IMG/VR virus record: IMGVR_UViG_3300046517_000744
Location: 1 to 35,559 of that record
DNA: 35,559 nt
Strand: one strand, 5' to 3'
Source: a virus
Part shown: positions 1-35,559 of the stretch, one piece after another
Numbering within the stretch: the stretch's first letter is position 1
Layout: every line of letters begins with the position of its first letter
Notes under the pieces: generated by a model
Database searches by the model: none
Seen by the model: the letters and a program-made list of their open reading frames with translations, nothing else
Told to the model about the DNA's origin: nothing
Program-made: the position numbers and the translations under genes

Positions 1-936
1 GCTGCTCTTACAAAAACTGATGATACGAATGTAACCTTGACGCTGGGGGGAACACCTGCCACGGCTTTATTGCAAGCTACATCGCTTACCTTAGGCTGGA
101 CAGGTACTCTAAGTCCAACCCGTGGTGGAACAGGTGTAAATAATGGGTCAAACACGTTAACGTTAGCGGGAAATTTAGCCACATCAGGAGCATTTTCATC
201 TACTTTGACGATGACAGGTATCACAACTGTTACATTCCCAACCACAGGAACGCTAGCGACAACTGCTCAGTTACCAACGCCAGCAGCCCTAACTAAAACA
301 GACGATACCAATGTCACGGTAACTCTTGGAGGCTCGCCTAGCACCGCTTTATTGCAAGCAACCTCGTTAACATTAGGTTGGACAGGCCAACTGGCGATTA
401 CGAGAGGGGGAACGGGCGTATCATCTGTAACAACATCTCCTGCAGCTTCATCATTTGCAGGATGGAATGCAAATAATAATTTATCAGCAAATAATTTTTT
501 ACAAGGATACTCTTCAACTGCAACAGCCGCTGCTATTACTACATTATTAGTATCTTCATCTTATTTACAATATTTTACGGGCTCTACAACACAAGATATT
601 GTGCTGCCTGTCACTTCAACATTAGTATTAGGGCAGTCCTATAAAATAATAAATGATTCAACTGGCATTCTAACTATCTATTCATCAGCAATTTTAACCA
701 TAACAACAGCTTCCCCAGGTGAGACAATCATTTTTACTTGTATATTAACGTCAGGGACTTCACCTACATCTTGGTCATTCCAAAAAACACGAATAAATCC
801 AGCTGCTCTTACAAAAACTGATGATACAAATGTTACATTAACTCTTGGAGGTAGTCCGACTACCGCTTTGTTAAATGCTGCATCATTAACACTGGGATGG
901 ACAGGGCAGCTCGGGTTAACACGTGGTGGTACAGCT
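1..936 (+). repeat. Three-copy 45-codon repeat inside the tail fibre
   Basis: Units at 1-135, 283-417 and 802-936 encode AALTKTDDTNVT-x-TLGG-x-P-x-TALL-x-A-x-SLTLGWTG followed by TRGGT. The first 26 bases of the window are identical to 802-827, while the rest of the unit has drifted at synonymous positions. Units are separated by variable linkers, which fits modular growth of a fibre shaft. Confidence 0.9.
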
Positions 937-1680
937 GCTTCTTTAACTGCTAGCAATGGTGGAATAGTGTACAGCACTGCAACCGCAATGGCTATTCTTG
1001 CTGGCACGGCAACTGCTGGTCAGTTATTACAATCTGGTTCTAGCGCTGCACCTTCCTGGTCAACATCAACTTATCCGGCCACTAACGCCGCCAATACACT
1101 GCTCTATGCTTCAAGTGCTAATGTCATGGCAGCTTTGGCCACGGCAAATAATGGCGTTCTAGTTACGTCGGCAGGTGGAGTGCCAAGTATAAGCTCTACA
1201 TTACCGAGTGGTATTTCTGCAACCAATATGAATTTAACGACACCAACTTTAGGTGTTGCTGCTGCCACAAGTATAAATTTTGGTGGTACAGCATTAGCAA
1301 ATTATTTACAGGGTTCTATTACGCCTACAATAGCCAGTAGTGGCGGTGGTTCGGTAACTTACTCTACGCAATCTGGAAGTTATACAAGAATTGGGAATAG
1401 AGTGATATTTAATTTCCAAATGGGCTTGGCAACTAACTCACTTTCAGCTGGAACAATTACTCTTGCAGGATTGCCAACCAACTGCGTTGGTAACGTAGCG
1501 GTATCAATTTGGTGTGTTACATTAAATGCTGCTGCTATAACTCAAATTATGGGATATGTAGTAAATGGCACAACGACAATAGCACTTAGCAAATATGCGG
1601 CCGGAGCTACCACAAGCTTAGCTGATACAGATTTGGCAGGTACTACAACATTTATAGTTTCTGGATCTTATCCAGTATAA
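1..1680 (+). CDS. Tail fibre protein, 3' part (5' end outside window)
   Basis: The frame is open from base 1, so the N-terminus is missing; 559 residues are visible. It is rich in Thr, Ser, Ala and Gly with no Cys-rich or enzymatic motif, as in trimeric beta-structured phage fibres. Three copies of a ~45-residue unit beginning AALTKTDDTNVT and ending TRGGTG or TRGGTA occur at residues 1, 95 and 268. The C-terminal ~125 residues (GSITPTIASSGG, then GSYTRIGNRVIFNF) match the kind of terminal beta-sandwich seen at the tips of many phage fibres, so this end is probably the receptor-contacting tip. That role is inference. It may be the distal part of the fibre whose start is at 34091, or a separate gene next to it. 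Small structural genes follow on the same strand. Confidence 0.85.
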   Translation, partial: AALTKTDDTNVTLTLGGTPATALLQATSLTLGWTGTLSPTRGGTGVNNGSNTLTLAGNLATSGAFSSTLTMTGITTVTFPTTGTLATTAQLPTPAALTKTDDTNVTVTLGGSPSTALLQATSLTLGWTGQLAITRGGTGVSSVTTSPAASSFAGWNANNNLSANNFLQGYSSTATAAAITTLLVSSSYLQYFTGSTTQDIVLPVTSTLVLGQSYKIINDSTGILTIYSSAILTITTASPGETIIFTCILTSGTSPTSWSFQKTRINPAALTKTDDTNVTLTLGGSPTTALLNAASLTLGWTGQLGLTRGGTAASLTASNGGIVYSTATAMAILAGTATAGQLLQSGSSAAPSWSTSTYPATNAANTLLYASSANVMAALATANNGVLVTSAGGVPSISSTLPSGISATNMNLTTPTLGVAAATSINFGGTALANYLQGSITPTIASSGGGSVTYSTQSGSYTRIGNRVIFNFQMGLATNSLSAGTITLAGLPTNCVGNVAVSIWCVTLNAAAITQIMGYVVNGTTTIALSKYAAGATTSLADTDLAGTTTFIVSGSYPV

Positions 1681-1807
1681 ATAAAAATAGATGGAAATAT
1701 TGCATCAAGAAGAGTGAGGTAACATTAAATATAAGCATGATTGCGCCTATTTCTTCCTAGTGCTATATTGAAAAAGATTTTTGATATTCATTATATGGAG
1801 ATATACG

Positions 1808-2047
1808 ATGTCGGAAGATGCACAAGAAACAGGGTTATTGGTACAAATGAAAAAGCAGCATCAAATTTACTGCTCACAACGAGACCAAGCACAAATCAAT
1901 TTTCAACAATTAATCGGAGCAATTTTCGCGCTTGAGAATATGATTCAAGCGCATGAAGAAGAATTGAAGGCTCAATTACAAGAGATAGCTAACGAAGCTC
2001 AAGGAGTGAGTGAGGATGTCCAAGCTAACAACGAAGTCCAGGAATAA
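1808..2047 (+). CDS. Small helical protein, unknown function
   Basis: The protein has 79 residues. The ATG at 1808 is chosen over a TTG at 1781 because GGAG sits 8 bases upstream of it. The sequence is Gln/Glu-rich and almost entirely helical in character (MKKQHQIYCSQRDQAQ, later HEEELKAQLQEIANEAQ), consistent with a coiled coil. No catalytic or binding motif was recognised. It overlaps the next gene by 32 bases in another frame, so the two are probably co-translated. Its place just after a tail fibre suggests a virion or assembly accessory role, but that rests on location only. Confidence 0.7.
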   Translation: MSEDAQETGLLVQMKKQHQIYCSQRDQAQINFQQLIGAIFALENMIQAHEEELKAQLQEIANEAQGVSEDVQANNEVQE

Positions 2048-2237
2048 GCTCCCCAAGAGTGATTTTGGTTTGCCTGGTGAAAAAAAATACCCCATGCCTG
2101 ATAAATCACATGCCCAGAATGCTAAGGCTCGCGCAACTCAAATGGAAGAGAAGGGCAAATTAAGCCCTTCCTCAAAAGCTAAGATTGATGCCAAGGCCAA
2201 TAAGATTCTAGGTAAATCAAAGGGGAAAAATAAATGA
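2016..2237 (+). CDS. Small basic protein resembling the DUF6582-type phage/prophage motif
   Basis: The protein has 73 residues. ATG 2016 is preferred to an upstream GTG at 2010 because AAGGAG lies at 2001-2006. It is Lys-rich. The core FGLPGEKKYPMPDKSHAQNA followed by LSPSSKAKIDAKANKILGK resembles the short motif annotated as DUF6582 in phage and prophage proteins: a Leu-Pro-Tyr-Pro patch, then Ser-His-x-x-Asn-Ala, then a helical Lys/Ala region. That match is from memory and was not searched. The cluster of positive charge could bind nucleic acid or a capsid lumen. It overlaps the start of the next reading frame by 4 bases (ATGA). Confidence 0.7.
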   Translation: MSKLTTKSRNKLPKSDFGLPGEKKYPMPDKSHAQNAKARATQMEEKGKLSPSSKAKIDAKANKILGKSKGKNK

Positions 2238-2428
2238 GTTTGTTAGCATCATTTATTACCAATCAATTAATCAAAGCGCTCGAATCAGAATTTGTTGAAC
2301 ATAAAGCCGAATTGTAAGATGTTTTTGTAGACGAAGTTGCTGCCGCTCTAGCTGATGTCGTTGCGTGGGTGAACAGCAAATTATCAACCCGTGAACCTCT
2401 GGAGGCAGAGCATGAAGAAGGACAGTAA
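2234..2428 (+). pseudogene. Small ORF interrupted by an in-frame TAA
   Basis: An ATG at 2234, overlapping the previous stop, opens a frame that reads 27 residues (MSLLASFITNQLIKALESEF...) to a TAA at 2315-2317. The same frame then continues for 36 codons of sensible helical sequence (DVFVDEVAAALADVVAWVNS...) to TAA 2426-2428, overlapping the next start. The amphipathic pattern is continuous across the stop, as if a CAA (Gln) had become TAA. It would be a 64-residue protein if intact. Either the gene is truncated, the base is an error, or the stop is read through. Other genes here use TAA normally, so general reassignment is unlikely. Confidence 0.5.
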
Positions 2429-2525
2429 AAAGCCCGTCAAGAAAGAAAGAATGATGGAAAAAAAGATGGATAAGAAAATGGAGCGCAAGACTGACAAGGC
2501 CAGTAAAAAGGATTGTCGTTACTAG
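2412..2525 (+). CDS. Very basic 37-residue peptide, unknown
   Basis: This short ORF begins MKKDSKKPVKKERMMEKK and is nearly half Lys/Arg. GGAGGCAG at 2401-2408 is a strong ribosome-binding site at the right distance from ATG 2412. It overlaps the end of the interrupted frame before it, and the next gene starts 9 bases after its stop. The composition resembles small DNA- or RNA-binding peptides, but nothing more specific can be said. Translation is likely, given the ribosome-binding site and tight packing. Confidence 0.6.
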   Translation: MKKDSKKPVKKERMMEKKMDKKMERKTDKASKKDCRY

Positions 2526-2534
2526 GAGATTGTC

Positions 2535-2735
2535 ATGGCTTATGAAGAGGCCCCTATAAAACGTCAAGATACTGCTGGAAAAGACAGACGCACTAAGCCA
2601 GGGTATAATGAAGAGATTGACCGAGCAAAAGCTGCACGCAACAATCAGTTAAAAGATTCAGATCCAATGGTCGAGAAAGAAGGATTTTTAGGCGTTGATG
2701 ATTTGGACAAGATGAGACGGAGAAAAATTAGATAG
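2535..2735 (+). CDS. Small hypothetical protein
   Basis: The protein has 66 charged residues (MAYEEAPIKRQDTAGKDRRTKPGY...) and ends in a basic stretch, DKMRRRKIR. AGGAG overlaps the stop of the preceding peptide gene, about 7 bases before ATG 2535. There are no Cys residues or membrane segment. It is the last of five tightly packed small genes between two structural-type genes, so it is probably made late. Family not recognised. Confidence 0.65.
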   Translation: MAYEEAPIKRQDTAGKDRRTKPGYNEEIDRAKAARNNQLKDSDPMVEKEGFLGVDDLDKMRRRKIR

Positions 2736-2764
2736 TTACTCAAACAATTTTATAAGGAGATAAA

Positions 2765-3775
2765 ATGAGTATTACAGCGATTGGACGTTACTTTGTTGGC
2801 GACCCTAATATTGTTGCCATCGTCACTACAGATGATTTGACCGCAATAACCACTACTGGTTATTTGAATACTGCTGCTGTCGTAGCTGCCATTGAAGAAT
2901 TACAAAATGGTGAATTTCAATGGACAGAAACCGACCTCGTATTAATTTACTACGCAACAGCGCAAATTGGATTTTTTGTTCATGATGTCGTCAATGCTTG
3001 CTTTGACGCATTAGCCGCTCCTAGTGGCTTATCAGCTACTTTGCAAGATGGAAATATATTTGTTGGTAACGGTGCCAACGTCGCAACAGGGGTTACACCA
3101 TCTGGCGATATAACCCTAACTAATACTGGTGTTTTTGGTATTGCAGCAGGTGCTATTGTCAACGCAGACGTAAATGCCGCTGCTGCCATTGCGTTTAGCA
3201 AACTTGCAACGTTAGCTTCTGCAAACATTTTGGTTGGCTCGGCTGGTGGTGTAGCAACATCCGTCGCTATGACAGGTGATATTGCCATTTCCAACACTGG
3301 TGTCACGTCTATTGCTGCTGGCGCTATCATCAATGCTGATATCAATGCTGCTGCCGCTATCGCATTTAGCAAGTTGGCTACTTTGGCTTCTGGAAACGTC
3401 TTGGTGGGGTCTGCTGGTGGCGTCGCGACGTCTGTTGCTATGTCAGGCGATGTTACTATATCAAACGCAGGTGTCACAGCGATAGGCGCTGGCAAAGTAT
3501 TATTAGCTATGTTGGGAACAGGGATTGCACCTGCTGGCGTTATCAAGTTCATGGGCCAAGTTACTACTGTTGGTGGCGCGGCTGCTGAGGCGTTTGCTGT
3601 AGCTGGTGCGCTTGCTGCTAGTGATAGAGCTTTTGTTCAGGTGGTTAATGATGGTACTGCCAACGTCACTGTATTACAGGCTGTAGTAACGAACGATACA
3701 TTGACCGTTACTTTCAGCGCTAACCCTGGTAATGACGCGGTTATCAATTATCAAATAATTAGAGCTGCTGCGTAA
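2765..3775 (+). CDS. Repeat-rich fibre or capsid-decoration-like protein
   Basis: The protein has 336 residues. Residues 1-90 form a mixed domain (MSITAIGRYFVGDPNIVAIV...). Residues 95-245 are made of Ala/Gly/Val/Thr-rich repeats with the pattern NADxNAAAAIAFSKLATLAS, VGSAGGVATSVAM, GDxxISNxGVTxIxAG. The C-terminal ~75 residues (GVIKFMGQVTTVGGAA...) look like a beta-sandwich cap. This kind of repeat is typical of phage fibres and trimeric surface proteins, so a virion appendage or decoration role is inferred. TAAGGAG at 2753-2759 sits just before the ATG. A structured terminator follows the stop, so the gene ends a transcription unit. Confidence 0.75.
   Translation: MSITAIGRYFVGDPNIVAIVTTDDLTAITTTGYLNTAAVVAAIEELQNGEFQWTETDLVLIYYATAQIGFFVHDVVNACFDALAAPSGLSATLQDGNIFVGNGANVATGVTPSGDITLTNTGVFGIAAGAIVNADVNAAAAIAFSKLATLASANILVGSAGGVATSVAMTGDIAISNTGVTSIAAGAIINADINAAAAIAFSKLATLASGNVLVGSAGGVATSVAMSGDVTISNAGVTAIGAGKVLLAMLGTGIAPAGVIKFMGQVTTVGGAAAEAFAVAGALAASDRAFVQVVNDGTANVTVLQAVVTNDTLTVTFSANPGNDAVINYQIIRAAA
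3161..3496 (+). repeat. 57-codon tandem duplication in the fibre-like gene
   Basis: The units starting at 3161 and 3332 are 171 bases apart and encode almost the same peptide: NADVNAAAAIAFSKLATLAS versus NADINAAAAIAFSKLATLAS. A more degenerate unit lies just before them. Many synonymous sites differ between the copies, so the duplication is old and kept at the protein level. Confidence 0.85.
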
Positions 3776-3814
3776 TCTTTAAGATGGACAAGCTAAGGAT
3801 AGCTTCCAATTGTG

Positions 3815-3858
3815 CCCGTGTGGAGAGTGCCAGGAGCGGCAGGACTGCACGGGTTTTT
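3815..3858 (+). terminator. Branched rho-independent terminator
   Basis: CCCGTG (3815-3820) pairs with CACGGG (3848-3853), with a nested TGCC/GGCA stem around a six-base loop, followed by TTTTT and further T's. It lies 40 bases after the fibre-like gene and before the endolysin gene. Confidence 0.75.
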
Positions 3859-3916
3859 ATTTTTGTACCTTCCAAAAAACTCATTTCATTAGCCATTAAA
3901 CAGGGAGATGTTTGCT

Positions 3917-4318
3917 ATGCAAGATTTAAAGGATTGGATAAAAAAATGTGAAGACTTAAAGCTTGAATCTTATGTTGATACTACAGGGCATCTAACCATC
4001 GGATGGGGTAGAAACCTTGAAAACGGTATCAGTGTCGATGAAGCGCAGTTGATGTTTGATAATGACTTTAATCGTGTCTTACGTGAGTTAGAAGAGCAAG
4101 ACTGGTACACCATGCAACCCGAAGGCGTGCAACAAGCGCTTATCAATATGAACTTTAATTTAGGTATTGCAAAACTCTTAGGCTTTAAAAAGATGATTGC
4201 AGCGCTTAGAAACAAGGATTACACAAAAGCCTCTATAGAAGCTCTCGACAGTCGTTGGGCAAAACAAGTCCATGCCCGCGCAACTGATATAGCGGTCATG
4301 ATTAGTGAGGGAAAATGA
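3917..4318 (+). CDS. Endolysin, T4-type lysozyme (glycoside hydrolase family 24)
   Basis: This 133-residue muramidase would cut the N-acetylmuramic acid to N-acetylglucosamine bond of peptidoglycan at lysis. The T4 lysozyme catalytic triad is present with exact spacing: Glu12, Asp21 and Thr27 in CEDLKLESYVDTTGHLTIGWG (the glycine usual after the Glu is Asp here). The C-terminal SRWAKQVHARA matches the family's SRW...RA block. ATG 3917 is preferred to 3908 because AGGGAG (3902-3907) touches 3908 but is well spaced from 3917; the resulting numbering also parallels T4 lysozyme. There is no signal peptide, so a holin is needed for export. No clear holin is adjacent. It overlaps the next small gene by ATGA. 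Confidence 0.93.
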   Translation: MQDLKDWIKKCEDLKLESYVDTTGHLTIGWGRNLENGISVDEAQLMFDNDFNRVLRELEEQDWYTMQPEGVQQALINMNFNLGIAKLLGFKKMIAALRNKDYTKASIEALDSRWAKQVHARATDIAVMISEGK

Positions 4319-4491
4319 AAGACCTGAGCATGAAAGAGAAGCTTGACCGCGTTTATTTAGCTAATATTAAGCTTATGGAGTGCATTGGAAAGCTGATTGA
4401 AAACCTTGATACCTTAACCGCAAGGATTAGCGAGTTAGAAGACAAAGGAATGTTACATGGGTTTAACGCCGGAGCAGGTGGATCACATTAA
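4315..4491 (+). CDS. Small coiled-coil protein, unknown
   Basis: This 58-residue gene starts on the endolysin stop (ATGA) and overlaps the following nuclease gene by 35 bases. Residues 1-46 form a heptad-like helix (MKEKLDRVYLANIKLMECIG... LTARISELEDKG) followed by a short Gly/Ala tail. There is no transmembrane segment, so it is not a conventional holin. Coupled translation with the endolysin hints at a lysis-accessory role, but it could equally belong with the nuclease. It is supported mainly by its overlapping position. Confidence 0.55.
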   Translation: MKDLSMKEKLDRVYLANIKLMECIGKLIENLDTLTARISELEDKGMLHGFNAGAGGSH

Positions 4492-4816
4492 TTTGGTGAA
4501 TTGGTTCCATAAGGAGTTCCCCCACTACGCTGATGATTTTCATCATTTCGCTAACGAACGCCGTTGTACAGTACAACAGGGAAGGCTTTTAAAGCGAATG
4601 GGTGTTAAAAAAGGTGTGGCAGATTTTTTCCTTGCTTTGCCCAATAACGGCAAAGCAGGATTATGGATTGAACTAAAAGTTGGAGAAGGGAGGCTATCAG
4701 AGGAGCAAAAACGATTTTTAGCACGTAAATTAATCAATGGATATGAAGCTGTCGCTGTCTGGGGAAAAAAGGCAGCACAGGCGGTAATTTTAGCTTATTT
4801 AAACAGGGAGCAGTAA
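4457..4816 (+). CDS. VRR-NUC domain nuclease
   Basis: The protein has 119 residues and is a stand-alone VRR-NUC domain of the PD-(D/E)XK superfamily. The visible signature is GRLLKRMGVKKGVADFFLA, then LWIELKVGEGRLSEEQKRFL, giving Asp56, Glu72-x-Lys74 and Gln84 as the probable metal and catalytic residues. In other systems this family acts as a structure-specific endonuclease, sometimes on branched DNA. In a phage it could resolve replication or packaging intermediates. The gene overlaps the one before it and its TAA abuts the ATG of the next, so it sits in a co-transcribed set with the lysin. Length is normal for single-domain phage members. Confidence 0.88.
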   Translation: MGLTPEQVDHINLVNWFHKEFPHYADDFHHFANERRCTVQQGRLLKRMGVKKGVADFFLALPNNGKAGLWIELKVGEGRLSEEQKRFLARKLINGYEAVAVWGKKAAQAVILAYLNREQ

Positions 4817-5362
4817 ATGAGTGAGCAAAGTTATGAGTTTGACCCATGCAGTATTGATGGGAGCGACAAGGAAGAAGTAACTTTAGATAGCTGGAAGCCA
4901 AAAGCTAAGATTGAAGGCATGCCTCTTTCTCAATGGCGTCAAGACCAAATAGGCAGTAATTTTAACCAGCAACCAGGGATAGATGAGCTTAATAAAATTC
5001 ATGCGTTTATCAAACAACGAAAATCTGACAGTGATATCATGAAGGCTTTTGGTATTACTGCTGAAACCTTGATAGCCATTAAGAAAGACAAGTATGACCC
5101 CGTAGAAGGTATTTCCCTAGACAACCAAAGCAAAATCTATAAAGAGTTTAAGCGCTTGGAAGAGAGGATAGACAGTTTACTACGTGGCATTAATCATATT
5201 GCTGAATGCATGTTTACAACCAAGGCCGACAAAGCGGCTTATAAGAAGTCATTAAAAAAACCTAAGAAGGAAAAAGTATCAAAAGTCAAAAAAAATGAGA
5301 AAATTGGTGAGGACTTCATAGGCCTTGATGAGGATTTAGACAAAAAAGACGAAGAAGAGTAA
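4817..5362 (+). CDS. Hypothetical protein with charged C-terminal tail
   Basis: The protein has 181 residues and starts on the base after the nuclease stop. The N-terminal 50 residues are acidic and look disordered. Residues 55-100 (IDELNKIHAFIKQRKSDSDI then FGITAETLIAIKKDKYDP) could form a small helix-turn-helix-like unit. Residues 110-140 are helical, and the last 45 residues are very Lys-rich, then acidic. Family not recognised. A helix-turn-helix followed by a charged tail would suit a DNA-binding accessory factor, but this is weak inference. It is the last plus-strand gene before the structured gap and terminator. Confidence 0.75.
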   Translation: MSEQSYEFDPCSIDGSDKEEVTLDSWKPKAKIEGMPLSQWRQDQIGSNFNQQPGIDELNKIHAFIKQRKSDSDIMKAFGITAETLIAIKKDKYDPVEGISLDNQSKIYKEFKRLEERIDSLLRGINHIAECMFTTKADKAAYKKSLKKPKKEKVSKVKKNEKIGEDFIGLDEDLDKKDEEE

Positions 5363-5376
5363 GCTTTAATTACCTA

Positions 5377-5424
5377 GGGCTTCACTTCCCATTGTCGCCG
5401 GATGGTGTGCAAGAAGTGAAGCCC
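5377..5424. other. Perfect 12-bp inverted repeat
   Basis: GGGCTTCACTTC (5377-5388) and GAAGTGAAGCCC (5413-5424) are perfect reverse complements around 24 bases, with a smaller CCAT/ATGG stem nested inside. No T tract follows directly. It may be an RNA stabilising hairpin or part of a two-stem terminator with the hairpin at 5457. Confidence 0.7.
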
Positions 5425-5456
5425 GACTATCTGATTTGCCCATGGTAAAAACAGCT

Positions 5457-5486
5457 GAGGCGACGTTCATCGTTGCCTTCTTTTTG
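5457..5486 (+). terminator. Rho-independent terminator of the lysin/VRR-NUC unit
   Basis: AGGCGACG and CGTTGCCT (one G-U pair) flank a five-base loop and are followed by TCTTTTTG. It would stop rightward transcription about 95 bases after the gene ending at 5362. Confidence 0.7.
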
Positions 5487-5497
5487 TCCAAAATATT

Positions 5498-5525
5498 AAG
5501 TCTGATTATCAGTCTAATCAGACTT
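5498..5525. other. 10-bp inverted repeat
   Basis: AAGTCTGATT and AATCAGACTT are perfect inverted repeats around an eight-base spacer that itself contains ATCAGTCT, a near copy of the arm. Being AT-rich and symmetrical, it could be a protein-binding site or a cruciform. Confidence 0.6.
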
Positions 5526-5559
5526 ATTGAAAATTATGCCTTCTTTTTTTCGTTCTCAG

Positions 5560-5803
5560 TGATATTTTTGGAAGTTGTGGAGAGGGCCCTAGCGGTTTAA
5601 CCTAGCGGGATTGTGAGTCCTTAGCAGTTTGCTGGGAACCTCGTAAGGAACCCGAGTACTGTTTCACCGTCATGGGTGATCAGCTATTAAATAATTAGCA
5701 TGATTCAACTAAACTAACTTTCGCGGGTTAGTATGGTTGCGTTGATATCATGCTTATTTAGATTATTACTTATTTTTTTTCCTATTAGAAGATTTTATAT
5801 TTA
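5560..5803. other. Structured noncoding region between convergent operons
   Basis: No convincing gene was found here. Three imperfect direct repeats occur: CCTAGCGG at 5588 and 5601, and CCTTAGCAG at 5619. Small stems follow (AGCA/TGCT within TCCTTA/TAAGGA, and TCACC/GGTGA near 5665-5685). A long imperfect hairpin at 5697-5754 has AGCATGA/TCATGCT, TCAAC/GTTGA and ACTAAC/GTTAGT helices capped by a GC-rich loop. It could be a noncoding RNA, a leftward terminator, or a site for replication, recombination or packaging. The sequence alone does not decide. Confidence 0.5.
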
Positions 5804-6247
5804 CTATTCACGAAAAATGCACTCTCTACACTTACTTTTATATTCTCCTTGGCTTGTATGAGGGTAACTATTTATTTCCAAGCCAGCCAGTGCTAATAAA
5901 TTATTAATTTCTGTCACAGATTTTTTACCTAAATTAGGTGTGCGATATAATTGATGTTCGCACCAACTTAATAAATCTCTGACAGTATTAATGCACTCAG
6001 CCTTTAAACAATTTGTGGTTCTTGCAGAAAACCATTCGTGATCAACGTGAAAGTCCCTTATGTCTATATCTATATGACAATTTTCTTCCATAGACCATCG
6101 ATGATTTTTATCTTCCATAAACACTAAGCTAGGTCGATAATTGTCACCGACTCTGTAGACATTATTAATTAACCAACCACCAATTACTTTAGAACGATAA
6201 GTTATATTATAACCTTCATCATAAATTTTTTCCCATTCAAACTTCAT
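5804..6247 (-). CDS. RNA polymerase alpha C-terminal-domain protein (phage alpha-CTD look-alike)
   Basis: The protein has 147 residues and two parts. Residues 1-55 form an unnamed domain (ITYRSKVIGGWLINN ... SLVFMEDKNHRW). Residues 70-125 are unmistakably an RNA polymerase alpha CTD: NCLKAECI ... TPNLGKKSVTEI, against the E. coli NCLKAEAI ... TPNLGKKSLTEI. Residues equivalent to the E. coli DNA-contact '265 determinant' are all kept: Arg76, Asn79, Cys80, Gly107, Lys109, Ser110 and Glu113. A Cys-containing basic/acidic tail follows. ATG 6247 is used because AAGGGTGA precedes it and the longer frame runs into the helicase gene. It is the last gene of the recombination operon, 13 bases after the helicase. 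A role in binding UP elements or redirecting host RNA polymerase is inferred. Confidence 0.92.
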   Translation of the reverse strand: MKFEWEKIYDEGYNITYRSKVIGGWLINNVYRVGDNYRPSLVFMEDKNHRWSMEENCHIDIDIRDFHVDHEWFSARTTNCLKAECINTVRDLLSWCEHQLYRTPNLGKKSVTEINNLLALAGLEINSYPHTSQGEYKSKCRECIFRE

Positions 6248-6260
6248 AAAATCACCCTTG

Positions 6261-7967
6261 TTAATTGAATATTTTCCTTTTAATCCTATACCCGTTATCA
6301 TCTTGATGAAGCATTATGTGTGAAGGGGTGTTTACACTTTGAAGCATTTCGTGCATTTTCTCGCGTTTGTCCATGTAGAGATACCAATCGCTGGGCTTCT
6401 CGCAGTGTTTTTTAATGAACTGGCCATAGAAGACATTCTTTGCCTTATCGCTTATGGGCGTATAGTTCTCATAAAATGCTGCAACTCGCCCTTTGTCATC
6501 CCGACAGCGATACATGCAATTTACTCGAAATCCTGTTTTAGAATCGGATATTGCGTATTTTGCGTCAATGACTTCAAGTTCTCGTAAGCTTTGCGTAGAA
6601 CTGGGTAATTGGAGTTTCTCATTCGGATCAATAATTTCGGTCTGGCAAATTCTACAATGTCGAGAGGCAATGTCATTCTGTGCTTTGCATCCATTGTTTG
6701 GGCACTCCTTAAATTCAAAATAATAGCTACAGCGCATCCCATTAGTTATTCCTACGCAACGTCGCGCGGTTTCAGTATTCATCTCCTGGCATTCAGGGCA
6801 TTCAATAACAAGCGGCTTATCCTCATCAAGAGCCTGTTTAACAGCCTTAACCAGTATCGGATTATCCCAATCCTTATGGCGTTCAATGTTACCGGCAAAG
6901 TCTAATACAAGGGCTTCGTTCTTGTTGGTACTAGGAGACAGACGCAAAACCCTCCCCATAGTTTGTACGAGCAATACCAGACTTTCGGTCGGTCTGAGAT
7001 AAGCCAAGGTATCGTAGGCAGGTACATCAACACCAACAGAAATAATAGCAATGTTAACGAGATACTTAATTTTACCTTCGCGAGCTTCATTTAAAATCCT
7101 TGTACGTTCCTCTTGAGGTGTTTCGCCGAGAATCAAGGCACTTTGTGTCTCTGGTAGGTGACTCAAAATCTCTTCTGCGTGCTTTTTGGTGGTCGCAAAT
7201 AAAAAGACACCGAACCTGTTTTGGCTTTCCATGATATGAATGATTTGTTTACAGATAAGCTCTGTCAAGCGAGCATTTTGACTAACGACAAGCTCAAGCT
7301 CTTTGGCATCAAACTTGCCGTTACTTTTGATTTTCACCTTTGAGAAATCGATAACCAATTTCTGGTCAATTTCAAAGTTAGGTTCAATCAGGTATTTGTC
7401 ATTGATTAGTTTGTCGGTTGTAATGTTTCCAACTTGTCGTTTGAAGAGACAATTAGTTCCAACGATTTCTGTTCCTTTGTATCGGAAGTTTGTTCCGGTT
7501 GCCCCGAGCAAACGCATTTGTGAGTACTCTTGCTTGTAGTGGCGAAGTATCCGCATAAACCCAGTGCGATGATCACTAAAATTAATCGCATGAGCCTCAT
7601 CGACGACGATGATATTGAACTTGATTTGGGCGATTCGTTCATTTTTATTAATTCCGTTTAAAATTGATTGAGGAGTGCCAAATACTATTGGCTCACTGAC
7701 ATCTTTTTCATTTAAAGCAGCGCAGTATATTGATGCGTTGCCGCCCTGCTCTTTGAATGTAGCGCAGTTGTTTCTAACAAGTTCCGCGTTGTTTACCAGG
7801 CATAATGCCCGCTTCCCTAGTTTCTCCATTCGAATTAATATAGAGGCAAGCATCAGACTTTTACCAGCTCCTACGCTTGCCATTAGAAGAACGGGATTAT
7901 CATCATCTTTAAGAGCGTCCCAACACTCCATTACTGCCTGTTTCTGGTACGGTCTCAATTCTTTCAT
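6261..7967 (-). CDS. SF2 DEAD/DEAH-type helicase with C-terminal zinc ribbons
   Basis: This 568-residue ATP-dependent helicase shows ELRPYQKQ (Q-motif region) at 3-10, GAGKS (Walker A) at 33-37, DEAH at 123-126, GATGT (motif III) at 155-159 and QTMGRVLR (motif VI) at 335-342. After the two RecA-like lobes come Cys pairs at 390/393, 422/427 and 438/441, plus Cys404 and Cys413, suggesting zinc ribbons, then a ~100-residue C-terminal domain. The second ATG (7967) is chosen over 7982 because AGGA lies 8 bases before it and the first has no ribosome-binding site. Sharing an operon with RecE/RecT-type genes points to recombination or replication-fork remodelling. It overlaps the upstream gene by 59 bases. 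Confidence 0.9.
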   Translation of the reverse strand: MKELRPYQKQAVMECWDALKDDDNPVLLMASVGAGKSLMLASILIRMEKLGKRALCLVNNAELVRNNCATFKEQGGNASIYCAALNEKDVSEPIVFGTPQSILNGINKNERIAQIKFNIIVVDEAHAINFSDHRTGFMRILRHYKQEYSQMRLLGATGTNFRYKGTEIVGTNCLFKRQVGNITTDKLINDKYLIEPNFEIDQKLVIDFSKVKIKSNGKFDAKELELVVSQNARLTELICKQIIHIMESQNRFGVFLFATTKKHAEEILSHLPETQSALILGETPQEERTRILNEAREGKIKYLVNIAIISVGVDVPAYDTLAYLRPTESLVLLVQTMGRVLRLSPSTNKNEALVLDFAGNIERHKDWDNPILVKAVKQALDEDKPLVIECPECQEMNTETARRCVGITNGMRCSYYFEFKECPNNGCKAQNDIASRHCRICQTEIIDPNEKLQLPSSTQSLRELEVIDAKYAISDSKTGFRVNCMYRCRDDKGRVAAFYENYTPISDKAKNVFYGQFIKKHCEKPSDWYLYMDKREKMHEMLQSVNTPSHIMLHQDDNGYRIKRKIFN

Positions 7968-8136
7968 CTGACATCCTGTCATTATTAAATAAATTCAGGT
8001 TTTTTTCATAAAATATACGAAAGCAATCTTTGCATAAACCTGTATAGCCTTGGTCATTATCAGGAGGGTAGCATTCTGAACTATCTGCTTGACACATGTC
8101 GCATCTTGGTGGCATTGAGTATTCTATATTCATCAA
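7909..8136 (-). CDS. Small zinc-finger-like protein
   Basis: The protein has 75 residues with two Cys-x2-Cys pairs (CDMC and CKDC) about 25 residues apart, the spacing of a zinc ribbon; residues 45-75 are polar. It starts within the stop of the preceding gene (ATGA) and its last 59 bases overlap the helicase start in another frame. The Cys pattern and stop-start coupling argue for a real gene. Function unknown; a nucleic-acid-binding or adaptor role fits the operon. Confidence 0.72.
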   Translation of the reverse strand: MMNIEYSMPPRCDMCQADSSECYPPDNDQGYTGLCKDCFRIFYEKNLNLFNNDRMSDERIETVPETGSNGVLGRS

Positions 8137-8456
8137 TAATTACCCGAAATACCTTGTAATCTAACCCACGTAAAACCGATTGCCTCTGTGGCCTTAATGA
8201 ATGGTTCTACCTCTTTTTCAAGCAAATGAGTAACACTTTTATGACAACATGGACAAGGAAAAATGCCCCATGATATTTTTTTTTCCTCAAGAATTTCACA
8301 TAAGGTATTGATGTCTGCTCCCATCCTTGCTACTCCTGGGATGGCTTCTAACCATTCTGTGACTTTTTCTTGGGTCAATATAGTATTAGAAACTAGGGTT
8401 TGATATGTCGAAAAATGACCATTGTTTTGTGAGCGAAACATATAATTAAATTTCAT
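8133..8456 (-). CDS. Hypothetical protein with CPCC motif
   Basis: The protein has 107 residues. The start at 8456 (MKFNYMFRSQNN...) overlaps the previous stop as ATGA and has AGGTGA in front; a longer frame from 8519 would run 67 bases into the neighbouring gene and is not used. Around residue 67 it has FPCPCCHKSVTHLL, a Cys-Pro-Cys-Cys-His cluster that could bind a metal. Family not recognised. It belongs to the leftward early operon between RecT and the helicase. Confidence 0.75.
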   Translation of the reverse strand: MKFNYMFRSQNNGHFSTYQTLVSNTILTQEKVTEWLEAIPGVARMGADINTLCEILEEKKISWGIFPCPCCHKSVTHLLEKEVEPFIKATEAIGFTWVRLQGISGNY

Positions 8457-8776
8457 CTTAAATTCACCTGCCCCATAGTTTCTAAGTTGCGTTTGATATT
8501 GTCCAAAATCTTCTGGCAAGACTCTGCAAAAATAGACATCAGTTCATTAGCGCTCACAGATTTATGCCCTGATATCAAATAAAAATCAATCTGCTTGATA
8601 GCCTCGTTTAGCATGTTGAACATAGCTATTTCCATAAAGTCATGGATTCCCCCGCGTTTGGCGGTGTCGAACTTGGCTAGGAAGGCTAAAAGGAATTCGT
8701 GAGCATTTAGGGCATCGTCTTTAGCGATTAAATCGGTTTTATCGGTTTCTTTCTGAGCGTTTGTTAAATTGTTCAT
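8453..8776 (-). CDS. Hypothetical helical protein
   Basis: The protein has 107 residues, largely helical (residues 25-65, EFLLAFLAKFDTAKRGGIHD then MEIAMFNMLNEAIKQIDFYL). There is no signal peptide and no catalytic motif. It is coupled by ATGA overlaps at both ends, so it is translated as part of the early operon. No family was recognised. Confidence 0.75.
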   Translation of the reverse strand: MNNLTNAQKETDKTDLIAKDDALNAHEFLLAFLAKFDTAKRGGIHDFMEIAMFNMLNEAIKQIDFYLISGHKSVSANELMSIFAESCQKILDNIKRNLETMGQVNLR

Positions 8777-9042
8777 TTGCCATATTCCTCAATTTCTTCT
8801 CGAACTGAAAGCCTAATCAGTTTAATTTTTTTATTGTGGTCACGGGCGATTTGTTTAGCCATAGGTTTTATGCTTTCCAATCTGGCTTTATCTGCGCATA
8901 CAAATGGCATAAATACTTCTCGTCCGCCTATATAAGCCGTATGACCTACAATGCCTTCTCCTCCCTCATCGACTGAGGCAAAAACATAAACTTCGGTGAT
9001 TTTTTCAAGGTAATTTAACGGTGCAATTATCTCTTCTTTCAT
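8773..9042 (-). CDS. Hypothetical protein
   Basis: The protein has 89 residues, alpha/beta in character (ITEVYVFASVDEGGEGIVGH ... GREVFMPFVCADKARLESI). The pattern of a short strand, a Gly-rich turn, and then helix with basic residues resembles small phage proteins of unknown role often found beside recombinases. ATGA overlaps join it to both neighbours. The function cannot be named from sequence. Confidence 0.75.
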   Translation of the reverse strand: MKEEIIAPLNYLEKITEVYVFASVDEGGEGIVGHTAYIGGREVFMPFVCADKARLESIKPMAKQIARDHNKKIKLIRLSVREEIEEYGK

Positions 9043-9269
9043 TGAACATCCTCTTGTAAAGCTAGGGTTATTTCCAAATTTAGGGCGACTATATCGGGTG
9101 AAAGTTCACCACTATCCAACATAATAACCAGAGTTTTAAGGAACATATAGCCTTCTTGGACGGCAACGGGATCGCGACTTTTAACTTTTCGTTCCATTCT
9201 GTCCAAGAGTGTTCGTACGTTTTTTAGCTCCCTGAGTACGCCTAAGCGCATCCTTGCAATGTCTTTCAA
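9039..9269 (-). CDS. Small helical protein after RecT
   Basis: The protein has 76 mostly helical residues (MRLGVLRELKNVRTLLDRME ...). The frame begins with TTG directly after the RecT stop. An ATG at 9251 (six codons later) is an alternative start, and neither has an ideal ribosome-binding site, so translation may be coupled to recT. Its end overlaps the next gene by ATGA. Function unknown. Confidence 0.65.
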   Translation of the reverse strand: MKDIARMRLGVLRELKNVRTLLDRMERKVKSRDPVAVQEGYMFLKTLVIMLDSGELSPDIVALNLEITLALQEDVQ

Positions 9270-10322
9270 TTACTTATCAGCTTCTTTGTTTAATCGGGCT
9301 ATAAAGTCATCAGCCTGGGTTTTAGTTAACTCTGACAAGGCTTCTACCTCATAATGCACCAGAGCATCGCCAAACCGCTGTGGTGAGAAGTCTTTAACGG
9401 CTACTAGGGCGTGAATCTCTTTTAACTGCTCAGGTGTAGCAATCTCGCCTGTTTCAGGCTCAGCATCAATTGTCTGACCTTTAGCTGACTTTAATTTATC
9501 CATCAGTGCATCATGTTTTCTAGGTGATTGACTGCTAGGCGTTTCACCAACTTCACCGGTTTCAGCATCGATAAAATCAATATCAAATTCTTCACTAGCT
9601 GATACTTTAATATTCTGAATGCCAGCCTCTTGAAGCTCATCTAGTGACACGGCTTTTTGCATTTCAACAGAGCAAGGCAACCATTTAAACAGCTTTCTAA
9701 GAACAGTCTTCTTAGCCATTTCTTCGTAATGCGTAACCCATGGGCCATTGTTTTTAGACTTAGATTGGTTCTTGATTAAGTCCACATCCTTTTTGCTCAT
9801 AACATCGAATTGATGACCGCCATCTTTAAGGATTGCAACCGCATAAACGGCAACTAATTCACCGCGGTCATTCATAGCTGGCTTATGGATTAAATCTTCT
9901 TTAAGTCCGAACTCGTAGCTAAACTCATCATTTGCGTAAACAGCACGTGCAACCAGTGACACGATTTGACCTGACCTTCTAGCTAAGTCTAAGAACCCGC
10001 GATAACCAGGCATAAAAGTACACTCAACTTTACCGGTCGAGTTATTGTTAAACGGAATCAAATAGCATGAACCTAAAATGCCAGGCTCTAACCCTAATTG
10101 GGAGGCTTGCATAATCGCTGCAATAAAACTCATTGGGTCACATTCTTGAAGCTTAGGAGTCTTTCTTAACTCCGTCATGGCAATTCTAGCCATCCGCTCA
10201 GGGGTTAAATGTTTAGGCAAGCAGCGAGCAATTTCTCCCTTCATTTGCTCAAGCATTCCCATAACAGACTTTTGGTTAGCAACCATCATGCTCTTTCTTT
10301 CTGTGGCTGACATATTACTCAT
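9270..10322 (-). CDS. recT: RecT-family single-strand annealing protein
   Basis: This 350-residue protein anneals complementary single strands in phage recombination. Family features are clear: CLPKHLTPERMARIAMTELR near residue 34, then FIAAIMQASQLGLEPG, YLIPFNN, FMPGYRGFLDLARRSG, and a later EMAKKTVLRKLFKWLP block. The RecT core ends near residue 240. It is followed by an acidic linker (FDIDFIDAETGEVGE) and a helical C-terminal domain (~300-350) that could contact a host single-strand-binding protein or the exonuclease. The start overlaps the RecE-like gene by ATGA, so exonuclease and annealase are made together. Length is slightly above the usual RecT because of the C-terminal extension. 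Confidence 0.95.
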   Translation of the reverse strand: MSNMSATERKSMMVANQKSVMGMLEQMKGEIARCLPKHLTPERMARIAMTELRKTPKLQECDPMSFIAAIMQASQLGLEPGILGSCYLIPFNNNSTGKVECTFMPGYRGFLDLARRSGQIVSLVARAVYANDEFSYEFGLKEDLIHKPAMNDRGELVAVYAVAILKDGGHQFDVMSKKDVDLIKNQSKSKNNGPWVTHYEEMAKKTVLRKLFKWLPCSVEMQKAVSLDELQEAGIQNIKVSASEEFDIDFIDAETGEVGETPSSQSPRKHDALMDKLKSAKGQTIDAEPETGEIATPEQLKEIHALVAVKDFSPQRFGDALVHYEVEALSELTKTQADDFIARLNKEADK

Positions 10323-11146
10323 GCTGCTTTCTCCTGATTAATAGTTGCATACGCTGGAACACCCAATTCTTGCACTAGATAACCTTCCCATTTATTGGAA
10401 TCAAGACACTGTTTTAATCGTCGCTTGTAGGTATTAAACTGCTCCACTCCAAACTTTAATGCGTCATCTTTCATAATATAAACCGCTGGCACGTGTGGCT
10501 CTTCTTTCTCACAAGCCAGAATCACAAACATTTCAAACGGCTTGCCAATCGCTCTACAGGCCTCAAAAGCCATGCCAGCTTGTAAATAATAACCATAATC
10601 TAAAGCGCTTCGTGAAAAGCTATACAAATTTGCGTTATTGGTCGTCTTTAAATCCACAACCATCTTAGGAGACCAAATATCAGGCCGCGTTTTAAATTGC
10701 AAGCCCGTTTCCTCATCAGTCCAATAAATAGACTGCTCAAATACTGCGTCATCTAAAAGCGTTGTCACAATCTCATGCTTGCTTACTAGGTCAGCCATTT
10801 TTCCGACCTTGGCAAATTGGTCTGACGTTAAAATAATCTTGCCTTCGCTTTCCTGGGTAAACGCTTCCCACTCCTCTTTGCCCGCTTTGGTACGTCGGTC
10901 TATGGAAGGGGCTACGGCAAACTCCATTTGAAATTTCGCTGGTTCCAGTAACAAAGTATGAAACGCCGACCCGATATTCATTGCTGGCGTTGCTTCTGAT
11001 TTGACTGCAAAACCAGACATTGTTTCATACCAAAAGTGGTATGGGCTTTTATCAAGCAGCATTAATTTACTTCGTGAGAGACCTTCTGATGCGTGGTACT
11101 GCTCATTTGTAATGTCATAAACACCGTCGCTATATACTGTTTTCAT
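10319..11146 (-). CDS. RecE-like exonuclease (PD-(D/E)XK, DUF3799/PF12684 type)
   Basis: This 275-residue protein is predicted to resect 5' ends of double-stranded DNA and leave the single strands that RecT uses. It has the RecE C-terminal nuclease layout: LSRSKLMLLDKSPYHFWY near residue 23, GSAFH at 59-63, FKTRPDIW with Asp156, VDLKT with Asp165 and Lys167, and YYLQAGMAFEAC with Tyr187 and Gln189. E. coli RecE is much longer, but only this C-terminal region is needed for nuclease activity and phage homologues are this size. AAGGA sits before the ATG. It is the first gene after the leftward promoter, so it heads the operon. Confidence 0.92.
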   Translation of the reverse strand: MKTVYSDGVYDITNEQYHASEGLSRSKLMLLDKSPYHFWYETMSGFAVKSEATPAMNIGSAFHTLLLEPAKFQMEFAVAPSIDRRTKAGKEEWEAFTQESEGKIILTSDQFAKVGKMADLVSKHEIVTTLLDDAVFEQSIYWTDEETGLQFKTRPDIWSPKMVVDLKTTNNANLYSFSRSALDYGYYLQAGMAFEACRAIGKPFEMFVILACEKEEPHVPAVYIMKDDALKFGVEQFNTYKRRLKQCLDSNKWEGYLVQELGVPAYATINQEKAA

Positions 11147-11176
11147 GTTGAATCCTTATAGTTAATCACAGAGTCC

Positions 11177-11205
11177 ATTCTATGTTTACTCTCGACATAT
11201 GTCAA
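11177..11205 (-). promoter_or_regulatory. Leftward early promoter for the RecE/RecT operon
   Basis: Read on the minus strand, TTGACA (11200-11205) and TAGAAT (11177-11182) are separated by exactly 17 bp, close to the sigma70 consensus. The start of the RecE-like gene lies 30 bp further on. The elements overlap two tandem operators. Confidence 0.8.
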
Positions 11206-11216
11206 GAGTCGACATA
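11181..11216. promoter_or_regulatory. Tandem operators over the leftward promoter
   Basis: Two 19-bp sites are adjoining: TATGTT-N7-GACATA (11181-11199) and TATGTC-N7-GACATA (11198-11216), centres 17 bp apart. The second is a perfect palindrome in its arms. They cover the -35 box and spacer, so a bound dimer would block RNA polymerase. The same element recurs at 11245 and at 18836-18869. Confidence 0.75.
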
Positions 11217-11244
11217 CAAATAATTCAACCTTATTGGTACATTA

Positions 11245-11263
11245 TATGTCGAGTCTTGGCATG
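11245..11263. promoter_or_regulatory. Operator over the rightward promoter
   Basis: TATGTC-N7-GGCATG matches the shared operator with one changed base in the core of the right arm and a changed last base, so it may bind more weakly. It overlaps the -35 box of the rightward promoter. A second site 17 bp further on (TGCGTC...) is poorly conserved. Confidence 0.65.
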
Positions 11264-11284
11264 CGTCAAAATTTTTGTTACATT
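11256..11284 (+). promoter_or_regulatory. Rightward early promoter for the Cro-like operon
   Basis: TTGGCA (11256-11261) and TACATT (11279-11284) are 17 bp apart, followed by AGAGGA (ribosome-binding site) and the ATG at 11311. The geometry mirrors the leftward promoter. Confidence 0.7.
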
Positions 11285-11310
11285 ATCTAAAAATTCAATA
11301 AGAGGAAAAC

Positions 11311-11496
11311 ATGACACCTGATGATGTTTTGAAAAAATATGGGAGTCAATACAACTTCCATAAGCAAACGGGAATGTCACATACTTCTTTAGGTCACTGG
11401 CTTAAATTGGGGTATGTGCCAGAATCATCACAATACAAGCTAGAGGTACTCACCAAAGGAGAATTAAAAACGGAATGGAGCGCCAAAAATGAATGA
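11311..11496 (+). CDS. Cro-like helix-turn-helix repressor
   Basis: The protein has 61 residues. DDVLKKYGSQYNFHKQTGMS then HTSLGHWLKLGYVPESSQYK is the classical small Cro/YdaS-type fold: helix, Gly-Ser-Gln turn, helix-turn-helix at about 12-33, Trp30, and a Pro-Glu turn before the last helix and Leu-Thr-x-Gly. It is the first gene after a promoter with operators, which is how Cro genes are placed. It is therefore the best candidate to bind TATGTC-N7-GACATA at 11181-11263 and 18836-18869, giving autoregulation and control of both leftward operons. No larger CI-like partner was found. AGAGGA lies 5 bases before the ATG. Confidence 0.82.
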   Translation: MTPDDVLKKYGSQYNFHKQTGMSHTSLGHWLKLGYVPESSQYKLEVLTKGELKTEWSAKNE

Positions 11497-11692
11497 AAAT
11501 ATTAACATCCAGGAAGCTAAAAAGAGCCTAAAGCATCATATTAAGTTCTTTGAGAGCCTTCTATTGCACATTAGAAGAGGTGAAGAACCGCATATGAGTC
11601 GCGCTATGTTTGCAAGCTGGTGTTTACATCGTTACGTGCAAGACCAACTCGTTTATGATATTGAAAAGGCGATGCGTGAATCGGTGCAGTAA
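11489..11692 (+). CDS. Hypothetical early protein
   Basis: The protein has 67 residues, two helices (NIQEAKKSLKHHIKFFESLL ... ASWCLHRYVQDQLVYDIEKA). It overlaps the Cro-like gene by 8 bases and its TAA overlaps the next ATG. No motif was recognised. It is expressed from the rightward early promoter. Confidence 0.72.
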   Translation: MNENINIQEAKKSLKHHIKFFESLLLHIRRGEEPHMSRAMFASWCLHRYVQDQLVYDIEKAMRESVQ

Positions 11693-11775
11693 TGAAGGAT
11701 AGACCCGATATCCTTTGGGTTTTACTGATGTTTTGTATCGCATTGGTGAGTTATTTTTCATTTTATTATGGATAA
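11692..11775 (+). CDS. 27-residue single-span membrane peptide
   Basis: ATG 11692 overlaps the previous stop (TAATG). After a charged start (MKDRPD), residues 7-27 are a continuous hydrophobic span (ILWVLLMFCIALVSYFSFYY). There is no strong ribosome-binding site, so translation would be coupled to the preceding gene. It could be a small early inner-membrane effector. The evidence is position plus hydrophobicity only. Confidence 0.45.
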   Translation: MKDRPDILWVLLMFCIALVSYFSFYYG

Positions 11776-11789
11776 AAAGGGCAACAAAA

Positions 11790-12035
11790 ATGGATTTTAA
11801 AGTCGGGGATAAATGTTTCACCTGGTCATTGACCGTATTTGGCGCTTATATGCCATTTTTTAATGAGTACGAAATTACGAGCATTATTCATCAAGATAAT
11901 TTGAGCTTTGTTTGCTTGTCTCATGACGTTCAAGTTGATATGGCAATGCCCTTGCATTTGGTGTTTAGGACAAAAAACCAGGCCATTGATGCCTTGATTC
12001 AATTACTGGAAAAGGCAAAAGAAGCCAATAATTAG
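11790..12035 (+). CDS. Hypothetical early protein
   Basis: The protein has 81 residues. ATG 11790 is preferred because AAAAGGG precedes it and it lies just after the membrane-peptide stop; an upstream TTG frame would overlap that gene. The sequence reads like a small beta-barrel followed by a helix (MDFKVGDKCFTWSLTVFGAY ... QAIDALIQLLEKAKEANN). The opening FKVGDKCFTW pattern recalls small SH3-like phage proteins. Function unknown. Confidence 0.7.
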   Translation: MDFKVGDKCFTWSLTVFGAYMPFFNEYEITSIIHQDNLSFVCLSHDVQVDMAMPLHLVFRTKNQAIDALIQLLEKAKEANN

Positions 12036-12045
12036 AGAGGAAAAA

Positions 12046-12258
12046 ATGATATTAGCATTAGGTTGGACAAATCTTTCACTGATTAGTTTATCCGTGGCAA
12101 TTGTAATTTTAGCAAGATGGTGTCGAACCATATCAGGACGGCTTAATACTTTGGAAATGTGGATGACGATTACCGACCAAAAGATAAACCCTAACAAACG
12201 AATTTTTGACTACACAGACAAAGGATTAAGAAATGAGTTGCATAACCAAGATTCTTGA
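12046..12258 (+). CDS. Small membrane protein
   Basis: The protein has 70 residues. AGAGAGGAAAAA gives a clear ribosome-binding site. Residues 3-24 form one hydrophobic span (LALGWTNLSLISLSVAIVIL) followed by basic ARWCRT, so it is probably a type III or N-out inner-membrane protein. The remaining 45 residues would be cytoplasmic. It overlaps the next gene by 26 bases. Function unknown. Confidence 0.7.
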   Translation: MILALGWTNLSLISLSVAIVILARWCRTISGRLNTLEMWMTITDQKINPNKRIFDYTDKGLRNELHNQDS

Positions 12259-12727
12259 ACTGAAAGGTGACAAAGAAATTCTGCCTTATCGTGACCAGGC
12301 AGTAATTGAAGGAGGAGGTCATCATAGGGGTTATGAATTTCTCATAACCTTTGTTGAGAATGGGCATCGATGCGGCTATGTAGCCATTCCTGAGGGCATA
12401 AAATTTGATGCTGATGAACTTCATGTTCATGGAGGAATAACTTTTGAAGATGAAAATCATCGTGCTAAAGATTTATTGCCTCAACATTGTAGTGATACCT
12501 GGATTGGGTTTGATGCCGCTCATTGGGGTGATATTGCGTGCCGCGAAACTTCTCGTAAGTATTTTAATGGCCAAGAATCTTTGATAAAAATATCGATTAT
12601 GGAAGACATTCACAAAGAAATACTAGAACTGGAATTAGCTGATCCACAATTCTCACACAAAACCTATGATTATATGGTCAATGAATGCAAATCTCTTATT
12701 GACCAACTTATTGAGCAAGCAGCATGA
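12233..12727 (+). CDS. Conserved-type phage hypothetical protein (GYVAIP / HGGITF / WIGFD pattern)
   Basis: The protein has 164 residues. The blocks YEFLITFVENGHRCGYVAIP, HVHGGITFEDE, TWIGFDAAHWGDI and KTYDYMVNECKSLIDQLIEQ recur in many small phage and bacterial proteins of unknown function, usually with conserved His, Gly and Asp as here. The His-Gly-Gly and Gly-Phe-Asp-x2-His-x2-Asp patterns could be a metal or active site, but no activity is established that I can cite. ATG 12233 follows AAAGGAT. The end overlaps the next gene by ATGA. Confidence 0.78.
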   Translation: MSCITKILELKGDKEILPYRDQAVIEGGGHHRGYEFLITFVENGHRCGYVAIPEGIKFDADELHVHGGITFEDENHRAKDLLPQHCSDTWIGFDAAHWGDIACRETSRKYFNGQESLIKISIMEDIHKEILELELADPQFSHKTYDYMVNECKSLIDQLIEQAA

Positions 12728-13194
12728 ATGAAGAACTGTATAAAATGTATAAATCTGGTCGTGATATGGTTGAACAGTCTAAAAACATAGAGCTTGCGGA
12801 GCCATTTCTTGAGTTTATCGAAGCTATAGAGTCCTCTTCAAAGTCATTGGATATATCAAACCCTTCGTATTATGAGCGCTGGGTTAAAGAAAACCTCCCT
12901 AGTGAGCCTCTCTATTTTCGTTTTCACCGAGGAATACTAGAGGACTCCATGAAAACTACGCGAGAAATATATTCATTTGAAGCTTTAATTACGATGATTA
13001 CATGCGAGTGGGAGTTTGAGCCGGTCTCCATAAAAATAACTCCTTATGTTTATGATGGCCGCATAGGCTGGGACACGCATATTGTAAGCGCCAAATTTAA
13101 AGGATTATTGGATCAAGGCTTTATGCCTGTAGGATTTTTAAATAGAAACCCTGAGTGGAATATCCAACAAGGAGAAGTATGTGAAGTTAAGTAA
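12724..13194 (+). CDS. Hypothetical early protein
   Basis: The protein has 156 residues, acidic in the N-terminal 50 and mixed alpha/beta later (PVSIKITPYVYDGRIGWDTH ...). It has no signal peptide, membrane span or recognised motif. It overlaps the gene before by ATGA and the SPFH gene after by 14 bases, so it is part of one translationally linked set. Confidence 0.72.
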   Translation: MNEELYKMYKSGRDMVEQSKNIELAEPFLEFIEAIESSSKSLDISNPSYYERWVKENLPSEPLYFRFHRGILEDSMKTTREIYSFEALITMITCEWEFEPVSIKITPYVYDGRIGWDTHIVSAKFKGLLDQGFMPVGFLNRNPEWNIQQGEVCEVK

Positions 13195-14044
13195 AATAGC
13201 AGCTATAGCAACGATAGCCGTAGCATTGAGCGCATGCCACAAGGTTCCAGCTGGTTATCGAGGAGTTATCGTAAATCTGTATGGATCTGATAAAGGCGTA
13301 TCTGAAGAAACTGTTGGAGTAGGGCGTTATTATTTAGGCTGGAACAAAGAGCTTTATTTATTTCCAACTTTCTTACAAAACTATTCTTGGAATAAAGACG
13401 CTGCCATCACAATGCAAACATCAGAAGGTTTAACCATAACCTCAAATGTAGGCATAACCTATCAAATAGCACCTGATAATGTCGCAAAGGTTTTCACCCG
13501 TTATAGACTTGGAATTGATGAAATAACCAATACCTTTTTACATAATATGGTGCGTGATGCCATGAATGAAATTGCTTCAACGATGACCGTAGACCAGATT
13601 TACAGTACACGCAAAGAAGAATTTATTACCCGTGTAAATACGATGGTAAGAGAAGGGGCTGCAAAAAACGGCATAGAGGTCGATAAAATATATCTTATTG
13701 GCTCTTTCGATTTGCCGTCTAGTGTAATGGAATCTATTAATTCAAAAATTCAAGCGTCTCAAAATGCTGTGAAAGTTGAAAATGAGATTGCTACAAGTCG
13801 CGCCGAGGCTCAGAAAACAATCGTGGAAGCGAAAGCCGCAGCTCAGCGACGAGTCATTGAGGCAGAAGCTAATGCCAAACAAATTACTTTGAATGCTGAG
13901 TCTCAGGCCAAAGCAAATAAAATTCTAGCTGATAGCTTAACGAAAGAATTTGTACAGTATCAAGCGATTCTCAAATGGAACGGAGAATTACCCCGCACAA
14001 ACGCCTCAAATGTAATTCCATTTATTAACATGGAAGGTAAATAA
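13181..14044 (+). CDS. SPFH/prohibitin-domain lipoprotein
   Basis: The protein has 287 residues with a GTG start behind AAGGAG. Residues 1-19 are a lipoprotein signal (MKLSKIAAIATIAVALSAC) with Cys19 for lipidation; His at +2 is not an inner-membrane retention Asp, so outer-membrane sorting is possible. Residues ~22-190 are an SPFH domain (GYRGVIVNLYGSDKG, TSEGLTITSNVGITYQI, VRDAMNEIASTMTVDQIYST). Residues ~190-260 form the usual Ala/Glu coiled coil (RAEAQKTIVEAKAAAQRRVI). SPFH proteins make large membrane-associated rings; bacterial HflK/HflC of this class control the FtsH protease and affect lambda development. A phage copy could protect the envelope, block a second phage or modulate FtsH. 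All three are inference. Confidence 0.9.
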   Translation: MKLSKIAAIATIAVALSACHKVPAGYRGVIVNLYGSDKGVSEETVGVGRYYLGWNKELYLFPTFLQNYSWNKDAAITMQTSEGLTITSNVGITYQIAPDNVAKVFTRYRLGIDEITNTFLHNMVRDAMNEIASTMTVDQIYSTRKEEFITRVNTMVREGAAKNGIEVDKIYLIGSFDLPSSVMESINSKIQASQNAVKVENEIATSRAEAQKTIVEAKAAAQRRVIEAEANAKQITLNAESQAKANKILADSLTKEFVQYQAILKWNGELPRTNASNVIPFINMEGK

Positions 14045-14295
14045 TGAACAAAGCAAATCTGTTTAAAGGAGCGCTAATTGCAGCGGGATTGATGTTTACC
14101 TTTGGAGCCATTCTACCCTGGGTAATTAGCACTGTTTTACTGCCTCTATGGATGATAATTTTTGTCATCCTGGGGCTTGCTGTAGTATGGGCTGTGATAT
14201 TAGAAGCGCCGTACAGCAAAGCTGTGAAGTATATCCGAAAACTATTGGCTAACAAGGATGATAACCATGACTGCAACAATAAACCTCAAAACTAA
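14044..14295 (+). CDS. Two-span membrane protein, partner of the SPFH gene
   Basis: The protein has 83 residues, starting on the last base of the SPFH stop (TAATG). Two hydrophobic spans lie near residues 8-30 (GALIAAGLMFTFGAILPWVI) and 33-56 (LPLWMIIFVILGLAVVWAVI), followed by a basic tail. Stop-start coupling to the SPFH lipoprotein suggests they work together, much as NfeD-like small membrane proteins pair with SPFH proteins elsewhere, though no NfeD homology is claimed. Confidence 0.72.
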   Translation: MNKANLFKGALIAAGLMFTFGAILPWVISTVLLPLWMIIFVILGLAVVWAVILEAPYSKAVKYIRKLLANKDDNHDCNNKPQN

Positions 14296-14623
14296 CTTTG
14301 CCCACGAGATGCCAGACGTAGAAGAAGAGCCAGGTTGTCGTGCAATGAAGGCTATTGTCTTTGCAGTGCAAGAGATTATTGCCGATGCCCTTGCTGATAA
14401 AGAGACGCTTTTTTCGGCAATTCATCCACGTACTTTAACCATTATGATAATCAACAATATCATGGTGAATCTTTTTTTGTCTGCTTGCCCTCCTGAGTAT
14501 AATACTCTAGAAACCCGACTTAAAATGGCGCGATCAATGGTTGATGAGATTAATAAAGTCTTTATTGATTGCATCGAAAAAATAGAAACTGTAAGAAGTA
14601 TCTCAATAGACACTAAGCAATAA
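14267..14623 (+). CDS. Hypothetical early protein
   Basis: The protein has 118 residues. ATG 14267 is favoured over 14258 because AAGGAT sits 7 bases before it. It is mainly helical (EPGCRAMKAIVFAVQEIIAD ... PRTLTIMIINNIMVNLFLSA) with moderate hydrophobicity but no clear membrane span. It overlaps the membrane-protein gene by 29 bases. Family unknown. Confidence 0.72.
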   Translation: MTATINLKTNFAHEMPDVEEEPGCRAMKAIVFAVQEIIADALADKETLFSAIHPRTLTIMIINNIMVNLFLSACPPEYNTLETRLKMARSMVDEINKVFIDCIEKIETVRSISIDTKQ

Positions 14624-14657
14624 CTTATGGGAAATAAAAATTAGTTGTTATAAGATG

Positions 14658-14692
14658 GCCTAATGCCAAAGTTAACGCCTTTAGCATTAGGC
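14658..14692. other. 9-bp stem-loop between early genes
   Basis: GCCTAATGC and GCATTAGGC pair perfectly around 17 bases. No T tract follows, so it is not a standard terminator. It might be an RNA-processing or stability hairpin within the early transcript. Confidence 0.55.
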
Positions 14693-14791
14693 TGGCGTAA
14701 GCCGCTGACAGTGCACCGTAAAAATCTCTAATGGATACGATGAACTGTGGACAGTTTAACCATTGGAGACGTAAAAAGCAAAGGAGATTTG

Positions 14792-14959
14792 ATGGATATT
14801 GACATATATGCGAAGTCCGTGGAGTTGTTAGAGCGCGTTGCCAATTCGGTTCATGACCGAGACCCTAAGAATCATAACCTATTAACATTCAGTCTTAATG
14901 AAATACATATTGTAGAAGACTGGATAAGAGAGCTTATAAGAGAAGTAGAAAAGGAATGA
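14792..14959 (+). CDS. Small acidic helical protein
   Basis: The protein has 55 residues. ATG 14792 is preceded by AAAGGAG; an upstream GTG frame is not used. The protein is two acidic helices (DIYAKSVELLERVANSVHDR ... EIHIVEDWIRELIREVEKE). It is the last gene before a strong terminator, closing the rightward early operon. Function unknown; the size and charge would suit an inhibitor of a host protein, which is speculation. Confidence 0.68.
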   Translation: MDIDIYAKSVELLERVANSVHDRDPKNHNLLTFSLNEIHIVEDWIRELIREVEKE

Positions 14960-14998
14960 AAAGGCCGCAAGTGGAGACACTACAGCGGCCTTTTTTTT
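14960..14998 (+). terminator. Strong rho-independent terminator of the early rightward operon
   Basis: AAAGGCCGC and GCGGCCTTT pair around a loop containing a nested AGTG/CACT, followed by eight T's. It starts right at the stop of the preceding gene. Confidence 0.92.
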
Positions 14999-15018
14999 AC
15001 CAAGGAAAGGAAATCACT

Positions 15019-15063
15019 ATGAAAAATCACAACAGGAAAACTATAGCATGGGATATCAGATAA
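15019..15063 (+). CDS. Possible 14-residue leader peptide
   Basis: AAGGAAAGGAAA precedes ATG 15019, a better ribosome-binding site than that of the gene behind it. The frame encodes MKNHNRKTIAWDIR and ends 16 bases into the HNH-like gene. It could couple or dampen translation of that gene. No known leader is recognised. Confidence 0.35.
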   Translation: MKNHNRKTIAWDIR

Positions 15064-15671
15064 ATATAGAAGTAAATGGCTTTGAATTAAGTTTTGGTAA
15101 CATGGGCATGGGCTATGGAGCGGGTCTATTTATTGATTTTGAGAATGAAAAAATAAAAGAAGCAATAATAGCAGATAATCCAGAATTTCATGACGCAATT
15201 AATTGGGTATTTAATAACCATGAATTAATAGTGGCTCAATACACCATGGATAACTTTGAACATTATCAGCTTCAAGGTCATGGCTGGCAAAGCCTCTTGG
15301 AAAATTATAATTTCACTGGTTTAACTCGCTTCAAATTTCAAGCTGAATTAGTGTTAGCCAATGAAGAACACACAAGCGACTACCAAAGGCAGATAGCAAG
15401 AACGGTTCTTGATACGTTAAACGGCAATCCCCCGCACTATGAGCCACCAGAAAAAACGCCAGAAGAAAAAGCAAAAGCATCCTTTGATCGAAAAAAACCC
15501 AAGCTCCGCACAAAACTTGTTATTCGTGACGGTTATAAATGCGATAATTGCGGAAAGGACAAAGAAGACAGTTTATGCATAATACAAAAAGAGGTTCATA
15601 ATACAAATTATGAGCTTGAAAATTTAACTTTAAGGTGCAGAAGTTGTATGAATAAGATGAAGAAAAAATAG
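15048..15671 (+). CDS. HNH-like protein with degenerate catalytic motif
   Basis: The protein has 207 residues. Residues 1-130 are an unrecognised domain with a Gly/Met-rich turn (FGNMGMGYGAG). After a Pro/Glu/Lys linker, residues 155-207 show an HNH treble clef: LVIRDGYKCDNCG, then ENLTLRCRSCMNKMKKK, giving CxxC zinc pairs. The usual Asp-His before the central loop is replaced (CIIQKEVHN), so the standard catalytic His is missing or displaced and activity is uncertain. It follows the early-operon terminator, so its promoter should lie between 14960 and 15047, but none was clear. It may be a homing or packaging type nuclease, or only a DNA-binding remnant. Confidence 0.7.
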   Translation: MGYQINIEVNGFELSFGNMGMGYGAGLFIDFENEKIKEAIIADNPEFHDAINWVFNNHELIVAQYTMDNFEHYQLQGHGWQSLLENYNFTGLTRFKFQAELVLANEEHTSDYQRQIARTVLDTLNGNPPHYEPPEKTPEEKAKASFDRKKPKLRTKLVIRDGYKCDNCGKDKEDSLCIIQKEVHNTNYELENLTLRCRSCMNKMKKK

Positions 15672-15744
15672 ATGGTTTTGGGCTTCATGCCCAGACCCCA
15701 GTGTTAGAAGCATTGGGTTACATCCTGATTAACAAAACAATAAC

Positions 15745-15781
15745 GTGACGCAATTCACCTACCAAGTCTATTGCGAGTCAC
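15745..15781. other. Stem-loop upstream of the replication gene
   Basis: GTGACGCAAT pairs with ATTGC-GA-GTCAC (a two-base bulge) around a 15-base loop, ending 30 bp before the replication gene start. A second small hairpin, TGGGC/GCCCA, is at 15679-15693. They may control translation or transcription of the replication gene. Confidence 0.5.
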
Positions 15782-15811
15782 TCACTACTAAACTAACAAT
15801 GGGATTATACC

Positions 15812-16807
15812 ATGGCTATGCCAAAAAAGAACCTAAATCAACAGTTATTAGCTCAATTTTCGGGCAACGATTCTTTTCTAACCATTCCTAAAATTTACTA
15901 CCGCCTCACTAAAAACCTAAATAAATCTTTATTGCTGAGTCAGGTTATTTTTTATTCAGATAAATCAACTTACTGCAAAGACGGTTGGTTTTATAAAACC
16001 TACGAAGATTGGCAGAAAGAAGTCTTTTTAAGCGTGCGAGGCATGCGTGATTTATTCAAAGAGCTTGTGAGTGAAGAGTTGATTGAAATGCGTGTTGCTA
16101 AGATTCAAGGCACCCGCACTCCTCTTTTTAGACCCCGACTAGATAATGTAGCAAAAGCCATTGAAGCTCTTTTATTGTCCGAAATAGAACCAGTAGTAAA
16201 ACCCATTATTGAGCAAGAATTATCCCAAACGGCAGAAAGTGCCTTTTCGGTCAAAAATGTACCTAAACGGCAGAAAGTGCCGAATAGCCAAACGGCAGAA
16301 AGTGCCGTTTCTAATATACATATACAGATCACTACTTCAGATAAAAAAACCACTACGTCAAAAAAAAGTGGTGGTGGTTCTTTTTCAAAAACTAAAAAAC
16401 AAATGCTTGAACAAAAACTTCCTGACGATGAACGACCAGATGAGAAATTCTTAGAACACTGCACACATCACATCAAACACAATAGCCCTAACCCCGCAGA
16501 CAGCGACTACAAAAAAACCATGATGTTAATTGCGCTATTAAAAATCTTGGCTGGAAGAGGAGAGCATTTCAAATCCAAGGGGTTTGTGGACTTGCAAGAA
16601 GAAAAACGCCAAAAGGAAGAGCAAGCAGCCAGACACAAAGCGCAGTTAGCAGCTCAAGACAAACAGCACGAGGAGTATCTTGCCAGGATGCAAAAAGTCT
16701 CCGAGAACAAAAAATCAGCGATGACCAACGACCAACGTCGAGTAGGGATGTCTAAATGCTCATCCATTCTTGAAAAGCTCGTTGGTGTTCAACATGCCAA
16801 CGCGTGA
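15812..16807 (+). CDS. Replication initiator protein, lambda O / DnaD-like organisation
   Basis: The protein has 331 residues. Residues 20-115 form the winged-helix domain common to phage initiators: FLTIPKIYYRLTKNLNKSLL, LSQVIFYSDKST, GWFYKTYEDWQKEVFLSVRG, ELVSEELIEMR. Residues 130-190 are a low-complexity linker whose DNA contains three 17-bp iterons. The C-terminal part is helical and highly charged (EEKRQKEEQAARHKAQLAAQ), a likely contact for a helicase or loader. An origin inside the initiator gene, between its DNA-binding and interaction domains, is exactly the lambda O arrangement. It probably binds those iterons and recruits the host DnaB. No phage helicase loader was identified nearby. 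Confidence 0.85.
   Translation: MAMPKKNLNQQLLAQFSGNDSFLTIPKIYYRLTKNLNKSLLLSQVIFYSDKSTYCKDGWFYKTYEDWQKEVFLSVRGMRDLFKELVSEELIEMRVAKIQGTRTPLFRPRLDNVAKAIEALLLSEIEPVVKPIIEQELSQTAESAFSVKNVPKRQKVPNSQTAESAVSNIHIQITTSDKKTTTSKKSGGGSFSKTKKQMLEQKLPDDERPDEKFLEHCTHHIKHNSPNPADSDYKKTMMLIALLKILAGRGEHFKSKGFVDLQEEKRQKEEQAARHKAQLAAQDKQHEEYLARMQKVSENKKSAMTNDQRRVGMSKCSSILEKLVGVQHANA
16227..16400. other. Predicted replication origin: three iterons plus AT-rich flank
   Basis: AAACGGCAGAAAGTGCC occurs without mismatch at 16227-16243, 16265-16281 and 16290-16306. Each contains the palindrome GGCA-N5-TGCC; the third extends to AAACGGCA-N5-TGCCGTTT. The repeats fall in different reading frames of the host gene, so they are kept as DNA, not as protein. 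Directly after them comes an A/T-rich stretch (16311-16400) with long A runs and an ACCAC/GTGGT hairpin, suitable for strand opening. Confidence 0.8.
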
Positions 16808-17021
16808 GGAATGCAAGAAGATAATAAGCAATATGGGCTGGTTATGTGGTGTAAGCCCTAAGCTCATAGCAACGAGACTATTGAGCGAAGACGATAAACA
16901 GGATATGTTAAACGGCGACTTACCGGCTGAGGCGCTAGAATGTGCTGTGAAGGTATGGATAGAGAACGGGATGCCAGATTATGCGAATGGCAACACCGAC
17001 CCGATGAAGAAAAATTTTTAA
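16794..17021 (+). CDS. Hypothetical protein after the initiator
   Basis: The protein has 75 residues. The ATG at 16794 overlaps the initiator end by 14 bases; an upstream TTG frame is less likely. It begins MPTREECKKIISNMGWLCGV and is mostly helical with an acidic middle. No family was recognised. In lambda the gene after O loads the helicase, but this protein is far smaller than lambda P, so that role is not claimed. Confidence 0.68.
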   Translation: MPTREECKKIISNMGWLCGVSPKLIATRLLSEDDKQDMLNGDLPAEALECAVKVWIENGMPDYANGNTDPMKKNF

Positions 17022-17024
17022 CTA

Positions 17025-17237
17025 ATGGATGAGATAATGCAAACTGGAAGCGTAAAGTGGTTTAACGAGGGAAAAGGATTTGGATTTATTTGCAGTGAAG
17101 GAAAAGATTATTTTGTGTACTACAAGGAAATTTTAGGAACTGGGTTTAAGACGTTGAAGGAAGGCCAAAAGGTGCAATTCAATGCTGGAACGTCACCTAA
17201 AGGCGCTTGTGCTAAAGAGGTTAGTGTTATTTCGTAG
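17025..17237 (+). CDS. Cold-shock domain protein (CspA-like)
   Basis: The protein has 70 residues forming one cold-shock domain: [19 protein letters not shown] (RNP1 KGFGFI at 17-22), then DYFVYYKEI (RNP2-like, usually VFVHF), ending with [10 protein letters not shown]. Such proteins bind single-stranded nucleic acid and melt RNA structure. The second ATG, 17037, gives the usual CspA N-terminus and is an alternative start. It lies just after the replication genes, so it may help viral RNA or single-stranded DNA. Its 3' end overlaps the converging minus-strand gene by 11 bases. Confidence 0.92.
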
Positions 17238-17610
17238 CTGGTTGTTCGTAATACAGCGAGCTAATGTCTTTAGAGAGTTTATGCCAAAGGTCGTTAAGCT
17301 TTCCTCTTAGTTCGCTGTCAGGGCTTGTTAAAATAGCCGTAATGCTGCCATGAGTAATACCTAAAACCAGTGAAACGTTTTCTAAAAATTTAATTACCTC
17401 GTCCCGTTTTTCTACCTCGGTTTTTAGTTTATCGCTGTTGTCGACGTACTCATCACCGCAAATCATTTCTTTAAGCTGCTCTTTAGCAAATCCCAGAAAG
17501 TGTTGATTCGGCTTACCATCAACCCACATTTTATCCTGCCATTGTAAATACCATTCACCAATTTGGTAGCAAATATGGTCGATTTGTTCTGTTGTTAATC
17601 CTACTGTCAT
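17227..17610 (-). CDS. Hypothetical protein
   Basis: The protein has 127 residues. GAGGAAA lies before the ATG. An N-terminal helical part rich in Trp ([20 protein letters not shown]) is followed by a coiled stretch ([20 protein letters not shown]) and a C-terminal helix. No family was recognised. It is the last gene of the leftward operon that begins with the J-domain gene. Confidence 0.72.
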
Positions 17611-17625
17611 GATATTTCCTCGTTG

Positions 17626-17784
17626 TTATTCGATTACTGGTAAACTTTCTATTGCAAATTCTTCACCTGGAAAATCTTTTTCTAATTGCTTTAGATGTTC
17701 TATAGCGTCATGCCTATGTAAAAAAACACCCTCTAATTCATCCCATGCGCCTAAGTCTTGCCGGCTTAATATCCATACCCGCAT
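17626..17784 (-). CDS. Small hypothetical protein (52 residues)
   Basis: This frame starts at ATG 17784 behind GGGAGGG, a strong ribosome-binding site, two bases after the preceding gene, and ends 15 bases before the next start. It encodes MRVWILSRQDLGAWDELEGV and continues as a compact alpha/beta peptide (FLHRHDAIEHLKQLEKDFPG). It fills what would otherwise be a gap in a tight operon. Function unknown. Confidence 0.72.
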   Translation of the reverse strand: MRVWILSRQDLGAWDELEGVFLHRHDAIEHLKQLEKDFPGEEFAIESLPVIE

Positions 17785-17786
17785 GT

Positions 17787-17999
17787 TTAACCCTCCCCGT
17801 TTTCTAGTAGGCTAATATGCCCTATAGCTGCAAATCCTGCTTGAGCCTCGCTATAAAACCATTCGTCACTTTCTCTGACAAGCTGTTTTGTGTTTTTGGT
17901 GTATATTTCATACACATAACCGTGCCATTTTTCGCCATCGGGAAGCTCGCCCGATGACATGAAAACTTTATACACATAATAATCGCTAATCTTTTCCAT
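17787..17999 (-). CDS. Hypothetical protein
   Basis: The protein has 70 residues, Tyr- and Glu-rich (MEKISDYYVYKVFMSSGELP ...), probably a small beta-sheet with a C-terminal helix (SEAQAGFAAIGHISLLENG). It overlaps the upstream gene by one base. Its layout is similar to the 52-residue neighbour, as in small phage accessory clusters. No motif was recognised. Confidence 0.7.
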   Translation of the reverse strand: MEKISDYYVYKVFMSSGELPDGEKWHGYVYEIYTKNTKQLVRESDEWFYSEAQAGFAAIGHISLLENGEG

Positions 18000-18286
18000 T
18001 ATGCGGCCTCAATTTTTTCATAGAAGCTGAGGTACCTACGGCAAAAAGATGCTAGACTTTCCGCGGCGTAAGGATGGATGCACTTTTCTATGATAACTTC
18101 CCCTTCGTCGTTCTCAACCTCAAGGACGTAACCGAACTCTTTGTTTTTACCAAGCCAAACCGAATGGTCATCACCCATCAATTCAGCTACGGTTAAATCG
18201 TTAATAGTTCGAGAGGGAGGTGAGTTGTTCTCGCCTTCCCATGGATTGTACACTTGTTCGTCAGTTATTTTGCAAGGCATCTTCAT
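17999..18286 (-). CDS. Hypothetical protein
   Basis: The protein has 95 residues behind AGGAG. It shows an acidic beta-rich middle (VWLGKNKEFGYVLEVENDEG) and a helical end (AESLASFCRRYLSFYEKIEA). There is no membrane span and no known motif. It stands between the J-domain gene and the 70-residue gene in the leftward operon. Confidence 0.7.
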   Translation of the reverse strand: MKMPCKITDEQVYNPWEGENNSPPSRTINDLTVAELMGDDHSVWLGKNKEFGYVLEVENDEGEVIIEKCIHPYAAESLASFCRRYLSFYEKIEAA

Positions 18287-18311
18287 TTGTTTCTCCTAAG
18301 TTACGGGCTGC

Positions 18312-18800
18312 TTACGCAGCCCTCAGTTTGTTACGCTCTTTCTCGCTCACTTTCTCACTGCCATGTGTTGCACGTATCTCATCCATTGAGAACTTGCCAC
18401 GCCCTTTAGATTTATAATCTGATGGACGGAAATACCAAAGTTTCTTCTTAGGCGCCCACATAAAACCCGCTGCTTTGATGATATCCTTGTGCGGTCGAGT
18501 ATCTCCGTGCAACCAAATCCAAGCGCCGCAAATTTCAATATCTAATCCAAGCCCCATAATTGCGTTTAAGGCGTTGTTTATGTCTTCCCCATAGGTTTGC
18601 GTGCCTTCCGTGTCTTTCGCTTCACCACGGGCTTCTTTTAAAGCCTCGTAGGCTTGATTAACTAGTTTCATCATCTCTAAACCCGCTGGATTTCTATCGG
18701 GGTGATAAATCGAGCATGCTTTACGATAAGCAGCCTTCACAATCTCAGGGTTATATTCACCGTTGATGTCTAGAATTTTTAACGCGTCGTTTATGTGCAT
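18312..18800 (-). CDS. J-domain (DnaJ-like) protein with C-terminal DNA/virion-associated domain of unknown role
   Basis: The protein has 162 residues. Residues 1-57 are a J domain with His33-Pro34-Asp35 in AYRKACSIYHPDRNPAG, the motif that stimulates Hsp70 ATPase, so it should be able to recruit host DnaK. Residues 85-160 form a second unit, GAWIWLHGDTRPHKDIIKAA then GFMWAPKKKLWYFRPSDYKS, a Trp-rich pattern also seen in other phage J proteins. There is no Gly/Phe region or zinc centre, so it is not a full DnaJ. AGGATAG precedes the ATG. It is the first gene behind the operator-bearing promoter at 18830-18869, so it is likely an early gene. DnaJ matters for lambda replication initiation; this protein may steer that step. 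Confidence 0.88.
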   Translation of the reverse strand: MHINDALKILDINGEYNPEIVKAAYRKACSIYHPDRNPAGLEMMKLVNQAYEALKEARGEAKDTEGTQTYGEDINNALNAIMGLGLDIEICGAWIWLHGDTRPHKDIIKAAGFMWAPKKKLWYFRPSDYKSKGRGKFSMDEIRATHGSEKVSEKERNKLRAA

Positions 18801-18829
18801 TTTCTATCCTCATTAGTCTTGATAGGTGA

Positions 18830-18858
18830 ATGGTATATGTCGAAAGTAGACATGTCAA
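18830..18858 (-). promoter_or_regulatory. Leftward promoter for the J-domain operon
   Basis: On the minus strand TTGACA (18853-18858) is followed after 17 bp by TACCAT (18830-18835, four of six consensus bases). The position and the overlapping operators match the leftward promoter at 11177. Confidence 0.65.
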
Positions 18859-18869
18859 GAGTCAACATA
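18836..18869. promoter_or_regulatory. Tandem operators over the J-domain promoter
   Basis: TATGTC-N7-GACATG (18836-18854) and CATGTC-N7-AACATA (18851-18869) are overlapping copies of the element at 11181-11263, centres 15 bp apart, again covering the -35 box and spacer. The spacer AAGAGTC is shared with the site at 11198, so similarity goes beyond the arms. Confidence 0.75.
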
Positions 18870-18913
18870 AAATAAACTTGAAATATTTATACCCACAGCT
18901 TTATTCACTGATT

Positions 18914-18941
18914 TTGTGGATAAGATGCGTTGTGCTATCTT
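18914..18941 (+). promoter_or_regulatory. Possible rightward promoter with a DnaA-box consensus
   Basis: TTGTGG (18914-18919), 16 bp, then TATCTT (18936-18941) could drive the packaging genes. TGTGGATAA at 18915-18923 is the complement of the DnaA-box consensus TTATCCACA and overlaps the -35. A single box may be chance. Confidence 0.35.
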
Positions 18942-19012
18942 AGTCCTAAGCGATGAATAGGACGTTCTCGCGAAGTTGTTAATCGATTAATAATTTACAA
19001 GGAGCGCTTACC

Positions 19013-19198
19013 ATGAGCGAAGTTAAAAACTATTCAGAAGAAAAGGAAAACACCCATTACAATGGCGTGCCTTCCATGTACGGCAAGATGGTTAACAAGC
19101 AAAACGCCGAGCAGCCTAAGTACTGCATGCCTGGTGAAGCGGGCAAGAACGACGGCGCACAACAAGGCGCGCATCGTAATGAACAAGCTGGCCCATAG
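19013..19198 (+). CDS. Small hypothetical protein before the terminase
   Basis: The protein has 61 residues with AAGGAG before the ATG. It is polar, Asn/Glu/Gly-rich and probably disordered (MSEVKNYSEEKENTHYNGVP ... MPGEAGKNDGAQQGAHRNEQ). It is the first gene of the rightward packaging operon, 25 bases before the small terminase. No motif was recognised. Confidence 0.7.
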   Translation: MSEVKNYSEEKENTHYNGVPSMYGKMVNKQNAEQPKYCMPGEAGKNDGAQQGAHRNEQAGP

Positions 19199-19223
19199 TT
19201 TGACACTATAAAAGGTCTATGCT

Positions 19224-19598
19224 ATGGGAATACCCAATAAGTACAAAAAAGAGTTCGCAAAAAAGGCCGAGGAGATTCTTTCTACAGGTAAGAGTCTCGC
19301 GGCCGTTTGTGCGGCGCTCGATATCACTCGTCAATCCATCTACGATTGGAAAGACGCGCATCCAGAATTCAAAGAAGCTATCGAAAAAGGATTACTTAAA
19401 GCTCAGGCTGTTTGGGAGCAAATGGGCGAGGACGGCATCAAAGGCAATTACGAAAAGTTTGGCGCGGCTCCGTGGATATTCACCATGAAGAACCGCTTTA
19501 GAGAAGACTACAAAGAAGACAAAGAAGAGAAGAAAGACAACAACCAATCTGTGTTGGAGAAGTTAATAACGGGCGAAATTAAGCTTAAAAATGATTAA
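19224..19598 (+). CDS. terS: Terminase small subunit
   Basis: The protein has 124 residues. Residues 10-45 hold a helix-turn-helix (EEILSTGKSLAAVCAALDIT then RQSIYDWKDAHPEF), typical of small terminases that recognise the packaging site, often near or within their own gene. The middle is an oligomerisation-type helix and the C-terminus is charged (NRFREDYKEDKEEKKDNNQS), suitable for large-subunit contact. The last 8 bases overlap the start of the large subunit. Confidence 0.88.
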   Translation: MGIPNKYKKEFAKKAEEILSTGKSLAAVCAALDITRQSIYDWKDAHPEFKEAIEKGLLKAQAVWEQMGEDGIKGNYEKFGAAPWIFTMKNRFREDYKEDKEEKKDNNQSVLEKLITGEIKLKND

Positions 19599-21093
19599 TG
19601 TTTATGACTTGAAAGAGTTTGCACCGCAGTTTTTTAAAATCGCCGACAAGTCGGGCAATCTCGTGCCATTTAAATTTAACCGCGCTCAGTCTTATGTCGA
19701 TGCTAAGCTTGATGAACAGCTCGCAAGACTAGGTTATGTAAGGGCGAATATTTTAAAAGGTCGGCAGCAGGGTATTAGTACCTATATTAGCGGCCGATAC
19801 TTTCACAAAGCCCTGATACTGCCAGGAACACAGGCGTTTATCTTGACGCATATGGGTGATGCAACCCGCAGCCTATTTGCCATGACCAAACGCTATAACC
19901 ACAATTTACCGGAAGGGTTAGCGCCTAAGCCGGATAAGGACAACGAAAACCAGTTGCTATTTAACAAGCTTAATTCTGGTTATCGAGTAGGAACCGCGGG
20001 CAGTAAAGAGATTGGCCGGTCAATGACTAACCAGCTCATGCATTTATCGGAATATGCGTTTTATGACAACCATATCGAGATAAAGCGCGGAATTGAACAA
20101 ACGGTAGCCGATATACCTGGAACTGAGAAGATAAAGGAGTCAACCGCAAATGGCATTGCTAACGCCTTTTATCTGGATTGGCAGGATGCCAAAGAGGGTA
20201 AATCGGACTACATAAACATCTTCGTACCGTGGTACTGGCAGGATGAGTACACACGCGATGCGGTGGGCATGGAGCTAACCGACGAAGAAAAAGACTGGAT
20301 GCTGTTGTACGCGAGCGACGGACTGACCGCAAGGCATTTAGCATGGAGACGTAACAAGCTGTCTGACTTTGACGGAGACTATGGGCAAAAGTGTAAAGGA
20401 TTTAGTCAAGAATACCCTTTCACGGATGAAGAGGCGTTCTTAAATTCAATCACAGACACCTTTATCACTGTTGAGCCGGTTCAACGAGCAAGGAAGGCTA
20501 AAGTTGATTCGAATAATTCGTTGCTTATTGGTGTTGACCCTGCAAGAGGCGGCAACGATAAAAGTGCGATTATGAGACGAAAAGGGCGTTGTGCCTTTAA
20601 TGGCGAGACACACCAAGGACTAGACACCATGCAGCTCGTGGGTAAGCTCAAGATGATTTTAGACAAAGAGCGACCCCAAAAGATGTTTATTGATTGCATT
20701 GGGATTGGTGCTGGTGTTGTCGATAGGTTGAACGAAATGGGCTATGAGTGCGTTGTTGGTGTGAATGTCTCGCGACAAGCCAATAACCCAGACCAGTTTT
20801 TGAATCTACGCGCGGAACTTTGGAGTGAGATGAGGGACTGGTTAAACCAGGATATGCCCGTACAAATTCCAGATGATCCAGAATTACAGAAAGAGCTATG
20901 CGGGCTAGGCTATGACTACAACAGTTCAGGCCGTTTATTGATTGAAAGCAAGAAGGATGCGAGAAAGCGCGGCATGAATAGCCCAGACAAAGCCGACTCG
21001 CTCATGCTCACGTTTGCTTACGGACAGCACGCGGGTGTGTCTTCTTATGAGCCACATTTTATACCAGAGAGAACAGCAGGGCGATTGATTTAA
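19591..21093 (+). CDS. terL: Terminase large subunit (packaging ATPase and nuclease)
   Basis: The protein has 500 residues. The ATPase part has KGRQQGIST at 56-64 in the Walker A position (a GRQxG-type variant, common in phage terminases), and LMHLSEYAFYD near 149 as Walker B plus catalytic Glu. The nuclease part is RNase H-like: Asp316 in GVDPARGGNDKS, Asp368 in MFIDCIGIGAG, and Asp466/Asp469 in SPDKADSLMLTF, the metal ligands. It would translocate DNA into the prohead and cut headful ends. With a P22-like portal this predicts headful packaging and a circularly permuted genome. Confidence 0.94.
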   Translation: MINVYDLKEFAPQFFKIADKSGNLVPFKFNRAQSYVDAKLDEQLARLGYVRANILKGRQQGISTYISGRYFHKALILPGTQAFILTHMGDATRSLFAMTKRYNHNLPEGLAPKPDKDNENQLLFNKLNSGYRVGTAGSKEIGRSMTNQLMHLSEYAFYDNHIEIKRGIEQTVADIPGTEKIKESTANGIANAFYLDWQDAKEGKSDYINIFVPWYWQDEYTRDAVGMELTDEEKDWMLLYASDGLTARHLAWRRNKLSDFDGDYGQKCKGFSQEYPFTDEEAFLNSITDTFITVEPVQRARKAKVDSNNSLLIGVDPARGGNDKSAIMRRKGRCAFNGETHQGLDTMQLVGKLKMILDKERPQKMFIDCIGIGAGVVDRLNEMGYECVVGVNVSRQANNPDQFLNLRAELWSEMRDWLNQDMPVQIPDDPELQKELCGLGYDYNSSGRLLIESKKDARKRGMNSPDKADSLMLTFAYGQHAGVSSYEPHFIPERTAGRLI

Positions 21094-21118
21094 AGATAAC
21101 CAACTAAAAGGATTTAGT

Positions 21119-23461
21119 ATGGCTAAAAAAGCGGAGAAAATCGCGCATGATGCGCGCATCGCTTGTGAGAAATTCCGCACAGGCTTTAAGTGGAATATTG
21201 ACCAGTATCACGAGATGCATACCTTTGTACTCGGCCAGCAATGGACTGACGAGGAAGAGGACGACATGATTAAGACGTTTCGCAAAGTCCCGATGGTCGC
21301 TAACAAGTTGGGATCTATGGCGAATTCGTTGTTGGGCGAGCAGCAACAAAATACCCCGCAGCTTCAAGTCGTACCAATGAGTAATTGCGATGAGCGCACA
21401 GCCCATTTGCGAGAGCTTATTGTTAAAGACATTATGTTCTCAACAGACGCAACGATTGCCTATCAAGTAGCGGCTGGTCAAGCTGCCATTGGTGGATACT
21501 CCGCTTTTTATGTTGGTACAGATTACATCCATCAGCGCTCATTTGACCTTGATATTGTCTATGGTCATTTCAAAGACGCAACTCGCGCTTACTGGGATTT
21601 AGGCGCAGAAACCCCCAATAAAACCGACGGCATGCACTGCGGCTACATTACTCGCATGCAGCGTGAAAAATTCCGCGACATTTACGGCAAAGACTTAGAA
21701 GAAAAAATATCTAAGACCATGAGCCCAACCCAAAGCGCTGATGAAATCGCATTAGCCGTGCAACCCGATGAAGGGGAAGACCCGTTTACCTGGGCAGATA
21801 ATGAATCAATCACGATTATCGACCATTTCGTGCGAAAGTACGAAAAGGATACGCTCTACAAAATGTCTAACGGTAAAACATATAACCAAGAAGAGCTAGA
21901 CGAGTTAATCGAAAAGTCGCAAGAGTATAACCAACGTAACATGATGTCCGCACCAATGGCCTTTGGCGCTGATAGTGAACAAGTTTACGGTATGCCAATG
22001 CAAGGTGAGTCAACGGCAGACCCAATGCTTGCAAATCCTGACCAAATGATGCCAAACATGCCCAATGAGGCTCAGGGTGTCCCAAGCACTGGTGATAATA
22101 GCCCCATGGAAGAAAGCGAAGAAATTCAACTTGGCACTGTGCAAGATGAGTTTGACGAAAACACCATGACCCTATGGGATGAAGGCCAACCGGTTCGCAT
22201 TGAAGACAAGCGACCCTTCAAATCCTACAAGATTTGGCACTACAAGATTGCTGGTGATTACATTCTTGAAGATGGCGAGTTTCCCAGCGACCAATTGCCC
22301 GTCATCTTCGTTGACCAAAATTCATACTACGATAAATCAGGGAAGCAAGTCTGTCGCTCATTCTTTGGCGATTGCCGAGATACCCAGCGGTATATTAACT
22401 ACATTCGCACACAATCTGCCTTTATTCTCAAAGTCTCTCGTTATGACCAATTCATGATGAGCAAAAAGAATGCACAAGGACTTGATACACAGCGTATGTG
22501 GCGTGATCCCAATTCCATTCAAGGCGCATTGTACTATGACGAAGCCGCAAATGGTGCAAAGCCCGAGCAGCTTAGACCGCCTGAATTGTCACAGTCTCTA
22601 TTGCAGCAATACGAAATTGCTATTCAAGATTTGTATTTAGCAACTGGCCTCTATCCGACACAATTAGGACAGGCGGGCAATGAAGTATCGGGCAGTGCAA
22701 TTGATGCAAGAACCCGTCAAGGCTCTTTCGCGACTTATGTGTTTTTTAACTCCATTAATCGGGCAATAACGACTGGCGGCTCGGTTGTCAACGAAATGAT
22801 ACCACGTGTTTACGATGCTGAACGTGTCATTACGCTGATGATGCCGGATGAGGGATTGAAAAACATCACGGTTAACAAGCAAATGGACGAATACGGGGAG
22901 CTTATCGAAAATGACATACGAAAAGGAACCTATGAAGTCAGGCTTAAAGCAGGCCCAAGCTATGAAGGACAGAAAGAGCAAGCATTGCAATCATTGCGTG
23001 AGGTTCTTCAAGCCGATCCAGAGTCCTTCAAACTCATTGCAGACCTTTACGCAGACAATTTACCACTGGCAAACAACCTCGAAATTAAGAATCGACTAAA
23101 AACCATTGTGCCGCCTGAAATTATTCAAGCCGGTAAAACGGGCAAGATGCCGAATGAATCCGGTCAGCCGACACCCGAACAAATGATGATGCAGCAGCAA
23201 ATGCAGTTCCAGCAGCAGCAAATGCAGATGCAGGCCAAAGAAATTCAACTAAAAGAGGAGGAGTTACGACTTAAACAACAAAAAATATTGATGGATGCGC
23301 AAGTAGCGCTTCAAAAGCTTGAAACGGAAAAACTGGAAGTTGCGGGAGGGATTCAAGAGCAGGAGCTTAGATACCTCGCTGAAACGCAACGGACACAAAG
23401 TGATGAGTCAATCGCTCACGCTGACAACTTGGTGAGGATTTTGACGCATAAAATTCAATAA
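21119..23461 (+). CDS. Portal protein, P22 gp1-like
   Basis: The protein has 780 residues, close to P22 gp1 (725). It begins with the family's helical WNIDQYHEMHTFVLGQQWT and KVPMVANKLGSMANSLLGEQ. A Met/Pro-rich insert lies around residues 280-335. The conserved core includes VIFVDQNSYYDKSGKQVCRS then FFGDCRDTQRYINYIRTQSA. The C-terminal ~110 residues are Gln/Glu/Lys-rich (MMQQQMQFQQQQMQMQAKEI), predicting the long coiled-coil barrel that P22 portals push into the capsid as a headful sensor. AAAGGA precedes the ATG. It lies directly after terL, as expected. Confidence 0.93.
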   Translation: MAKKAEKIAHDARIACEKFRTGFKWNIDQYHEMHTFVLGQQWTDEEEDDMIKTFRKVPMVANKLGSMANSLLGEQQQNTPQLQVVPMSNCDERTAHLRELIVKDIMFSTDATIAYQVAAGQAAIGGYSAFYVGTDYIHQRSFDLDIVYGHFKDATRAYWDLGAETPNKTDGMHCGYITRMQREKFRDIYGKDLEEKISKTMSPTQSADEIALAVQPDEGEDPFTWADNESITIIDHFVRKYEKDTLYKMSNGKTYNQEELDELIEKSQEYNQRNMMSAPMAFGADSEQVYGMPMQGESTADPMLANPDQMMPNMPNEAQGVPSTGDNSPMEESEEIQLGTVQDEFDENTMTLWDEGQPVRIEDKRPFKSYKIWHYKIAGDYILEDGEFPSDQLPVIFVDQNSYYDKSGKQVCRSFFGDCRDTQRYINYIRTQSAFILKVSRYDQFMMSKKNAQGLDTQRMWRDPNSIQGALYYDEAANGAKPEQLRPPELSQSLLQQYEIAIQDLYLATGLYPTQLGQAGNEVSGSAIDARTRQGSFATYVFFNSINRAITTGGSVVNEMIPRVYDAERVITLMMPDEGLKNITVNKQMDEYGELIENDIRKGTYEVRLKAGPSYEGQKEQALQSLREVLQADPESFKLIADLYADNLPLANNLEIKNRLKTIVPPEIIQAGKTGKMPNESGQPTPEQMMMQQQMQFQQQQMQMQAKEIQLKEEELRLKQQKILMDAQVALQKLETEKLEVAGGIQEQELRYLAETQRTQSDESIAHADNLVRILTHKIQ

Positions 23462-23476
23462 TGACAGGGAGTTGTT

Positions 23477-24394
23477 ATGGCTACAGAAACAAGCAGCATT
23501 GATGATTTATTGATGGGTGGCGCGTCGCCTAGTATTCCGCCAACATCGGAAAGTAAAGAGGATTATTCAGTAGCAGAGGATGCGCCGGAAAATGACTTTG
23601 ATATACCCGAGCAAGAGCATAATGATGATTTCTATTCAACGCCTGAGGAACGAGAAAATAAAAACTCAGAGCCGGACGAGCCAGAAGAGATAGAAGCAAG
23701 GGAGTCAGAAACCGATGATTACGGCAATACAAAGGATGCACCTAAAACTTATACTGAGGAAGAGCTTAACGAGCGCATCAATAAAGCAGTTCGTGAGCGC
23801 TTGTCTCGCGGTAATAATCAGAATCAACAGCCTACGCAACAACAAGTGGCTCAACAGGCGCAGGAATTTGAATACAACCCCGATTCGGCCGAATCATGGG
23901 AGGCGCAACTCGAAAAGTTCGTCGAAAAAACAGTCTCAAAAATAGGCCAAAAGCAGGCACAGCAAGAGCAGCGCGTAAGGGATGAACAAGTCCAGGCCGA
24001 ATTTGAGGATAAATTTAATCGTGGAATGAGTCGTTTTAATGACTTTAGAGAGGTTGTTGCCTCCCAACCCGTTACAGACCCGATGACCTATGCACTGCGC
24101 GGCTTATCAGACCCAGCGGCCTTTATTTATGCGGCCAGCAAGCGCCATCCGCAAGAATTGGCTCGTATTTCACAAATAGCAGACCCAGCAGCGCAAATTA
24201 TGGAAATGGGACGGCTTGAGGAACGCATGAGGAAGGCACCAGTAGGCACAAAAGCCCCTAAACCCATTAGCAAAACACGCGATGAGGGTGGATTGCCCGC
24301 TCAGGCTAAGAAAAAAGAGCAAACGATTGAGGATTTAATTGCCCATTCTGATGCAAAACGCCGTGCCCAATTACAACAAAAACGAGGTAGATAA
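23477..24394 (+). CDS. Scaffolding protein, P22 gp8-like
   Basis: The protein has 305 residues (P22 gp8 is 303). The N-terminal 100 residues are very acidic and disordered (EDAPENDFDIPEQEHNDDFY). The middle is Gln-rich and helical, and the basic C-terminus (DAKRRAQLQQKRGR) fits the helix-turn-helix coat-binding end of P22 scaffold. It guides coat assembly and leaves before maturation. Its stop overlaps the DnaB-NTD gene (TAATG), so the two are co-translated. Confidence 0.88.
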   Translation: MATETSSIDDLLMGGASPSIPPTSESKEDYSVAEDAPENDFDIPEQEHNDDFYSTPEERENKNSEPDEPEEIEARESETDDYGNTKDAPKTYTEEELNERINKAVRERLSRGNNQNQQPTQQQVAQQAQEFEYNPDSAESWEAQLEKFVEKTVSKIGQKQAQQEQRVRDEQVQAEFEDKFNRGMSRFNDFREVVASQPVTDPMTYALRGLSDPAAFIYAASKRHPQELARISQIADPAAQIMEMGRLEERMRKAPVGTKAPKPISKTRDEGGLPAQAKKKEQTIEDLIAHSDAKRRAQLQQKRGR

Positions 24395-24903
24395 TGAAAC
24401 ACGTTAAACCAGCTTTAGAATCTGAAAAAACTATCTTAGGCGCGATTTTGCTTGATAATGGAGTAGTCCGTGACATAGCCGATAAGTTATGCCCAAAAGA
24501 CTTTGATATTTATTTCCACGAAGAGCTATTTGAGTCAATAATTAGGCTACATAAAAAGCATGGCGTGGTTGATGTTCCCATGTTGGTTGATGACTTGAAG
24601 CTAAACTCAGAACACGAGGGATATGTGTATGAGCTTGCTAATAGTTGCCCGTCAGTAGCCAATGTCAAATCGCATGCTGATATTGTGCGTGAGAAATCGG
24701 TGCAAAGAACACTCTTAGAGGTTGCTAATGAGCTTAAAGAGCAACGCAATGAGAAAGTAAAGCAAATCGAACACTTGGCTTCGTTTCTTGAAGAGTGTGC
24801 CGCTGAAATTCGCGCTACTAAGATTACCGATATATATTTAATCTCGCTCTTAGTGGAGATAACAAAGGGATTTGCAGCCTCAATTGAGGAAGAAAAACGT
24901 TAA
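24394..24903 (+). CDS. DnaB helicase N-terminal-domain protein without ATPase
   Basis: The protein has 169 residues and matches the DnaB N-terminal domain over residues 7-115: ALESEKTILGAILLDNGVVR, KLCPKDFDIYFHEELFESII, VVDVPMLVDDL, then ELANSCPSVANVKSHADIVR and EKSVQRTLLEVA. The RecA-like ATPase of DnaB is absent, and the last 50 residues are an unrelated helical tail. It sits between scaffold and coat, where replication genes are not expected. DnaB-NTD is the face that binds primase and loader, so a stand-alone copy could cap or compete for host DnaB or DnaG, perhaps switching off replication as packaging starts. This role is inference. Confidence 0.87.
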   Translation: MKHVKPALESEKTILGAILLDNGVVRDIADKLCPKDFDIYFHEELFESIIRLHKKHGVVDVPMLVDDLKLNSEHEGYVYELANSCPSVANVKSHADIVREKSVQRTLLEVANELKEQRNEKVKQIEHLASFLEECAAEIRATKITDIYLISLLVEITKGFAASIEEEKR

Positions 24904-24904
24904 T

Positions 24905-24933
24905 TTGACAGAATGTTGAACGCATTCTAAGAT
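24905..24933 (+). promoter_or_regulatory. Strong promoter for the coat gene, with a palindrome in its spacer
   Basis: TTGACA (24905-24910), 17 bp, TAAGAT (24928-24933). The spacer is filled by AGAATG-N7-CATTCT (24910-24928), a 19-bp palindrome with the same 6-7-6 layout as the early operators but a different sequence. A ~150-base leader follows, with a CTTAAGCA/TGCTTGAG hairpin near 25036-25055 and the octamer GCGTGTAT twice. Confidence 0.7.
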
Positions 24934-25092
24934 GCTTTTAATCGAAGTACTAGCGTGTATTGGGTTTCCGCTCCCAGAGTATTGAAATTTTATTGGCGTG
25001 TATCTGTCTTCCGCCGGGCAAATGGTAGTTAGGCACTTAAGCATGATGCTTGAGTAATTAATAAACATTTGTTCGGTCAGGGAGATAGAACA

Positions 25093-26340
25093 ATGGCTAA
25101 TATTTTTCGCGAAACCCAGTATGTGCTGGACGACGTGTTTGTAAGATTTTGGAACAGTCTTGCATTTGCTCGTACAGCGAACCGTAACCTCGAAGGCGAT
25201 TTCAAAAACCTACGCTTTGCAACTGGCCAAACCATCGACTACCGCTTAGAAGAAAGATACCTAGCGGGTGAAGGTGCTACCGCAACAGCCGAAGCGCGTG
25301 TACAGGTCATCCGACCCCTTTCTATTACTAAGCAATTCCGCACCATGATTGAATACACAGGGTTTAACCTGACATTCGACCGTGCGCGAGATGAGCCTTA
25401 TTTGGAAATGGCGAACGCTCCCCGTGCTAAACGCTTAGCGAACATGGTTGAAAACTTCATTGCTGATTCATTTCAGAATCAAGTCTATCAATCCGTTGGT
25501 ACTCCTGGCGTTCCTGTCGACTTCAATACTATCTTAACTGCTGATGCGCTTATGACGCAGCTTGGCATACCAGAAGATGGTAAACGTTATGCGGCTGTAC
25601 CTCCTCGCGTATCTGCGAACTTAAACAATGACTTGTACAACGTATTCAACAACACCGTTAACACTGGTGCATTGATTGACGGCTTTATCGGTCACTTGTC
25701 TGGCTTTGACTTTTTCAAGACAAACTTCTTGCATCGTCAAATAGCGGGCGCTGGTCAGTTAGGCGGTAGTCCTCCTGCTGGTATGTTGCTAGCAGGAACC
25801 GTGACTAACGGGCCAATCATCAGCGGCAACACCATCTCTGTCACTGGCTTAGGTCAAGCGCCTGGTACTGTGGTCTTCAATGAAGGCGACATTATTCAAG
25901 TAGACCCTGCGGCTGGGGTTTACATGGTTAACCCGCTCACCTATGAACCTATTTACGAAGCGCCTGCGCAGTTTGTTGTCACTGCTCAAGTCATTTCTGC
26001 GAACGGTTCTACCGCTGATATTCCGGTGAATCCAACTATCGTCATTGACGGTGCACGACAAAACATTAGTGCAGCTATTCCAAATACTACGCAAATGTTG
26101 CTCTACGCATCTCATAACGTGTCACTCGCTTATCACACTCAAGCTGTGGTCTTTGCTGCTCCTCCTATCAAAGAACTCAGAGGCGGTGTTGAAGCTGTGA
26201 CTAGATATTCTGACCTGTATAAGTTGGCGATGACGTACTCATTGGGTGCTGACATCAGAAACTACGAACAGTTAGACCGTATCGACGTTATTTGCGGTGT
26301 CGCAATTAACCCTGAGTTTGCTGTGATGATTATGTCTTAA
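25093..26340 (+). CDS. Major coat protein, P22 gp5-like
   Basis: The protein has 415 residues (P22 coat: 430). ATG 25093 follows AGGGAGA; a longer frame from 25069 lacks support. It opens MANIFRETQYVLDDVFVRFW and contains TGQTIDYRLEERYLAGEG, an HK97-type E-loop/P-domain pattern, and an inserted beta-rich middle (residues ~230-320) where P22 coat carries its I-domain. It forms the icosahedral shell. It has its own promoter and is followed by a hairpin, suggesting high, separately controlled expression. Confidence 0.9.
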   Translation: MANIFRETQYVLDDVFVRFWNSLAFARTANRNLEGDFKNLRFATGQTIDYRLEERYLAGEGATATAEARVQVIRPLSITKQFRTMIEYTGFNLTFDRARDEPYLEMANAPRAKRLANMVENFIADSFQNQVYQSVGTPGVPVDFNTILTADALMTQLGIPEDGKRYAAVPPRVSANLNNDLYNVFNNTVNTGALIDGFIGHLSGFDFFKTNFLHRQIAGAGQLGGSPPAGMLLAGTVTNGPIISGNTISVTGLGQAPGTVVFNEGDIIQVDPAAGVYMVNPLTYEPIYEAPAQFVVTAQVISANGSTADIPVNPTIVIDGARQNISAAIPNTTQMLLYASHNVSLAYHTQAVVFAAPPIKELRGGVEAVTRYSDLYKLAMTYSLGADIRNYEQLDRIDVICGVAINPEFAVMIMS

Positions 26341-26348
26341 AGCTGGCC

Positions 26349-26374
26349 TGGTGCCGTCAGAAATGGCGGTACCA
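26349..26374 (+). terminator. Hairpin after the coat gene (possible attenuator)
   Basis: TGGTGCCG and CGGTACCA pair with one G-U around a ten-base loop and are followed by CTTTTA, a weak T run. It may partly terminate coat transcription or protect its 3' end, giving more coat than downstream mRNA. Confidence 0.45.
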
Positions 26375-26390
26375 CTTTTAACAGGGGTTA

Positions 26391-26606
26391 ATGATGCACG
26401 TACAAGAACAAGACGAATTAGTACCTTACCTAGGCCGAGCAGTCCCAAAGAGAGGATTTAGGGCTTACATATTTCACAAGGAAGGCAATAAAAAACTCGT
26501 TGAAAGTTGGGAAGAATTTGACTTATTTACCAGCAGTGACGATTGGTTTGCCACTCAAGAAGAAGCAGAAGCACCAAAGAAGCCCCGTAAAAAAACGGAG
26601 GGATAA
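26391..26606 (+). CDS. Small hypothetical structural-region protein
   Basis: The protein has 71 residues. CAGGGG precedes the tandem ATGs at 26391 and 26394. It is compact alpha/beta (VPYLGRAVPKRGFRAYIFHK) with a basic Pro/Lys tail (EAPKKPRKKTEG). It lies between coat and the gp4-like gene and overlaps the latter's start by one base. A head-completion or decoration role is possible by position; no family was recognised. Confidence 0.7.
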   Translation: MMHVQEQDELVPYLGRAVPKRGFRAYIFHKEGNKKLVESWEEFDLFTSSDDWFATQEEAEAPKKPRKKTEG

Positions 26607-27547
26607 TGGCTTACACGTTTCGCGACTTCGCTTTTCAAATGTATCGTTTGATAAGTGCGTCCAATCCTACAATTCCGCTCCATGGGGATGATGAAAAGCT
26701 CTGCTTGCAGGTTTTAAATCAACTCATGCAATCTTATGCGGGCAACGGCCTCATGCTAACTATTGCAAAGACAGTGACTTGTCCTGTCAACAATGGCGAT
26801 AAAATTATTCGTTTTGTCGATAACAATTATCCTACTGATACGATTGTTAGTGAGTTGGTTGTATTAACCACAGCCTCACCTTCATTCACCGTGGTAAATG
26901 GCACGATTTATAATGTAGGTGATTTAGTTACAGGCAACGGAATACCAGCATTAACTGCTATTTTATCGATTGACGGCAATTTGATTACGCTTACTAATAG
27001 CGCAACGATTACGGGCTCTTCTACACTTACATTTACGCAGCCCGTAGTTATTCCTGGCGTCGTGTTTATGAAAATAGGAAGGCTTGCAAACCTTGATAGT
27101 GCTTGGTTGACTTTATCCGGCGTTACTTATCCATTGATTGATAAATCACGCGATGAATTTTTAGCGGCTTGGAAATACGAGCCACTCAAAGGCTTGCCGC
27201 GCTTTGCTATTGTATTCCCTGAAACGGAGTATGTGGATATACAACTCTATCCAGCGCCTAGCCAATTCTTTGAATTCTTTGCTCGTTGCAAATTACAACT
27301 GTCGGAGTACACCAAAGACTCAGATATGTCGAACTTGCCTCAATACTTTGTCCGGTTTTTATTATTGGCTAGTGGTCGCGATGTTTGCATGTATAAAGGG
27401 CGCGCTGATGCCTGGACGCCAAAGCTTGAGCAATACTACCAAGAAGCCTACGACACCATGGTATCAACCAGTGAAGTTAATTTGGCTATTGCCGGTGACG
27501 AACAATCTTTACTAAATGGCGCTTGGCGTGTCAGGGCAGGTATATAA
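26606..27547 (+). CDS. Tail accessory/head-completion protein, P22 gp4-like, with inserted beta module
   Basis: The protein has 313 residues, about twice P22 gp4 (166). The gp4-like parts are residues 1-82 (YTFRDFAFQMYRLISASNPT ... VLNQLMQSYAGNGLML) and 150-300 (YPLIDKSRDEFLAAWKYEPL, FPETEYVDIQLYPAP, LPQYFVRFLLLASGRDVCMY). Between them, residues 83-146 are an inserted Thr/Ser/Ile-rich module that recurs in the fibre at 34091. gp4 of P22 closes the portal after packaging and has lytic activity in the cell wall. This protein is predicted to be the first ring below the portal. It overlaps the next gene by one base. Confidence 0.82.
   Translation: MAYTFRDFAFQMYRLISASNPTIPLHGDDEKLCLQVLNQLMQSYAGNGLMLTIAKTVTCPVNNGDKIIRFVDNNYPTDTIVSELVVLTTASPSFTVVNGTIYNVGDLVTGNGIPALTAILSIDGNLITLTNSATITGSSTLTFTQPVVIPGVVFMKIGRLANLDSAWLTLSGVTYPLIDKSRDEFLAAWKYEPLKGLPRFAIVFPETEYVDIQLYPAPSQFFEFFARCKLQLSEYTKDSDMSNLPQYFVRFLLLASGRDVCMYKGRADAWTPKLEQYYQEAYDTMVSTSEVNLAIAGDEQSLLNGAWRVRAGI
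26852..27043 (+). repeat. Inserted beta module, copy 1
   Basis: It encodes residues 83-146 of the gp4-like protein: FTVVNGTIYNVG, VTGNGIPALTAILSIDGNLI, TLTNSATITGSSTLTF. The matching copy is at 35180-35371. The two are similar in protein but not in DNA. Confidence 0.65.
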
Positions 27548-29328
27548 TGCCTATTCAAGCGCTGCCCATATTCTGTTACTACGATGTTCAGAGATTCACA
27601 CAGTTTGGCTCTATGGATTGCGCCAATTGGTATGGCATTCAGGTTGAATCGGGAAAAAAGCAACAGGCTTTATACCCTGCAATGGGCCGAAAACACGTCC
27701 ATTATTTGAACGAAAACAGACTTGTCTTTAATACAGAGCCACGCGACGAGTTTCGTACAATTAATTACATGTATGTGGTTGAAGGCACGCAAATTATTCA
27801 ATATGACCTATTCTTCAATGCCGTAAACATTGGAGACATTGAGCTAACCGGTACCTTATGGTTTGCCTTTTTGTCCGTTAACACATCCACGTATGCGCTT
27901 CTGACGAATGGGATTAATATCTATATTATTGTCGAGACACCAGGTCAAGATACAACATTCCAGGTGTGCACTGATACAAATAGACCAACAAGACCGCAAT
28001 ACGTAGCGGCTTTTGGGAATCGCTTTGTGGTGAGCCAGATGGACACACCGCTAAACCATCTTACTCAAATCAATCTGGGTGGCTCCCCTCCGATTGACGC
28101 AAGTAAGATTTTTACTATCCCTGACGGAGGAGCTGGATTCGCCCTGTTTTTCAGCTCTTCTGGGATTGTAAGATCATACGCCGTATTACACAGTCAATTA
28201 TACATTTTCACTGACTTTACGACCGATATTTGGGCAAATATTGCCACTCAAATCACAGTGGCAGGCATTACACGTGAGTTTCCATGGAAAATAAACACCT
28301 CCTATAACTGGGATTACGGTATTGCTGACCCCTTAAGTCTATCCGTGGACTTTGGCCGCATGGTCTGGCTCGGCAAAAATTCGAATGGCCTTGTGTCATT
28401 TATGGCTTCTGATGGTGGACAGCCGGTTGATATATCCACGCAAGCAATTAACGTGCTGCTTGAAAACCGAACCGATATTGATAATGGTTTGAGTCCATTC
28501 TTAAGAGCTACCACTGACGGATTTTTGTACCAATATGAAAACACAATTTTCTATCGGGTATCGGCTGGTATTTATGAAAACACACAATTGCTAGACCCAA
28601 ACACCTTTGCAAACTCCATTGAATACAATTTTGAAACAAAGACCTGGGGACGAGTCATTGAGCTAAATGGAAGCCGTTGCCGCATTCAAAAACATGTCTA
28701 TTTTAACAACAAGCATTTGGTCATTGTGCAAGGAGACCCAGCGATTTACGAGATGGCAGGCAACATCTATCATAATGAATTGAGAAACCCTGCACAGCCA
28801 GACATACAGGCAGCGGATGCCTTTTTGAAATTTCCAATGCGTTATGAGCTTGTTACGCAGCAACTCTATAACGAAGATTACTCGGAGTTCATTGATGATT
28901 ATGTCGAGATTGACTTTGTATTTGGTGATAAAACGTTTTATAGGTCGAATGCGCCTTTTCTTAATACTACTTTTATTATTAAAGAGGATGCTGCGCCAGA
29001 CGGTAGCCCGATTTATATGGTTGAAGAAGACGGTGACACGTTTATCATCACTGAGGATGGAAACACCCCTACGTTTGATGATAACCACTACAACGCCTTA
29101 TTTAAGCCTCATATTGAACTGTATTACTCTGATGACGGCGGTGTGTCTTTCCTTACGGCTGACGTTCGTGAGTTTAGCCCATTAGGTCATTATCGATGGC
29201 GCATGCGTTGGTATGAATTAAGTATTAGTAGAAACCGATGCTATAGGCTCGTTTGTGTAAGTTCAGCACCCATTGTTATACTGGGAGCAGTACGCAATAC
29301 ACGGCGTGCAAGCGGAGGGGCGAACTAA
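27547..29328 (+). CDS. Packaged-DNA stabilisation/tail accessory protein, P22 gp10-like
   Basis: The protein has 593 residues (P22 gp10: 472). ATG 27547 overlaps the gp4-like stop (TAATG). The N-terminus CYYDVQRFTQFGSMDCANWY, repeated strand motifs (RFVVSQMDTPLNHLTQINLG, FTDFTTDIWANIA, GRMVWLGKNSNGLVSFMASD) and the C-terminal GHYRWRMRWYELSISRNRCY with RLVCVSSAPIVILGA fit gp10-type beta-propeller hub proteins. It plugs the tail after gp4. The extra length lies partly in an acidic stretch near residues 480-520. Confidence 0.85.
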   Translation: MPIQALPIFCYYDVQRFTQFGSMDCANWYGIQVESGKKQQALYPAMGRKHVHYLNENRLVFNTEPRDEFRTINYMYVVEGTQIIQYDLFFNAVNIGDIELTGTLWFAFLSVNTSTYALLTNGINIYIIVETPGQDTTFQVCTDTNRPTRPQYVAAFGNRFVVSQMDTPLNHLTQINLGGSPPIDASKIFTIPDGGAGFALFFSSSGIVRSYAVLHSQLYIFTDFTTDIWANIATQITVAGITREFPWKINTSYNWDYGIADPLSLSVDFGRMVWLGKNSNGLVSFMASDGGQPVDISTQAINVLLENRTDIDNGLSPFLRATTDGFLYQYENTIFYRVSAGIYENTQLLDPNTFANSIEYNFETKTWGRVIELNGSRCRIQKHVYFNNKHLVIVQGDPAIYEMAGNIYHNELRNPAQPDIQAADAFLKFPMRYELVTQQLYNEDYSEFIDDYVEIDFVFGDKTFYRSNAPFLNTTFIIKEDAAPDGSPIYMVEEDGDTFIITEDGNTPTFDDNHYNALFKPHIELYYSDDGGVSFLTADVREFSPLGHYRWRMRWYELSISRNRCYRLVCVSSAPIVILGAVRNTRRASGGAN

Positions 29329-29627
29329 TGACTTATTTCTTAGACCGCATTGACGCATCCCCCATTCTTAGCGATGTCTTTGATTACCCATTTGCAACGT
29401 GGCTTGCAGTATTAGTAAACGTTTTGAACGAAAATATACAAGATATCCAGAACGCTTTGAATTTATTGACAGCTCAAAGCTATACAGCTGTCGAAATTGC
29501 GGCTATGCAAGGAGCAAGCCCTAGTCAGCTAAGTAATGGCGTTTTGTTATACGATACAACCAATAATTTGTATGTAGGGAAGATAAGCGGCTCACTGGTT
29601 AAATTTACGACCACAGCCTACCCATAA
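29328..29627 (+). CDS. Small structural-region protein
   Basis: The protein has 99 residues and starts within the gp10-like stop (TAATG). Residues 1-60 are helical with a coiled-coil stretch (WLAVLVNVLNENIQDIQNAL), then ASPSQLSNGVLLYDTTNNLY and a short beta end. In P22 the next gene, 26, encodes the tail needle, a coiled coil; this shorter protein occupies that slot but has no clear sequence match. Confidence 0.7.
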   Translation: MTYFLDRIDASPILSDVFDYPFATWLAVLVNVLNENIQDIQNALNLLTAQSYTAVEIAAMQGASPSQLSNGVLLYDTTNNLYVGKISGSLVKFTTTAYP

Positions 29628-29636
29628 GGAGATGTC

Positions 29637-30305
29637 ATGAGTTGGCTATCAAGTTTTTTACATCCAGAAAAAGCCTACGATAAGGCGCAAAAAAAGCTAG
29701 ACCAGTATTATCAACAAGGTCAAGGCTACTTACAGCCCTATAACCAGTATGGCCTTGATACCTATGGCAAATATTCTGGCGCTATGGACAAACTTTTAAA
29801 TCCGTCCGCCTTACAGGATGAATGGTCTAAAAATTACCAAGAAAGTGATATAGCCAAGCAAAATGAAGCAATGGCAACTCAACATGGGCTTGATGCCGCT
29901 AGCTCAATGGGACTGATGGGCTCTTCACCTGCTATTAGCGCCATTCAATCAGGAACCGCGGGCATTGTATCCCAAGACCGTCAAAAATACCTTGATGATT
30001 TGATGCAAAAATACATGACCGGTATTGGTATTGGCCAAGACATCTATGGAAAAGGTGCGAGTGCTGCCAATTCAATGAGCCAGAATGCTATGAATCAAGG
30101 GCAGAATTCCGCGCAAATGGAATTTAATAAAAATAATGCTCAGGGTGACATGTTTGGTAAACTCTTAGGATATGGAGCTGGCGCTATAGGCAGCGCGCTT
30201 GGTGGCCCAATAGGAGGCTCATTAGGTGCAGGATTAGCTCAAAAAATGGGATGGTCTACCGCTGGCAGCTACAATCCTTCTCCTTATTACACAGGAGGCA
30301 GATAA
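29637..30305 (+). CDS. DNA ejection protein, P22 gp7-like
   Basis: The protein has 222 residues (P22 gp7: 229). It starts with MSWLSSFLHPEKAYDKAQKK, is rich in Gln, Gly, Ala, Ser and Tyr, and has a C-terminal Gly/Ala stretch (GYGAGAIGSALGGPIGGSLG) that could insert into membrane. Ejection proteins leave the virion with the DNA and form a conduit across the envelope. AAGGAG precedes the ATG, and the stop overlaps the next start. Confidence 0.8.
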   Translation: MSWLSSFLHPEKAYDKAQKKLDQYYQQGQGYLQPYNQYGLDTYGKYSGAMDKLLNPSALQDEWSKNYQESDIAKQNEAMATQHGLDAASSMGLMGSSPAISAIQSGTAGIVSQDRQKYLDDLMQKYMTGIGIGQDIYGKGASAANSMSQNAMNQGQNSAQMEFNKNNAQGDMFGKLLGYGAGAIGSALGGPIGGSLGAGLAQKMGWSTAGSYNPSPYYTGGR

Positions 30306-31501
30306 TGGCTTTAAATATCCCAAATACTGAGTTGCCAGGAACTAGCTTTTTAAAAGGCATCGATACTGGCTCAACTATGTTTACCCGCATGATGCAGCCT
30401 ATCCTTGAACGTGAAAAGCAAAAGCAGAAAGCCGAGCAATTTGCGCAAGAACTTGCGTTGAGAAAACAAGCGGCAGCACGAGCAGGGGCTAATTCTGATT
30501 TGCAACGCCAAATATTGCAGCAAAATCTTTTAAAGATGCAGCATGCTAATGACCCCAAATGGGCTATGAAGCAATTGCAAGAGAAGCTCGATTATATCCA
30601 GGGTTTAGGTGGCCAACAACGTAATGCCGAATCCGGTCAAACGATGCCACAGGCTCAGCCGGTGAGCTTGATGGATATGATTAACCAAGGCCAAGACCAG
30701 GAAATGCCTCAAGGTCAAGGCCCAATGATGCCTCAAGAAGAGCAACAACAAGCTCAAATGCAGCCTATGGGTCAACCAGAACAGCCGCAAGAACCAGAAG
30801 GCCAAGGAAATGCTTTGCCTGGCGGCCTGGACATGGACGAGATTAAGCGCGCTCTGACTTATCAAGCATTAGGACTTAAAGTTCCAGCCAGTGGGGTTTA
30901 TAAAGAACCGCCTAGTCTTAAGCGTGCCAATGATTTGAAGTCTAAAATGCTAGAGGCCCAATACAAGCATGAATTGAAATTGGCTGAGTCTCAGCAAGCC
31001 AACGAACTTAAGAACGAACAAACTAAGCAAAAGGTGGTTGAGTCTGCACGCAATGATTTGCCACATCTTGAAGAAACGCTTCGTTCATTGAAGATTATGC
31101 AGAAGATTGCCGAAGACCCACAGAATGAGGATATGTTTGGACATTGGCTAGAAGGCCACGACACTGCTGCTGCTCGCTCTAAAAACCCTAATGCGGGTAC
31201 ATGGCAAGTCTATGGCTTAGACCCTATTGTTGCTGCCGAAATGAAGATGTCAGCGCGTGGAAATCAGCTTGCCTTGAAAAGTGCATTACAGAATAAAGCT
31301 AACTTTGGTGAGAATAGAACGGTTGCGGCTGCAAAACTTAAAGGTTCTATTGATAAGGTTCAACGCCAAATTAAAGAAATGAAGCGCATAGCTGGTGAAG
31401 GTGGCTCTGAAAACGTCATAGTCATAGACCCTAACGGCCAGAGATTTGAAACCACGAAAGAGAATGCAGCCCATTTACCTGCGGGGTGGTCACATGGCTA
31501 A
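30305..31501 (+). CDS. DNA ejection protein, second of three (P22 gp20 position)
   Basis: The protein has 398 residues. ATG 30305 overlaps the previous stop (TAATG); a longer frame would run into that gene. It is rich in Gln, Met, Glu and Lys, with a Gln/Pro linker (residues ~115-185: QGPMMPQEEQQQAQMQPMGQ) between two helical regions. There is no signal peptide or enzyme motif. Order and composition match P22 gp20, another ejected protein. Sequence alone would not name it, so the call rests on synteny. Confidence 0.72.
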   Translation: MALNIPNTELPGTSFLKGIDTGSTMFTRMMQPILEREKQKQKAEQFAQELALRKQAAARAGANSDLQRQILQQNLLKMQHANDPKWAMKQLQEKLDYIQGLGGQQRNAESGQTMPQAQPVSLMDMINQGQDQEMPQGQGPMMPQEEQQQAQMQPMGQPEQPQEPEGQGNALPGGLDMDEIKRALTYQALGLKVPASGVYKEPPSLKRANDLKSKMLEAQYKHELKLAESQQANELKNEQTKQKVVESARNDLPHLEETLRSLKIMQKIAEDPQNEDMFGHWLEGHDTAAARSKNPNAGTWQVYGLDPIVAAEMKMSARGNQLALKSALQNKANFGENRTVAAAKLKGSIDKVQRQIKEMKRIAGEGGSENVIVIDPNGQRFETTKENAAHLPAGWSHG

Positions 31502-33692
31502 GTCAAAGTTTGATATGTCATTGCTAAAGCCTATTAATTCGGGCTGGGATGAGACTAAGCTCAAGCCTTTGGAAGAAGAGGAAGAAATACCTTATACGCC
31601 TCCTCCTCCTAGAACTGGTTGGAGTGGCATTTTATCGGACATTGGCGAGCTTCCTGGAAAGGCTCTTGATTACGCTATGGAATTACCAGGGCAAGCAGCA
31701 TCTTCTGCCGGCCAGATATATCATAAGCCAGGCCGCGCATTAATGAATCTATTAGCGGGCGCGGGGGAACTTGGTGAAGGCTTCTTAAACACTCCGCATG
31801 AGGCGATTAAGTATCTAGGAAAGCGTGAAGTCATCCCTGAATGGCTTAAAAAATACAATGAATTGCCGTTTACCCATATACCCAATCTTGGAATTGAAGA
31901 AGCAATGGGTTTAGACAAAACAGAAGAGGGCGACCAATTCTTGCGTCAATTACCAACGCTTATTGCTGGCGGAAAAGCTTTAAAATCAATGCCTGGTGTG
32001 AAAGGTGCCATTGAAAGCGTAGAAGCTCAGGCAAAGTACCGTCCTTTGAAAAAGAAAGTGGGTGAGTTAGCGGCTGAGCATGAGACTGCTACCGGTGAGC
32101 ATAAAGCGGCCACAGAAGAATATAATGCCCTTAAAAACTTCCTTGAAGGCCAAATGGGCTACGAAGGTAGCAATCCAAATATTCTCGAGAGAAAAGCCGC
32201 AGAAGCACAGCAAAAACTTGGTCAATTAAAAGAACAATCAGCAGCCGTTCCAGAGAATTTTAGGGCTAGCGAAGAACCTATGGCACCAGAAAAAACACCT
32301 TTATCCTTGGTTGAACCTATAAAACCAGGTGAGAAAGCGCAAATCAGCGAAGAGCCATTGCAGCAAGCAGAAAGCCTTTTGAAGACAAAAGAGCAGAAAG
32401 CGGCCGAGCAAGAGGCAAAAATCTCGCAACATTTAGGGGAGGGGAACGCACATAGAAAGCGTGTTGCTGAAAAACTTAACCCTATCCTTGAAAAACGCCA
32501 GGCTGAAATAGGCAAAGGATATGATGAATATGTGAATAGCCTTAAAGACAAGCAAGTGACTTTATCGAACCCGCGTGATGCCAAGTCAATTACAGCTGAT
32601 ATTCAAAAGCGTTTAATGGAAGGCGATACCTCATCCAAAGAGATGATTAAATTGACTGATGAACTTGCTAACTTAGGTAAAGGCGAAACAATGCCAGCTG
32701 ATAAGTTTGTCTCGGCTTATAGAAGCTTAAGAGGCATGGAGCAAAAAACCAGAAGTAGTGCTTATGGCAAATCACCCCAAGAGTTTGACCGACTAACCGA
32801 AGCTGCCGATTCCATGAAAAAAGATTTAAAAATGATGGAAGGCATTATAGATACCGGCTTAGGTGAAGAGAATTTAGAAACATTGAGAGGCTTGAATCAC
32901 CGCTATGCTACGGAAGTCGCCCCTTTGTTTAAAAATAAATTCTTCCAATATATGCAGACTAATAATAAAGCACCTTCCAATATGATTGAGCAGCTCACCA
33001 ATGAGCCTTATGTAAAATCGACTAATCCCAATAAAATTACTGGCACTCAGATTTTAAATGAGATCATTCGAAGCGACCCTGAATTGCTGCAAAACGTAGT
33101 CGGTGAAAGATTTGCTCATAAACCGGAAGCATTGCACCAATGGGACGAAGCAGCCCATCAATTTATTCAGCATATGCCTGAGCTTCAAGAATTACGCAAC
33201 AAGCATTTCTTATCCAAGCAGGAGCATGCCCAATCTAAATTAGAGCTAGAAGCAGTAAAACAACGGCATCAAATGCAACGTGAGCAAGCGGATATTGCAC
33301 ACCGCAAAGAAACTGAAAAGGCTCGAGAACAAACACGTCAGAAAAAAGCCGAAGTTCATAAAGAAAACCAAACTAAGCAAAAAGAACACGAAGAAAAGAC
33401 AAAATACTTCAAAATGCAAAAGGAAATTAAAGAGCTTGACGAAAAATCTGCAAAGCTAACCGAGCATGCAAAAAAAATACGGGAGAAGGCAGACCGTAAG
33501 GATATTACTTTGAAGCAAAAGCTAGACTTTGAGCATGAGCTGACCCAAAACAAAAAGAAGCTTGCTCAATTAGATAAAGAACGTAAAAGGATAGGTAAAA
33601 TAGCCAAGGGAATTGGTGTAACAGCAGCAGCCATCGCTGTTGGAACACCTATCTATAGAAAAGCAAAATCTATGATAGGAGGACTGAAATGA
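31494..33692 (+). CDS. Large ejection protein (P22 gp16 position)
   Basis: The protein has 732 residues (P22 gp16: 609). ATG 31494 overlaps the previous gene by 8 bases. After an acidic Pro-rich start it has possible membrane-active segments near residues 60-95, long helical Lys/Glu-rich stretches between residues 180-330 and 560-710 (HRKETEKAREQTRQKKAEVH), and a short hydrophobic region near the C-terminus (GKIAKGIGVTAAAIAVGTPI). Its position as last of three ejection genes before the tail fibre matches P22 gp16, which helps DNA cross the inner membrane. No peptidoglycan-hydrolase motif was seen. Confidence 0.75.
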   Translation: MAKSKFDMSLLKPINSGWDETKLKPLEEEEEIPYTPPPPRTGWSGILSDIGELPGKALDYAMELPGQAASSAGQIYHKPGRALMNLLAGAGELGEGFLNTPHEAIKYLGKREVIPEWLKKYNELPFTHIPNLGIEEAMGLDKTEEGDQFLRQLPTLIAGGKALKSMPGVKGAIESVEAQAKYRPLKKKVGELAAEHETATGEHKAATEEYNALKNFLEGQMGYEGSNPNILERKAAEAQQKLGQLKEQSAAVPENFRASEEPMAPEKTPLSLVEPIKPGEKAQISEEPLQQAESLLKTKEQKAAEQEAKISQHLGEGNAHRKRVAEKLNPILEKRQAEIGKGYDEYVNSLKDKQVTLSNPRDAKSITADIQKRLMEGDTSSKEMIKLTDELANLGKGETMPADKFVSAYRSLRGMEQKTRSSAYGKSPQEFDRLTEAADSMKKDLKMMEGIIDTGLGEENLETLRGLNHRYATEVAPLFKNKFFQYMQTNNKAPSNMIEQLTNEPYVKSTNPNKITGTQILNEIIRSDPELLQNVVGERFAHKPEALHQWDEAAHQFIQHMPELQELRNKHFLSKQEHAQSKLELEAVKQRHQMQREQADIAHRKETEKAREQTRQKKAEVHKENQTKQKEHEEKTKYFKMQKEIKELDEKSAKLTEHAKKIREKADRKDITLKQKLDFEHELTQNKKKLAQLDKERKRIGKIAKGIGVTAAAIAVGTPIYRKAKSMIGGLK

Positions 33693-33773
33693 TTAATCTT
33701 CCTCAAGAACCAAGTAATAGAACATGATACATGCAAAAAGAATGCAAATTACAATGAAGTCGATGATATCCAT
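33693..33773 (-). CDS. 26-residue membrane peptide
   Basis: ATG 33773 follows CAGGAG at a good distance. The peptide begins MDIIDFIVICILFACIMFYY and ends with an acidic LEED, so it is one membrane span with a charged tail. It lies 13 bases after the stop of the 75-residue gene on the same strand, against the direction of all flanking genes. Its 3' end touches the end of the ejection gene. The good ribosome-binding site makes translation credible. Confidence 0.6.
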   Translation of the reverse strand: MDIIDFIVICILFACIMFYYLVLEED

Positions 33774-33786
33774 AATTGCTCCTGTA

Positions 33787-34014
33787 TTAATGAACAAATT
33801 TAATAAGGACGGCAACAAGAGATGATCCAAATATTAGATAGATACCAGCAATTAATCTATCAAAATGAGAACGCATATCGCTTATATTGGCATCAATCTT
33901 GTCAAATCGTTTTTCAAAGCGAACAAGTGTATCATTGATGTTAGTAATAGATTGCTCAAGAAGAGCTAACCGAACATCGTCACTATAAGAATCTTTAATT
34001 TTTTGAGTAGACAT
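33787..34014 (-). CDS. Small coiled-coil membrane protein (XhlA-like layout)
   Basis: The protein has 75 residues behind AAGGTGA. Residues 10-50 form a coiled coil (VRLALLEQSITNINDTLVRF then EKRFDKIDANISDMRSHFDR) and residues 52-72 are a membrane span (LIAGIYLIFGSSLVAVLIKF). This helix-then-span layout recalls XhlA-type holin-associated proteins and phage exclusion proteins. It is transcribed against the late operon from its own promoter, in the slot where P22 keeps immI with sieA. Superinfection exclusion or lysis control are therefore the leading ideas, both inferred from position and topology. Confidence 0.75.
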   Translation of the reverse strand: MSTQKIKDSYSDDVRLALLEQSITNINDTLVRFEKRFDKIDANISDMRSHFDRLIAGIYLIFGSSLVAVLIKFVH

Positions 34015-34038
34015 AGTATCACCTTAAGTTATAACTAG

Positions 34039-34067
34039 ATTATAACGAGGTTTTGGACAAAAAACAA
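34039..34067 (-). promoter_or_regulatory. Promoter for the minus-strand membrane cassette
   Basis: Minus-strand TTGTTT (34062-34067), 17 bp, and a perfect TATAAT (34039-34044), 25 bp before the ATG at 34014. The -35 box is weak. Confidence 0.6.
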
Positions 34068-34090
34068 GCATATTATAAGGAGTATTTATC

Positions 34091-35542
34091 TTGGCCTTAG
34101 TCCGCGGAAACAACCCCATTTGGTTTGAAGTTGATTTGACGGCGCATGCCTTCGATGACACATTTTATTTGTTTGTACTAGAAAATGAAATTCCTTACCA
34201 ACCATTACCTACTTGGCAAGACCCTTTTGGTAATGTTGTCTGGAGTAATCCTATAAGGTTTCTCGCCAATGGAACATTACCTAATAACCTTTATTTCGAC
34301 CCTGATACTGTTTACCGTTTGGAATTTCGACAAGGGGACACTCAACAAGACCCACTTATTTATTTGGTTGAAAATTACTCGCCTGGTTCAAGTGGTGATA
34401 CGCCGATTGATGAGACTTCATTTTCAACGGATAATCAAATCACGAACCCGCAATTTGCTTTAATTAATTTTACAAGTCCTTTAGCGCTAACCAGTGTTAG
34501 TTCGCAAGTTATTCAAATTGGCCCAGGATGGTTTTTGCATTTAACGGGTACGGGAAATGTCACGTTAACTCAAGAGCTTTTAAATAGCACGGTTGTATCA
34601 AACCCAACGAATGCCTCGTATGCATTAAAGATTGAATTAAGTGGAAGTTGGACAAATGCTTATTTAAGCCAAAGATTTGAACGCAACGGTGTTCTTTGGT
34701 CAAATACGTTTGTATCATCAGTTATTATGGCTTTATCAGGCAATGCGCCTCAAACTATTTCTGCGGTATTAAAAGATTCCCAGGGTGCAACATTGACCTC
34801 TGTTTTGGAAAGCACCGCATTAACAGCTGGATTTAATGAATATCAAGGGGTTGGAGAAATTTTTGCTTCAACAAATACCGACTTACCGCCTCCTACTGGA
34901 AATGCTTATATTGAATATCAACTGCAATTGCCCAATAACTGCAATATTACGGTAACAAGCATTCAATTGATTTCTGGGGACGTGCAAATCACTTACCCTT
35001 ACGAACAAGACACCATCGAGCGTCAAATTGACCAGACCTATCATACTGCATGGCCTATTGTGCCTATTGGTGCTATTTTAGATTTCTATGGATTTGTACT
35101 GCCTGCCCATTATTTGGATTGTAATAATTTAGCAATCAGTCGACAGGACTATTCACAATTATTTAATGTATTGACACATGTAGAAACTGTCACTTTAACG
35201 AGTGGATTGACATCGTTCACGGTGGCAAACGGTGCTATTTATGCTGCTTTACATCCCTTAGAAGGTGTTGGCATCCAAGCAGCCGCTCTGATTGCTAGTA
35301 TTTCGGGAAATACCGTTACCATGACTTTACCCGCTACAGCAAACGGCCCTCAAGCGATTCGTTTCTTCTCCACAGGCAATGGGGACGGCTCTACAACATT
35401 TAATACGCCTAATTTAGTAAATTCTGTTGTTGCTGGTGCTGGCGGAAATCTATTGGCAACAGCTGGCCCTGGATCTGCTGGAGGGGCATCATCAGTCTCC
35501 CTAGATGCTAATAATTTACCTGCGCACACCCACCCCCCCTAA
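34091..35542 (+). CDS. Tail fibre with split tail-collar domain; C-terminus unclear at a C7 tract
   Basis: The frame encodes 483 residues. The TTG start at 34091 is supported by AAGGAG before it. Residues 1-100 look like a virion-attachment domain (NPIWFEVDLTAHAFDDTFYL, DTVYRLEFRQGDTQQDPLIY). Residues 115-300 are beta-rich. Residues 324-450 are a phage tail-collar domain (VPIGAILDFYGFVLPAHYLD ... GNGDGSTTFNTPNL), interrupted at 364-427 by a repeated module. LPAHTH at the end usually precedes more fibre sequence. The stop here comes directly after a run of seven C's; one C fewer keeps the frame open to the window edge. So the stop is probably artefactual, and the gene may join the fibre at position 1. 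Confidence 0.85.
   Translation: MALVRGNNPIWFEVDLTAHAFDDTFYLFVLENEIPYQPLPTWQDPFGNVVWSNPIRFLANGTLPNNLYFDPDTVYRLEFRQGDTQQDPLIYLVENYSPGSSGDTPIDETSFSTDNQITNPQFALINFTSPLALTSVSSQVIQIGPGWFLHLTGTGNVTLTQELLNSTVVSNPTNASYALKIELSGSWTNAYLSQRFERNGVLWSNTFVSSVIMALSGNAPQTISAVLKDSQGATLTSVLESTALTAGFNEYQGVGEIFASTNTDLPPPTGNAYIEYQLQLPNNCNITVTSIQLISGDVQITYPYEQDTIERQIDQTYHTAWPIVPIGAILDFYGFVLPAHYLDCNNLAISRQDYSQLFNVLTHVETVTLTSGLTSFTVANGAIYAALHPLEGVGIQAAALIASISGNTVTMTLPATANGPQAIRFFSTGNGDGSTTFNTPNLVNSVVAGAGGNLLATAGPGSAGGASSVSLDANNLPAHTHPP
35180..35371 (+). repeat. Inserted beta module, copy 2, inside the collar domain
   Basis: It encodes residues 364-427 of the fibre: VTLTSGLTSFTVANGAIY, GVGIQAAALIASISGNTVTM. It lies between the collar blocks RQDYSQLFNVL and TGNGDGSTTF, which are normally contiguous or close. 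The first copy is at 26852-27043. Confidence 0.65.
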
Positions 35543-35559
35543 AATCCAGGCGCATCTAT

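Follow-up and report, generated by a model that had tools for sequence, protein, structure and literature searches.

The N-terminal domain (NTD) of the DnaB helicase is the contact for the C-terminal domain of the primase DnaG and forms the collar of the helicase ring. Phage inhibitors of host replication are already known. ORF104 of phage 77, a 52-aa protein, inhibits the helicase loader DnaI by binding to its AAA+ domain (PMC4887207). A different kind of phage protein, the hairpin nucleotide sponges of the Acb2/Tad1 type (PF24729), occupies the gap between the scaffold and coat genes in relatives of the phage analysed here. In this phage, the same gap holds a gene for a DnaB collar domain without the helicase motor. 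The window, meaning the whole stretch of DNA analysed, is an entire IMG/VR record of 35,559 bases, classed as linear and possibly incomplete; its features and those of related loci are collected in Table 1.

Table 1. Genes and sites of the window, with corresponding features of other phages (positions preceded by an L number are those of the named locus)
Feature	Position	Strand	Evidence
Member of a slot family, here outside the slot	4817..5362	+	53% identity to slot gene L061:5142-5645
Slot members of the same family	L061:5142-5645; L045:5112-5600; L051:5351-5845; L023:5303-5779; L029:5283-5792; L104:11253-11657
Protein with RNA-polymerase alpha-CTD module, 165 aa	5804..6301	-	PF03118, 53 bits
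ResIII/DEAD-type helicase, early operon	6261..7982	-	PF04851, PF00271
alpha-CTD modules in further related phages	L213:1153-1716; L215:1243-1716
O-like initiator / DnaD-like loader	15812..16807	+	phrog_6493, 50.9 bits; phrog_9773, 41.2 bits
Scaffold gene, upstream slot border	23477..24394	+	phrog_8865, 50.4 bits; stop overlaps collar start
Free-standing DnaB N-terminal (collar) domain, 169 aa, without ATPase	24394..24903	+	PF00772, structure, orthologues
Coat leader, downstream slot border	24904..25092	+	promoter-like site, hairpin, conservation in 77 relatives
P22-type coat gene, probable start ATG 25093	25093..26340	+	PF11651, 47.9 bits; phrog_283, 135 bits
Collar-only genes in other phages	L166:3929-4441; L178:3860-4405; L182:3926-4441

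A DnaB collar domain without a motor

The collar gene runs from an ATG to a TAA, and its start codon overlaps the stop codon of the scaffold gene as TAATG. Its product matched PF00772, the DnaB NTD family, with 74.6 bits (E 7.1e-21, cut-off 23), and this was the sole Pfam family matched; the alignment places collar residues 8–100 on profile positions 6–103 of 103, that is, on the whole domain. A profile made from four orthologues (see below) matched the sequences of solved DnaB proteins at an E of about 1e-18 over positions 7–135. The AlphaFold model of the collar protein (P0001), based on a 44-sequence alignment, reached a pLDDT of 85 and a pTM of 0.76. Aligned with VIA-align to E. coli DnaB (7t22_A), it gave a Z of 17.6 and an rmsd of 2.4 over 147 residues, with residues 1–149 superposing on DnaB 24–175. 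Judged by this model, what the gene encodes is the collar domain of DnaB, comprising the head and the helical hairpin and thus extending beyond the head alone. The last helix (147–168), predicted with moderate confidence, is a possible counterpart of the DnaB linker helix, which docks on the neighbouring ATPase; it lies at the corresponding place in the sequence but is not matched in position in most superpositions. The helicase-binding domains of DnaG, which share the superfold, scored only Z 7.7–9.5 against the model, compared with 17–18 for DnaB; by these scores, and with only DnaB models returned by Pfam, the protein is closer to the DnaB NTD than to the DnaG domain.

A search of the window and of 38 related contigs, several of them fragmentary, detected no RecA-like ATPase (PF03796), and no second copy of PF00772 is present in the window. 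The original prediction, made from the sequence alone, had described a DnaB NTD that lacks the ATPase lobe, ends normally and is translationally coupled to the scaffold gene. All of this holds: the profile match and the structural comparison give a clear DnaB NTD fold, the TAA follows at residue 169, the TAATG is confirmed in the sequence and no homologue fused to an ATPase was found elsewhere in the genome. The residues it had aligned (7–115) do belong to the DnaB NTD, but the stretch was too short, as the match of the model spans residues 1–149.

Orthologues, selection and phylogeny

Orthologues of the collar gene were found in the scaffold–coat gap of three other contigs (L012, L013 and L085), with 51–54% identity. 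The portal proteins of these phages are 82–84% identical to that of the window, and the coat, where its sequence is present, is 94% identical. The overlap with the scaffold gene, TAATG in the window, is ATGA in all three and is preceded by a purine-rich AGGGG. Pairwise dN/dS among the four orthologues ranged from 0.12 to 0.36, with dS high or saturated in several pairs; by this measure they are under purifying selection, and the head is under stronger constraint than the tail. The collar gene is also the most diverged gene between terS and coat when the window is compared with contig G001, at 52% identity against 65% for the scaffold, 66% for terS, 84% for the portal, 88% for terL and 95% for the coat.

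E9 and Y77 are invariant across the four orthologues. In the alignment with Geobacillus DnaB, E9, Y77, L108 and L114 of P0001 fall on E15, Y88, I119 and I125, which we take to be positions of mutants that modulate primase. It may be that the conservation of E9 and Y77 is due to the fold alone. Most DnaBs have a loop ahead of the Tyr helix; it is missing from the collar clade, where the alignment shows a gap, and the partners of the clade may therefore differ from those of DnaB.

In the phylogenetic tree, the clade of the window, which includes L122 (a fragment of a related phage, described below) and the very long-branched L118, splits from host and phage DnaBs with support of 100/99. Recent copying of the gene from a host is not supported, since the clade separates from gammaproteobacterial and phage DnaBs alike, with the caveat that long branches are involved. 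Peptide-pattern searches of IMG/VR returned no close relatives of P0001; relatives were found instead by scans with the coat, the portal and the four-sequence alignment. The late region had no megablast match among cultured phages. The sole genome match to the coat lies on a 36-kb contig (L114) from a gammaproteobacterial assembly. As this contig may belong to a phage and have been binned with the assembly, we draw no host assignment from it.

The scaffold–coat gap is a variable cargo slot

Searches with the coat and portal yielded about 110 loci of related phages, in which the gap between scaffold and coat measures between about 140 bp and 1.4 kb. The survey of this slot in P22-like relatives, suggested along with the original prediction, recovered the collar gene in only the three contigs named above; in other relatives, the slot was empty or filled by other genes. 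Its content varies across about 80 relatives whose coats are 82–96% identical, and it is empty in VvAW1 and P26218, two cultured relatives in which the coat follows 23 and 29 bp, respectively, after the scaffold. One relative (L082:5158-5379) carries an Acb2 anti-CBASS sponge in the slot (36.8 bits, above the Pfam cut-off), and three others carry weaker Acb2-like genes that fall below the cut-off (L078:2210-2473, L062:5528-5794 and L041:5538-5789). Other occupants are an N6/N4 DNA methyltransferase (L011), AlpA (L096), DUF6378 (L004) and families without a match. Given that one further family occupies the slot in relatives and lies elsewhere in the window (4817-5362), genes enter and leave the slot. 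This family has the motif L-D-N/S-W-K-P ... GI/LDE, and the members scanned had no Pfam match.

The scaffold–coat gap is thus a variable cargo slot, and the collar gene is not a core part of the virion. The suggestion that the domain had been recruited for a structural role is not borne out by this variability. Its location in a virion cassette had also been called unusual; the scaffold and coat neighbours are confirmed, but phages of this group often carry small additional genes at the position. The collar protein has no match to PF24729, so that its link to Acb2 is positional, and our literature search returned nothing useful on Acb2 between scaffold and coat. Two further genes of the window may be mentioned. 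A J-domain protein (18312-18800, minus strand; PF00226, 38.3 bits) adjoins the packaging genes and is 85–87% identical in three relatives, and a Band_7/SPFH protein (13181-14044, plus strand; 94.8 bits) is 77–81% identical in two.

On its downstream side, the slot is bordered by the leader of the coat gene. The coat probably starts at the ATG given in Table 1, considering the Shine-Dalgarno-like AGGGAGA ahead of it, which leaves a leader of 189 nt after the collar gene. A promoter-like TTGACA-17-TAAGAT (24905-24933) lies directly 3′ of the collar stop, and the blocks GTCTCCCG..GGACAAATG and ATTTGTTCAGGGAGAAC are conserved upstream of the coat in 77 relatives. A long hairpin (fold z -4.7) pairs the ribosome-binding site of the coat, and one inner stem of the leader shows paired changes (GC to AT). 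RNAalifold gave no structure for the first leader alignment and only partial stems for the last 100 nt, and the leader had no match in Rfam. A translational control of the coat by this leader is possible.

Collar-only genes in other phages

Three unrelated phages (L166, L178 and L182) encode collar-only proteins of 170–181 aa, which take their place among phage DnaBs in the tree; collar-only genes have therefore arisen more than once. A split helicase, with collar and ATPase as two genes, was rejected for these phages, as no ATPase was found in the flanks examined. In contig G008 (of L024), a distant gene for a 119-aa head-only DnaB NTD overlaps a terS-like gene (L118:1471-2090). The next gene, overlapping it as ATGA, is an ORF of 87 aa in which we noted by eye a likeness to Tad2/DUF2829; this candidate was set aside for want of Pfam or PHROGs support. 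Two short, function-unassigned PHROGs families also match the head, though weakly: phrog_23150 (217 positions; 7.3e-08) and phrog_20000 (132 positions; 0.0002). They are probably collar-only phage proteins already known. When the collar was compared by tblastn with cultured phages, nearly all of the top-ranked and evenly sampled matches carried a helicase annotation, and three that were examined individually among those annotated as hypothetical proteins proved to be full-length genes of 452–471 aa. The literature searched yielded nothing useful on collar-only phage proteins, and neither a conserved collar-only gene in a scaffold–coat cargo slot nor a fusion of collar and alpha-CTD was found described.

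A collar fused to an alpha-CTD module in an early region

A second setting of the collar was found in L122. Here, a 219-aa protein (L122:3834-4493) joins a DnaB head, which shares 41% identity with P0001 over residues 3–116, to the C-terminal domain of the RNA-polymerase alpha subunit (alpha-CTD; PF03118, 37.3 bits). The fusion gene lies downstream of the early helicase, with a few small ORFs between them. The early helicases of L122 and the window are 68% identical, and in the window the gene directly downstream of the helicase encodes a protein that is 53% identical to the C-terminal part of the fusion over its last 97 residues and has a different N-terminus. Modules of the alpha-CTD type stand behind yet other N-termini in the relatives G009 and G012, which indicates that the module swaps partners. 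The gene that follows the alpha-CTD gene of L213 resembles, by eye, a sigma factor with region 4. The single L122 fusion is suggestive, though no proof, of the collar and the alpha-CTD acting together. In the window, the combination of an O-like or DnaD-like gene with the lack of a DnaB of the phage's own makes the use of host DnaB very likely.

Possible roles of the collar protein

We favour the reading that the protein is a diffusible mimic of the DnaB collar, contacting host DnaG and/or DnaB and thereby disturbing or redirecting the host replisome, and we give this an even chance of being right. The phage would make only the part of DnaB that holds the primase and forms the N-terminal ring, and without the motor this part could not unwind DNA. 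It might compete for the helicase-binding domain of DnaG and/or join or cap host DnaB, so that host forks would lose primase or helicase function, or phage DNA would draw the primase. Judging from the position of the gene, late expression is likely. Host DnaB is probably needed early, and a gene in the late operon would allow interference to begin after phage replication has started. A poisoning or re-targeting of the host replication proteins, as the original prediction had proposed, remains the best explanation, and both the L122 fusion to an alpha-CTD and the missing phage DnaB lend it some support. Also in its favour are the clear DnaB NTD match by profile and fold, the invariance of E9 and Y77, the O-like gene, the constraint on the gene in the same slot of four contigs, and the collar-only genes of G008 and of the three unrelated phages. 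The fusion is weak evidence, since alpha-CTD modules also stand behind other N-termini in G009 and G012, and against the mimic it can be said that a poison of DnaB could also harm the phage.

The main rival is an anti-defence decoy, in which the imitation of DnaB would occupy or quiet a host defence that senses or attacks the replisome. We consider it unlikely. The Acb2 sponge, the weaker Acb2-like genes and the methyltransferase found in the slot would fit such a role, as would the faster divergence of the collar relative to terL, portal and coat in the comparison with G001, which genes in conflict often show. However, the association is one of position in a slot that also holds AlpA, DUF6378 and uncharacterised families, and recognition of the DnaB collar is not known to us from any defence system. 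Somewhat less probable is a helper that would bring host primase or DnaB to the DNA of the phage and be required for its efficient replication. The lack of a phage DnaB points in this direction, as does the L122 fusion, whose alpha-CTD may bind DNA or polymerase and whose gene has early replication and recombination genes beside it, whereas in four contigs the gene sits in the late operon, outside the replication module, and is absent from most relatives.

The position between scaffold and coat and the translational coupling to the scaffold would suit a structural or assembly protein recruited from the helicase domain, but a slot that is empty in VvAW1 and P26218 and so variable among relatives with closely similar coats makes this improbable. 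That the gene is functionless, left over from a phage or host DnaB and now decaying, seems very improbable. A C-terminal domain is easily lost, yet the four orthologues are intact and constrained in sequence, which largely refutes this explanation; in addition, they form their own clade, well separated from host and phage DnaBs, and no trace of an ATPase follows downstream, where the coat leader starts.

If the diffusible mimic does bind host DnaG or DnaB, it would be a natural motor-less DnaB fragment selected for the benefit of the phage, and it would reveal which part of the collar is sufficient for priming control. More broadly, the DnaB collar might be a portable replisome-docking module, used free in a late slot or fused to an alpha-CTD in an early region, that captures host primase or DnaB; we regard this as doubtful, though if true, the host replisome would be captured via a piece of its own helicase. 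In the P22-like group, the scaffold–coat slot alternates between a known anti-defence family and uncharacterised genes, and it is a practical place to search for new host-takeover or anti-defence proteins.

Comparison with known systems

In the fold and sequence of head and hairpin, the collar protein is like the NTD of DnaB helicases (PF00772; PDB 7t22, 2r6a, 1jwe and 2r5u), but it differs from them in the lack of a RecA-like ATPase on its contig, in the missing Tyr-helix loop and in its place in a late cargo slot. With the Acb2/Tad1 sponges it shares the slot and no family relationship, and anti-defence activity is proven for the sponges. A docking module of the kind considered above would differ both from a loader like lambda P and from a protein that inhibits a loader, like ORF104. 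The proposed outcome of the collar resembles that of ORF104, a small phage protein directed against the helicase-loading machinery of the host; the two are unrelated in sequence, and the action of ORF104 has been shown, whereas we infer that of the collar.
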